NCBI GenBank assembly: GCA_033439295.1
Contig: JAVTLE010000016.1
Span: 1,984,001-2,048,000 of the forward strand
Direction: 5' to 3'
Origin: Deuterostichococcus epilithicus
Taxonomy: Eukaryota; Chlorophyta; Trebouxiophyceae; Prasiolales; Stichococcaceae
DNA length: 64,000 nucleotides
In this document: positions 1 to 64,000 of the stretch, piece after piece
Position numbering within the stretch: position 1 is the first letter of the stretch
Layout: each line of letters starts with the position of its first letter
Program-made: the position numbers and the translations under genes
Notes under the pieces: generated by a model
What the model was told of the DNA's origin: nothing
Seen by the model: the letters and a program-made list of their open reading frames with translations, nothing else
Databases searched by the model: none

Positions 1-119
1 AGCAGCCAGACTCCTTAACATTGCACTTGCAGACTTTCTGCCACTGCATGGCATCATTGCAGTATAAGCGAGAGGAGGCAAAGCTGCATGTGGCAGAGGC
101 GACCACCACATCATGGACA

Positions 120-2396
120 CTATGCCCACACCACCTGCTTCATTCTGAGCATAACCCACACATGACAGAATGAATGTATATCGGATGATGCACGCGCCTT
201 TGTGGACACAGAGGAGGCGTCCTTGGCGTGGTTCGGGATGTTGCAGAAGGCGGCCCGCAGGTGGCGGTGCTTGTAGTAGCAGCTAACCTCGCCGCCGGCG
301 CATGCAAAGCCGTGCGGATCGTCCCCGTCTTGCATCGGAAAGTCGATCTGGGCAGGAGGGAGCGCAGCACGGGGTCAGACCGCGCCAGTGGCACCGAGGA
401 TTCCGCTGCGGGCCATTCAGATGGCAGCGTCGAGGCACCTGAGACGCCTGCCGCGGCTGAGGCACCCTCTGCCATCGGCTCTGCCCTCTCCCGTAGTCTC
501 CAAGCCTCTCTACAATCATGCGCCATGGCAGATGGGTGGCACAGGCTTCATTCGACCGCAACACACTCGGTACCATCTCCCACACGGCGCATAGGTAAAG
601 GTAAATCCTACACTCGCACCTCCAGTCCCCACCTCTGCCAACGCCCTCGGCGCGCATGACTACGGTGTGTGCACTGCAGAAGCTACAGAATGTAAATTCC
701 GTCTATACTGACTCAAGGCCCCACCCACCTCCAGGTCGCTGGCGCCTATTGGCCTGGTGAGCCTCACGCAAACGGCACGGATTAGGTGGGACTGTGCTCC
801 GCGGGGAAGAGCAAATTCCTGAAAACCCCACCTCTAGGGCGCCAGCGCCCTCGGCGCGCATGACCACGGCCCGCGGCGCCGCGCGCAGGCAAAGGCGCAC
901 GTTGCCGCGCGACGCCTGGTGTCCCCCGGAGCAGGCCCACTCCAGATCGTCCACCGCCTCCTTCAGCAGCCCTCCTGCAGGATATGCAAAAAACAGCGGA
1001 TTGAAATGGTTGGGATGGGGCCGGACGGGCGCCTTGTGCCTCGTATGCTCCCCCTCAAGAGTAGCCCCACTCCATTCACCCACCGCCTCCTGCAGTAGCC
1101 CGCATGCAAACATGCTGGTGCCAAATCCGCCAGCGAAACGACAAGCTGACGGCATCTGACGGCTGTGTTGGCAGTAGCAGGAAGCCGGTGGTCCGGGCCT
1201 TCGCGGGCCGAAGGAGCGTGCATTCCATGCTGCAGCGCCAGGGTGCTGCCGATTGCCAGGAGCTTGCTTCGAGACCCATCACCTGACATGATGAAGAAGG
1301 CGGCGGGCTCCGGCCAGTGCCCGGCAGGCCGTGTCGCGAGTTTTGGGTTCAACCGGCTTGTTTGGGGACGCACCAGACATAATGACAGGGACGCACCCGA
1401 CATGATGAAGAAGGAGGCCGGCTCTTGCCAGAAGTCCAACAGGTCGCGCGGGATCTGCATCTCCGTGGTGTTGATGCGTGCCCAGGTGCACACGCTGCTG
1501 TCCGCGTCCTCCGTCATCCTGCGGCATGGCGACACATACCACTTCAGAGCGTGCCGCTCCCCAGGCTTCCTTCCTGCTCATGCACATCCCTGTCCGCGCA
1601 AGCCAGCAGCAGCCCGCAGGCACGCGCTCTGAGACCAGCTCCCGGCCAGCCGCCGGGCTGCCCGCCCTCGCCTGCACAGACCACACCCACCGGACCCCCG
1701 CACGGATTCTCAGGGAGAAGGTTGTTTTAGAGACGCACTCAAGGACCAGCTCCTGGTTGGGGCCTGGGTAGCGCATCTCCAGCTCCACACCCGGTGCACA
1801 GGCGAACACCTGCAGCGCGTCCAGCAGCAGCGCGAACTGCAGGCCGAAGGTCTGGCGGCCCGCGGGGCAGTCCACCGCCGAGAAGAGCTGCGAATGGGAG
1901 CAGGGCGCCATGAGCGCCGTCAGCCCCATGTTGGCAGCGAAAGTATGAAGGAGATGATGCAGTACAGTTGATGAAACAACAGCCAATCCGATCGCTGAGA
2001 TTGTGACAGCCGATACGGAATGCAGGCCATGCGCACCCATGCGCTGACAGAGACACAGGCATATGGGAAAGGAAGCATGCGCACGTCGGGGCGCATGAAG
2101 ACCACCGACTGCAGACCCTTTGAGTCATCCTCCAGCCGCACGGAGAGACCGTCCTCGGGACCGATCAACAGCACGCACTCCTGCGGCACGCGAGCCAAAC
2201 TGCGAGTCAGGGGGGACCACGCCGCTGTTGACGGCCGCGAGCCCCCAAGCGATGGAGCATCGAAAGCAGGCAAATGATGCCAGCAGTCACATTGTATCGT
2301 GGCCACCTGTTTGTTGTGGGCAGGCTTTATGGAGTGCAGCACGCTCACGAGGCCCTTGAGGTTGCCGACGCGCAGGACAGCTTGGTTTGTGTTCAT
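120..2396 (-). CDS. RAD1: RAD1, 9-1-1 checkpoint clamp subunit
   Basis: Rad1 is one of the three subunits of the RAD9-HUS1-RAD1 ring that loads at DNA damage and activates the checkpoint kinase in the nucleus. The ATG at 2396 opens the N-terminal piece ending GLVSVLHSIKPAHNK. Next come an exon with VPQECVLLIGPEDGLSVRLE (about 2195-2080), the interdomain region with FGLQFALLLDALQVFA (about 1930-1740), a piece with TTEMQIPRDLLDF (about 1480-1430), LKEAVDDLEW (about 970-940) and a last exon beginning IDFPMQDGDD and containing SCYYKHRHLRAAFCNIP (335 downward). The order and the DLLDF, EAVDDLEW and YKHRHLRA blocks fit plant Rad1. The stop at 120 is the first in frame; the last few residues may differ if another intron exists. 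The introns contain decayed exon copies, reported separately. Family call is firm; exon joins are inferred. Confidence 0.72.
637..870 (-). repeat. Decayed duplicate of a RAD1 exon end (copy 637-665; exon 839-870)
   Basis: The exon end coding MRAEGAGALE just before its donor is echoed about 200 bases further into the downstream intron. The two 22-base cores differ at a single base by eye. The downstream copy does not keep the reading frame (MRAEGVGRGG) and is not needed for the protein. Confidence 0.6.
940..1110 (-). repeat. Decayed duplicate of the RAD1 LKEAVDDLEW exon start (exon near 940-985; copy 1066-1110)
   Basis: The exon start with its acceptor (GLLKEAVDDLEW) recurs 125 bases upstream in transcription as GLLQEAVGEW. 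Both share the block CCACCGCCTCCT on the plus strand and similar sequence on each side, including the polypyrimidine/acceptor part. Only the copy nearer the 3' end of the gene matches the Rad1 family. Confidence 0.6.
1281..1437 (-). repeat. Duplicated RAD1 segment PASFFIMSG (1394-1437) / PAAFFIMSG (1281-1321)
   Basis: Two near-identical 40-base segments lie about 115 bases apart, both containing GACATGATGAAGAAGG on the plus strand. One follows directly on the conserved IPRDLLDF block and is probably the exon end; the other lies in the following intron. It cannot be excluded that one or the other is used alternatively. Confidence 0.6.
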
Positions 2397-2966
2397 GTGT
2401 TCAGCCTCATTATCGACATGCGGTCATAACGCCAGAAATAGCCTGCTTGAGCTACTCAAGCTCCTTGGCAGGCGTGAACGATGAAGTCGCGAAAGGTTAA
2501 GTCCGGTCGCGTGTCATGATTCAAGAGGCGACCGGTGTGCGAGAGTGCGTGCACGATCTGATTGAGAGGGGGTTGAGGCTGCGACTACACCGTGCTGAAC
2601 ATTGTTGCTTCGTAGGTAGAGGTATGCAACGGAGGTGCAGGCAAAAGATGACGGGTGCACGTGCTGTGCATGCTGTGTCCTAGCCTACTGTTGTCAAACG
2701 TGTGATCCTGTTGATGAGCTCCTGGGCTACACACTGCAGACTGCTCGGTGAGCTGGAGCAAAGATGAGAATCAACAGCAAATATCAACTGCAGGAAACAG
2801 TACCTATATGGCACCGCTGCGTCACTGCACCGCTACGCAATGCGCCTGGTGCATTAACCCACTTCAAAACCAATGTTCGACAACTGTGCAGCCCAGCATG
2901 AGATCGAGACTTTGGGCAGCACCGAAGCCCGCCGACGACTGCGACACGAGTGCTGCCGGAGGGCCA
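2397..2966. other. Intergenic: RAD1 upstream / F-box-LRR gene 3' region
   Basis: No family-like coding sequence is visible. It must hold the RAD1 promoter and the 3' end of the next minus-strand gene. No clear TATA box or other motif was recognised. Confidence 0.5.
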
Positions 2967-5900
2967 TCAGTAGGGGGAGAATAGAACCACCCCGGGCGGC
3001 CGCCGCCGTTTCATGGCCTTGGCCATCGCGGCCACATGCGACATGGTGGTACACTTGGCACTGGACCAGCAGTTGTTGCCCTCATCATGGATGGACTGCA
3101 AGTCTACCAGCCGCAGCCTGGGCAGCGCCGTCAACAGCGGCGCCAGCGGCGCAGTCACCTGCGCCACATGGCAAGCAAGATCGCAGGAAATAGCGAAGTA
3201 GCTAACCCTGATGACACGGATGTAACCACGGAGCACCCTTCTCCCTGCCCGCCTGCTGCACAGCAAAGTCGGTTGGCAGCAGCGCAAACAAGATCTGTCG
3301 TTTGTATCGCCATTTGTGTCATTGCGCATCTTCACATGTGCATGGCACCAATCAGCAACCATGTGCCCGGTGTCCCCTACGAGAATTACCTGCAAGGGCG
3401 CATTGCCGGAGAGGTCCAAGCAGACCAGCTCCTTCATGCTGGTCAGCTGCGGCAGCTCGCGCAGAGAGTTGTCCGCGAGGCACAGCGTGGTGAGACCTGT
3501 CAGCGCGTCCAGCCGCGGCAGCCACCCCCCCATTCCTTGGGTGCCAATGCGCGCAGTCGTCGGAATCGACGTCAACGACATACCCTGCGCATGTGGGAAG
3601 AGCGGGTTGGGTTAAGGGATTTTGCGGTCGCCAGAAGGCAGCAGGACAGAAGGTGTGGGGGTGCAGCATGGCAACTCACCGTTTGCAGCCCACCGTCTGC
3701 ACAACGGCGCTCCCGCAGATGAGTCTGAGATGAGCTCAGCTCACGAAAGCGAGCACACACGCTGCATGCGAGCATTGGCGGACAGCTGACTTCCGGGTGG
3801 ATGCAGGAACCTTCGGAGAGAACACCTGCAGCACGAGTGCCTTGAGCGAGGTGAGCTGCGAAACGATGTCCAGGTCCATGATGTTGCGGCAGAGCGCCAA
3901 TTCCAGCGACTGCAGCGGTAGCCTGCGCCAAGGACACAGACCACACTCAGAGCCTCCCTGTGTGCCCTGACTGTCAACCCGCACATCCCGTCACGGCTGG
4001 GAAAGGCGACAGCACCAGTGTGGACTCACGTCCGCAAGGCTGAGTGTGCCCTACAGCCGCACAGGGACTGCTGGCCTGTGCCCCTGTGCCGCAACGCCGC
4101 GCAGGGAGCCACGTCGTAGACCGCGAAGGGGCAGCCTCACCTGGTGAGCCAGCCGGGCAGCGAGCGCAGCAGGTGGTGCCCACGCAGCGCCAGCCGCCGC
4201 AGCCGCCGCAGCTTGCGCCACGAGTCTGGCAGTGCGACGATGCCCACCGGTCCGATCAGCGCCCAGTCGCTGGTGGACGTCCCCGTCCCCACCGTCAGCT
4301 CCTCCAGCTGCGGCGTGCACAGCAAGGAAGCGTCAGGAGGCCCTGTGCAGACGCGCCAACGCACAAAGGAATGCCAGCGTAGTGTTACAATCGGCTCTGC
4401 AAGAACCGGCAAGTCAGCCTGCTGCCTAATGAGCAGCCCATCTGCTCGGCCAGCTGAGTCTGGAGCAAAAAGCTGACTCCTTGTCAAGCATGATGATGGG
4501 CGTTGGCTTCATTCATGGCGGACTCCGCCAGTGGGCGAGTGGCGGCAACCGGTGTTTAAGAGCGTGGTCACCACCCCGCACCAGGTGCCCTGCCGCGAGC
4601 ACTGCCCCAAGCCACAAGCACAAGGAACACCAGCCTCGGGAATACTGTCAAGGGTTCACCCCGGTAAGGCTGCTGAGGCCGGCGAGCGCGTGGCCTGACA
4701 CGTGGCTGTGCAGGTCCATGAGGTGCAGCGCGCGCAGGCTGCCGGCTGCGCAGGCGATTGCGTCCAGGGAGTCGCTGCCCGCGGGGAACAGGTTGTTGCA
4801 CTGCTGCACCCACAGCTCTGCGGGGGCGCAGTCCAGGTGCAGGGGGTCAGGAGGGAGATCCCCGGCTGGCCGGCAGCATATGCGTGCAGCAGCTGATCCA
4901 ACAGGCCGGCGCACGCGCTGGTGGAAGGGNGCGGTCCGCACGATGTTAGTCTCAGGCATATGCTCACCTTTCAGATTGTCCCGCAGAAGGCACACCAGCA
5001 TGCCAAAGCTGCTCGCCCCGAAGTTGTGTTTGTGCCGTAGCGACACGAAATCGTGCTCGTCTGCGATCGGAGGGGATCTGCTGAGGCTCAGATGTCAAGT
5101 TGCAGAAGGCAAGATGCGGCAACCAGGAAGGATTTGAAGCTGCTCAGAGAGCTTGCACGTCCAATACATGCCAAGCCCGAAACAGACAATGCCCATGCCG
5201 ACACTCACTGTGAATCGAGACAACTCAACGATGCGCACCGCTCCAGTAGCCCTCGCTGTTGAGCAGCACCAGGCGGCGCACGGCGGCGTGGCGCTTGCTC
5301 ACAAAGTCAAAGACGCGCTGCGCGGAGATGCGCGTCTGCGCAAAAACCGCCTTGAACTCTTCGTCCGAGGGGCGTGCATCGGACCAGCGGATCGGCCGGT
5401 GTACTGCCGTCACGAGCTCCTGGCCAAAGTCCACCACCACCTGCACACAGAGTGCGAGATTGTGACAGGGCCTTTGACATTCGCATTCCCTTGCCCTCCT
5501 TGAGCCGGGCTGTTGCATGCGGCGACGGCCGGCACTGGAAGCACAATCGCAGGGCGGCCGGGGGGCGACGGCAACTGCGGCGTGTGGGGGCGAGCAGATG
5601 CCGAGGCAGTGCTGTGCAGGGCGTGCACGTGCACAGCTGCGGCGCATGGGCCCAGCCTCACCTCCTGCCACAGCTGCCCCTGCGAGGCCGGGTGCTCCAG
5701 CAAGTTCCGCCACCGCTTGCAGACCTGCGCGGCCATGGCGCCAGCTGTTCAGACGCTTTGGATCTCATCAACGACACGCACAGGATGCTGCACCGCGCAT
5801 TCTAGACGCTCCGTGCACTTCCATCATGCCTGCCGGCGCACCTGCCCCAGGAAGGGAAACTGCCGCAGGCCAGCGTGCGGCGTGCGGGCCACCGTGCTGA

Positions 5901-6225
5901 AGCTCTCCAGCCTGTTCGCCGGCGCCGGCGGATCGACGTCACCATCCAGCCCGCTGTGAATGGTCGCCAGCTGCGAGAACACCTGCCGGGGCACACGCCG
6001 CGCGCCTTGACGCATGCCTTGACGCATGCCTGCTCGCCTGCACATGTGGGGTGGATGTCACCCGCATGACGTTTGCAATATCGTCATCAATCATATCCGC
6101 ACCTTGAGAATCAGCTCGTCAGGCAGGCCGTGGAAGTAAGCGCTGTCCCCTCTCCTGGTTTCCTGGACCACGACGGGCTGAGGGTCGGGTTTCCGGGATT
6201 TGCTGCCTCTTCGATTGTTCGACAT
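2967..6225 (-). CDS. F-box / leucine-rich repeat protein
   Basis: This is a probable SCF-type E3 substrate adaptor (F-box binds SKP1, LRRs bind the target). The ATG at 6225 is preferred; in-frame sequence upstream has only a GTG. The first exon ends LPDELILK and splices to VFSQLATIHSGL, giving the first half of an F-box. The second half, AAQVCKRWRNLLEHP followed by LW, comes one exon later (about 5740-5690), after an insert of roughly 45 residues. A conserved-looking block (SDARPSDEEFKAVFAQTRIS, about 5390-5330) follows, then LRR-like segments: LRALHLMDLHSHVSGHAL (about 4740), LRRLRRLALRGHHLLRSLP (about 4190), LQSLELALCRNIMDLDIVS (about 3920), LTTLCLADNSLRELPQL (about 3500) and LPRLRLVDLQ (about 3120). 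It ends with a basic tail KRRRPPGVVLFSPY and stop at 2967. One ambiguous base lies at 4930. The substrate cannot be guessed. Confidence 0.7.
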
Positions 6226-6815
6226 GAGTCGTCTGGGTTCAGACCACCCGCTGATGGTCTGCACAGCAGCGCGCAGAGACGCCGAGACTGTCCCAGGTGC
6301 TGGCAGGGATTTCTTGCTTTCGGAAGCAACCACTGTCTAACTTGAACGCGGTGGGACCACACATAGATAGGCAATAAGCATCAGCCAATCCAATCAATGA
6401 ATGTGACAAGGTGCGACCGAAGGTGCGATTGAACAACCACTACTCATGCCCGTCGATGCCCGCGAAAAAAGATGACGTGGCATTGTCGCATTTCCTCGCT
6501 GGCATTCGTCATCCCTCTGACGTTGCGAGAGTGCATGCAGGATTTGTGCTCGAGGCGGTGCAGTCAGCACGTTGTTTGATCCTATCGGAAGCGTAATTGC
6601 TGCAGTCGAGTGCTCCGTTCGTTATCGTTGCCTCATCCATCGAACCTCCCTCACTGAGTGATCCCAGTTGGCTTGCAAGCAAGCAACGTTGACGAAGAGG
6701 ATTCAGTCAGGCAGCAAGTTGCCTATCTTTTCTGAATGTGGCAAAGTCGCATGTTGTTTCCGGAGATGTAACAGGCCTGTCGAAAGTCGGTTACCGCGTC
6801 AGAAGCTTGGCCAAA
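6226..6815. promoter_or_regulatory. Divergent promoter region, F-box/LRR gene and CUL4
   Basis: This is about 590 bases between divergent start codons at 6225 (minus) and 6816 (plus). No conserved coding sequence was seen; no core promoter element was recognised with confidence. Confidence 0.45.
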
Positions 6816-9800
6816 ATGCTGGCCAAGCCAAAGCCAGTGGCTTCCGGCAGGAAATTGACCATCAAGCCCCTGAAATGTGAGTCTGCTTTTCATTCATCGC
6901 ATGGCGCATTGCCGTTGCGCCGTCTCAGAGTCAACAGCCACGATGCAGGTCTGACGCCGTGTGCGCCCTTGCCGTGTGCAGCCAAGCCAAAGCTGCCGCC
7001 GGATTTCGAGGACACAACGTGGAGCAAGCTGCAGGCCGCCGTGCGGGCGGTGCACAACAAGCAGCCGGTGTCATGCAGTCTGGAAGAGCTGTACAGGGTG
7101 CGCCGCGGCACATCGGTGCACGCTGCACATTCAAATGCACCACATAGCGGACTAAAAGCAAGAAGCATGCTAATGCCGTCACAAGTGCTGTTTCCGTTTG
7201 TGCACTGCAGGCCGTGGAGGACATGTGCCTACACAAATTCGCAGAGGCGCTGCACGCAAGGTTGCAGAAGGTGAGCCTGCGCCGCTTGCGCCTGCCTTGG
7301 CGGTGCACACCGTTCATCCCCACGGACTGGTCCTAGGGGTTGCACACAAACGATTTTTCTAATAACCCCAACACTCCAGTGCTGCCGCCACTACGCAGGA
7401 GTGCGACGACCACATCGCGGCGCAGCTGCAGAAACTCGCAGACAGCCATACCTCTGACCCGGTTGTCTTCCTCGAGCAGGCGAGTCATCTGGTTTGCAGG
7501 CAGGCATTGCATATTCCTTGCAGCGCACCTGCACAAGCCTCCGGTGAACCGAAAACGCCTGCTGCGACGTCTGGACTCCGGTGAGACCTCAAAGGCGGTC
7601 TGCTCCGTAACGCTCAGTGACGTCGTGCGCCACGACCATGCAGGTGGAGGCGACGTGGGAGGACCTGTGCCGCCAGATGCTGACCATCCGGCAAGTGTTC
7701 CTTTACATGGACCGCTCCTTCGTGGTAGCCACCCCCGGCGTGCGATCGCTGTTCGACATGGGGCTGCAGCTGTTCCGCAAGCACCTGGCGCGCCACCCAG
7801 CGGTGGGCTCCTGCGGAGGCTCCCGTGAGGGCTGCTCATCGCTGACAGTGTTGCCTTCGCCCATGGCATTGCTGTTGTGGACTGTCCCGAGTCCGCGGAG
7901 CCGATCGCCTGTCATGTCTTGAGAGTAGCCACGAAAGCAGCACTGTGTGGAAATGTGGACAGGTGGGCTCCAAGACCACGGTGGGGCTGCTGCAGCTGAT
8001 CCAGGCGGAGCGCAATGGGGACACGGTGAATCGGCTGCTGCTGGCGCACCTGCTGCGCATGCTCAGCGCGCTCGGCATCTACCAGGCAGCCTTCCAGGTG
8101 CACAACAATTTGTCGCTCTGCACAAAGCGCTCTGTTTTATGTGGTGAAAGTGAAAGCGCTACAGCTCTAATACACTCGGGATCGCTGCTGCTGATCGTGC
8201 ATCTGGTCGCTATAGTGCGTAGCTGGACTGTGTGATAGACCATAGCAAATCTCGGAGCAAATCTGTGGCGACCAGTTGATGTTGCCCCTAAGACGAGTAT
8301 GTCGTCAGCTTGCGCTTTCAATGTCCCGCGCAGGAGGCGTTCCTGCAGCAGACGCAGCAGTACTATGCCGCGGAGGGCATGCGCCTCATGGCAGAGCTTG
8401 ATGTCGCGGACTACCTCCTCCACTGCGAGGTGGACGATGGTTTCTCGAGGACATTGCTGCCCCCAGGCCCCTGCAGCACTGGATCTTTTGTCTTGTCATC
8501 CTTTGCATGGCCGGGCCTATGCCCGCGCAGCATACTCCTGGCACCCCCGCACAGAGCAGGGGGCACCGGCCGCTGGCAGCAGACGGTCGGTTTCCGAGCT
8601 GTGACCAGCACCAGCAGGATGCTGCATCATCGCTGGTGCCGCCGCAAAGCAGAAAGGGGAGGGCGTAGGCGACCGGAGCCGCACTGCAGGGCTACCCTCC
8701 CATCGTGAAGGTTCCGCGTTGTGCGTCCTCGCAGCGGCGGCTGACGGAGGAGTACGAGCGGTGCCAGCAGTACCTGGACCCGTCGACGCGCGCGCCGCTG
8801 GTGGCGGCGGTGGAGGCGCGGCTGCTGCGGGGGCACCTGGCCGCGCTGTTGGACAAGGGCTTCGAGGGCCTCATGGCGGGCGCCCGCCTGCCGGACCTCG
8901 CGCGCCTGTACAGGTGGCCTGCTGTGCAGTATACTTCAGTGTTTCACCAGCCGCGGATGGGCCGAGCTCCTGCGGAAGCGTGGGAGTGGAGCTTGTGCGC
9001 TGGCGTGCAGCCAGGTTTACTGTCGCCGCGCCGGTTTCGAGGTGGGCCGCAGCGGCTGCGCGCGTCCGCTGAAGTGACCTCGACGACTGGTCGCGCACCA
9101 CGGCACACTTGCACCAGTCACGACCCACAATCACGAGCGCTTTCGGGGGAGGGGCCAGGGCAGAGTGTCAGCTGAACGGGATGGAGCGCTGGGCGATTAT
9201 CTCGAAAAGTCAGAACAGCCCCAGCAAAGGCTTGCACGCTCTGCAGCCCAGGAGCATCGCGTGCAACACGGGCAGCCAACACAGCAGATCGATGTTTAGG
9301 TGGCGCATGCCGCTCTACAGACATTCGATTGTTCCTGACTGTCCTTCGTGCAGCCTGGCGCCATGGGACATCTGATGCGCATGTTCTTCGAGTTATTGGA
9401 GATGTGTATTGCTGTGCTGTATCTCGTCGCAGGGGCGATGCAGGTGTCTGGCGCGTGTTCCTCAACATGCTTTCTGCTGCATCGTGCAGCCTGGCGTTGT
9501 GGGTGGCGATGTAGGACAGGGCGCGGGTGGCCCCCAAGACCCACCCAGCTGCATCATGATTGAGTTGCGTCCTCCTTGTTCCTGCAGCTTGGCGTCGCGG
9601 GTGGCGATGCAGGATGCAGTGCGGGTGGCCTTCAAGGAATTCATTCGCAAGTCAGGCACCGCGCTCGTGCTGGACGAGGAGAAGGTGGGGTTACATGGTT
9701 TCTGGGGCATTCAGTGTTCCGCTGGCATGTGTACTTTGTGTGTGCACAGTCGCAGTTGCCCCACACTGCATGCCTTGAGCGCACACTTAGCAATGTGCAG

Positions 9801-12800
9801 TACTCGAGAGCAGAGCAGAGCAGAGCAGTAAGAAGAGCACCATGCGACTCAAAACGACATCGATGCGGCGACGCTGGAACGGCGAGCGGGGCGGTCGCGC
9901 AGCAAGCGGAGATGCGGGCTCACTGGCGGCGGGGTGGCGAGCGATGCCGGGGTTGCAGGCACCACAGCTTGTGCTAGTGCAAGGCGCCGATGGTTGACGA
10001 CTGGTTGCATACCATCTCCCTAAACCCTAATTCATATCCGCACAGGACGCGGAGATGGTGGCGTTGCTGCTGGCCATGAAGGGCGCCATGGACTCGGTGC
10101 TGGCAGAGTCCTTCCAGCGGGACGAGGCCTTCGGCAACACGCTCAAGGAGGCCTTCGAGCAGTTCATCAACCAGCGGCAGAACAAGTGCGCTGCGCCGCC
10201 CCAAGTATGCTCTCGTGCCGTGCCTGGCAGTGGCCGGCGTGTGCACGGGCATGCATGTTCGCTACAGGATGGCTTGTCGCGAGTGCAGTCCCGCTGACCT
10301 CCCGTGGGCCTCTGGACATGGCACAGCGGAATGGTGCTCATGGCTCATGCAGCTGGAACGAAACCAGTCCAGGACCAATTGAGACTAAAGGAGCAATGCA
10401 GACGGCTGCCGGACGGTCGGTGCTCGGAAGCCCTTCCACAGACGTCCGTGCTGGTGCGCTGCGCAGGCCGGCAGAGCTCATAGCGAAGTACATAGACGGG
10501 GAGCTGCGAGCGGGCAAGAAGGGGCAGACAGAGGAGGAGCTGGAGACGACACTCGACAAGACCCTCATTCTGTTCCGCTACATCTCGGTGCGCCGTGCTG
10601 CCCAGTGTGTTTCGCCTTTTCTTGACCAAACTCTGCATATGCCATCACATGCTGGCGTACCCCGCTCCCTCAACGGGTATGTCGCACTCGATAGCTGTCA
10701 GCAGCTGCTGTTGTGAAGGGCTAAAGGGCTCTCACTAGAAGTGTTCCTTGATCCCTGCTCGTGACACCAGGTGCAAGCAGCAGCCATCCACAAGTGCAAC
10801 ACAGGCATTGACACCCTGCTGCGCCGCCGCCAGGCTCAGCCGCCGACCAATTCCCAGCCACATCAGCGCAGGGCCTGCCTGAGGCCTCCTGCTTGAAGGA
10901 TCAGGCCACGCGGCCGCTGCCGAGGCAGCTTCCTGACAGGCCAGAAAGAAGTCGTTCAACAACACCGGCGTCAGCGCTATCCGCTGTCCTTTTTCTTCTT
11001 CCCACACCTCAGCAGTTGTCCCCCATCTCCGCAGGGCAAGGACGTGTTCGAGGCCTTCTACAAGAAGGACCTGGCCAAGCGGCTGCTGCTCGGGCGCTCC
11101 GCCAGCAGCGATGCGGAAAAGGCGATGATCGGGAAGCTCAAGGCGGAGTGCGGCGCGCAGTTCACGAGCAAGCTGGAGGGCATGTTCAAGGACACCGACC
11201 TGTCCCGCGACATCATGGCCAGCTTCCGCTCCTCGGTGTGTATTCTTTCTCCCACATGCTTCCATGTCCACATCTGCTCCTGGTAGGCAGCGCTGGTATT
11301 CCCACAGGATCAGGGGGTTTTGGCCGGCGCAGGCGCGCCCGGCGCACTGCCATGGCCCGTCGGAGGTCGGCTTGCCAGCTGCGAGAGGCTGGTGTAGGAC
11401 CACGCCCGCAGAGCGCGGCACGCATCTGCTTGCTGCTTGGGAACACCCAGTCAAGCACTGAGTGGATGCGCTGCATTCCCAGCACACGTGCGCTTGCGGC
11501 TGACTCTGGTCCTGCATGTCCCCGCAGAGCGCGGTGCAGGCGCGCATCCCTGCGGGCATCGACATGAACGTCAACATCCTGACGTCGGGCTACTGGCCCA
11601 CCTACCCGGTGGTCGACGCGCAGCTGCCTGCTGAGCTCAACGAGTACCAGCAGGTGCGCCTGCCATCTGCCTACTGAACTCCTCCAGCCTGGGAGTTTGA
11701 CCCGAGACGGCGCAGGGTTGCCGAGCTCAGCGGGTACCGGCAGGTGCGCCCGCGCGCCAGCAGGAAGGCGGTGGTGCAGTTCTAGTGGCCGACAACGGTC
11801 GATCGCAATGCAGGGAAATTCATAACCCGATGTTGAAACCAGAGCATCGATGTAAAGTGAGGTTCTGGCTGATCTCATTTTGCATGCCACCAGGAGCACG
11901 CCGGCAGGCAGGCAGGCAGGCAAGCGTGCTCACGGCACATCGTGGCATGCTTGCCTCTAGGGTGGTGCATCGTGCGTCACCACCTCGCATCCTGCTCCCC
12001 CCGCAGGTGTTCAAGGACTTCTACCTGAGCAAGCACAGCGGGCGGAGGCTGGTGTGGCACAACTCGCTGGGCACCTGCATGCTCAAGGCCAAGTTCGACA
12101 AGGGTACCAAGGAGCTGTCTGTGTCCCTCTTCCAGGTTCGCAGCTGCCACGACACCAATCTCAATCGCACACCAGCAAGAATAGCAATGCTCGTGCTTGG
12201 TTATCCGCGTGCGCTGCACCTGCAAGGACTGCATGTGCGAAACCGGGCACAAGGCATGTGCTGGGACATGCAAGGCGTGCTGTGCTGCAGCTTCTGCCTT
12301 TCATTGGGTCGTCGGCCAGGTCCGGCGAACCTCAGTCCTGGCACAGTCACGAGCTGAGGTGTCGTGTGACGGCATGCACAGACGGCAGTGCTCATGCTGT
12401 TCAACGACGCCGACACGCTGGCCTTCGCCGACATCAAGGCGGCGACGGGCGTCGAGGACCGGGAGCTGCGGCGCACGCTGCAGTCCCTCGCCTGCGGCAA
12501 GGTGGGCAGCCACTCCCTTCCGGTCAATCACCTCATGCAAGACCAAGAAATGTAGACAACTAATGCCAACACCCGCAGCATAAGGCCGCCTCTGGTCTGA
12601 TCCCAGGACGATGTGCGCTTCAGGCTGCACCAGCCGGGCGTCCTTGCGCAGCGTGCAGACGCCCTCCGCCACAGGCGCCAGACTGCTGCATACCCACACT
12701 GAGGCTGCCGCACCTGACCAGTATGACCTGCACCCTGCTCGGCTCTCTGCCCTCTGCCCCCGCCTCGCGTGGGCGCGCAGGTGCCGGCGAAGGGGCTCGC

Positions 12801-14057
12801 TGCCAGGCTGCTTCTGGTATTCTTCGAAGCAGCACCTCTTAGCCTGTGTCCGTCCCGCTGCCATGCAGGTGCCGGCGCTGACGAAGCAGCCCAAGGGCGG
12901 GACGTGGGCAATGCTGTCGTGCTTTTATAGGTCTTGAAGAAAAGATCCGAACCACACAGCTCAAGCAAGGAACGATGCCCAGCGCAGGTGCGGGTGCTGA
13001 CGAAGGAGCCCAAGGGGCGCGACGTGGGCGACGCCGATGCCTTCTCCTTCAACGCCGGCTTCACGGCACAGCTGTACCGCATCAAGATCAACAGCATCCA
13101 GGTACTCGAATGAAACCCAAAAGTCTCGGTAGCCTTTTCTGAATGGTGCGCCTGGACAGACGCAACGTACCGAGGGGTTGGCCGGTCTGATGCAAACGAA
13201 GGTCTTGATTTTATGAGTGTTTTTTCCCCACACTTAGATGCGGGAGACGGTAGAGGAGAACGTCAAGACCAACGAGCAGGTCCTGCAGGACCGCCAATAC
13301 CAGGTGACGTCTGGCTACCGCCGGCCTGTCTCAGGGTCTTGGGGGCCAGTCCAGGGTGTGCTGGCGTGGCGCTTTAAAACGCATGCAGCAGCCAGCATCC
13401 AGAGAGCATCTGCCCTTCGCAGCGTCCGTATTACATTCTATGGGATTCACTTCAGGCACGGTTCAGCATGCCAACGCCTGCGACTCATCGTCAGCCAGGG
13501 CCGCTGCCTGTGCTGTCGTCTGCACGCCTTGCCCGCCCGTTCTTGCAGTCTGAGCAGACCGCATGCAGCCTGACTGAGCCCCACCGCGGCCTGCCCCCCC
13601 GCGCAGATCGACGCGGCGATCGTGCGTACGATGAAGACGCGCAAGACGCTGAGTCACACACTGCTGGTGAACGAGCTCATGAGCCAGCTCAAGTTCCCGA
13701 TGCGCACCGTGGACCTCAAAAAGCGCATCGAGTCGCTCATCGACCGCGAGTACATGGAGCGCGACCAGCGCGACCCCAGCGTGAGCTTCTTCAATCTCCT
13801 CATATCAGTGAAAGTACTGCCCCCCAGCCCGTTGGCTCCAGGCACCCCGAACCATGGGCTGCCCTCCGTTGCCATGTTGAACTTCCTCGGCAGGCACGGT
13901 CGGGTATCAGTTTGGTGAAACACAGTCGGCGTGGGCAGCTTGCAATCTTTGTGAGTGCTGAGCACAAGCACTGCCAATGCAGGACCTGACAGCTTTTCGA
14001 ATTGCAGCTGCATGACGATGCTCTGCCTGTGCGCAGGTGTACAACTATCTCGCATAG
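6816..14057 (+). CDS. CUL4: Cullin-4, scaffold of CRL4 ubiquitin ligases
   Basis: Cullin-4 bridges DDB1 and the RING protein RBX1 in nuclear CRL4 E3 ligases (DNA repair, replication licensing, light signalling in plants). ATG 6816 gives a short N-terminus ([11 protein letters not shown]) before [17 protein letters not shown], typical of CUL4; the in-frame GTG at 6738 is not preferred. About 16 exons can be followed: [16 protein letters not shown] (7097/7211), [14 protein letters not shown] (7479/7644, a GC-AG intron), [16 protein letters not shown], then exon starts at 7963, about 8333, about 8735, 9588, about 10046, 10467 and about 11037 ([20 protein letters not shown]). Later come [40 protein letters not shown] (12988) and the neddylation region [13 protein letters not shown] (about 13620). 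It ends DPS|VYNYLA with TAG at 14055. It is close to plant CUL4 over its length; the N-terminus is shorter than in Arabidopsis. Confidence 0.93.
7803..7971 (+). repeat. CUL4 intron bounded by a 9-base direct repeat
   Basis: The intron begins with GTGGGCTCC (7803-7811) and the next exon begins with the same nine bases (7963-7971). Only the second copy is coding (V-G-S). The result resembles a duplication that made both splice sites. Confidence 0.6.
9351..9636 (+). repeat. Decayed copies of a CUL4 exon start inside the preceding intron
   Basis: The exon starting at 9588 (acceptor plus GVAGGDA-frame/[11 protein letters not shown]) is copied at 9487-9536. By eye about 40 of 51 positions agree without gaps, and most differences are C/T or A/G changes. 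The start of a third, shorter copy is at 9351-9367. Each copy begins with a potential acceptor CAG, but the 9487 copy has a TAG codon in the CUL4 frame. Confidence 0.65.
10186..10464 (+). repeat. CUL4 intron with an 11-base direct repeat at its two ends
   Basis: GTGCGCTGCGC opens the intron at 10186-10196 and recurs at 10454-10464, immediately before the acceptor AG (10465-10466). The flanking exons join as [16 protein letters not shown], which is the expected CUL4 sequence, so both copies are intronic. Confidence 0.6.
11621..11754 (+). repeat. Decayed copy of a CUL4 exon end (exon 11621-11654; copy 11711-11754)
   Basis: The exon end coding PAELNEYQQ plus its donor GTGCGCC is repeated about 90 bases into the intron with changes, including the same donor-like sequence. 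The copy would read roughly PSSAGTGR or AELSGYRQ depending on frame and is not required. Confidence 0.6.
12869..13035 (+). repeat. Decayed copy of a CUL4 exon start (copy 12869-12918; exon 12988-13035)
   Basis: The exon start [16 protein letters not shown] is preceded 119 bases upstream by a copy reading [13 protein letters not shown], also after a CAG. The copy loses frame after GG. A weaker fragment beginning GTGCCGGCGAAGGGGCTCG lies at about 12780. The real exon matches the cullin family. Confidence 0.7.
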
Positions 14058-14460
14058 CAGAGTGTGCACACGGATGAATGCGCGCGCGTGCAAGTCACTT
14101 GTGAGGAGACTACTTGGGCCGCTGGACATCAACACGGCTATGGAAGTGTTCAAAAGAGCGTCGTCTGTACATGTTTGGAGATATTGTGTGCTGTTGTTAC
14201 AAGAGGCAAGCACAAGGACAGGTACAGATGTTGCCCACAAGCCGAGACGATCATGGACCATGACGTAATTAACACCTACAGACGCGGTTCCAGATTTGGT
14301 TTCGAACATGCAACGTGGTTTCGGCAAAGAATTGCACCCTTGACAGATTGCGTCCCAATACCACCGTCAAACGCCCTTTCACATTCACAACGAATCGTCT
14401 TACAGGGGATGCCCCTTCCCAAGGCCTTTGGCTCACGCAAGCCGCACTCTAAGCTTTGGC
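14058..14460. other. Intergenic between convergent CUL4 and sHSP genes
   Basis: Both genes end here. No coding sequence with family support was seen; the span should hold both 3' untranslated regions. Confidence 0.5.
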
Positions 14461-15950
14461 TCACTCGAATGAAGGCTTGTCATCATCCTCGGCGGCGGTC
14501 GAGATGTCGATCCAGTCGTCGATGGGCACGTCCTCCACCTCAGGCTCGACGGGCTTGACGCGCTTCACGGTGACCGACAGGACGCCATCCTTGAAGCCGG
14601 CGGTGATGCCGCTGAGGTCGGCATCGTCAGGCAGCTGCAGCACAGTACAGTGGGTTCAGCCTCTGATTGAAGAGGCTGCAGGCTCGAATCGGGATGCACC
14701 TGCTGAGAACGGCCCCCGGTTTCGACCAGGAGCCCGTGCGTGAGACTGCTGTCAGTGTGCCTGCTGCACATTCGAGTATGATAACAGGGACGAGGACGAG
14801 TTGCTTCGCGTGCAGGCGCTTGCAGGCGGACGAATAAAACAGCGCACCGTGAAGGAGCGAGTGAAATTGCCAAATCGGCGCTCGCCGCGGCGGCGGCGCC
14901 GCTGCCCCTCGTCCTGCTGCGGCGCGGCGCGGCTGCCGCTAATGGTCAGCTTCCTCTCCTCCTTGTTGGCCTGGACCTGTGGGTGCACAATGTGTGTCAG
15001 TTGTGAGCTGCAATCTGACGTGCATGTGCATTGGTGGAGGAGGGAGCCGATTCTCGGCCAGCCTATATGCTGGTGCAGCATGCTGAAGGTTTCCCATGGT
15101 TCATTGCCGACGGTAGCAGATAAGAAAAAGGCATTTGACTCCAGGGTCGAATGCCGCGAGACAGCAAGGTCAGCTGATGCTTGAACAGGCTTCGAACTGC
15201 AAGGTTGGGAGCAGGCCAAGACGGGCAATGCTTGCCTTGGTGTCCGCTCGTGAGACTCCTGGCAGGTCAGCCAGGAAGGTGTACGTCTCGGCGTCCTCCT
15301 GGATGTCGACAGGGAAGCGCAGTGGTCGCTCCGGCGCATCAGCGGACCAAGTGCCGCCGCTTGACGAGCCCGTCCACTTCTCCAAATCCTGTGCACAGGA
15401 GACGCGGCACTGAGGGGCTTCATTTCAGAGCCAGCACTACCAGGTGGCGCACTGGTCCTTCAAACTTTCTGGTTATTGAGACATGGCGATGACCTGCAAG
15501 TCTGATGCCGTTCCTGCCGGACATGGCAGACAGGACAGCAATGCGCAAGGACAGGCATGGTGCTGAGCATGGACACACAGGCGCAGCAATGCTGCATCTG
15601 CATGAGTGAGGCTCCAACACACAATTTGACGGGCAGGAGGTCCGTGAAGTAGAGCGTGCCTGCATCATTTGCTGCACGTCGGCCGGGGAGACACCCATAC
15701 CGAAGCCGGCGCCAAAGGGACCGAAGGGAGTCGGCCCGCAGAAACCTTGGGGACGGCACGCCTGCTGAAACCGTGGACCGCGCCTCTGCTGCTGTCGAAA
15801 GCGGTTGCCACCATAAAACTGGCCGCTGGCATTGGTGATCACCAGGCGCAGCGGCTGTGCTGCTCGAGAGCCCGACACTGCAGCACTTCGTCGGCCGGCT
15901 GTGACCTGAGACAAAGACGAAGCAGCTCGAGAAGCTAGGACCTGTGCCAT
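14461..15950 (-). CDS. Plastid-type small heat-shock protein (HSP20/alpha-crystallin domain)
   Basis: sHSPs form oligomers that hold unfolding proteins for refolding by HSP70 systems. The ATG at 15950 opens a Ser/Arg/Ala-rich, acid-poor leader (MAQVLASRAASSLSQVTAGR onward, about 40 residues) typical of a chloroplast transit peptide. A Phe/Gly/Pro/Gln-rich segment follows. The alpha-crystallin domain is spread over later exons: RFPVDIQEDAETYTFLADLP (about 15330-15270), VQANKEERKLTISGSR (about 14980-14930), ERRFGNFTRSFTV (about 14885-14850) and LPDDADLSGITAGFKDGVLS followed by VTVKR (14640-14550). The GVL signature of the domain is present. The acidic C-terminus is DDWIDISTAAEDDDKPSFE, stop at 14461. 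It resembles HSP22/HSP21-type plastid sHSPs of green algae; plastid location is inferred from the leader only. Confidence 0.8.
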
Positions 15951-16662
15951 TGCGTAGGCTTGTGAAGTCGGACAGTCGCTCGAGAGCTAGGTTGTCAGGG
16001 GCTTTTGCCTCACGCTCGAGACAGAGCAGATAAGAAAGCTGGTCAGACGATTAGAGAGGTGGATAACAGATTGTGAACGTCCAGGGCCCAATTGGTCGCT
16101 TATGAGTTTGAAGCACAGAAGACAGCACTACGGCTTGCTGTCCCGTGAATGCTGTCCCGTGGATCTCGATGTTTCCGAGACCTTTAAAGCAGGTGCTGGC
16201 ATTTGCTTACGCTGTGACGCTGTCCATCTATGACCGATGATCAGCCATTCACAGGATCTGCAGACGACAAGGGCTGCGGGACCTCAGGCCCTTGATCGAT
16301 GTGAACATGCCGCACGAGTGTGACACCTCATCAGCCTGCAGGTAGTATTTGTGGAGGCTTTGGATGCATTCTGCCCGCCAGCTCCTTCGGGGTGTTCTCC
16401 GTCGTTGCTGGGAACCTAGGACGCTTTGGGGCCATTACCCCCTCCCACCCACCAAGAGTGATTTGCGGCGACTCATATTGTAAGAGGGCTGTTACAGTGA
16501 GTTGGTAGTGTACAATCATGCGACACGCAGTAAGTCAGGCACGTAGACAGATGCACATGAAAGAAAGTCGGCAACTAGCAACACCTAGGTATGTTCTCAT
16601 GCATGCTTTGCGACACCAGAGTTACAGCCGCCGCGCACAGCGAGCCTGTCGCTGCGGCAGGC
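15951..16662. promoter_or_regulatory. sHSP upstream region / PLAC8 gene 3' region
   Basis: This is about 710 bases between two minus-strand genes. It should contain the heat-shock gene promoter. I looked for GAAnnTTC-type heat-shock elements and found only imperfect half-sites, so none is called. Confidence 0.4.
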
Positions 16663-18175
16663 CTACACTTTTGCCGGCTTGAGAGGCTCCGCAGACATGA
16701 CCGGCACCGAGGGCGACTCGGTCATGGCAGCCGCAGAGTAGATGGGCATGCCATCCGCAGGGCCGTGCCACACGCCAGACTGCACGTTGTTGGCAGCCAT
16801 TGTGCGCGCCTCCTGCAGAAGTGCAGTGGTTGTGGACATCAATTGTCTGCTCACTCAGACGCTGCATGCATGGTGTTCCAGACAGGTAACCAGCATGCAT
16901 GCCAGCAACTGCGCCAAGTGCAGGTGATCCTTAAGCTGCAGCACTCGATTAATTTCCAGGAAATATGCCCGCAGGGATTTGAGGCGCACCTGGCACATGG
17001 CGCAGGGCATGCAGCAGAGCCAGGCGACGATGTCCTTGAAGCGCGAGCCTGTCCAAAAAAGAGGAGCACAGGCTGAACAGGCAGAAGCGTGAGAAGTGCA
17101 GCACAGGGCCCCTGCGCAGAGCTCAATGCTCAATGCAAACAACTCTTTACTGAGAGATACAGCGATGAGACAGCAATACTTGGCGCGGACAGCGACGGGC
17201 TCTTGGGGCTGGAATGACAGACAGTCAAGCGGGACAGGCGCCTGGAGGCAAGGGGCCAGGCAGGCGCACCCTCAATGCCGAAGCGCTCGCGCATCGCCGT
17301 GCGCAGGCGGGCGCCGAGGATGATGATGTAGGAGGTGTAGATTATGGTGGCGACGTTGAGCCAGAAGGAGGCGTGCACCAGGCGGTGGCACAGCTCCGAG
17401 TCCACCTTGCCAGCATCGATGGGGCGGCCAAAGGGCTTTGCGGCACGCGCGCGCACATCCGTCATGGACAAGGCGCCTGCAGGGTTGCAAACACGGGATG
17501 AGCCTTGGAAGGTCTGCTGTACGTTTACATCAACATCGGCCAATAGCTCGTGGCATCCCAGCAAGCAGGACCAGAAAGCAATGCTGGCTCATGAGCGAAG
17601 ACACGGAGGTGTCACCGTTGGGTGTGCCGAAGGCGGGGCCGAGGCGGCGGGGACCGCCGTACTGTGACGGCGGCACCTCTGCCAGGCACTCGTTTGCAGA
17701 CAGCGAGATCTGCGACGAGATGGCCATCGAGCTCAGATCCCAGGCGGCGAGCGAGGTGATGGCATCAGGACAGTATGTGCCCCGGGCACAGGGCTGCTGT
17801 CGGCAGGACACTGTGCTATGCGGGCACGGTCCAAGGCTGCAAGCGGCTCACCCAGAAGCTTCGCTGCAGCACGGACAGCACGACTAGCGTGGCGAAGATG
17901 ATGAACGCCCGCAGGGCAGACGAGGAGAAGGCACGGCGGTTGGTGAGCGCGAATGACACCGCCGGGCAGTAGTGGGTCACGAGGCACGTTGACCAGCCCA
18001 GCGCGTCGCAGCTGCCAAAGGGGTTCAGCAGGTGGCCGTGCCAGCTCCGCGGCGGCTGCTCCTGTTGTGCGCCCGCCTCTGCAGCCGCAGACGCTGACAC
18101 CTCCGACAGCAGTGGCGCGTCTGCGGCAGGTGACGGCATCGCCTCGTACCCCTCCTTGGATGCAGACGAAGCCAT
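16663..18175 (-). CDS. PLAC8-family cysteine-rich membrane protein
   Basis: PLAC8 proteins are small Cys-rich, membrane-associated proteins; plant members affect organ size and cadmium or calcium handling. The ATG at 18175 opens an acidic Ala/Ser-rich stretch. The Cys block follows (FGSCDALGWSTCLVTHYCP, matching the family 'C-x-TC-x-CP' pattern), then a hydrophobic segment ALRAFIIFATLVVLSVL (about 17930-17880), an exon with ITSLAAWDLSSMAIS (about 17770-17590), a second hydrophobic segment WLNVATIIYTSYIIILGARL (about 17370-17300) and DIVAWLCCMPCAMCQ (about 17035-16990). The last exon starts EARTMAANN, so the joined text reads CAMCQEARTMAANN, the usual C-terminal PLAC8 motif. Stop at 16663. The inserted middle exon makes it longer than the shortest family members. 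Transport function is unproven. Confidence 0.75.
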
Positions 18176-19191
18176 GATCTCTGCAGCAGCAGAACAGGTG
18201 CAGCAGGGTTGGCGAGGGTCAAGGGACTGGTCAAGCTAAAGTCAGATATTTTCTTGCCAGGCTCTTCACCTGTGACACTTCATGCTGCCTCATCCAGCCG
18301 TAGCAGATCAGAACACGCGCAGCAGCTGGCCAGAGCCACAGGACACAAAGCTCGCCTGGTGTGGACTGCGGGAGGGTCTTGGCAGGTTCGTGAAATCCAC
18401 GACCTACAGGCTGACCACTCGTCCGCCTAACGAGACTCGCCTGCACGTCCTTGTCCAGGCTCTGCACTTCGTTGCTCGGCTTGCACAGCGCGCTGGCTGC
18501 TAACACACGTCCGCTGCACCTAGTTGCAGGCAGCTTCATCGGCTCGCGAGAGGGCTGAAGCTAAACCCTGGTGTCAGATCTAATACTGCCAGGTCGGCTG
18601 TTAGCTGAGGACTCAGTGCTGTCACATGTAGCCGTGGCAGACCAGAAGGAGTGCAGCAGCTGGGCAGAGCCACAAGACACAAGCGCTCGCGTTGCGAGGC
18701 CCTATGGGAGGTGGGCAGGTTTGCAACTCAACATGTATACAGCCTCACAGGGCTAGGCTCTCTGTCAAACGAGAACTCGCCTGCACGTCCTTGTCTGGGC
18801 TCTACACTTCGTTCCTCAGCTTGCACAGCACGCTGGCTGCTGATAGAGAGAGAGAGCTTGCGGGGTGGAATAGTATGAGATCTCCAGGAGATCTCGATGC
18901 AAACGACGTGGGAATCTGCTAATATAATCTACTGAGTTCAGTGTCCCTTGCTGTGACTTGCCGGAACTTGCCAGTATAGACCTCAACAGCGTGGCGCTGC
19001 ATTGCCAGGTCGCATCAGGTCATTGCAAAACGGCTGATCGATCTGAAGCTGCACCTGCACCGTCGTTTATCCGCAAAACTACACAGGACCTGAACTTTTG
19101 TAATCTTGGGCACATCCCGGCACCCTTTCAGCATCAAGCTCACAAGCTTCACACTCATAACTTGCATACTATCTCATTTGTGTTGTAAGCA
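18176..19191. promoter_or_regulatory. Divergent intergenic region, PLAC8 and TMEM62-like genes
   Basis: This is about 1 kb between start codons at 18175 (minus) and 19192 (plus). Most of the left two thirds is a two-copy tandem repeat (separate entry). A short (GA)n run lies near 18846. No other coding sequence was recognised. Confidence 0.5.
18252..18843. repeat. Diverged tandem duplication, two copies about 340 bases apart
   Basis: Copy A (about 18252-18503) and copy B (about 18586-18843) share the same order of blocks: CCAGG-TC near the start; CAGCAGCTGG-CAGAGCCACA (18330 and 18655); CTCGCCTGCACGTCCTTGTC (18438 and 18777); and TCTGCACTTCGTTGCTC-like followed by the GCTGGCTGCT end. Similarity is strongest in the last 70 bases. 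No open frame is conserved between the copies, so it is noncoding. Confidence 0.7.
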
Positions 19192-22100
19192 ATGCCTCAG
19201 CACTATCTGCGGGACGCGTCAAGGACGCTTATTCTGAGATGGCATTTTCTTGCAATATGCCTGCTGCTGGTTTCAGCACATCAGCCTGCCGTGGACGCTA
19301 CTGGTAAGTCAGGTATAGCTGTGGCATGATCAGACTGCACGCAGCCTCGGTGCACAGGGCAACACGCCTGCACCTCATACAAAGGCGCCAGGGCAGCTGA
19401 GAGGTCATGCAGCATGCGCGGCATCATTTGACATGATGCAGTGGCAATGGGCCAGCTGAAACGTCACGTAGCAAGCGCACCCCTAGCCATGCCGCGTGCG
19501 GCTGCGGAGTTCACATCCTTTCGTCATGCTCGTGCAGGCGCTGCACGAGCGGGCGGTCTGGCATGGTTTGTGCAAGTGTCAGATATCCACCTCAGCCGCT
19601 TTGCGAGGGAACAAATGCCAAAGTTTGGTGACAAGGAAGGCGACTTTGGCCATCTGGCTTCGGCGGTGCTACGACCGCTGGCGCCAGGGGCGCTTGTGCT
19701 GACGGGCGACCTTGTCGACGGCAAGACCAGGCTGATGCGTGGTGCCCAAGACGAGGGCGAATGGCAGGTGCTCGACATGCTTTGAGGCCAATCGTGGCCT
19801 CGGGAAGTTCGCTCAGTCAATCACCGACCAGGGGAAGCCAGTTTGGCTGTCTGTGCGGCGCGCAGACCTACAGGCGCCTGATTGAGAATGCCACGGCAGC
19901 CGGCGTTGGAGAGGATGCTATCCTGGACCTGCGCGGCAACCATGATGTGTTCGATGTCGCCAGGAGGTGTGTGTTGCTCGTCTTTTCGAGCTCCTGCGAT
20001 TCCTCGTGCTTCAGCGCCGCAGCATCCGCTGGGACGTGCAGCATCCGCTGGGTCGGGTGCATCTTGACTGGGAGGGACGCACGAGAAACCGGATGCAACC
20101 GCTGCGCAGGGGCGTCCCGCCAGACTTCTTTGCGAAGTACGGTGCCGCCGGCCGCCGCAATGGCACCCAGAGGGTGTCCCTGATGCCGCTGGCGGCCCGC
20201 GCCGTCGGCGGCGATCCCCATTCGGAGGCGGGCGCCTGCCCCGCCGCCGTGCTGTTGGGTGTGGACCTAACGCCGTCGCCCGGGCTGCGCGGCCCAACGG
20301 ACTTCTTTGGGCGCGCCGACGCGGAGCTGCTGCAGGAGGTGGACGACGTGCTCTGCGATCTGAAGGCGTCACACACGTATGCTGTCGTGTTCTCAATTTA
20401 TGCGACTGCGTCTGCTGCAAGCGCTTGTGGCTCAACTTGCAGCCTGGCAGGCATGAGCTTGCCTGAGCATGAGCTGCCTCTCAGATGTGGGGACCACCAG
20501 GGCCGCACAGTGCAAGCCGGCAGCGAGCCGCACCTCGACAAGCCTGTCCTCGGGGCAGCACGAGCGCTGGCTCACAGCGAATCAGAAGGCGCGACGTCAG
20601 CGCTGCCGCGCGATGAGGACACGTCACTCACAGGTGCAATGGTGGTACCGACCGCACTGCAGGCAGGGGGGCTGTGCGCCGGTCGTCGTCGCTGCGGGGC
20701 ACTACCCGCTGTCGGTGGTGGTGCATCCAGACACAGACCGCTACGACCGGCGGCCGGATGCAGGAAGCACAAAACTCGGCGGCAGCACGCTGCGGGGCCT
20801 GCTGGCGGCGCACGGCGTGGCGGCGTGGCTGTGCGGCCACCTGCACGGCCTGTTCAGCCAGCGGCAGCACCTGCTGCACCCCGGGCCCGGCAGAGGTGAG
20901 GCCTTCCTGTCAGGCGGCGTCCGTGGCTGCGCCTAGCTCAGATCGTTTGCGTGCTCGGTCGCAGCCGCTTGCATGCGGACCGAGCCTTCACAGCTGGGGC
21001 CTGTGGGCAGGCGGGCTCGTGGTGTCAGACAGGCAGCCGTTCACATCCGCCAGTCTGCAGACGTGGCGCCCTGACGGCGTCTTGCACATCAGGCAGAACA
21101 GAAGGGCCCCCACTATTGACATGCGCGCAGGCCACCTAGCGGAGCTGGAGTCTACGGCCTGGAAGGACGACCGACGCTTCCGGCTGCTGGTGGTCGATGG
21201 TGGGGCGCTGTCCTTCAGTGAACTGTACCTCAACAGCCCCAGCAAGGTGCGCCCCAATGGCCCTCCGCAGAGGTCTGGCCCGGGAGGCGCCACAACGGGC
21301 TTGAGCGCCTGCAGCCTGCAGCCTGCAGCCTGCAGCCAGTGTCTGTTCGCCACGCTGAGGCTGCACATGCGGGGTCTTGGTGCCGCTCGCATCTCGCCGC
21401 AGCTGCCCTTACCCGTCTCGGCAGCTTTCACAGCAGCGTTGTGGGCGATGGGCAGGTTTGCCTCAGACAAGCGCCATCAGTGTGAAGCGCAGCGGTGCCA
21501 ACAATCGCGGTCGTGCTTGAACAGGTGCGCCCGCGGCCGCCGCCGGCGGAGCCGTACGCCGACGATTCAAGGCGGCGACACGCGCGAGGACCCACAGACA
21601 GCAGCTTCAGCATCGTCTCTATTGGTGAGTTGTTCCTGCGGTCGCCTTCTGGCCAGGATCGTGCAGCGAAGCAGAGCTGCCTACTCGCTCGCCTGTGACC
21701 GCTCCCACGCCGCTGCAGTATCAGAGCCGCTCCGCCAGGACATGTCATGGCCTGCTGGTGACATAAGGGTGACATGGGCCTCGTCAGAGCATGGCATCGT
21801 TGGTTGCCGATGGCATGCCTGGTGCAGTAGCAACGTTGGGCGCCAACCACACGCCAGGTGCAGGCATGGAACCGCTGATGCATGGTGCAAGCTGCCTCCC
21901 TCGCTGCCGTGCAGAGCCGACGCAGCGGGTTAATGGGCACATCGTGGCGATCGCCAGCCCGCCGGACGCACGGTATGCGCCGCTCGCGCCGCCGCCCGGA
22001 GATGTACCGCGGCGCACCTTTGATAGCGTGCGGGCGCTGGTCTTCCCAGTGGGCGCTTCAGGGCAGCTCAAGGTGTGTGTGTCACTTCGGATCCTGTCTT

Positions 22101-25058
22101 CAGCTGCAAAGCTGCTGAACAGAGGCCGTACTGTTTGTGGTGGTGCAGAAGCAACTGCGATGCAGCTCTAGAGGTGGGCATGGGATGGGGGGATGCAGAT
22201 GGAGGTGCATGGACGCAGCACGGGATGTCCACGCAGCCCGCTGCCCGCGTTGTGATAACCACGCCTCTGCGTTCCGCGACTGGATCTTGAATGCCATGCA
22301 GGTGCTGCTCCGGTGGAGGTGCGAGGACGCGGACGCATGGCAGGAAGTGCCCATGGCACGGGCGGCACAGGGACAGCCGCTGTTCTCCGCGCCGCTCGGC
22401 AGCCAGCTGCGCTGCGAGCCGTGGGACGGCACCGACCCCTTCGCCCTGTTGCAGGTCGGCGCGGCCAGCTTGTCATGTCCTCTGGTCGTGTGTGGTGCAG
22501 CTTGGTGGGTCGGAGATGGATTTCATGGCTGCAGCACAGCAAGCTTTCTGACTAGTAGCCAGGTACATGATCGTCTCCCACAACATTGCGGCATTGCCGA
22601 CCTGATCGACTGGAAGCTTCGAACTTCGCCCCCGGTATGGCTGTTAGGCAGGCCGATCGTCTGGGTGCTGCAGATAGGAGGAGTGTGCCTCGGGCTAAGG
22701 GGTGCCGCAGGAATGTGACAGCAGGCGATCATCCAAGTGCTGCGGTTTGATTGTTTCATGCTGCGGGCCCGTGCAGGTGGTGGTGGAGGAATCTGACGGC
22801 AGGCGGTCAACATCGGAAGAGCGCCGCGTCGCCGTCCTGGACCCAAGCTCCGCGCAGCCCGGCAGCGCCGCGAGCAGCAGAAACAGTGGTGGCAGCAAGA
22901 AGAGACTGCTGAGCGGCTCGCGCGGCGCTGCGGCAGGAGGAAGCAGGAGGCAGCGGCTGGCGGAGCCTGCGGCACCGCTGCCGCTTGGCAATGCGGCCTT
23001 TGGCCGCTTTGTGCTGGGCACCGACATGGCGCGCTTCGGCACTAGGTGGCGACTCCTGCCCCATAGTGCTCTCCAGTCAAACATGTTGGGCACTGTCGTC
23101 AATTAACACATATACTGGCTCGAGGCTTGGGCGGCATAGTTTTCACGGCCTAAAATTTCCGCGGCTTGGGTGCTCCGCTTGTGCCGACCAACGAGCTGAA
23201 TACAGTGCCATGGCATTAAACCGAGGAAAATGATGTCAGACTCCATCCTTCTGAGATTCAAGATTTCTCACCAAACTGCGCTGCAGGTGCACCTACCTGA
23301 TGTGGCTGGGCCACATCCTGGGCCTGCTGCTGCTGCCACGCATAGTCCCACAGCAATGGGCGGACCGGCTGCGCAGTGGCGGTGACGTTGGCGGCAGCGA
23401 CAGCGCGAACGTCGGCAGCGGCGGCAGCGGCGGCAGCGCCAGCAGCAGCAGCGCCGATGGCGTCGGGGCTGACAGCGGCGCCAGCGGCAACGGCGTTGGC
23501 GGCAATGGCGCCGGCGGCGTTGGCGCTGGCAGGCCCCGGCTGCCGGAGGATTCAGCAGGGTCGCTGGCACGCGCTGTTGCGGCGCCGCTGCTGGCCCTGC
23601 AGGCCATGTCCACGATGAGTATCCCCTGGCTGCTGCAGGTGAGCGTTCAGCGGTGATTGATCATTCTGCTCACCGTCAGCAGCTGCCAGGGCGCACAAAG
23701 CGCGCCCAGATCCAGCATCGCCCCACTCCAGGCGACCTACGCCTCACTGTTCCTTGGGGCAGCAGGCCTTCGCCGCCTGCCCGTGCTCGGCAGCCTGTCC
23801 AGGACTTCTCTTGCAAACGTCCGGCCATACACGCACGGCCAGCAGGCAGCGCACCTGCTTCCTTGGGCATTCTGTACTCAGACCTCGCGGTGCCGCTCAG
23901 CCTGCTGGCAATGCGGTGTCAACCCTCGGATCTTGAAACTCTATACCTGATGACCAATACTCGACCATTGCCGTCGCCATTGCAGGTGCTGTATGCGCTG
24001 TACCTGGCGCAAGGCCCCTGGCTGGCGGCGCACTTCCTGTCGGAGGCGCCGCCGGGCGTGTATTTCCCCGCGGGAGTGCTGCTGCGGCCGCCGCGGCCGT
24101 CGCGCGCCGGCGACCCCCTGGCCGCCGGCTGGCGCTTCACGAGGACGCCGGACACCCTCATCCTGTGAGTCCTATGGCGACGGCGCCGCGGTGGTGATTG
24201 AGCTGGAGCAATGAATGATGCGGGTCTGGCTCTTGTCGTTGGCCCAGCGAGCCTGGGCTGTTGCAGGTTGTTGCGTGTTCAGGTGGTTGTCAGGCTTGGC
24301 TCTGGAGCCTCGCCCTCGGTGCCAATCGTCGCAGCTGCCAGACAGCACAGCGGAGCTCACAGTCTGCTCCTGTACTCGCGCCGACGTGGCCGCCATATTC
24401 CCCACAGGTGCTTCTTCCACTGGGCGTTCACGCTGCTGCCAGGCACGCTGTGGCTGGCGTGGGTGCTGTCCTCATGGCGGGCCCGCGGCGGCAGGAAGGC
24501 TGGCGCATGGCGGCGCCCCGCCACCGGCGGCGGCTGGCCGGCGCCGCTGACTCCCTTGCAGGTGCGATGCCCTCGAGCGCCTGCTGGGCTGCATGCGAGG
24601 CCAGGCTGGGCCGAATACAGGCTACCTAGGCAACCGCAACCCACACACTGGGCCGATTTGCCTGTTCAATCGCAGAGGCCGAGCTCATCCCCGCTGGGCT
24701 GCTGCTGCTTCCGTTGTGAATCCCTTGTGCGACCCTGGTGTGCTTCGCCAAGATGACGTCATCTCTGCAGCAGGAGGCTTTTTGCCCGCTGTGTTCATGA
24801 CTCCACGCGCCCCACCGACGACATAATCTGTGCGCCTGGCAGGTGGTTTTCGGCACCCCGCTGCTGTATGCACACCTGCTGAATCTGAGGCGGCTTTGGC
24901 GTCTGTACGGTCCGACGGCCGTACTGCTGTCGCCAGGGTTCGGCTGGACGCTGCCATTGACTATCGCGCTTCTCACTGGCGCCTGGGTCTTTGACTCAGC
25001 TGCGCCAGAGAACAGCGAGCACAGCGCCATATCTACACCAAAGGATAAGCACAACTGA
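19192..25058 (+). CDS. TMEM62-like calcineurin-fold metallophosphoesterase with C-terminal membrane segments
   Basis: This is a membrane-anchored protein with a calcineurin-like phosphoesterase domain facing the lumen or outside; the substrate of the family is unknown. The ATG at 19192 opens a signal sequence (LAICLLLVSAHQPAVDA). The metal-binding motifs appear in order: VQVSDIHLSRF (19576), LTGDLVDGK (19698), LRGNHDVFD (19929), AAGHYPLSV (20696) and LCGHLHGLFS (20830). The middle also matches the family: VLLGVDLTPSPGLRGPTDFF (about 20250). Later exons give a beta-rich region (RFRLLVVDGGALSFSELYLN, 21175) and three or more hydrophobic segments (YLMWLGHILGLLLL, 23290; YALYLAQGPWLAAHFL, 23993; WAFTLLPGTLWLAWVL, 24420; WTLPLTIALLTGAWVF, 24948). 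TGA at 25056. A Gly/Ser/Ala/Asn-rich insert of about 60 residues (23380-23540) is low complexity. The number of exons is at least 14. A close plant relative type is the calcineurin-like protein At3g03305 family. Confidence 0.82.
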
Positions 25059-25589
25059 GGATAGTGCTCTTTCAAGAATTGGCCATTCGGAACTGGGCAT
25101 TGCTTTGGCTTTCGGATTGCAGTATTCCTTGTACCATCACAACATTTCGAATTTATTGTTCTATTCGGGGGTTGAACTAGCACAGCACAGGCGATTGTTG
25201 CAGATGCAGATGTCCCTGGATACGATGTACAATGCCCTCACCCTTAGTCTGCTCGGGTGTTGGTGAAGAAGGAGGGAAGAAAGCTGTCAATGGGAGAAGG
25301 TTTGATAGTTGCCACCTACACACAGGCCCTTGTGAGGTTGCTAGGTTTTTGGGTAATGACGCTCAGACAAAAGAGAAGGGAGGGAAGCAGGGATGCCGGC
25401 GGCAGAGAACCTTTTGAGAGCGGGGGCGCCAGCGGCAGGCCTAATAGCTCTGGGAATCCAGACTTACAGAAGTTCCCGAACATGTTACTGACTGAAATGC
25501 TGAAACAATTTTCACAAGGCACTAGCGCTTGCGCTCTCAAGTGGGTGCTCGGTATGCTGCAACGCACGGTGCTTGCAGCATGGCAGAAT
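25059..25589. other. Intergenic between convergent TMEM62-like and LHCA1-like genes
   Basis: AT-richer than its surroundings at 25070-25260, then purine-rich (25350-25400 and 25620-25680). No family-like protein was seen. Confidence 0.45.
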
Positions 25590-27482
25590 TCAACTAGAGG
25601 GTGGCATGGCTTCAGAACCTGCAGAAAAGAAAAAGAGAAGTTTGAGAAAGGGAAGACACGAGAAGGAGAGGGACAAAGGTGATGGAAACGTCATTCTACA
25701 GGTTGCGGCAAACTGGAAGAGGAGGAAAACGCACGGCAGGCTGACGCCGTTGGTTGCAAAGTTCACGTTCCACGGGTCCGCGACGTGTGCGCCCAGGGAC
25801 TGGAGCGGCGTCTTGCCTGCAGAGGGCAACGTAAAGAAAGATGCAAGCCCCGAGGCGCCATTACGATTGGCAAGCGCACGCCAAGTGGGAAACCAGTGTG
25901 TGCGGGATAACAGTGCATTAATCAGAGCCGTGGTGGGAGACTCTAGGGGCATACAGCGCATTGCCAGACACAGCAGCAGGGCACCTGTGGCAGCATGCTG
26001 GGCGAAGAAGCCGACGAAGGCGACCATGGCAAGGCGGCCGTTCTTCAGCTCCTTCAGCTTCAGCTCGTCCAGGTTGCCCTTGGACAGGCCTGTAAGAGGG
26101 GGCAACACCTGTGTCATGCCATGCCACTTGACATGATACTGCGGTTTGGTGCTATCTGACTGACCAGCAAACGAATTGCGTGGCAGCTCGCATTCCAAGA
26201 CGAGGCCAGGGGCCTCACCCATGGGGTCGAAGGCGCCGCCCGGGTACTTGCGCTTCTCCGGGTCCTCCTGTGCACCGCGGTATGACTCTGCGCCTGCCAT
26301 TGCAACAAACTCCTGCGGCAGCAGTGAGCTCGAGAGTCAGTGCTGGTAGCGCTACTGGAAGCATTCTGTGGGCTACCACATGCCAGTGCACAGCAGCATC
26401 CACCTGTTTGGAACAGCCAGCATGGACGACGTGCAGCGATGCAAAAGAGAAAGTGAAGGCGGCAGGGCAAGGAGCGCACCACGGCCAGCAGAGTCTCCAG
26501 CGAGAAGGGGATGGGGACACCGAAGTATGACAGCGGTTCACCGTTGATGGCCTGCGGCAGTAGCAACGCCAGTCAGTGGTCATCCGGGCCAGGAAAGCGT
26601 GGGAAATGGGAGATGGGGAGGGACCGGCTGCTTTTGTAGAGGGCATTTGAAGGACTTGCATGGAGCGCGCGGCAATGAAGGTGTACTAAGATGATGCAGG
26701 TGGACTCAGCATGGAGGTAGACGCACCGGCAGGGGGGCGCTGTACCAGTCGCCGAGGCCCAGCACCTCTGGCGCCAGAGCACCGGCAACGCCAAGCATTG
26801 CCCAGCGGCCGTTCATGAGCTCCGCCTCCGTGAAGCGCTCCAGCGAGGAGTCGGTCTTGCCCAGGCCCAGGGGGTCCTATCATCGCATTGGCAATAGATT
26901 GCTGATTCTGGTCAGCGCAGAACCCCTTATCTGTTGTTTGCACGCACTTCAATCAGAGAGTCGATGAGCTGAGCCAGGACGTGTGAGCAGGCCGCCACGA
27001 GTGAGATTGAGGAGGCAAGTGAAGGACGGCACAGCAGCACGGCGAAGAAGACAAGACTCACGAAGCCGTAGCTGGCTGGGAGGCCGTCCAGGTAGTCCGG
27101 TGTGTCCGAGCCAGGAAGCCAGTTACCTGCATATCAATGGAAGCAATGGCGAGCTCAATTGAGATGTTCACAGCTTCGGCAGGGGTGGGAGGCAATAGCG
27201 ATAAATGATAAACGAAGGAGACGCGACCTGTGCTTTCAGCACTGTAATGTTGTGCGAATGCCCACCCACCTGCCTTGGCCGCTGCACGGACCACCAAGCT
27301 GCTGCGGGGCGCCTGCGCGATCAGCGTGAATGGTCAATCGCATGTCTTCAAGTGTTCTTGACCAGCATTCACAACCAGCACAGCACCGCGCGCAGCCTCC
27401 TTACCTGCGAACGAGCAGCACGCGTCTTGGCGACCAGAGCCTGGCCGGCCAGCGCCGTCTTCGACATCAGAGCGGACGCCAT
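25590..27482 (-). CDS. Photosystem I light-harvesting chlorophyll a/b protein, Lhca1-like
   Basis: This thylakoid antenna protein binds chlorophyll a/b and carotenoids and docks on photosystem I. The ATG at 27482 starts a plastid leader MASALMSKTALAGQALVAKT. After VRAAAKAG come NWLPGSDTPDYLDGLPASYG (27120-27060), DPLGLGKTDSSLERFTEAEL followed by MNGRWAMLGVAG (26880-26780, helix B), LSYFGVPIPFSLETLLA (about 26540-26480), FVAMAGAESYRGAQEDPEKR (26310-26240), KLKELKNGRLAMVAFVGFFA (about 26065-26005, third helix) and ADPWNVNFATNGVSLP (25785-25745). The block PEKRKYPGGAFDPMG is the Lhca1-type sequence before helix A. The chlorophyll 603 ligand position is Asn (MNGRWAM). After NGVSLP the frame stays open to 25590 with an unlikely hydrophobic tail; the true end may be a short final exon as in the gene at 31618, so the left boundary is uncertain. 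Confidence 0.85.
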
Positions 27483-27732
27483 GGCTGCTGCTGTTGCCTG
27501 AAAGAGTAAGGTGAGGGACTCGAAGGTGGGTGTGGCGTAGACAAGAGCAGGAACGCGACAAGCGCAGCGAACGGCGAAGAGATGGATTGCAGATCCACCT
27601 GCCAAAACCCTTGTTTTGCGATAAGGCGCATGGATCTCGCATGAAGAGCCCGAGGCGGACCGCCTAGTGCGCTGTTGCTGTGTGTCGCGTGCCTCGATCA
27701 TCCACAACCCGGGCCTCGAAGCAATCGCAGCC
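27483..27732. promoter_or_regulatory. Bidirectional LHCA promoter
   Basis: 250 bases separate two divergent LHCA start codons (27482 minus, 27733 plus). A GATAAGG box at 27620-27626 matches the I-box found in many light-regulated plant promoters (established knowledge); its use here is inferred. No TATA box is obvious. Confidence 0.6.
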
Positions 27733-29461
27733 ATGGCGTCCGCCCTGATGTCCAAGACGGCGCTGGCTGGCACGAGCCTTGTTGCCAAGCCCCGCACCGG
27801 CCGCGCGCAGGTGAGCTGCCGCCGGATGCCGGATCAGCAGAGGGGCCCGGCAGCTCGGCCCCTGATGCTGACCCAATCAGTCGTCAGCCGCAGTTGTGGA
27901 TCGGACGTCAATCCTCAGGGCAACACTAACGATCGAATGCCTGGGCACCGCAGGCATCACGCACCGTGACGCAGGCTGCCAGTGCCCGCCCCGTGTGGTT
28001 CCCCGGAAACAAGCGCCCGGAGCACCTGGTCAGTAGCCACACTCCTGACGGATCCGCCTGCCGGCCCAAACCTTGCATTGTGTGAGCGGACGAGTCCACC
28101 CTCGTGCTTCGCCACCGACGCTCGAATGCGACGGCGCTCTTACTGTGCAACTGCAGGATGGCGACAACGGTGACCTGCCCGGCAACTTCGGCTTCGACCC
28201 GCTGTCCCTGGGCAGCGACGCCAACACGCTGAAGTGGTGCGCGCCGGCGGCAGCTGCGCGCCGATAGCTTTGCAGCGATGCACATGCGATCACGGTTCTC
28301 AATATTCTACGCTCGCTCCTGCCGCTTCGCGACGGCTGATGCCCTCGTCTGTGTCGCAGGTTCCAGCAGGCAGAGCTGGTGCACTCCCGGTGGGCCATGC
28401 TGGGCGTCGCCGGCATCCTCTTCCCGGAGGTGGATCACTCATCACGATGCATGTCTTACATCTGGAACTCAAGAGTATCTTCAGGTGTTGTGCAGGGCAA
28501 CTGTAAGCTGCAGGTTGGAATGGAGTCAGAGGTTTGCACAGTCTGATATGTTGTTGCGGCGGTGCACAGATCGCGACTAAGGCGGGCACGCTCAACGCGC
28601 CCAACTGGTACGAGGCTGGCCAGGTCTGGGCCAACAACCACCCAGAGGTCCCGCAGCGTGAGTGCTCCCACCGCCCTGATTCACGCATCGTTGGGGCCCG
28701 TATTGCAAAGTCGCTTGAAGGCTCAGCAACCTGAGGGCGGAAAAATTTGCTGCGTCACATGACAACCTGGCGCAGGCAATGGTGCATGACACCTGCAATC
28801 ACAGACATGCTAAACATACATCCAGGGTGTTGACATTGCACTCTGTGTGCACCTGCAGCGGCACTTCTGTTCACAGAGCTGCTGCTCATGGGGTGGGTGG
28901 AGACGAAGAGGTGGCAGGATTTCCGCAACCCTGGCTCTCAGGGTGATGGCTCCTTCCTGGGCGTCACAGACGGCTTCAAGGGCAAGGGCAACGGCTACCC
29001 AGGTGCCAAATCTTGCATGCGCGGCTGCAGGGCGTCTTCGCAGCACTTCGCAAGGGGTTCAAGCGACACCTGCCTCCCCGCAACCTGACTTGAAAATCCG
29101 TATGCAGGCGGCCTGTTCGACCCGCTCGGCCTGAGCAAGGGCACTGACGAGCAGCTGCGGAAGTACCAGGAGAACGAGATCAAGAACGGCCGCCTTGCCA
29201 TGGTGCGTAGCTCCGCGACCGCGCTGTGGTGCTGCCAACGTTTTGACTGTCCATGCGCGCTCGAGATGTCTGCAAAGTAAAGGGCGCTAAAGGTGTGTGC
29301 CGCTTGTCACACAGGTCGCCCTCGTCGGCTTTGTCGCCCAGCACGCAGCCTACCCGGGCACCGGGCCAGTGCAGAACCTGGCCGACCACATCGCGGACCC
29401 CTACCACGTTACCTTCGCCACAAATGGCGTGTCGCTGCCGTTCCTCAACCCCGACTGGTGA
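27733..29461 (+). CDS. Photosystem I light-harvesting chlorophyll a/b protein (Lhca2/4-like)
   Basis: 258-residue PSI antenna protein. Exons by splice phase: 27733-27810, 27954-28028, 28157-28236, 28360-28429, 28570-28657, 28859-29002, 29108-29202, 29315-29461; the lengths sum to 777 bases, an exact frame. The leader is MASALMSKTALAGTSLVAKP, nearly the same as its divergent neighbour. The mature part begins near RPVWFPGNKRPEHL (typical Lhca start), then FGFDPLSLGSDANTLKW, FQQAELVHSRWAMLGVAG (helix B; chlorophyll 603 ligand His), NAPNWYEAGQVW, LLFTELLLMGWVETKRWQDF (helix C), LFDPLGLSKG, ENEIKNGRLAMVALVGFVAQ (helix A) and ADPYHVTFATNGVSLPF. The stop follows NPDW. The WFPG start and the helix C text are closest to Lhca2/Lhca4 types of plants; an exact orthologue needs a tree. 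Confidence 0.93.
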
Positions 29462-30041
29462 AGAGCCGGCGGGGCAGGATGACGCCGCGGTTCAGCGCTT
29501 AGGAGAAGAATTGAAGCACGAGCTTGACTCGTGTGTCAGCATCACAACTTGATTCGACGAATTCAAGGTTCCTTCTGCAACCAGCGCTGCATTCCATCCT
29601 TGTTCCCTAGTGTGAATGGACATGCAAGCACAGCGTTGGATTGCTGCATTGCGAGCGCCTGAACATGAGCGCTTCAGGTTGGTTGAAACAGGTGTAAAAT
29701 ACCTAGTGTCAATACATGCCCACTTCTACTCCGCTCAGCAGGGCGATTCTTCCACATTGAGTCCTACATCAGAACCTTCTGTGCACCCTGCGCTCGCTTG
29801 GACGATTGCGCCTGTGGTGGTGCGGGTGTGGTGTGCCTCTGGCGGCCGGACGTTCCCCAGCTTGATTTGATCTTGAGCCTTGTGACTCGCCATCGTTGTT
29901 CGTCTGTGATGGGCAGCAGCAGAACGACGCCGTAGAGTGGTTTCCCGGGCCGCCGCCTCTGCCACCCTAATATCACGCATCGTCGATGCATCGCACCATG
30001 TGCGTGCTGGCAGCATCCATCACCGTCCTCGAGTCCAATGT
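29462..30041. other. Intergenic, 3' of the second LHCA gene
   Basis: 580 bases with no recognisable coding sequence, leading into the foldback element. Confidence 0.5.
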
Positions 30042-30078
30042 TGGCTTTCTTCCGTTGTATGCATCTTTTCTTCCGTTC
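30042..30078. repeat. Outlying repeat unit of the foldback element
   Basis: One further unit of the element's core (GGCTTTCTTCCGTTGTATGC and then CTTTTCTTCCGTT) lies just outside the left terminal inverted repeat. It has no partner outside the right end, so it may be left from an earlier or nested insertion. Confidence 0.6.
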
Positions 30079-30081
30079 CGC

Positions 30082-31446
30082 GCGCTCCCTCCCTCCCTCC
30101 CTCTTCTCTTGTCTCTCCTCTGTTGTATGCGGGTTCTTTCTTTTCTCTTCTTTATCCGCTTCAAGACATGGTTCAACGGAAAAGTCGGACGTGGCGTGCA
30201 GTGCTGGCGGCGCTTATCCGAGAGTCTTAGTCCTTCGAAAAACATCAGCATGCAACATGTTTGTTTTCTTCCGTTGGCGCTGCCACGGAAGAAAACAAAC
30301 TTACAACGGAAGAAAGTCTTGACTTGGCTTTCTTCCGTTGTATGCATTTTTTCTTCCGTTGCAGCGCCAATTGAAGAAACCAAACACACAACGGAAGCAA
30401 GGAATGTTGGCGCTGCAACTGAAGGAAAATGCATACAACGGAAGAAAGCCAGGACTGGGACTTTCTTCCGTTGTATGCATTTTTTCTTCCGTTGCAGCGC
30501 CGACAGAAAAAGCCAAACACACAACGGAAGCAAGTCCCAGTGCTGGCTTTCTTCCGTTGTATGCGTTTTTTCTTCAGTTGCAGCGCCAACCGAAGACCAC
30601 AGACACACAACGGAAGAAATCGCCAACAGAAGAAAACATACATACAACGGAAGAAAGCCACATTAAGACTTTCTTCCGTTGCAGCGCCGACAGAAGAAAC
30701 CAAACACACAACGGAAGCAAGGAATGTCGGCGCTGCAACGGAGGAAAAAATGCATACAACGGAAGAAAGCCAAATCAGGACTTTCTTCCGTTGTATGCAT
30801 GGTTTCTTCCGTTGCAGCGCCAGCCGAAGAAAACAAACACACGACGGAAGAACAGCAACGGAAGAAACCATGCATACAACGGAAGAAAGGAATGTCGGCG
30901 CTGCAACGGAGGAAAAAATGCATACAACGGAAGAAAGCCAAATCAGGACTTTCTTCCGTTGTATGCATGTTTTCTTCCGTTGCAGCGCCAGCCGAAGAAA
31001 ACAAACACACGACAGAAGAACAGCAACGGAAGGAAAGATGCATACAACGGAAGAAAGGAATGTCGGCGCTGCAACGGAAGAAGAAATGCATACCGCGGAA
31101 GAAAGTAGTCAAGACGGGACTTGCTTCCGTTGTGGGTTTGGTTTTTTCTGTTGGCGCTGCAACGGAAGAAAAAATGCATACAACGGAAGAAAGCCAAATC
31201 AGGACTTTCTTCCGTTGTATGCATGTTTTCTTCCGTTGCAGCGCCAGCCGAAGAAAACGAACATGTTGCATGCTCATGTTTTTCGAAGGACTAAGACTCT
31301 CGGATAAGCGCCGCCAGCACTGCACGCCACGTCCAACTTTTCCGTTGAACCATGGCTTGAAGCGGATAAAGAAGAGAAAAGAAAGAAACCGCATACAACG
31401 GAGGAGAGAGAAGAGAAGAGGGAGGGAGGGACGAGGGAGGGAGCGT
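30082..31446. mobile_element. Foldback-type element: long terminal inverted repeats around a multi-palindrome core
   Basis: The outer about 200 bases (30082-30285) are repeated in inverted orientation at the right (31446-31215): a CCCTCCCTCC tract, TGTATGCGG-TTCTTTCTTTT, CTTTATCCGCTTCAAG, ATGGTTCAACGGAAAAGT, GGACGTGGCGTGCAGTGCTG, GCGCTTATCCGAGAGTCTTA, GTCCTTCGAAAAACAT. Between them is an array of palindromes built from CTTTCTTCCGTTGTATGCAT and TTTTTCTTCCGTTGCAGCGCC with their complements; for example 30738-30822, 30895-31000 and 31155-31250 each form near-perfect hairpins with arms of about 40 bases and a loop of about 10. No transposase or other supported gene is present; the long open frames on both strands arise from the repeats. 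This architecture matches foldback (FB/TIR) DNA elements and large MITEs. No clean target-site duplication was found. Confidence 0.75.
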
Positions 31447-31617
31447 CGCATTCGCTAGATTCCCAGTACGCAAGAAGTCGGGGGACTATCAGTTTCACCT
31501 TGTTTGCCGAGAGATCTGCGAGCCTTATCGGCCGTGATCACCTCCACAGCGGTTGCTGGCTCGACGCACACACCATCCACCTATCCAATCCAGCGCGTGT
31601 GTCGCTCCGAAGCAGCC
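31447..31617 (+). promoter_or_regulatory. 5' region of the third LHCA gene, abutting the foldback element
   Basis: Only about 170 bases lie between the element and the ATG at 31618, so the promoter or 5' untranslated region is very close to, or partly in, the element. Confidence 0.5.
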
Positions 31618-33823
31618 ATGGCCGCCACCATGCTGAGCGCGATGAGCAGCACCGCCTTCGCCGGCAAGGCGTTGGCCGTCCGGCCTGCGACCGGCCGCGT
31701 GCAGGTGGGGATCAGCTGCCTCCTAATGCTCGCGAGCGCGCAGGGCAGCAGGCTACTGCTGGACATCGGCCTCTCAGCGCTTAGCTGTGGCGCGGATTGA
31801 GCAGCCGAGGACGTCTGAGATGGGGCCTGCAATCACACTGCAACGTGGTGACCCTGGCTGTTGTTGCCCGTTCAGGTCAGCACAGTCACTCGCGCGGCAG
31901 CTGGCAGCTGGCTGCCGGGCTCCAAGCCGCCGGCGCACCTGGAGAAGTCCGAGTGAGCTTCTGGGCTGATGCCACGGCGTCTTAAGCATAGCGGCACTGT
32001 GGTTGCTGCAGCAAAGCGACTGTCTCTTCGTTCGAAGCTCCAGCGCATGTATGCTACGCGCGAGGCTCTTGCTCACGCAGAGTGAGCGATGTATGCAGAT
32101 GCAACCGTTATCATGCATCATCTGACGGTTGCGCGCATGTATGCAGCCTGGCCGCCAACTTCGGCTTCGACCCCTTGAACCTGGGCACCAACCCGGAGGC
32201 GCTGAAGTGGTAGGTCATCGATTGCCTGCCTATGCTGTCGATGAGGTCCACATGTCTAACAAGCAGCCCCGCGCCCCGGGCGGCGCCTTTGCCAACCAGA
32301 CCAGCTTGTCTGTCGAACAGGTACCAGCAGGCAGAGCTGATCAACGGCCGCACGGCTATGACAGCGGTCGCGGGCATTCTCATCCCCTCGGTGAGTCACA
32401 CGCCCCTCCTGAGGGCCGGCATCCATCCATGGTGATGGGTACTGCAGCTATGAAAGAGTAGTGGGGGCCCACTCTTGCAAGGCCATGCTGTGCGTACATG
32501 CAACTCAGCGCTGTTTGCTCCCTTCAATGCAGCTGCTGACAAAGGCAGGCGTCCTGAGCGTGCCTGCCTGGTACGCCGCCGGCAAGATCGCCGACGAGAC
32601 CGACGGCATCGACTGGCGTGCGTCCCTTGCTACCATTTTCAATATGCTGCGCTGCTGTGCAGATGCTGACAACCACCACTGTCACAGAATGGCATCACTG
32701 CTCTGCGTCGTAGCCACTACCTCATGCGTAACTGCTGACACATTTAGCTGCCAGCGCCCTGTGTCTCGCAAGGGCACATGTGCGCCTGACCTGTCATCCA
32801 GGACCGTTCTGCGCTGATGATGGTTCCCGTGTCGCGCAGGCGCACTGCTGTTCGTGCAGTTTGTGCTGTCGCACTTCGTGGAGATCAAGCGGTATGAGGA
32901 CCTGAAGAAGCCCGGCAGCCAGGTGCGGACCTGGCGTCATGACAGTACCAGCTTGTCGAGAGCTCCACTGCTACTGCTCCTCTGCCTGCTGCTCGCAGCC
33001 CTCCTGCCGGCTGCCCTTGCCCAGCGGCACGCGGCCTCGTATGGCAGCCCGCACCTGGAGTGATCCGGTCCTCTGCAATGCTGCGCAGGCAGAGCCAGGC
33101 TCCTTCCTGGGCTTGGAGTCAGCCTTCAAGGGCAAGGAGCCCGGCTACCCCGGCGGTGCGCGCATGTCCGCCCCTGCAAACGGCACCATGCTGCGGCAGC
33201 GGCCTCGGCGGTGGCTGCTGCATGCATGTCAGATGCATTGCCAATTTCCTTACATGAAACCTGCGGCCCTGTTGTGCAGGCCCCTTCGACCCCCTGGGCC
33301 TGTCCGATGGCCCCCAGTTCGAGGAGTACAAGCTGAAGGAGCTGAAGAACGCACGCCTCGCCATGGTGCGGCGCCGCCCCAGGGCTTCTCATCATTGTCC
33401 GCAAACGAAGATCCGCAGGACCACCTCCATACAGTTTGCATGTTCACCAGCTGGTCTCTGTGTGCTGTCCTCGGCCACTTACTGCATCAGCAAACAGCAG
33501 GGCGCGCACAACTGACAACTCTATGAAATGAAAGTTTTTCTGTCTTGCCGCAGGTTGCGTTCCTGGGCTTTGTCGCGCAGTACATCGCGACAGGGAAGGA
33601 CCCGGTCACCAACCTCACAGACCACGTCTCCAACCCGTGGATCAACAACTTCGCACAGAACGGCATCAGCCTGCCATTCCAGAGCGCTATCCAGGTGCGC
33701 GATTCGTTGATAGCTGTTTGTCCTGATCGCGGATGCATTGCAAGTAAATCATCGCAGCTGAGCTTGCTCAGTATTCTCACTTAGCCTTCGTGCTGTCCGT
33801 TCACGCAGGCACCTTTCAACTAG
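31618..33823 (+). CDS. Photosystem I light-harvesting chlorophyll a/b protein, divergent Lhca
   Basis: 257-residue PSI antenna protein. Exons: 31618-31704, 31876-31952, 32147-32209, 32321-32390, 32533-32617, 32840-32922, 33089-33155, 33280-33365, 33554-33694, 33809-33823; they total 774 bases in frame. The leader is [20 protein letters not shown]. The mature start is [20 protein letters not shown], then [35 protein letters not shown] (helix B), [39 protein letters not shown] (helix C), [39 protein letters not shown] (helix A) and [16 protein letters not shown]. The final exon is 15 bases (APFN and stop). The helix B motif has Asn at the chlorophyll 603 position and Thr where RWAM normally has Trp. 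Confidence 0.93.
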
Positions 33824-34290
33824 ACGACGTCCTTCGCGGCAGAGGCGTCGACTGCGCCATGTTGTTTCTGTCTAATCGAGAGGCAGTGTGCCCGACTCGA
33901 GGCAGCATGGCGCACGGCGTGGAGTTGAAGAGTGGACAGTTGCTTTGTATCTCAGGAGCTACGATATAATTGAAATTTGTTGGTGATGCCATCATGCACT
34001 GATGATGGCATGCGAGTTGTGAACCACATGTCCCGTCCAATCAAGCTCAACACGTTCAGGTTCCAGTCGAGTGTCGTCCAAACCAGGTGCTGATGTTGTC
34101 TGCTATGCCTAGAGAAACACACAACTCGGATTTTCCGGCTACCCTTCGTCGACCTGCTGTCCTATTGCCTTGCATTTCTTCAGGCACTCCAGAAGTGCAT
34201 CATTGGCGCCCTACGCAGCACACCCTGCCTCCGTGGCCCTGACTGTCTTCGCAGCATGCTGATAGATAAACAAACAAGCACAGACACCCT
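33824..34290. other. Intergenic between convergent LHCA and DCPS genes
   Basis: Holds both 3' regions; no coding sequence recognised. Confidence 0.5.
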
Positions 34291-36891
34291 CAACATGCAG
34301 GCGCAGTCACTTCAAAGCCTGCTGGCCGCACCAGGCTGTAAGTCAATGTGCGCTTCTGATAGTGGTCTCCCGCTGCCGCCAGATTCTCTGTAGGCAGCAG
34401 GCAGGTCCACAGTGTGCCGCTGCACAACCACCTGTTCTACAACTGCCAAGACATCGCAATGCAGAATAATGTGGCCATACAGGCAGGCCCTCATCAGGCA
34501 CGCATTTTGAGGAGGTCACCAACCTATGATGTCGTCCAGGAGGTGAGCTGCAGGATCAAACAATGGCGCTCAAATGTCCTTGCATCACAGGCCGCAGAGA
34601 GCCATCACTGCACAGGACCCCCTGAAGCCATTGCGCCCCCACATGCACATGCCGCGGCAGCAGCACCACCGCATCAGCAGCGACCTGCCTTTGCCGACTG
34701 CCACGCCCGGTGTGGACAGCGCCACATGCACGATGTGGACGTGGAAGTGGTAGTAGCTGGGCTGCAATTCACAGAAAAGTCGCTGTCGGCAAAGGGGGGA
34801 CAAGCCATATGGCAGCACACGTTGTTGGCCCTGATGGGCATATGGTGTTTCCTCGAGAGAGAATCCAGAACAAGCAGGTCAGAAAGGGCAGGACACGAAA
34901 TGTCCTTGCACGCACCTGGTAGTGCACAAAGAACCGCAGCCGGTCTGGCCCCACTGCAAAATTCTCCTGGATTGCCTGCGCGCCGGGACGCACAACCTTG
35001 AAGTCTCAGCAGCTCTGGGCGCCTTGGGCTGCATTCACACAACTTGCTGAATGAAACTGCTCGAACGCACGACGGATGGAAACGACCTCACGAGCGGGAC
35101 GAGAACGTGTCGGCTGCACCTCCCAGCCTTGTACGGGCTGCCGAGCGTGCGCAGGGCCGCCATTGGGTCACAGCACTGCCCTGGCCCGGCAGCAGTCTCG
35201 GGGGAAACCCCAAAGGCACACAATTCTTGCCCGAGAGTCACTCACCTCGGTCGCCTTTTCGCGGATGTTTCGCAGCAGCGGCAGGTGCTGCGCCGTCAGA
35301 TCGCGCAGCGATCGCACGTCCCGGCTGCAGGATGGAAAGGAGACGGAGGCGATGTAAGGGGGCGAGCAGCACGCCGTCGTGTCGGTCACACATCATGCTC
35401 CGGCGGCCTACAGCGAGCAGCCCCAGCGGCGGGTGTAACAAGACAGGAACGGAATACGCACTTGTGGGAGATGGCGACGCAGTACAGGGCCTCTTTCTGT
35501 GCCTGTGCGCGTCAATCGTCTTTGTTGGGAAAGTGAAGTGCTCATGCAACAGGCCCAGCCTCTGCAGCGACTGTCCATTGCCGCTGCGCCATGCTGCCCC
35601 ATGACGTGTGGCAGGGGACGTGGGGCGGCAACAGGCTGCTGCATCCAGCAAGGCGTTTCTCAGACGAAGTTCCTCATGGCGCGCCTGGTCCCATTTCAGG
35701 TCGGGGTGCAGCATGAAGCCGGTCTGAGGGTCGTCATCCTCGAACAGTAGCCGCTCCGCCTCAGCCTGGGTCCCAGCATTCCGTTCTGTTTGTCAACCAC
35801 ACCGTCACCCAGCCCCTGCTGAGCCGCCTTTGCTGAATGGGCTGAGCACATGGTTGAGCCGGCCACAGCTGTGCTGGGTCCGGCAGCGTGCGCCCGCTGG
35901 GGACCGGTCGACATCGCACAAGCTGCGGGACGATGACGCAGAATGATGCGGTTTCTGGGCAAGAGGATTCAGATGCTAGCAAACGAATCCGCTCGCCTTC
36001 TTCTCGAGGATGTTGTACACCCACTGGATGTGCGACGTCGGGATCGACTCGATGTGGGGCAGCGTTACCTCCCGGTACAGCTCCAGCGTCTCCCGAACCT
36101 ACAGTTTTGTTTGTTATGAAAAGATCCAGTACTGCATCTGCCGATGGGCCTGGGTGTAATGGTGAGCATCTGATCGTCGTCTGCCAGTTGGATAGCCCGA
36201 GGACACCCGCAGCAGCAGTGCAGCATAGGCCAGGCCGCACCACGTGCAGACGTCGAGCAGCAGTTCGTGTGGGCATGCTGTTCGATTGAAAAGCAACGTG
36301 ATGGCGACGGCAATGGGAGACGCACCATGAAGAATTCCTGTTTCCGCGCCTTGCGGATGTGCTTGTCCGTGGCTGGATACGTCACGTCCACATTGATGTG
36401 TCCCCACTCCGCTGGCACCGAGGCCGTGTACTGCGGTTGACAGGCTTCGACATCTCACACACACGGTGTCTGATCATGCGGCGTCTGAGATCAGCCAAGC
36501 GGGGCACAACGCATGCGACGGTGCACACGGCGGCGGCTCGCCTTACTGTAGACGTCGTTCTGGAACTGTGTTTCCTCGAACCGCACGCCTTCCAGCAGCT
36601 TGTGCAATGCACCTTTGTCGAACTGCCGCCGCGCCAGCACGACAATCGCCTGGCCGGCTCTGCCGTCAAAGCTGTGCTGCGGGCAGAGCAAGTTGAGGTG
36701 CGACTAGTGTGAGCGCGGATCGGTCCTCGCTTGCACGGGCAAGATATCACAGTAAGGCCTCACCTGGTGTTGCATACATCTCACCTGCCAAGGAGCGTAA
36801 TGGTCTTTTGATCTGCGCCATCGTTCAAAATTTCTCCCAACCTGAATCGCGAGAGCGTGTCCGAGGGAAGTTCCTGTCCATCGGTGCTCAT
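34291..36891 (-). CDS. DCPS: Scavenger mRNA-decapping enzyme DcpS (HIT family)
   Basis: DcpS hydrolyses the m7GpppN cap left after 3'-5' mRNA decay. A short first exon starts at ATG 36891 ([20 protein letters not shown], then KTITLLG) and joins [20 protein letters not shown] (36680 downward). Next are [20 protein letters not shown] (about 36420-36330), [20 protein letters not shown] (36098), [20 protein letters not shown] (about 35750-35690), [11 protein letters not shown] (35495), [18 protein letters not shown] (about 35330-35250), [15 protein letters not shown] (34960) and the HIT motif in [13 protein letters not shown] (about 34765-34725), which holds the catalytic His. The next intron must use a GC donor (GGCAAAG|GCAGGT near 34697) to give the conserved [10 protein letters not shown]. 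The last exon reads [18 protein letters not shown] and stops at 34291. All blocks match plant and animal DcpS in order. Confidence 0.88.
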
Positions 36892-37413
36892 GTTTTAGCA
36901 GTTCGTGCCGGTAGAACACCGAAATGATCTGAACGCTGCAAAGTGATCTGTTTGTTTGTTGAACAAAGAAAAGAGTGCACGACAGCGCGAAGCCACGCGC
37001 CCATATGCAATCTGCGTGCCTGATGTGCTTCGCAACTTTCCAGAACACAACGGCAATAGAGGCGGCAGCTGCAAGCACAACTTTCGCCGCGGTGCTGGCC
37101 GGAATCTACACTTCACGTAATTCCTACGTAACCCTCTCGTCTACTCTCGTCTGCTCGTTGTTGTCCCGCTCGGTGCTCTTCTTACAATTGTGATGTGGGT
37201 GCATTGAAGACTCACCAGGTCAGCTGCACAACACCCTCAAGCACCTGCATACATCGTCGCTGCAGGCAGCGGATTGCTCTGTCACAAACGACGTCGCTGC
37301 AGAATTTCGTTATTCGTTGCGTTCCACTTTGAAAAGCATTGCGTAACTACTGCACGCTATTCAGTCATCGTGGCGCTGGTAAGGCGCCTGACGCTCAGGC
37401 TGCAGGGCTTCAG
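36892..37413. promoter_or_regulatory. Divergent promoter region, DCPS and CGI-58-like gene
   Basis: 520 bases between divergent ATGs at 36891 and 37414. An open frame runs through from about 37274 into the plus gene, but the ATG at 37414 gives the more natural start; no promoter motif was recognised. Confidence 0.45.
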
Positions 37414-40400
37414 AATGGCGCAAGCGCCTGAATCAACAGCTTCATTGGCAGCGGCAGATGCCTCTGCGTCAGTGCTTCCTCCCTGGTACGCACCATGCGG
37501 CGCTGTTTGTCGGCAAAACATCACGATGAACGCCTGGTCAAACATCGCAGCTCTGGACTTGCAGGTATCGGCGCTACACCAGGTGGCGCCAGACCAGCCG
37601 CGAAGAGGCGACCGCGGCGGAGTCAAAGCTGCTGTCGCTTGCCGGGTGCGCGTCCACTTCATGGGGAAACCAACACATAGACTCTCGCGGCCATCCGCAG
37701 CTCAGCTGGATGTTGCCAACCGCTGCGTGGATGGCACCATGCTCTGCTCATATACAGCAGCGGCCCATGCTAGGGTCGACTTAACGAACTATGTTGTGCT
37801 GCTGCAGCGTGAAGCTGGAGGCTGCAGACGTGCCAGTGGGCCCGCGCCCCGATCAATTCATGAACACCGTGGTGGGCGGCCCCGCAGACGGGCCCGCCCT
37901 TGTCATGATTCCAGGTCAGTGCCGCTGAGCGGTACCAAGCCGCACCAGCAGCTGCCGCGGCTGGGCACCATGTTCGGTGATGCAGTGAAGCATCTGGCAT
38001 GCCGCGCCCGCACACGCATTGTGGCCTCGCATGCCCTCAACAACTGGCGTGGCTGGTCGCAAGTGTCGACCGCCCACATGCCTCGGCCGCCCACGAGTCT
38101 CCATGCTCTCCGCAGGCTACGGCGCCGGCCTGGGGTTCTTCTTCCGAAACCTGGCGGCGCTGGCGGACCGCTTCCGGGTGCACGCGGTCGACCTGCTCGG
38201 CACCGGCATGTCAGGCGCGTGCGCTGTGCCCCCCAGCTGGCAACCTGTCGGCGTGCCAGGGAACGCGAGGTTGGCCAGAGCTCGGAGGTCAGGCCGGTAG
38301 CGCTTCTGAGCGCAGAGCTGCACCGTCTCCCGGTGCACATCAGTGCATGCCGGACGCACAATGGCCAGGGCCTGCCTGGAGCTGCCCCTGGCGGCGCTTG
38401 GGGTCGTGGCCGCACGTTCGAGTCTGCGATGCACATCCCACCGCAGGCCGGCCGACCTTCACAGCGCGCAACCGCCAGGACGCGGAGGACTTCTTCCTTG
38501 ACTCGCTGGCGCAGTGGCGCAACGCCATGGGGCTCGATAAGATGGTGCTCGTGGGCCACAGCATGGTGAGCTCGGGTTCAGGGTGCAGGATTTGAGTGGG
38601 GCATGATCGCGCTGAAACACTGCGAACTGATGGCATGGAAGTAACCTTCGAGCAGCCCCTGGAGTGCACTGCCACAGCCAGCAACGCACCTGGAGCCAAG
38701 GTCTGGCTTTCGTGCAGGGCGGCTACCTGTCGGCGCGCTATGCGCTGCGCCACCCGGAGCACGTGGAACACCTCGTGCTCGTCTGCCCCGCCGGCGTGGT
38801 GCGTCATACCTCTTCTCAGTTCCTTTCATTGAATCCCAGCACAGCTCGTAGTCCGATGCGGCAGCCCTGCGGGCCTGTGGACAGCCTCCCTTGCGGCGCG
38901 ATTGCGTTCAGAGCTACTTTGGGTCCGCCGTTATCGGGCTGGTGGCAGCCGTGGGATCGAGCTGCGCAGCAGAGTCATGTCTGGTGTGGTCTTGATCTGA
39001 GAGGACAAGTGGGCGCGCGGGTGCAGGAGTCCTCTGGAGACTCAGCTCACCGGGGTCTGGAAGTCGCAGCAGCGAGTCTAAAGTTCGTCTCGTGTGCAGA
39101 CCCGGCTGCCAGAGGACTGGCAGCCGCCGCCGGCCTTCCGCAAGCGCTGGAGCGTCGCAGGCGCCATCTTCCGCACCTTCAACGTGGCCTGGGAGGCGGG
39201 CATCACCCCGGGCGGCGTCATCCGCACGCTCGGCCCCTACGGCGCCACCCTCATCCGAGGCTACGTCCGCAACAGGTGTTTGCTTCTGACCTTGGTCGGC
39301 TTTTGACCTGTGTTGGCTTTTGACGGCCTCAGCAGGCTTTGGCGGCACAACACGCTTAGCAGCTGCACTTGCTGACGTGCGTCTGCTTGAACATTGAGGC
39401 CGCCCTGTCGCCCGAGGTACTAGGTCTTCGCCAGCAGCACCCAGCCAGTGGACGCGGCACAAAGTGCCATGCCTGGTCACGCCAATTCTGCCAAAGCTTT
39501 GATCCATTTTTAGTGTGCACACCCGCCAGAAGACACAGGCTGGAACCTAGCTCGCTCTTCGATGTCTGCCACCAGACATGTTTTGGCAGGGTCCAGAATG
39601 GCATGGGGAGATGCAGCCAAGAAGTAGCTGACTTCTGACAACCTGGAGTGTGTCGGTCAGGTTCCTGGGACCGAACATGGGTGTCAAACCAGGAGGCGCA
39701 GTCGAGGAGGTGCAGGCGGAACGAAAGCTGACATGTGGGCATCTGCCGCTCAGGTTCCGGGACAGCATCGGGCTGTCGGACCAGGAGACGGCGGCCTTCG
39801 AGCAGTACTTTTACCACATCACGGCGGCGCGCGGCAGCGGGGAACACGCGCTGCGGCACATCCTCGGGCCATACGCCTGGGCGCGGGAGGCCCTGGAGGA
39901 GGATCTCAAAGACATCAAGGTGAGTGGCGCTGCCGCGGCCCCTGGAACCCCACCCCCGGCACAAGGTGCCACTGTGGCTCTTGATGGACCCTGCTGTAAT
40001 GCCCTTGCACCCAGAGCCGGGCAAGGAGGCTGCCTGCTGGCTGCAGTCGTAGGACGCACGCGCGTCCCTGACCGACATTGGCGCGCGAAAGTCCGCCGCT
40101 CTGTGTCCCCACCGCCACTGCACCGCCATCGTGACCACTGTGTGGCGCCCTCAAACCATGAATGGCTGCTGCAGCTCGGGGCAAGCTTTGGGAGACAATG
40201 TCCATTCGATCCACCCTTGCTGCCTTGCACCGGTGCAACCCGCACCTCACCTTCTCCTCGGCTTCAACGACTGGGGATGGACCCTGCCGCTAGGGCTTCA
40301 ATTGAGGATCCGAAACTGCACTTGGAGTCCGAAACTGCCAATGGTTCAACCTCAACCCCCAAAACGCATCGCAGGTGCCCATCACCTTCATCTACGGCTC

Positions 40401-41044
40401 CAACGACTGGATGGACCCAGCCGGGGCGCGGCGCGCCTGCGAGGGCATGGCGCAGCGGCGGCCGTCGTCCAGCCCAGGCGACCAGCAGGTCGTCACCATC
40501 GAGGACGCAGGCCACTACGCCTTCCTGGACCAGCCGCAGGAGTTCCTCAGCCAGATGCTGCACATCTGCCAGCCGTACCTGCGCGGCAAGGCGCCCCAGG
40601 TGCGCGCACGCTGCACCGACCTGTGCTCCTGTCGTATCTCGATGTCTGCCGTCACCTTTACTATGCACCAGGCAGCCAGGTCCTGTGAAATGCAACATCC
40701 GCAGCTGTCTCCTGCCTCCCCAGTATGCAGGCTGCACTCCACAGCGCTTAAAGCTGCAGCACCAGCGACCAGCGACCTTGGACATGCTGCAGGTGCCGGA
40801 TTCGCAGCCAGTGTCGTCGGGGCGCTTTCCCGAGGACGCTCGCAACCTGCGGCACTTTTCAGGCGACGCCATACCCAGCACCGGCGTGGCAGCCGCCGCC
40901 GCGACTGCCAAGGGGACCACCAACGGGTGGCACTCGGAGCGTGCGGGCAGTAAGACCAACCAGAACGGCACATCTCCGCTGCGTAGCGGCAGCAGCGCGG
41001 CAGAGGCGGTGCAGGACGAGATGGCACACCGCACCGAGCTGTGA
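37414..41044 (+). CDS. CGI-58/ABHD4-5-like alpha/beta hydrolase
   Basis: Plant CGI-58 proteins have lipase/phospholipase and reported lysophosphatidate acyltransferase activity and influence lipid droplets. The ATG at 37414 starts MAQAPESTASLAAADASASV and leads to PPWYAP. An exon near 37573 reads RYTRWRQTSREEATAAESKL, the family pattern before the fold. Then come GPALVMIPGY (37890), GAGLGFFFRNLAALADRFRV with HAVDLLGTGMSG (38122-38215), DAEDFFLDSLAQWRNAMGLD (38480) and the nucleophile elbow GHSM|GGYLSARYALRHPEHV (split by an intron at 38566/about 38719). The last parts are FNVAWEAGITPGGVIRTLGP (39178), SDQETAAFEQYFYHITAARG (39776), ITFIYGSNDWMDPAG (40381) and GHYAFLD (40511). Ser in the GHSMGG elbow is present, unlike animal ABHD5. 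H-x4-D in GHYAFLD is kept. The C-terminus adds about 80 low-complexity residues (Ser/Thr/Asn/Ala-rich). Stop at 41042. Confidence 0.88.
40242..40428 (+). repeat. Decayed copy of a CGI-58-like exon start (copy 40242-40292; exon from 40375)
   Basis: The exon coding ITFIYGSNDWMDPAG is echoed about 135 bases upstream, in the intron, by sequence reading LTFSSASTTG or LLGFNDWGWTLPLG according to frame. Shared stretches are CACCTT-like, CGGCT-CAACGACTGG and ATGGACCC. Confidence 0.6.
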
Positions 41045-41579
41045 CACAACATCTGTACTGTGTGCTACGGCGTTCAAGCGCTTGTTCTTCACTAGAATGT
41101 GATGCACACTTGTGACCCGAATTGTTGGCCTAGGATCCTCAGGAGCGTTCATTTATTCGGCGTTGACAATTTGATTGCAAGGCAGCCGGTGTTCGGTGGG
41201 AGTTGCCAGCCGCAGAAGCTGCAGCACGTGAGCCTTCGGCAGTTCAAACAATGTTGGCAAGCAGGCCAAGGGCGTCTGCAGTCGCATGTAGAGCTTTATA
41301 CATTTCCGGTTTCAACCAATTGTGCAAATCAGCATGGCCTGCTGGCTCATGCACACATGCAGCGGCGGTCTGGAGTTTCCCAACGACAGTTTCCTTCGGG
41401 TGTTTTCAGGCAAGGCCACCCATCCCGAATTCCCCGATAGTGTCCACCTAGCGTCGCAGACGCCTGCTGCATGGTGACAGCTGCACTTCAGAGGCCTGCT
41501 GGTGTCCGCCAGCAGCCAGCCGGCACGAATCCGCCAGCCGACTATGTGGCCCCACTGACTTTTTGCCCTTCAGCCGAAT
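41045..41579. other. Intergenic between convergent CGI-58-like and HO-fold genes
   Basis: No supported coding sequence; holds both 3' ends. Confidence 0.5.
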
Positions 41580-44187
41580 TCAAGCCTCCAGCATGTCCGC
41601 AAGCGTGTTGTAGAACACGGCAAAGTCGCGGTCGTGGTCCAGCATCGCAGCGCGCAGCAGCGGCTCCGCGGCAGCCGGCACGAAGCTTGTCACCGCGTGG
41701 TGGCCCAGCGCCGCGTGCTCCGCCTCCGCAAAATCTCCCTCCGCGTGCACCTGCCAGATCCACGGTGAGAGATGCTGACATCCTGCATTGCCGTGCTTCG
41801 ACTTTGACATCTTCGCCTCCTCCGTACGAACCCGCGTTTTGCAGCGCCAGTGGGTCAGGCTTCCGAAGGGCCCCTGAGTGTCACGCCGATCCGCACATAT
41901 GCTGATCTGCGGACGAGAACTTTGCAGCATCCTGGACCCTGTGCGCGACAGATGAAGCCAGCTGCCTGCCGGACAGCCCACCGCCCGCACATGCCGAGCT
42001 ACGGCTCAAGTGGCCACTGCAGCAGGCGTCAGCACGTGGGCTACATGGAGGCCGCCTGGAGGGGGCACACGGCCCACCTGGCGTGACAAACCAGTGTCAG
42101 AAATGGAGCTACCAGTACAAGTGCACCTCGAGGAACAGCCACTCGGTGAGGGCGCGGTCGTTAGGCGCGAGCACACGCTTGTTGAGCTCCCGGAAGGCGG
42201 CCAGCATCCATGTCTTCTCATAATCTGCCATGTACTCAATGGCCAAGTTGTATCCCATCGCATAGCACGCCTGCGGATCCAGCGGAGATGACGGTTGTTA
42301 AACAGTGATTGACTCCAGCCGCTGCCAAAACCTCGGCCATCTCGCAACCTCGGACAAGAGGCTGTTGACGATGGATTTCCAGTTCTGGGAAACACCTGGG
42401 GTCAGGTCGGGGCCGGCTGAGTGCGCAACCACGGCGCTATGTAGGCACCGCATGCCAGCGCCCATGCCAGGCAAGCAGCACCTCCTTCCTCTTGAGAGCC
42501 CTGATGCCAGCGACGGGGCTGCTGCAGCGCCGCAATCGAAGTCGCTGCACTCGAGAGCACGGCGTTCCGTGGCAAGGCCAAAGCGCGGCTGCACCTGCTC
42601 GGTGGGGTCGGAGGCCTGGCCGCCGGCCATAATGTCGCGCATCATCTGTTGGAACAGCGTCTGGCTGGCGACGGGCGCCACGCCCTCGCCCATGAGCGCC
42701 TCCAGGGGCTCCCCCATCATGCCCTCGTACCAGTCCGAGAACAGCTGCCTGTGCGTCGCACCTGCGGGTGCCACGGCGGCAGTTCTAAGCAGAAGTTCTG
42801 AGTGGCAGTTCTGAGCGGGATCTCAGCGGAAGCAGCATCGTTGGGTTGTTGAAGACAAGAGTGTGCGCCCCGGTCGCCAGACCACCCATCGCCAGATGCC
42901 CTACTTCCAATGCTCGTGGAGGGTCCGCATGGTTCTGACAAAGGCAGGTGTGGTCAAGGAGGGGCCGCACCCTGCGGCTGGTCGTTGTGCATGCCGTACT
43001 CGCCAGCGAGCGGCTGGATGAGCGCCGCCAGCGCAGTGTCACGCCGCACATAGTCGCTGTGCCCGATGCTGCTCTGCACCTGTGTGTAGCATGGGACACA
43101 CCACCTCTGGAGGCGGGTGGTACCATCATGTGTGAAGACATATTAGGCGGCCCGCATGTGAAGCGGCGCATTTCCGCCGTGAGCGCCAGCCGGCAACAAG
43201 TGCACCACAGCAGCAAGGGTGCCTGCTGGAGGTCCAGGCTCTGCCGACGCACCTTCAGCAGCACGGCCGTGAAGGCCGGGTTGAAGGACTCTAGGTTGTA
43301 CGCCAGCTCGTTCAGCACTGGCCGCAGCTTGGCCTCTGCACGACAACACAGTCGCCTACGTGTCGGAACCACCTTGGGGTGGACTTGGGTAATGTCTGTG
43401 CCCCTCCTTACCCGATCTGATGAGCAACTAGTCATCCAAGCAACATATCCTTGCGCGCACGCACTGTTGCTCAATCGACAGTGCTTTGCTGTCGCTTGCA
43501 CAACTGGATTAGCACGCACCCCAGTTCTCCAGCGTCAGCGCCCGCAGGTTGCGGTCGAAACGGCGCAGGGCAGCGATCGATGCGCCATTGTCCAGCTGGA
43601 CCTGGCGCAGCAACATGTTGGCAACTCAGACAGCGATAAAACTTTCAAGAGCCAAGATGAGACAGCTTGGAGGTCACAGTTGTCAGCAAGCCTGGTCACG
43701 TCTCACCTCCAGCGCCTTCACGGCCTCATGCGATATAAGGCCACCAGCAGATGGCCCTGGCCGTGTCGCCGCAGTCTCTGCACGTGCGATCATGCAGCGG
43801 CGATCAGCAGCCAAGCACTGAGGCAATTGAACATGGTCTCTCAAGCACGGTGCCCTGCATATGTGGGACCATAATTGGCGCTGCTCAGGGGCAGGAAACC
43901 TGCAACTGCGGTGTCCTCACCTGGCCGCGAGACAGGCGCCTCTGGGCGGATCGGCGTGTGCACGCAGACAGGCGCCAGCCGTTGGCGGTGAGTCACGGGC
44001 TGCGATCGCAGACAGGACGCGTTTCGGTGGAGTTGGCCGACGTGTCAGTGCAGTGCAGGTTGCATCCCGTTTCCACTGCATCCCAATGCAAACTTGTAGA
44101 TGAAATTCGTTTTGAACACACCTGGGCTCTGCAGGGCTGCAGCGGGCGGGCCACGCTGCCGGTGAAAGCTGCCATGCGGCTGTGCAT
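41580..44187 (-). CDS. Putative plastid protein of the heme-oxygenase-fold metalloenzyme type
   Basis: The gene reads: probable leader MHSRMAAFTGSVARPLQPCR (ATG 44187 or 44175), a short Pro/Arg-rich exon (about 43985-43920), LRQVQLDNGASIAALRRFDR with NLRALTLENWG (43605-43515), AKLRPVLNELAYNLESFNPA followed by FTAVLLKVRRQSLDLQQ (43340-43215), SDYVRRDTALAALIQPLAGE followed by YGMHND (43060-42975), THRQLFSDWYEGMMGEPLEA (about 42760), MGYNLAIEYMADYEKTWMLA (about 42270-42210) and LTEWLFLE|VHAEGDFAEAEH (about 42130, 41755). It ends VFYNTLADMLEA, stop at 41580. All-helical text with H-x3-D-x5-H (HAEGDFAEAEH) and spaced Glu/His resembles the iron-containing redox enzyme/CADD/UndA/TenA superfamily. 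That assignment rests on motif shape only; the substrate is unknown and the first exons are uncertain. Confidence 0.5.
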
Positions 44188-44573
44188 GCAGTTCGCTTGA
44201 ACGAACGCCATTTGACGGCCTGGCTCCGAATGCACGGCAGGTCAACCAAGCAACACAACGGGCATTTCCGATCGGGGCAAGAATGAAAGCTGGAGCAGCA
44301 GTGTACACTTCCGACAGCGTTAATGCGACTGCTCCGACAGTGCTTTTGTGGGTAACAGCTTGGCGGGGTAAACTACAGCAGTTTTTCAATAAACCCTGTC
44401 GCAGGCCCAGCACGCACACGAGACTGCTTCAGTGCTCCTCAGGCCCTGACTAGGTGTAGGTACAGGGCGAGCTCACAGGGAGCCAACGTTTGATTGGCAC
44501 AGTCTGCTTGGCACGCGCATAGCGCTTGCGACACGACAGCGTGCCCGAGGCCAGCACGCAAATTGCGTCCTGC
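44188..44573. other. Intergenic between ClpP 3' end and HO-fold gene 5' end
   Basis: Nothing coding recognised; must contain the promoter of the HO-fold gene. Confidence 0.45.
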
Positions 44574-47050
44574 CTAGTCCTCCTTCTTGCGAGTGTCTGG
44601 CTCCAGCCCCGACGTGTGCGGCTGCACATCAGCAGAATGGACAGTAAGCTTCAAGCACTGAACCGAAGACTCAGCGATGACGACCTTTCATGTACAGCAC
44701 AACATGAAGCATCTCACCTCCAGCGGCACGCCCTGGAAGCGCTTTGTCCGGCTGCCGTCATCATCGTCAAAGTCGCCCCTGCAGAACGGATGTGCGGGAG
44801 GGGTTGAGAGACGAGGCAGTCAGTCAAGCACGGGCGGTCAGGCTAATAACGCAATGCTGTTCCCAAGTGCACATCGTGTGAGTCGAGGAGCGCACCAGTT
44901 CACATACTCCTCCTTGGTCTTCGGGAAGTCACGCGTGCTGCCCTGCAGCACAGCAGGAGTGGCAGCGTTCACGGCACCAGCGTACAGCACCTCACTGACG
45001 GCGGCCCTAATTGCCATGCATCAAGCAGACTTTCCCCATGGACACAACCGGCACTGCAGCAGCGCACCCAGCTATGTCCTGTCTTGACAAGTAAGGCGGG
45101 TGCCTTCCAGGTTCAACAGCCATGCAGCGCGGCCTTGAAGCCCGCAAGTTTGCATTGCACGACTGTCTGGAACAGGGACTTTTTGAGCAGTCATAAGACC
45201 GAACCGTGAACTTGAAGCCGGCGTCGTCGCCACCGATGACATGGTCGAGCAGGCCATACTGCTTCGCCTCTAGCGGCGACATGTACCTGTCCCGATCCGT
45301 GTCCTCCTCCAGCTGCGGCAGGACAAAGTAAAGGCTCAGCGACATTGGCCTTGGCAGGTACGACGACGCAGCGCAGCTGGCTGTGTCTGTTGCGGGATGT
45401 GTCATCCAGGTGGGGCGGGTCGCGAAAGAAAATTTTAGGGCTGGGCGCCACCAGGCGGATGGGAACAGGGCAAGCGCTGCAGTGTAGGTGTCGCATATGG
45501 GTGGCGGCAATGCATCCATTTACGCGTCACAGGGTGAAAGGACATGCGACATGTAAGAGTCCAAGGCTGTACAGACATCGGACAGACTGAGAGCGGCTCA
45601 CCTTCTCGAAGGGCTGCCCGGTGTAGTCGGCCATGATCTTGTTCAGGTTGTTCTTGTGGTACATGATCTCCCGCGCCTGGATCTCAATGTCCACTGCCTG
45701 CGCTCCAGCAGCAGCAGCACCGCTCAGCAGTGTGGCACATCAAGACAGCATGTGAGACCCGCCGTTGACGCGCTGCTACATGACGGTTTGAGCATGACAA
45801 AGCCTGCATGACACAGCCTGCGCGACAGCCATGACTTCGAGCAGTAGGCTGGGTGTGAACCCCTTGCCTGGCCTGAGGCTCCGCCGAGCGGCTGGTGGAT
45901 CATGATGCGGGCATTGGGCATCGAATACCGCTTGCCCTTGGTGCCCGCACCCAGAAGGAACGCGCCCATCGATGCCGCCAGACCGAAGCAGTAGGTCTGC
46001 ACGTCGCACCGGCACATCTGCGAGCAGGAGGGGTGGCCATGAGCAACACATCGATACGAGCTTGTGAGGTTGATTGCTTGATGCAATGCAGCTTTGTCAG
46101 CAGCAGGCGTCCCTCGGGTGGTGCTGTGTGGAAAGTGTGATGCATGGCCACTCACCATCATAGCGTCATAGATGCCCATGCCCGCCGTCACGGAGCCGCC
46201 AGGGGAGTTGATGAACAATTTGATGTCCTGCAAGCAGGGTCCACGGTCATGAGCATGTGCGGCAGGCGGCACTCAGCATGAAGCTCATTGACGGCAGCAG
46301 CCGGCCACAAACAATGGTGGTGCTGCGCACCCTGTTGGGCGCCTGCGAATCGAGCAGGAGCAGCTGGCTGATGACCGCATCCGCGGAAAAGTCGTTCACC
46401 TGTCGAAGCGCACAAACGGAAGCGTCACTCAGCTGGCGTGGATTGGTGTCCTCTAACACGTTGAAACAAGCCAGGTCACCACGCTGCTCGTCTGCAGCGG
46501 GGCACAATCAAGTCTCGTTTCTGTTCTCGCACTCTGACATGCTCACCTCGCCGCCCAGGAACACGATTCGTTGCCGCAGCAGCAAGCCGAAGGGGTCTCC
46601 CGCCATGTCCTGCGTCCTGCGAGCGTTGTGAGCACACGTGTGTGACGGCTGGTGAATCTCGAAGGGACGCCGTATGTGCAGCGGCAGCGGCAGAAGTGTA
46701 CTACCTCACAAGGCAACCACACGTGACTCTGTGCATGTCAAAGTCTCAAATACAAGCCACGACCCGCCGGCGACTCTGACCGCCTGCCTGGCACTGGCAG
46801 CCGTGTGCGACTTGCATTGTCGACAGGGCTGCCTGCATCCCCACCTCGGGGCCATTTGAGGTGGCGCCTGTGGCTGCCCAGCAACGATGGGCGTCGCTGC
46901 AGTCCTCTGCCGGGCCTGTCGCGCATGCTGTGGCTGTCTGAGCGCTGGCCTGCACAGGAGCTGTGGCTGGGCAGCCTTGCTGGTGCTGCAGCCGGCTAAC
47001 CTGTTAAGCCTGGGCAACTGGCAGCACGGCAGGTGCATTGCCTGCGCCAT
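44574..47050 (-). CDS. Nuclear-encoded ClpP proteolytic subunit, probably plastid
   Basis: ATP-dependent Clp protease core subunit. The ATG at 47050 starts a Gln/Arg/Pro-rich leader ([20 protein letters not shown] onward, about 65 residues), consistent with plastid import. Exon 1 splices into [20 protein letters not shown] followed by GGE (46620-46550). Next are [20 protein letters not shown] (46400-46340), [20 protein letters not shown] (46230-46165), [18 protein letters not shown] (46015-45950) with the catalytic Ser in [18 protein letters not shown] (catalytic His), [20 protein letters not shown] (45697) and [20 protein letters not shown] (catalytic Asp in DRDRYM, 45300). All three catalytic residues are present, so it is a ClpP rather than a ClpR. 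A C-terminal extension follows over three exons: [20 protein letters not shown] (44985), [20 protein letters not shown] (44777) and [15 protein letters not shown], stop at 44574. Closest by eye to plant CLPP3/CLPP5. Confidence 0.87.
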
Positions 47051-47832
47051 ATTCAAAGAGCGCTAATCAAACTCACGCAAGCTGCACCTCTGAGCTCGGC
47101 TGCAATCGCCACAACAGGCCTGGCAAACAGGTTGATCAGGGTGCTGTCGTCAAAAAGGGGCGTCGAAAAGGGACAAGGGGGAGTGCAAAACTCGGCGAAA
47201 ATGCAGGTCCCCGCACTTGCCGCTTCCTGCCATGACTGCTACTGACACTGTACACGCGCGCTCATCCGTTGCCAAAACCCGCTCTCCTGGCAGCTGTGCA
47301 ACTTGAAGCCGGTAGAGACGTCCGTACGGGCGTTCGCACTGTCACATCTCACGTGGAAGAGTTCCGACAGCTGCAACGCCGGGAGTCTTGGACGCCTGAG
47401 GGTTTGCTTCAGTCGCGGGACTGCCGCATACTGCCAGGTAACCCTACTCAACCGGGGTCTGGCGTTCCGCAACGACTGCTTGTCCCACTGTTGGATGGCT
47501 CCTTCCTTGGACGGGTTGCAACTCACTCCTGAGGCCGTGGCCAAGCCTGTGCACGTACACCCACCTGTTACATCTGTGTTCGAAGTCGTCATAAGGCCTC
47601 ATCTTGCGGACACCACTACACTAGCGCAATTGCGGCTCAGCTGTCCCCAGAAGCGGTTGCCTCCCTTTCTTACCCCCGGCCTTTGGTAGCGCCAGCCCTC
47701 TGCACACTCGAAGCTTCCATGTTCAACCTCGCGCACTCTCCCCACCGTGCGGACGCTCCTGGGCATAGCCGCAGCTTGACTCTGGAGGCGTGCCATGCTG
47801 ACCATGCTGTGACCATGTGCAGCGCTCGCAGC
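47051..47832. promoter_or_regulatory. Divergent region between ClpP and UBE2S
   Basis: 780 bases between divergent start codons. No protein family was recognised. A few in-frame ATGs upstream of 47833 exist (for example 47815) and could extend UBE2S slightly. Confidence 0.45.
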
Positions 47833-49082
47833 ATGTCGGCCGTGGGGCCGGCGGTGTTCAGCCGGCTCGCCAAGGAGCTGAGGGAGCTCACAAAGCAGCC
47901 ATGCGAAGGCATCAGGGTGAGCCTGCACGTTCCACCAATTGTTTCCAGCGCTGCCTCAGGCGGAGCCATTGCAGCGCCACCGTCCTGCCCAGTGGCGCCA
48001 TGACACTCTGTCACTTTGTTGCAGGTCCTCGTGAACGAGGACAACATCGCAGACCTCCGGGCAGAGCTAGAGGGTCCAGGTGAGCTTCGGGGCCTGTGGG
48101 CGTTTGTGGCTGGCGGGCAAACGGTGTGCAGTATGCGTCAGCTGCTCATGTTACTGAAAGTGTGCAGCTTTGACAGGCTCATGCATATCGTCTTGCAGCC
48201 GGCACCCCGTATGAGGGCGGCCTCTTTCGCATGAAGCTGGTGCTCGGCGAGGACTTCCCCACAGCGCCCCCAAAGGGTGATTGCAGCCTCACCTGCGAGA
48301 CGTGCTCGACTTTGCGTACATCTTGCTTTTTACCAAATGCTGCAACTTTTCCTGTTGTCATTGCGCCGATCGACAGGTCGAAAAGCTGAGCTCGAAGCAT
48401 ACCCGCACGTCTGAGACCAGCTATTCTCATCTGCTTCCAGGCTTCTTCACAACAAAGATCTTTCACCCAAACGTGTCGAAGGCCGGCGAGATCTGCGTCA
48501 ATGTCCTCAAACGGGACTGGACCGAGGATATGGGGCTGCGCCACGTGCTGGTGGTCATCCGCTGCCTACTGATCGAGCCGTTTCCGGAGTCGGCGCTGAA
48601 CGAGGAGGCAGGTCGCCTGCTCATGGAGGACTACGAGCAGTATGCCTCGCACGCGCGCCTGATGACCAGCATCCATGCGCAGCAGACAGCCAAGCGGTGC
48701 GCCCCAGTCTGATACACATGTTAAACACCAAGGCGCGGTCGTGACATGTGTTTTGTAATCCGTGAGCTGCCAGCTGGCTGATTGATGGAGCCCACGTGCC
48801 CGATTAATGTTCCCGCAATCATGCGCTGCAGTGCTGTTGTAGAGTGCCGCCGTTTCTTGGAGCATCGCCCCTGTGACAGCACTCTGTAAAGTGCCTCTTC
48901 GTGCCTGCTGCAGGCCGACGCCGCTCACAGCCAGCGGCGGCGCTAATGCCGTCAACAGCGGCAGCGCAGAGAAAGATGGCTCAGACCCGGCCTCGCCCGC
49001 CGTCAAGAAGTCAAAGGCGATCACAGATAAGGCGAAGGCCAAGGCCGCGGCAGCGAAGAAGCGCGGCCTGAAGCGGCTCTGA
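47833..49082 (+). CDS. UBE2S: Ubiquitin-conjugating enzyme E2 S (APC/C chain-elongating E2)
   Basis: UBE2S extends K11-linked ubiquitin chains on substrates of the anaphase-promoting complex. Exons 47833-47916, 48025-48079, 48199-48276, 48441-48696 and 48914-49082 give 642 bases in frame, 213 residues. The order of motifs is [77 protein letters not shown] with the active-site Cys in [47 protein letters not shown] Lys/Ala-rich tail of about 55 residues ends KKRGLKRL, the C-terminal Leu-Arg-type peptide by which UBE2S docks on the APC/C (established for human and seen in plant UBC22). ATG 47833 fits the short plant N-terminus; 47815 is an alternative. Confidence 0.93.
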
Positions 49083-49406
49083 AGCAGGAACCCGCTGGTC
49101 GCTGCAGAGCCGCTCAAGACGACCCATCATTCTTGTTGACCACCCTACAGACTAGCCGAACTAGCTGCAGCCGGCACCAGGAGTTCAGACCCAGACATTG
49201 ATGTCAGCAGTGTTGCCGGGGTCGCATGCTTGTTGCTGTTGCATGTTCCGAAACGACCAGACGAGGTTGACGTCACACTTTGGTCTCAGCTAGGAAGTCA
49301 GTTTTCCTGAAGCTTGTCGAGCTTGCATGTCGAAATGCAAGCCTGAAGAAGGCTGGAAGCTCCGATCCAGACTGCGAATACCTAGGGGAGCCGCTCTAGA
49401 GAGCAC
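49083..49406. other. Intergenic between convergent UBE2S and decarboxylase genes
   Basis: Holds both 3' ends; no further feature seen. Confidence 0.5.
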
Positions 49407-49844
49407 CTACTGACACACAACACAGACGGTTTGAAGCTCGGAGTCAGCTGCGCCATTGACCACGCCACCATTCGCAATGACACATTTTAAAGCAGCGAGC
49501 GCTACCTTGGTCAGCACCTCGCCGGGCACTGCCACTGGGATGCCGGGCGGGTAAGGGCACAATAATTCTGCGCTGACCCGGTCTGCCGCAGCGCTCCATG
49601 GCACCCTGAAAAGATGGCATGCAAATTCCTTAGGGCCATATGCCATCTTATACGCTTCAATAACCTCCATCCTCAGAGCTATGTGCAGCACCTTCGACCT
49701 TCATGCATTCCTGTAACTGTGCAGCTGGGCTGCAGTACTGAACATTCGCCATTTACCTCTCAGCAGGCGCAAAATGCGCCTCCCTCGGCGTCATGCGCAT
49801 GACCGGCGCATGCTCCGACAACGCTGCATCCTGCGGAATTGAAA

Positions 49845-49889
<45 letters not shown>

Positions 49890-52115
49890 CCACGCTGTCT
49901 TGGTGCTGGTGGCACAGCGCCTGCAGTGCTGCAATGAGCCGCGCTGCGTGTTGCATGGTGCTGCCGGCGCCGAATGCCGCCAGTATCAGGCTCGAAGTCG
50001 CCAGCTCGGTCGCGACGCCGTGCTGCTCTGCCAGCCAGTCTGCTGCCTGGTAGCCTGTGTGACACCAGTGCCTTGCCTGTTCATGAGCATATACTGAGTG
50101 CAATATGATGGGCGCATCCAGGTGCCGTAAGTTACAAGTGACTCACAACATCGCTCTAAGAGAAGGGCTCACCTGTGATGCCGAGGCCACCAACGTGAAG
50201 CGTCAGCTTCAGTGGATCCACTGCTGGCAGGCTGGTGCCTGCAGACAGCACCCGCAGCCCCGACATGGCTGCGGCTGCGTCCCTGGCCACCGCGGCTGCT
50301 GACACAGCCTCGTCAAAGGCGCCTGGTGCTGCGGCCGCGGCGCGTGCGGCGTCGAGCGACGCCATGAGCAAATAGCTGGGGCTGGAACTCTGCGAAGCAA
50401 GGCGAGCTCGTGTCACCATACCACTGCGGAAACAGCGCATGTTCCCAGGTGCAGCATAAGATTGGTACTGGGTGATGGGGACATAAGCTGGCAACACGAG
50501 GATGCAGTAGACTCGCGGGAATCCTGAATACCTGCAGGATCTGGAGGACCCTGGAGATGTGCTCGCTGAGCTGCAGGGCGCGTGCGCCCCTAGCATGCAG
50601 CATCGAAGACTGCGTCATCGAGCTCAGCATCTTGTGCGTGGACTGCACCGAGATGTCTGCATGGTCACAGCTGCCGGCGAGGGCTGCCTGCAGTGGCACA
50701 GCGCAGCTAGTCAGCAAACCATAAATCCTGACTTTCTGGGCAGTCAAGCTTCATTTATCAGGCTGCTGCAGTGCTTACCTCGGGAAAGCGGTCGTCAAAA
50801 CCGCAGTGGGCGCCGTGTGCCTCGTCGACGATGAGCAGGGCGTCATGCTGGTGGCAGACGGCCGCGAGGCCTGCAGCGCGAACAGAATGAGGAGGCGGCT
50901 GAAGCGCAGAGAGCTGGGGCCGAAGTGCAGCTTTGCAGCGTCCCGATGTGTTGGCATTCGTGCTTGGGATTGGGTAAATATGCCCAGTGGCCACAGCGGT
51001 CTGGCCACAAGGCTGCAGTAAGGCGGCGAGCGGCGCACCGGCGACGTTGGAGGCGGTACCAAAGTAGGTGGGCGACACGACCAGGGCCGCCTTGGCCGGG
51101 CTGCCAGACTCTGCCGCCCGGACGAAGGCAGCCTCCAGGGCTGCGGGCGTCAAATCCTGTGCGATGTCCCAGCCAGGCACCGTGCGCGGCTGCACCCACT
51201 GCGGCCTGCACCCTGTGATGTAGCTGACTCAGCCGGGCATTGCTGGCGTATGTTCGTCGTGTCCGTTTGCCGACTGCATCTGGGGAAGCAATGCCCCATG
51301 CAGGAGGCTCTGTGACGCTATAGAGACACCACGAAAGGCACTGCTCGCTGCATCCTGGGTCCTCGTTCACGGCAGCCAAGTTTTTGAAGGCACACGGGTT
51401 GAGCGTGACACAGCACGCCAATGGACACGAGGGCTTGAGCAGCGCGCCTGCCAGCACCATGGCCGACACAGCGGACAGGTGACAATTGCGCGCGGCAATC
51501 AGCGTGTCGCGGGGCCCGCACGCCGCCATGACGGCGGCGTGGATGCCGCATGTCGTGCCATTGACCAGAAACCAGGTCCGATCGGCGCCGAAGGCCGCCG
51601 CCGCCAGGCGCTGCGCCTCTGCAATGGCACCGGTTGGCGAGGACAGGTAGTCCAGGCCTGTAGCAGGATGGCAGTAGGTCGCCGGTGGCCAGGAGCGCAG
51701 GCTGGCAGGGACCGGCTCAGAACTCCAGTCTGTGCTGTGCGTTCATGGTGGGCACAGGACACAGTGTTGTTCTGTGCAGCCAGGGAGGTGTACACGAGCA
51801 TGCTTTGACGCCGTCAGGGACCACAATGGCACAACACCCACCTGGCAGCTCAGTCAGATCGTGGCGCAATGCTGCATCTCCCAACACAGCCCGCAGGCGT
51901 GTATGCACGCCCGTGCCACGCTGAGTGCAGAAGATGTAGCAACATCGAGAAAGAACAGGTCGTTTGGTGAATTTCATTGCGCAGCGTTTAGATAACCCTG
52001 AGAGCAATGACGGGGAGGCTATGCGCAACCTCACCTTGTGGCCAGGAACGTGAAGAGGCACTTCGTCAGGCCGGCTCGCCACGTTATGCACGGCATCGAG
52101 CAGCGGCGTGGTCGC
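49407..52115 (-). CDS. Orn/Lys/Arg decarboxylase (PLP-dependent, bacterial/plastid type)
   Basis: PLP enzyme that decarboxylates a basic amino acid (polyamine or cadaverine synthesis; the substrate is not readable here). The first firmly conserved exon reads TTPLLDAVHNVASRPDEVPL followed by HVPGHK (52095-52038). Then RGTGVHTRLRAVLGDAALRH with DLTELPG (51925), YLSSPTGAIAEAQRLAAAAF (51655), WFLVNGTTCGIHAAVMAACG (51570), RNCHLSAVSAMVLAGALLKP (51495), ALVVSPTYFGTASNVAGAPL (51095), DALLIVDEAHGAHCGF (50845-50795) with the PLP-ring Asp/His, and STHKMLSSMTQSSMLHARGA (50645) with the PLP Lys in THKML. Then SSPSYLLMASLDAARAAAAA (50395), a poly-Gln run in the middle of the C-terminal domain and PPGIPVAVPGEVL (49545), the family C-terminal motif. 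Stop at 49407. The start codon is not fixed; an upstream exon near 52574-52461 may supply the N-terminus. Confidence 0.85.
49845..49887. repeat. (CTG)n microsatellite coding poly-Gln
   Basis: About 14 CAG codons (with one CAA) on the minus strand encode an uninterrupted Gln run within the decarboxylase, between HQHQDSVG and LSIPQDAAL. Confidence 0.9.
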
Positions 52116-52995
52116 TTGCTCGTGGTCGCCGCCGCAGCAGGCTGCGGTGCAGCATGCAATATTCCGTGTCGTACGCTTCTGACGCTCTGCGCAATGACTG
52201 ATGAATGTCCTTCCGGTTCGGTCGGATGTTATGAATGAAGCTGGGACGTTGAGAGGCTTGCGCTGCGGCGAACTGTGGCGTGCGCACTCCTGCCGCTGAC
52301 CCAGCAAATCACACGAGCTGCCCAGAATCATCTATACGATGGAGCACCTGCAACCTGCGACGCAGGCGTCCCACCTGTAATCCTCTGCGACTTCCCAAAT
52401 GCGTGACGCTTCGTTGCTTCATTGTGAAGTCTGAGTCGCCCTGGGGCGATTTGCGAGTCTTCACCTACTGGGGCTTGTCTCCACCACATGCACAAGCTGC
52501 ACGCCGCCGACGGAGGAGGCCATTGCCAGGCACACGCGCCGCGGGACCCCGTCAAGCTTGCTTAGGAGCTCCATAGCGGCACCCTCCTGCGGCAGGAGGG
52601 CGTCGCGGCACAGCTTGCCAGCATGAATCGCGGAAACTATCGGGGCGCTCCAGGTGGGCATCAGGACTGTGGTGCTGCCAGCGGCACCGAGAGTGACACA
52701 CTGCTGCACTGCATCTCACGCACATCGCTGCTGTGGTGGCTACTGAGGCATGTGAGCTTCTCAAAGTCCAAGGAACACAGTAGTGCATCAAGTTTTGAGC
52801 CCGTGGCCATGGGGAGCTCATGCTGCGGGGTGGCGCGGCCAGCATCGGAAAACGACTATTCGATTGCTGGGGCATCCTTTGGCGATGTGCACCGATCAGC
52901 AGCGCCTGGAGGATTCCCGAATGAGGCTGGGCAGCACAGCAGTCACAGTGGTCCATGCCAGCCGCAGCGCTGACCTTGCCACGGCTGCCGTGCAG
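52116..52995. promoter_or_regulatory. Divergent region between decarboxylase and eIF3a; possible first exons
   Basis: A minus-strand frame at 52574-52461 (MELLSKLDGVPRRVCLAMAS, then VGGVQLVHVVET) ends at a good donor AG|GTGAAG and could be a 5' decarboxylase exon, but its phase does not join directly to the first conserved exon, so an extra exon would be needed. The eIF3a start codon must also lie in this region, in an exon ending about ATGG, and was not found. Confidence 0.35.
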
Positions 52996-55900
52996 CCTTC
53001 GCCAAGCCGGAGAATGCCCTCAAACGGGCGGAGGAGCTCGTCGCCGTGGGGCAGAGCCACGCCGCGCTGCAGGCGCTGCACGACGTGATCACCAGCAAGC
53101 GCCACCGCACGTGGCAGAAGGTGCTGGAGACCATCATGTTCAAGTACGTGGACCTGTGCGTGGAGCTGAAGAAGGGGCGCTACGCCAAGGACGGCCTCAT
53201 CCACTACCGTAACGTGTGCCAGCAAGTCAACGTGGCGTCGCTGGAGGAGGTCATCAAGTACTTCATCAAGACCGCCACTGGCCGTGCGGAGGCCGCCACC
53301 GCCTCTGCGGAGGTGGGCTGCATGCATCTTCAACCAGACCCTCAGAGCGACAAAGCCCACAAAACCCAGCGGAACCTGTGTCTGAACACGATTGACGGAG
53401 GCCATGGTTGCCTGATGCCGCTTGCAGTGGAACCATGTCTCATCCTTGCATGAGACAGGCACACACGTGACTCCCCCCTGTATCGCGCAGTCGGTGGAGC
53501 TGGACGTGAAGGACCTGGATGAGGCGGCCAGCCCGGAGGACCTCATGCTCGGCTTTGTCAGCAGTGAGAAGGGCAAGGTGAGCGGGCGCGGCGGATGCTG
53601 TTCTTCGGTGCTTGTGCGTGGTCTCCCAAAGTGGACCGGCAGCCGCAGCTGCAGCGTTTCGGAAGCGTTATGGACGCGTCAATGCCTGCCACGGACATCT
53701 GCGGCCGCTGCTGCTCGTGATGCGTCTGCAACCGCAGGCAGCAGCAGCCGTGCAGCAGCTGCAGCAGCAGATGCAGGCACACAGCAGCGCGGCTGTGCAC
53801 TGGCTTGCAATGTCTTATGGCACATGTCCCACACACAGCATCACTGGCTGCTCGTGCGCCTTCAACCCCAAACCCTGAAATTACTGCACAGGATCGCACG
53901 GACCGTGAGCTGGTCACGCCCTGGTTCAAGTTTCTGTGGGAGACGTACCGCACCACGCTGGACATCCTGCGCAACAACAGCCGCCTGGAGTCGCTGTACG
54001 CGATGACCGCCGGCCGCGCTTTCCAGTTCTGCGTGACCTACAAGCGCACCACGGAGTTCCGCCGCCTGTGTGACACGCTGCGCAACCACCTGGCCAACCT
54101 CAACAAGTGAGCTCGCATTGCTCTGGTCCATCTTGCTGCTGACCTGGCAGGTTCCAGCTGCCTTTTTGACGCCAAACTTGTGTCGCTTTGGGTTTAGCAT
54201 CGAGTTCACGGCAGACGGGGGTGAGGATATCGAGTGTTGACATGATTGAAGGACTGACACACAGGATGCAAAGCAATGTTCGGCTCCTGAACAGCAAGCT
54301 GCTACCTAGGTGCTCATCATGCGAGTCATGCTTTCCTCAGGTACCGCGAGCAGCGTGATCGGCCGGACCTGACCCTCCCAGAGACGCTGCAGCTGTACCT
54401 GGAGACGCGCTTCGAGCAGCTCAAGGTGGGCATGACTGCCAACGATTACAGGAACCACATGTCACACAAAGCACATGCCGTGCTGCGTTGCATGTTAGGA
54501 GGGCAGCCACAATGGGTTGCGGATTATCAACAGAGGTCCAGCCAGGACTGACCAAAGGCACATGTCAGGGCCTATGTGCGTGCAAACCGGGCAGCCACAC
54601 AGCCAGCTCCGAGTTATCAACAAGTTTTTGGCACCTGCTGACCCGCTTGTGGACACTGCACCTGCAGACGGCGTGCGACCTGGAGCTGTGGCAGGAGGCC
54701 TTCCGCAGCGTGGAGGACATCCAGGGGCTGATGGCGCTAGGCAAGAAGGCGCCCAAGCCGCAGCTTATGGCCATCTACTACGCCCGCCTCACCCGCATCT
54801 TCACTGTGTCGGGCTCCCACCTCTACAATGGCTACGCCTGGTGCGCTGTGAGAAGTGAAGCGGGGAAAGGAATGCACTGGCAAAATAAGGTCGAGTCACT
54901 GCAGGCTGCATGCGCTGCGCATGGCATGAAGGGTGCCATCATGCAACCCGCATGATTGCATGTGCAAGCAGGGTCTGTGACATGCCAGTGCCCTTCGCAG
55001 GGCTTGCAGCTTCCCGCTTCAAGGAGCCATGGATCACAGCTGCAAAATCAAAGCTGCCGAATGAAACCTGATGTCATCGCAACCCACTTGAACAGGTACA
55101 AGCTGTTCAACCTGGCGCGCGGGTACAACAAAAACCTGACGCCGGGCGATGTGGCGGGCATGGCGTCCTGTGTGCTGCTGTCGGCGCTGGCCATCCCCCC
55201 GTACGACCGCGCAGCGGGCGCCGCCACCGACGCGCAGGCCGAGCTGGAGCACGAGCGCTCCGTCCGCATGGCCGCCATCCTGGGCTTCTCAGTGGTGCGC
55301 CATCGCTGCTGCTCATGGGTTCTGCGCATGCGTTCACCTGAGCTTGCTGCCGTACGTGTCATTGCGGGCTGCTTTCGAAGCGCGCGAGAGCGCGCGCGAG
55401 CCCAAAAACGAAAGGCCGGCAAGAGGCCGGCCTGCAGCAGCACACACGGCTGTTGCGGCACGGGGCACAGGTCGAACAGCCTGTCGCGAGGGCGCGCACT
55501 GCATCGGAAACGAAGCTGAAACGAAGCTGAGGCGGCCCTTGTCGTGGTGTCTACCTCAGGACGCGAAGCGGGGGGCGCGCGACATGCTGTCCCGGGGCTC
55601 CCTGCTGGCCGAGCTGCAGGCCAAGGGCGTCCTGAACATCATCCCCCAGGTGCGCCTAGTATGTGTGAATGCTCAAGGCCCGGCTGTCCACTGAGTGCCT
55701 GGCCAGCTGGTTTGTCAACTCTGCGTTTTACCGTGTTGTCTTGCTTGGCCCCGTCACAGGCAACTGCTTGCAACCTGAAAACAGTCGAACACTCTCTGCT
55801 GGATGTGGCAGGCCATTCCACTAAAGCTCGAAGTGGCTCTGACAGTCCGTGGGACCCGCCTCCTGGCTGAGGCCTGAACTCTGTGGACCCATAACTGCAG

Positions 55901-58900
55901 GAGGTAAAGGACATCTTCCAGCTGCTGGAGGCGGACTTCAACCCGCTGGAGCTGTGCTCGCGGCTGGCGCCGCTGCTGGAGGCGCTCCCGGGGCTCAATG
56001 CGGAGCTGTCCTCATCGGCGCCCGTGCAGACGGCGGACCTGGGGCTGTACCGGCCCGCGCTGCAGCGCGTCGCCATCATCAAGATGCTGAACCAGCTGTC
56101 GCAGGTGCGCTGATCGGAGGCCATTACAGACAGTCTGTAACATCTGTGGGGCCGCTGGAAGGAAGGAGAATGTGCTATTCCCTCGGCGCACTGCACCGAC
56201 CTTGCCAGCTGCCTGCTACCCGGCTCAGACTGTTCCCACCACTGAAGACCATCCTTGTCTGGCACTGCTGGAGAAGATCGGCAGTGGGGCTCTGAGGCCT
56301 CATCTTTCGTGCTGTGCAGGTGTACTCGGTGATGCAGCTTGACAACCTGGCTAAGCTGGTGCCCTTTGCCACGCTCGGCGAAATGGAGACCATCATTGTG
56401 GACGCCATCCGCCACGGTGTGCTTGTGCTTCACCTGGTTTCGTGGCAGCAGTGCACGGCAATCGATGGGATTGAGGGCCTGCATCAGGCGTCTACAGGCA
56501 CATAAATCATTTGATAAAAGTGCTTGGCGACAGGCTCGTCGCACAGTCGTGTGGTCTGGCAACAAGCCAAGTTGCAGTTGCTCGTGGTGCTGCAGCAATA
56601 GCTTCACGAAGGCTGCTCCTTCCATCGTTGCATGATATGCTCCCACCTTCCACCTTTCCAGGCTTCCTGGCAGTGCGGCTGGACCACCGGGCGGGCACCC
56701 TGCGCTTTGGCGCCCCGGGCCTGGAGTCGGACCGCATGCGGGACCACATCGCGGCGATGGCGCGCCGCCTCACCACAGCGCAGCGCATGATCCAGCCGGC
56801 GGTGGAGCCTGCCCTGGAGCAGCGCCGCCTGGCGGTGCGCAGCTCCCCCCTTCCTTCTTTCAAGAGCCCATTATGCCTGTGCCGGGGTTGACAAGCGTGC
56901 CGGCACGCTGTCGGGCGTGTCTGCACCCGTCTGTGTGCACAGCACCCACCTCCATGCTTCTGAGCCGACATCTGCACAATCTCGCGCTGACACCGCTGCC
57001 CCGTTCCGCCATGCGCAGCTGGTGCAAGCCGCGGGCGAGTCGGCGGTGCGCGACAACCAGCGGGCGCTGGCGCGCAAGGTGGTCATCGAGGAGCGCAAGG
57101 AGAAGGCGGAGCGCGCCGCGCTGGCGGCCGAGCAGGAGGACGCCGACCGGCGCCTGCTGCAGCAGCGCATCAACAACGCCGTGGAGGAGCAGCGCCGCAA
57201 GGACGAGATGTGAGTGGATTTCTTGAATGATCCTCGAGTCTCGCGGCTGGTGACAGCTCGGCCTCTCGTGCATGTGCATGGTCCCGGCAGGCGTGAAGTG
57301 CCCGCTGCGGTGGCACACCCATCAGGTTGCGTCCTCCTAGCTGGCCTGGCACATGCGTACCAACCGCAACAGGCGGCAGCGGGCGCTGCATGCAGCCCCA
57401 GTGGCCCGCCATGGCTTTGAGCAGCCTTTCTACACGATCTCCGACGGCTTTGCCTGAGGAGGCCGTGTGCGGGGCCTGCAGGCTGAAGCGCGAGACGGAG
57501 CGCATCAAGCGCGAGATCGAGCAGCGGGAGATGGAGGAGGCACTGGCGCTCGTCAAGGCCTCCAAGGGCAAGTCCGTCAAGCTCAAGGTGCGCCGCCGGC
57601 CGCATTGCTGGCCGCCCTGCGGAACCCACGACAGGCGTGCTATGGATGCTGCCTGTTGCGCAACGTGCAGGGATACACCGGCCTGTGTGCCTGCTGTGCG
57701 CCGAGCTGCTCACAATGGCCTTCTGGATCCGATAAGCGACTGGTTTTCCGACGCGCAGGACGGGGAGAAGCTGGACAAAGAGGCGCTGATGCGGGAGGCC
57801 ATCAGCGGGCAGATGAAGGAGCGGCAGGAGCTGGAGCGCAAGATGCAGAGCCAGGCGCGGCGGGCGGACCACTTGGAGCGCGCCCGCCGCGAGGAGGAGG
57901 CGCCCCTCCTGCTCGCCGCCTACAACGCCCGCCTGCAGGCAAGCGTAGCTGCAACACCAACGGTCCCACCAATGGCAGTGCCAATGGTTCCTCCATTGTG
58001 CCGCTGCTGGCCCCGCTTCGCCTTGCCCGCGCTCTGTGAAGGTTGGATGCTGGTTCTTGCTGGACGACAGACGGCGGCGGCCGGGTGTGCACTCTCGAAA
58101 GGTGCGTCCTGGCAACAGGCGCCGCAATGCACTGTCGTGCTGTTGACACGCAGCTGCACCAAGAGCGGCATCCGTCGCGACGCAATCAGGCATGCAGCTT
58201 GGCGACCCGCCGATTATTTGTCCCGCTTCCACAGGAAGATGTGCGGCACAATCAAAAGCACTTCCTCAGCTGTTCCGACTTCAAACGCTCTCGTTTTGCT
58301 GTAACAGGAGGACGAGGTGCGGCACAAGGCAGCGATGGAGGAGCGCGAGCGGCAGCACCGCGCGGAGTGGGAGGTTGCCGTTGCTGAGAAGCAGCGCCTG
58401 GCGCGCATGCGCGGCGACGAGGCCGACTTCCGCAAGGGCATCATGGACCGCCGCGCCGCCGAGTTCGAGGCCCTGCGGGTGCGTGGCTGCCGCTGCTGTG
58501 TGCTGGTTCACCTGCTGAGGAATGGCGCCGCCCAGCGGCGTGCAACCGGCATGCTTTCCGCGTGCTCGGATTGCGGATGTTGTCGGCCGCTCCCAGCCGG
58601 CTGTTCAGGCTTGAGACTGCAAGTGACCATCCACTGACATGCCATTAGCGACGCGCCAGCAGCGAGGCTCAGCGCTGAGAACAGGTGGTGCTGGCCGCCT
58701 CCTTGGCATGATGCAGTGATGTCTGGCGCAGGCGGCGCGCGAGGAGCGCATTGAGGAGAAGAAGCAGATGCTGAAGGAGCAGCGGGAGTTCAACCGCAAA
58801 AAGGAGTACGCCCGCCAGTGCCGCGTCAAGGTGCGGTGACTTCCTTGGATCCTGCGTCTGTGTGCCCCCTGCGAAGTGAGCCTTCCAAGTCAGGCTGTGA

Positions 58901-59968
58901 GGAGCGTGTGCAAACTGAGGTCCTCTGTCCAGTCAGCATGTGCGCCGCTGGAAGCCACTTTGGTAGTCCACACAGCTTGTTGCAGTTGGAGGCGAGGTTC
59001 GCTGAATACCGAAGACGCATATTGGCATGCAGGTGGAGGAGATGCGGCGGCTGGCGGAGGAGGCGGAGCTGGCGCGCATCGCGGAGCAGGAGGCGCGAGA
59101 GGAGGCGGAGCGGCAGCGCAAGCTGCAGGAGGCCGCCCAGAAGCAGAAGGCCCGCGAGGAGGAGATCGAGCGCCGGGTGCTTATTGCCTCCCCCTGCTTC
59201 CTGCCGCCTGCCCTACGCAGCAACTGCTACTTCTCAACCTGTGCTTCTGGCTGAGGGTCCGAGAGCAGAGCGCTGGGTCCGCCATGGTGCCTGGGGGTTC
59301 GGACGTGTGCCTCTATTGCCAGAACCTTGCTTGGCAACAACTGGCAGTCGGCAGGGGAACTAGCACGCTGACGCCGTCCAACCGTGCTGCTCCCTAAACA
59401 CAGGCTGCGGAGCACCGCGCCAAGCTGCTGGCGGAACCGGCGCCCCGCGAGCGCTCCGACTCGCGCGAGCGCGAGCCGGTCATCGGCGGCGCCTTCGTGC
59501 CGTCGGCGGCGGCGGCTGCGCGGCCAGGCCGCGCAGGCTCCTTCGTGCCGCCGGCGCGCCGCGGCGACGCAGCGCCCGCCGCAGCAGCCGCCGCGGGCGA
59601 GGATCGCNACTGGACGCGCCGCGAGGCGCCGCCGGCGGCCACCGCGCGCCCGCCGCCGCCGCGGAGCCGGCCTCGGGCGGCGGCGCCTGGCGGCCCCGGG
59701 AGCCCGCGGCGAGGGCGCCGCCCCGCCTGCTCGCGATGCCGCACCCGAGCGCGGCGCGTGGGCGCCGTCGAGACGCGGCCGCGAGCCGGCACGCGAGGAC
59801 GGGCCGCCGCCCTCCGCGGCCTTTGGCGCCTCGCGCCGCGACGGCGAGGCCCCGCCGCCGGCCCGTGAGGCCGGCGGCAGCAAGTGGGAGCCACGCNGCG
59901 GCGGCGACCNCGAAGCACCACGTGCAGCAGCACCGCCGCCGGCGCCGCGCGGCGGCAGCCGCTGGTAG
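52996..59968 (+). CDS. TIF3A1: eIF3 subunit a, translation initiation factor scaffold
   Basis: eIF3a is the largest scaffold of eIF3 and bridges the 40S subunit. The first visible exon starts at 52996 ([20 protein letters not shown]), residues 2-4 of the plant protein; the initiating ATG exon is not located. Then [20 protein letters not shown] (53139), [20 protein letters not shown] (53920), [19 protein letters not shown] (54052), [20 protein letters not shown] (54682), [20 protein letters not shown] (55098), [20 protein letters not shown] (55575), [20 protein letters not shown] (55902), [20 protein letters not shown] (56320) and [20 protein letters not shown] (56664). These cover the helical repeats and PCI domain. 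After 57020 the protein is a long Arg/Glu-rich coiled coil in many exons ([20 protein letters not shown] 57482; [20 protein letters not shown] 58318; [20 protein letters not shown] 59034). The Arg/Pro/Gly/Ala-rich C-terminus ends GGSRW, TAG at 59966. It contains ambiguous bases at 59608, 59897 and 59910 and does not stay in one frame. Confidence 0.9.
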
Positions 59969-60727
59969 GCTGCGGGACTCCCCGCTGCCGGTGTGCGGGC
60001 GGAGGCTGGCGCTGTGGCACCTCGCTGCAGCTCCTGCTTCCCGCCTCTGCGTCGGCTCCAGGCGGCAACGGACGCGTGGTCTCGTGGCCCTCGTGTCGAT
60101 TTCTGTTTCCAGCCGCCCCGTTCGTTGGGCACATCAGCTGAGCACATGGGTCATACGGATGGTGACCAGGACGGCGGCTGCGGTGGTGGGCATACTGTCT
60201 GCTGTGCAGCCTGCAGCTCAGGCCAGCAGGGCGGTTCGACTTTGGAGTTCGACTGGCTCGTTGGTGTGCTGGAGTGCTTCAGGCTGATGCGGTGCCAACG
60301 AAGACAAATACGCTGATCTACCAACTCATCTGCAATGTGTAATGATCGACGACTTTGCGCGCCACGCAGGCTCCAGCCCCACAACTTCAAGTTGCTGTGT
60401 GACCTTCCCGCGAGCCCCGTGATCAACATGTGGCAGGCATTTGGAGGGGATCGCTCTCCCGCGTTCATTCGGATAATCCTCCAAAAGCTGTGCGGCTATT
60501 GGGGCTGAACTACTCATCAACGCCAATGCCTGCTGTCTCGCCGCTCGCCCGCAAGCTCGCCTCGCCGTTAGCAGTGCGTTCCGCTAGTGGCTGTTCGGAG
60601 TGACTGTGCGGCTGGTTCCAGCTGGCCCCCTCTGCAACGCGCTCGCCGGGTAACAAAAGCGCCCAAAAAGCGAACTCGGACCGTACAGCCGGCCCAGCCA
60701 GCCGCGTGCCGAGCGGCGCCCGCACCC
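59969..60727. other. Intergenic between eIF3a and kinase gene
   Basis: About 760 bases holding the eIF3a 3' region and kinase promoter. No coding sequence with family support was seen. Confidence 0.5.
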
Positions 60728-63700
60728 ATGCTGTCGCCCATGGCCTCCTTGCGGCCTCCGGGAGTGCGGTGTGCAGTACTGGAGCAGGCGCAGGCGGGCT
60801 GCGGCACAAAAACCCCCGTCCTGGGCCAGTCGACCGCGTCGGCCCGCCGCCAGCTTGACCGGTCTCCCGCGCGCAGCCCCTCAGCACAGCTCGGCTATGA
60901 CCTTGCCGGCGTCCCGGCACTGCTCTCGCTGCGGCAGGTCTCCGGAAAGGCCCGAGCCCGCGCCTCAGGTGAGGCATCCTACGCAAGCACCTCACGCAAT
61001 CATTTTGCCGCAGCGTCAGCACGTCCCTATGCTGATGCGTTCGGCTTGATTCGATATTCCAACATGTCTGGGGTGCACATCGCCAGTTTAGCGCGCTCCA
61101 GATTGTCCGTCCGCCTGCAGTCTTGGCCGCGTGCGAGCTCCCAGTGTGGCTGCAGGCTGCGCACACCCTGTTTGAACGGCCTGAGCCATCATCTGATGTC
61201 GTGCATAATTTTCATGCTGGCGTCAGCCGTGCTGCTCGCCTGCAAGGCGCCACGCGTGCTGTTGCCCTAGGTGGTGCCCTAGGTGCTGAATACAACACAC
61301 GCTTTCTGTGCCATGTGGACCCGCCTCCCGATCTCTGTTGTCCTCGCGCTCCGCTGCAGGCGTCGTTTCAGCGCAACAGAACGCCCTCAACTCGGCCGCG
61401 GCAGCTCCCAGCCGCGCCGCGGCGCAGACAGCAGCGCCAGCGCCAGGCCGTGGTGCCGAGCTGGGCCTGGCCACGGACTTTGAGACGCACTTCGAAATGG
61501 GGGCGCTTCTGGGCGTCGGCAGCTTCGGCGCCGTCCACAGGGCAGTGGACCTTGCCTCTGGTCGCGAGGTGGCTGTCAAGGTGCTGCGGAAAGACCTGCC
61601 ACGCGGCTTGCACCCCACCCGCGGCACCGGCAGGTCCGCCTTTCTTGCCACCGCTCGTAGAACACTTGTCTACTTGCCTTGTCGTCATGTCCGGCAAATT
61701 CTCTGTGTTGCGTTCGGCACGCATAGTAGCGGTGCCTGCATTGGGCTACGGTCTGCAGCGCTTGCCCACATGCATGGCATACAAACACCTGCCTACACCG
61801 CTGCTGCCGCCATGGATGTCACAGCGTGCTGACATGCATGCCACCGCTCGCCGCCGCAGGATCAGCAGGCAGAAGCTGCTGAAGCGACTGAGGCGGGAGA
61901 TCGACACACTGCGATCGCTGGACGGCTGCGCCTCGGCGATTGCCTTCGAGGGCGCCTTTGAAAGCGACTCCCACGTGTATCTCGTCATGGAGGTCTGCAA
62001 TGGCGGCGACCTGGAGACGCTGCTCAAGGTGTGCCCCCAGACGCAAATGCACACATATCAAGACTCTACACCCTCCCTGTTTTGAGCACATCCACCCTGT
62101 TTCCGGCACAAACGAACAGTGTCTCAAGGGCGGGACACATGGCCCCCTCCTCTCCGTCTTGCAATGGCACATCCTCCGCATGCTGGATAAACCCTTCTGG
62201 CCTGAGTCATCCCGTTGCAATGCAGTCCTGCGGTGCGATGAGCGAGCGGCATGCGGCGATGGTAGTGTGGGAGGTGCTGCGGCTGGTGTGTGCCTGCCAC
62301 GCTGCCGGCATCCTGCACGGCGACATCAAGCCCTCCAACTTCCTGCTGGCGCCCGGCAACCCGCTGTGCCCGGGTGCGTGGCCCCCGCTGCTTTGCGTCT
62401 GGCCTACAGATGAGACCAGATATACATGCGAGGTTGGTGCAGCATCCTTGTAGCGCCCTTTCGCTATTGCTGCTACACCAGTCTCGACCTTCATGGTCCC
62501 TTAGTGGCGGCGCGCTGACTGTCAACCGCCATCCCCTTGCAGTGCCGCTGCCGCCGTCCGCGGCCGGCGTCGCAGCGCACCGCNCCGCGCGGCGCGAGAT
62601 GGCCGCCGAGCAGGCTGAGGCAGCCGAGGCGCCGGCGTTCTGCCCGCTGCCGTTGGCGGACTGCTCGGCCAGCGACCTGTGCGTGCCGTACGCCGGCGGC
62701 TGGCTCAAGGGTGTCGACTTTGGCTGCTCGCATGAGGCGCCGCCCGGGGTGCCGCTCACCAAGATGACCGGGACCCCCGCCTTCATGGTGCGCCACTCAT
62801 TGCGGTTCTTTGCCTCGTTGTTCGTGGCCCGACTTGCAGCAGTGCTTCGACTGCAATTGTGATGGTTGCGCCACGCACAGGTTGCCCATGCTGCCTGCTG
62901 CTGTGACCCGTGCCAGGGCTGATCCCTGCTCCTCTATCGAGCTGGCATGCCGCAGATTCCCGGGTCATTCTTCGCCCATTCCTGGATGGCATTTTGTTGC
63001 AGGCGCCAGAGGTGTATGCGCGCAACTTTGGGACGCAAGCGGACATGTGGAGCCTGGGCATGCTCGCGTATCAAGTGCTGTCTGACAGGTGATTATCGCT
63101 TCCCACTCCCAACCCCTTCAGAGATTGCGGAGGCCCATTTGTGCTCCTCTCGACAACGAAAAGAGCTGTGACAATGATGCGTGGCAGCCAGGGCCTCATC
63201 CACAGCATGCCAAGTGGGGTTTGATGGCTGTGAAAAGCACGAGGACCGGGCGGTGGATTGTCAACAGCCGATGCATCCTCTCTCCTTGTGGCATGGGCCC
63301 CTGTGGCTGTGTCGGCACCAGCACAGTTGCTTCCCCTCCAAACTTGGCTGCTGATGCCACATCTCGTTTTGCCCGCTCAGGCTGCCCTTCTGGCGGGACG
63401 AGGACGACATGCGCATCACCAACATGAGCGACGTGCGCAGCGCGGTTGCGGAGGCCATTCCCCTGGACTATGGCCCCTGGCTGGCTGCGTCGCCGCAGTG
63501 CCACGACTTCGTGACGCGCCTGCTGCAGGTGTGTGGCTGCCTGATGTGCTCCGACTGCCTGGCAGACGACGCAGCCTTGCTGCCACCTTGCCTTCAGAGT
63601 CGTTTTCGAGCCTGCACAGCAGCCTGTGGGATGCTGCCCCAACACGGCGCCCGCTCTGCGCTGATGCCACATAACGAGTGAACTCTGAAAGAACTCTCTA

Positions 63701-63960
63701 ATCTGCAGCACGACGTGGGGGAGCGCATGACGGCAGAGCAGGCGACGGCGCACCCGTGGTTCGCACTGCACGGCATCTCCGCCGAGGCGGCGGCACACGG
63801 TGGCGGTTTCCTGAGCCAGTCCGGAGCCTCCGACGCCGCCTGCGACCAACGGCCCGATGCGCCGGCGGCCAACAACATCCTGCCGGCAGAGGACATAGCT
63901 GCCCGCGCTGCCATGCGGCTGTCTGCATCGTCTGACCAGCTGGCGCGGCAGGCGGCTTGA
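60728..63960 (+). CDS. CAMK/CDPK-like serine/threonine kinase with possible plastid leader
   Basis: The ATG at 60728 starts a Ser/Arg/Ala/Pro-rich, acid-poor leader of about 80 residues (MLSPMASLRPPGVRCAVLEQ onward), suggestive of organelle import. The kinase domain: GVGSFGAVHRAVDLASG (Gly loop, 61510), VAVKVL (ATP Lys, 61567), KLLKRLRREIDTLRSL (helix C, 61870), HVYLVMEVCNGGDLETLL (61972), ILHGDIKPSNFLLAPGNP (catalytic loop, 62309), an Ala-rich insert of about 60 residues with an ambiguous base at 62584, and VDFGCSHEAPPGVPLTKMTG (DFG, 62715). It continues APEVYARNFGTQADMWSLGM (63004), LPFWRDEDDM (63382), FVTRLLQ|HDVGERMTAEQATAHPWF (63508/63711). The Asp that acts as base is kept, but the usual Arg before it is Gly (HGD), so it is a non-RD kinase. 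No EF-hands follow; the C-terminus is Ala-rich and ends at TGA 63958. Substrate unknown. Confidence 0.8.
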
Positions 63961-64000
63961 GCCCCACAGAGGTGCCGCTGCTGCACAAGGTTCGGGCCGC

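What the first reader, a model, noticed from the sequence alone, without database searches (positions are those of the whole stretch)
30042..31446. A 1.4 kb foldback element of nested palindromes between two LHCA genes
Almost every base belongs to an inverted repeat. Outer arms of about 200 bases match in inverted orientation, and the core is a series of 80-90 base near-perfect hairpins from two short units (CTTTCTTCCGTTGTATGCAT and TTTTTCTTCCGTTGCAGCGCC). An extra unit lies outside the left arm. Long open frames occur on both strands without any protein family. No transposase is present. It ends about 170 bases before an LHCA start codon, so it could alter transcription or yield hairpin RNA. 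I do not recognise this unit from a named element family.
Basis: partly seen in the sequence, partly recalled or inferred. Interest (0 to 1): 0.78.

Follow-up and report, generated by a model that had tools for sequence, protein, structure and literature searches.

The report
Dispersed hairpin repeats with odd insertion scars
A 1.45 kb stretch of nested hairpins between two light-harvesting genes of what looks like a green alga is one of about 13 scattered copies of a repeat with no recognised gene, and four copies carry duplicated target DNA of very unequal length (about 22 to 140 bases), which the usual cut-and-paste foldback transposons do not leave.

Summary
The window copy spans about 30028-31477: 312-base arms, 94% complementary, around hairpins built from TTTCTTCCGTTG. 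It is not a local expansion: 20 arm matches mark 12 copies on 7 contigs of the 46.8 Mb genome; a 13th place has core only. Two arm types recur at separate loci, so copies spread as units. None of 12 frames scanned reaches a Pfam cut-off.

The new result is the insertion scar. Four of 13 copies have flanking direct repeats of about 22-26, 61, 66 and 140 bp beside their ends; 0 of 156 mismatched flank pairs score as high. The other nine, the window copy included, show none. Outer ends are truncated at different points, one inside an unrelated nested repeat. Two of 26 junctions carry the genome's telomere unit.

This does not fit Mutator/FB-type foldbacks (8-10 bp duplications). I favour capture of element DNA, often incomplete, into widely staggered breaks that are then filled in. 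Reverse transcription by a LINE is the main rival. Hairpins show no compensatory changes, so a selected hairpin RNA is not supported. New variant of a known kind; mechanism inferred.

The parts
30028..31477 (.). whole foldback copy, as bounded by homology to other copies
   Evidence: L009:1529-2978, window = L009 + 28499; no target duplication found (score 10 against a null median of 11)
30028..30089 (+). outer left end, type B (contains the 'extra unit'); shared with L010 right, L013 right and L012, shorter here than in L010 and L013
30090..30401 (+). left arm of the large inverted repeat
   Evidence: 312 nt, 94%
31120..31431 (-). right arm of the large inverted repeat
   Evidence: the 121-nt arm centre is 98% identical to the left arm and 70-85% to arms of other copies
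31432..31477 (-). outer right end, type A; shared with L010 left and the first copy in L011, shorter here
30258..31262 (.). core of nested hairpins built from TTTCTTCCGTTG-type units
30325..30404 (+). hairpin unit, z -4.4
30458..30537 (+). hairpin unit, z -5.9
30544..30623 (+). hairpin unit, z -4.4
30778..30895 (+). long stem hairpin, z -12.2
30946..31063 (+). long stem hairpin, z -11.0
31117..31196 (+). hairpin unit, z -6.0
30690..31025 (+). 168-bp tandem duplication inside the core (30690-30857 and 30858-31025, 96%)

Best explanation
The window holds one copy of a dispersed, apparently non-coding foldback family. Shown: about 13 copies at separate places, two arm types shared between loci, ends truncated at different points, flanking duplications of about 22-26, 61, 66 and 140 bp in four copies, telomere units at two junctions. 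Inferred: the family moves when element DNA, whole or broken, is captured at a break whose two strands are cut tens of bases apart; filling in the overhangs duplicates the target, and now and then telomerase adds a TTTAGGG unit to the broken target end before joining. The palindromic core would make the element prone to extrusion and breakage and so a frequent donor. No transposase of its own is proposed. The window copy is taken to be an older member of its own arm subgroup.
For: Dispersal: 20 arm matches at 12 copies with two different arm queries, plus a core-only place. Units move whole: alpha arms of L010 left, L011 (both), L013 left and L017 right are 92-96% alike while the two arms of L010 are 89% and of L017 85% alike; alpha groups with support 0.94. 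Target duplications: 4 of 13 true flank pairs score 24 or more (232, 117, 117, 35), 0 of 156 mismatched pairs do (best 22). For L010 and L015 the search found the duplicated sequence at its two flanking places only. Truncation with duplication: the 140-bp repeat of L015 abuts a copy that stops about 27 bp into a nested repeat. Telomere units: 2 of 26 junctions (31 bp each) have TTTAGGG or CCCTAAA, against 10 in 209,330 bases of held loci, 3 of those 10 being at these two junctions; the orientation extends the target's 3' end; CCCTAAA is the repeat at the start of C14. Precedent: passages of PMC7215372 describe telomeric insertions with target duplication at staggered breaks in horse.
Against: Nine of 13 copies, the window copy included, show no duplication. 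Captures at breaks elsewhere more often lose than duplicate target bases (PMC7215372 Table 5: 20 deletions, 3 duplications of 66). Overhangs of 61-140 nt are long for a chance break. A break model does not explain why this sequence was captured so often. Junction coordinates of L010, L011b, L015 and L017 were refined after the repeats were seen; for the first three, homology alone puts the ends 0-9 bp away, inside the 25-bp tolerance; in L017 one repeat starts 19 bp beyond the arm. Only two telomere junctions.
Confidence: 0.5

Rival explanations
1. The copies are reverse transcripts: an RNA of the element is copied into a nicked target by the enzymes of a LINE (target-primed reverse transcription, as for SINEs), giving variable target duplications and truncated copies.
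For: Variable, sometimes long duplications are usual for LINEs ('several to several hundred nucleotides' for L1, passage in PMC1291365; title only, in a reference list, of a paper on R9 with an exceptionally long duplication). 64 RVT_1 matches in this genome, among them a clustered class that I read as Zepp-like LINEs (class by recall, not tested).
Against: No constant 3' end and no tail shared by copies: both sides vary. L010 has both of the fullest end types seen. The RNA would be a giant hairpin. The four duplications are G+C-rich without an evident common nick site (by eye). No LINE insertion was examined for its duplication length.
Confidence: 0.23
2. It is an ordinary non-autonomous Mutator/FB- or P-type foldback transposon; the long duplications and ragged ends came later.
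For: Long internally repetitive inverted arms, a non-coding middle and nested insertions are the foldback plan (passages on Tm1 and Tetris).
Against: Tm1 and Tetris have 8-10 bp duplications; none of 13 copies shows a duplication of that size near its ends above the null (an 11-bp repeat at L013 lies 150 bp from one end; a short duplication with mismatches could hide in the null). At least five outer end types exist. No transposase domain in the frames scanned; no genome-wide transposase search was made.
Confidence: 0.17
3. The flanking repeats are assembly or haplotype-overlap artefacts at hard-to-assemble hairpins.
For: Hairpins assemble badly, and the assembly has scattered N.
Against: The repeats differ by about 2-9% between their two copies. 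None of the element loci L009-L018 or L028 contains N; N was reported only in other loci. The effect recurs on C1 (two loci), C12 and C18.
Confidence: 0.05
4. The hairpins are a functional unit, for example a small-RNA precursor or a regulator of the neighbouring light-harvesting gene.
For: Strong stems; position about 140 bases before a gene.
Against: No excess of compensatory changes (1 pair with a double change against a shuffled mean of 2.2); RNAalifold proposes only 6 pairs, none compensatory; no Rfam hit among the 150 listed reaches its gathering score.
Confidence: 0.05

Closest known systems
Foldback elements of the Mutator kind (FB, Tm1, Tetris)
   Same: Long inverted arms with internal repeats, non-coding middle of variable size, nested insertions, rearranged copies (passages).
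   Different: Target duplications of about 22-140 bp instead of 8-10; several kinds of outer end; no MULE transposase recognised in the frames scanned.
Galileo (P superfamily, foldback-like)
   Same: Long internally repetitive inverted repeats (abstract start).
   Different: P-type elements leave 7-8 bp duplications (recalled); none seen here.
LINE-mobilised SINEs and truncated LINEs
   Same: Variable-length target duplications, truncated copies.
   Different: No constant 3' end, no shared tail, palindromic body.
Interstitial telomeric insertions at repaired breaks
   Same: Telomere unit added to a broken target end, occasional target duplication (passages of PMC7215372).
   Different: Here one or two units accompany a foldback copy of about 1 kb or more.
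Hairpin-capped extrachromosomal DNA by template switching (ODIRA)
   Same: Inverted-repeat DNA that can leave its locus (title and start of abstract only, PMC10766183).
   Different: ODIRA concerns amplified chromosomal segments; no extrachromosomal form was looked for here.

Membership tests
Mutator/FB-type foldback transposon | long inverted arms with internal repeats | tested here: met
Mutator/FB-type foldback transposon | 8-10 bp target duplication | tested here: not met
   4 of 13 copies have 22-140 bp, the other 9 are at null level
Mutator/FB-type foldback transposon | MULE transposase in an autonomous relative | tested here: inconclusive
   12 frames from the window copy, L013 and L016 scanned, none over a Pfam cut-off; no genome-wide search
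Mutator/FB-type foldback transposon | fixed terminal sequence | tested here: not met
   at least five outer end types, truncations
LINE/SINE (target-primed reverse transcription) | variable-length target duplication | tested here: met
LINE/SINE (target-primed reverse transcription) | constant 3' end with tail | tested here: not met
LINE/SINE (target-primed reverse transcription) | RNA intermediate | not testable with these tools
   no transcript data
Helitron | no target duplication, one fixed hairpin end | tested here: not met
   the nested 1-kb repeat, not the foldback, looks like this
Break-captured DNA with telomere units | telomere unit at the junction | tested here: met
   2 of 26 junctions, telomere repeat seen
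Break-captured DNA with telomere units | single-copy empty site in a relative | not testable with these tools
   no relatives held

The most novel reading that the evidence does not exclude
A class of mobile DNA with no enzyme of its own: a palindromic element that spreads because it breaks, and is captured, whole or in part, at breaks with overhangs of tens to over a hundred bases, sometimes after telomerase has primed on the target end, so that fragility itself is the means of transposition.
Probability: 0.2. Interest if true: 0.75.

Novelty: new variant of a known kind. Interest (0 to 1): 0.5.

Why it matters
Foldback repeats are normally filed as transposase-dependent, with a short fixed target duplication. 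A family with the foldback body but long, unequal duplications, copies truncated at insertion and telomere units at two junctions suggests that palindromic DNA may spread by a repair or reverse-transcription route. Its copies give sequence-readable records of how this genome repairs breaks.

Tried and rejected
Local repeat expansion: rejected, dispersed copies. Viral source: the exact 20-mer is absent from IMG/VR, which does not exclude diverged relatives. Autonomous copy: three copies (L010, L016, L017) hold a 1-kb insert, but this is a separate repeat with 57 matched pieces in all; 20 of 20 other loci holding it, read with flanks, contain no foldback motif. The 840-bp middle of L013 matched nothing else except 80 bp in L011. 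A tRNA/SINE head in L011 and L013: a B-box-like string seen by eye, but ARAGORN finds no tRNA in those loci, no tRNA is among the 150 Rfam hits listed of 156, and it is not an independent repeat. Dropped. Functional hairpin RNA: see rivals. L013's 11-bp repeat was not counted because it lies 150 bp from the end. L028 (two partial copies) and the first half of L011 are partial but were kept in the 13.

Limits: genome searches score only the best candidates; 100 of 108 pattern hits were listed; one listed hit, C16:270839, is outside the 13 places and looks like a decayed relative. The organism was not identified. Literature: ten searches of an open-access library; I saw no description of this family in their listings, but the library is partial. 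A find in PMC8226300 gave no passages.

Full report
The sequence. Window 30028-31477 is a foldback. The 312-nt arms (30090-30401, 31120-31431) are 94% complementary. The core is a run of hairpins made from TTTCTTCCGTTG-type strings, two forward, loop, two reverse, with a CAGCGCC loop (by eye); 7 of 8 stretches tested fold far better than shuffles. A 168-bp stretch is tandemly duplicated within the core. Light-harvesting frames lie on both sides (the upstream one just under the cut-off).

A family. The arm query finds 20 arm matches plus one 26-bp match, and a different arm query returns the same 20 places: eight inverted pairs and four single arms, on C1 (5 copies), C10, C12, C14 (2), C16, C18 and C19. 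A core-only copy lies at about C16:11,328-11,887. The core 20-mer has 108 hits, 0 for its reversed control.

Units that move whole. In a 121-nt stretch of 20 arms, alpha arms (L010 left, L011 twice, L013 left, L017 right; L028 more distant) group with support 0.94, and beta arms (L010 right, L017 left, L013 right, with L012 right, L014 and L015 near) recur likewise. L010, L013 and L017 each have one alpha and one beta arm. The window copy's two arms are 98% alike here but 70-85% like others: its own subgroup, or arms evened out against each other.

Ends. Outside the arms the copies share sequence in pairs, not all together: A (L010 left, L011, part in the window right end), B (L010 right, L013 right, part in the window left end), C (L014, L015), D (L012, L014), E (L016, L018). 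Others stop inside an arm or the core. L015 stops about 27 bp into the nested 1-kb repeat.

Scars. A constrained alignment of left against right flanks gives scores of 232 (L015, 140 bp), 117 (L010, 66 bp), 117 (L011b, 61 bp) and 35 (L017, 22-26 bp). The other nine of 13 score 8-11. Of 156 mismatched pairs the best is 22, the median 11. Ends fixed by homology alone lie within 9 bp of the repeats in L010, L011b and L015; in L017 one repeat starts 19 bp beyond the arm. The L010 and L015 repeats were found at their two flanking places only; the other two were not searched. Their two copies differ by about 2-9%, so the insertions are not fresh.

Telomere units. The left junction of L013 reads ...AATGGGT-TTAGGG-TTTAGGG-arm, and the right junction of L011b ends in AACCCTAAA before its repeat. 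Two of 26 junction windows have the unit, against 10 in 209 kb of held loci, three of which are at these junctions. CCCTAAA arrays stand at the start of C14 and, degraded or short, at three more of 8 contig ends examined. The orientation fits extension of the target's broken 3' end.

Function of the hairpins. On 47 distinct hairpin units, 91.1% of paired cells are standard pairs, but only one pair shows a double change (shuffles 2.2 on average; 489 of 500 reach it), and RNAalifold itself predicts only six pairs. The palindromes look inherited and decaying, not maintained pair by pair. Rfam matches listed are microRNA-shaped, apart from one bacterial sRNA model, and below threshold.

Reading. 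Duplications of 8-10 bp mark the Mutator-type foldbacks that I could check, and that test fails here. Two routes remain: break capture with filled-in overhangs (preferred because both ends vary, one duplicated copy, L010, has the fullest form of both ends, and telomere units sit at junctions) and LINE-type reverse transcription (duplication lengths fit, a constant 3' end is missing). Neither is shown. The window copy has lost or never had a duplication, so its own arrival cannot be read.

Noticed in passing
L010:2066-3070, L016, L017 and L029-L048: A separate ~1-kb repeat (57 matched pieces, a lower bound) nests in three foldback copies. It ends in a hairpin plus CAAACTAA and shows no clear target duplication by eye: Helitron-like in appearance, no Helitron protein sought.
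   Followed up: partly
L050-L055 (C4, C7 twice, C6, C9, C16): LTR retrotransposons (Ty3/gypsy by eye) 98.6-99.9% identical over 3.48 kb: recent activity.
   Followed up: no
G000, RVT_1 matches: A second reverse-transcriptase class clusters at one stretch on many contigs, like the Zepp clusters (one per chromosome) reported for Coccomyxa (passages of PMC3446292). Possible centromeres; clusters not counted.
   Followed up: no
L049:491-1566 (C16:270,290-271,365): A different inverted repeat (65-nt arms, 88%, 946 nt apart) around a single decayed foldback unit.
   Followed up: no
L012:1555-1595: The truncated left end of this copy carries a short inverted repeat across the junction (cctcgcccgcc and ggcgggcgagg), as if the end had folded back during joining (by eye).
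   Followed up: no
C1:1,839,000-1,856,500: Two copies 15 kb apart (L014, L015) share the same left end to within a base or two; only L015 has the 140-bp duplication, suggesting a local copying event.
   Followed up: partly
C1: Five of the 13 copies lie on this one contig of 2.58 Mb.
   Followed up: no
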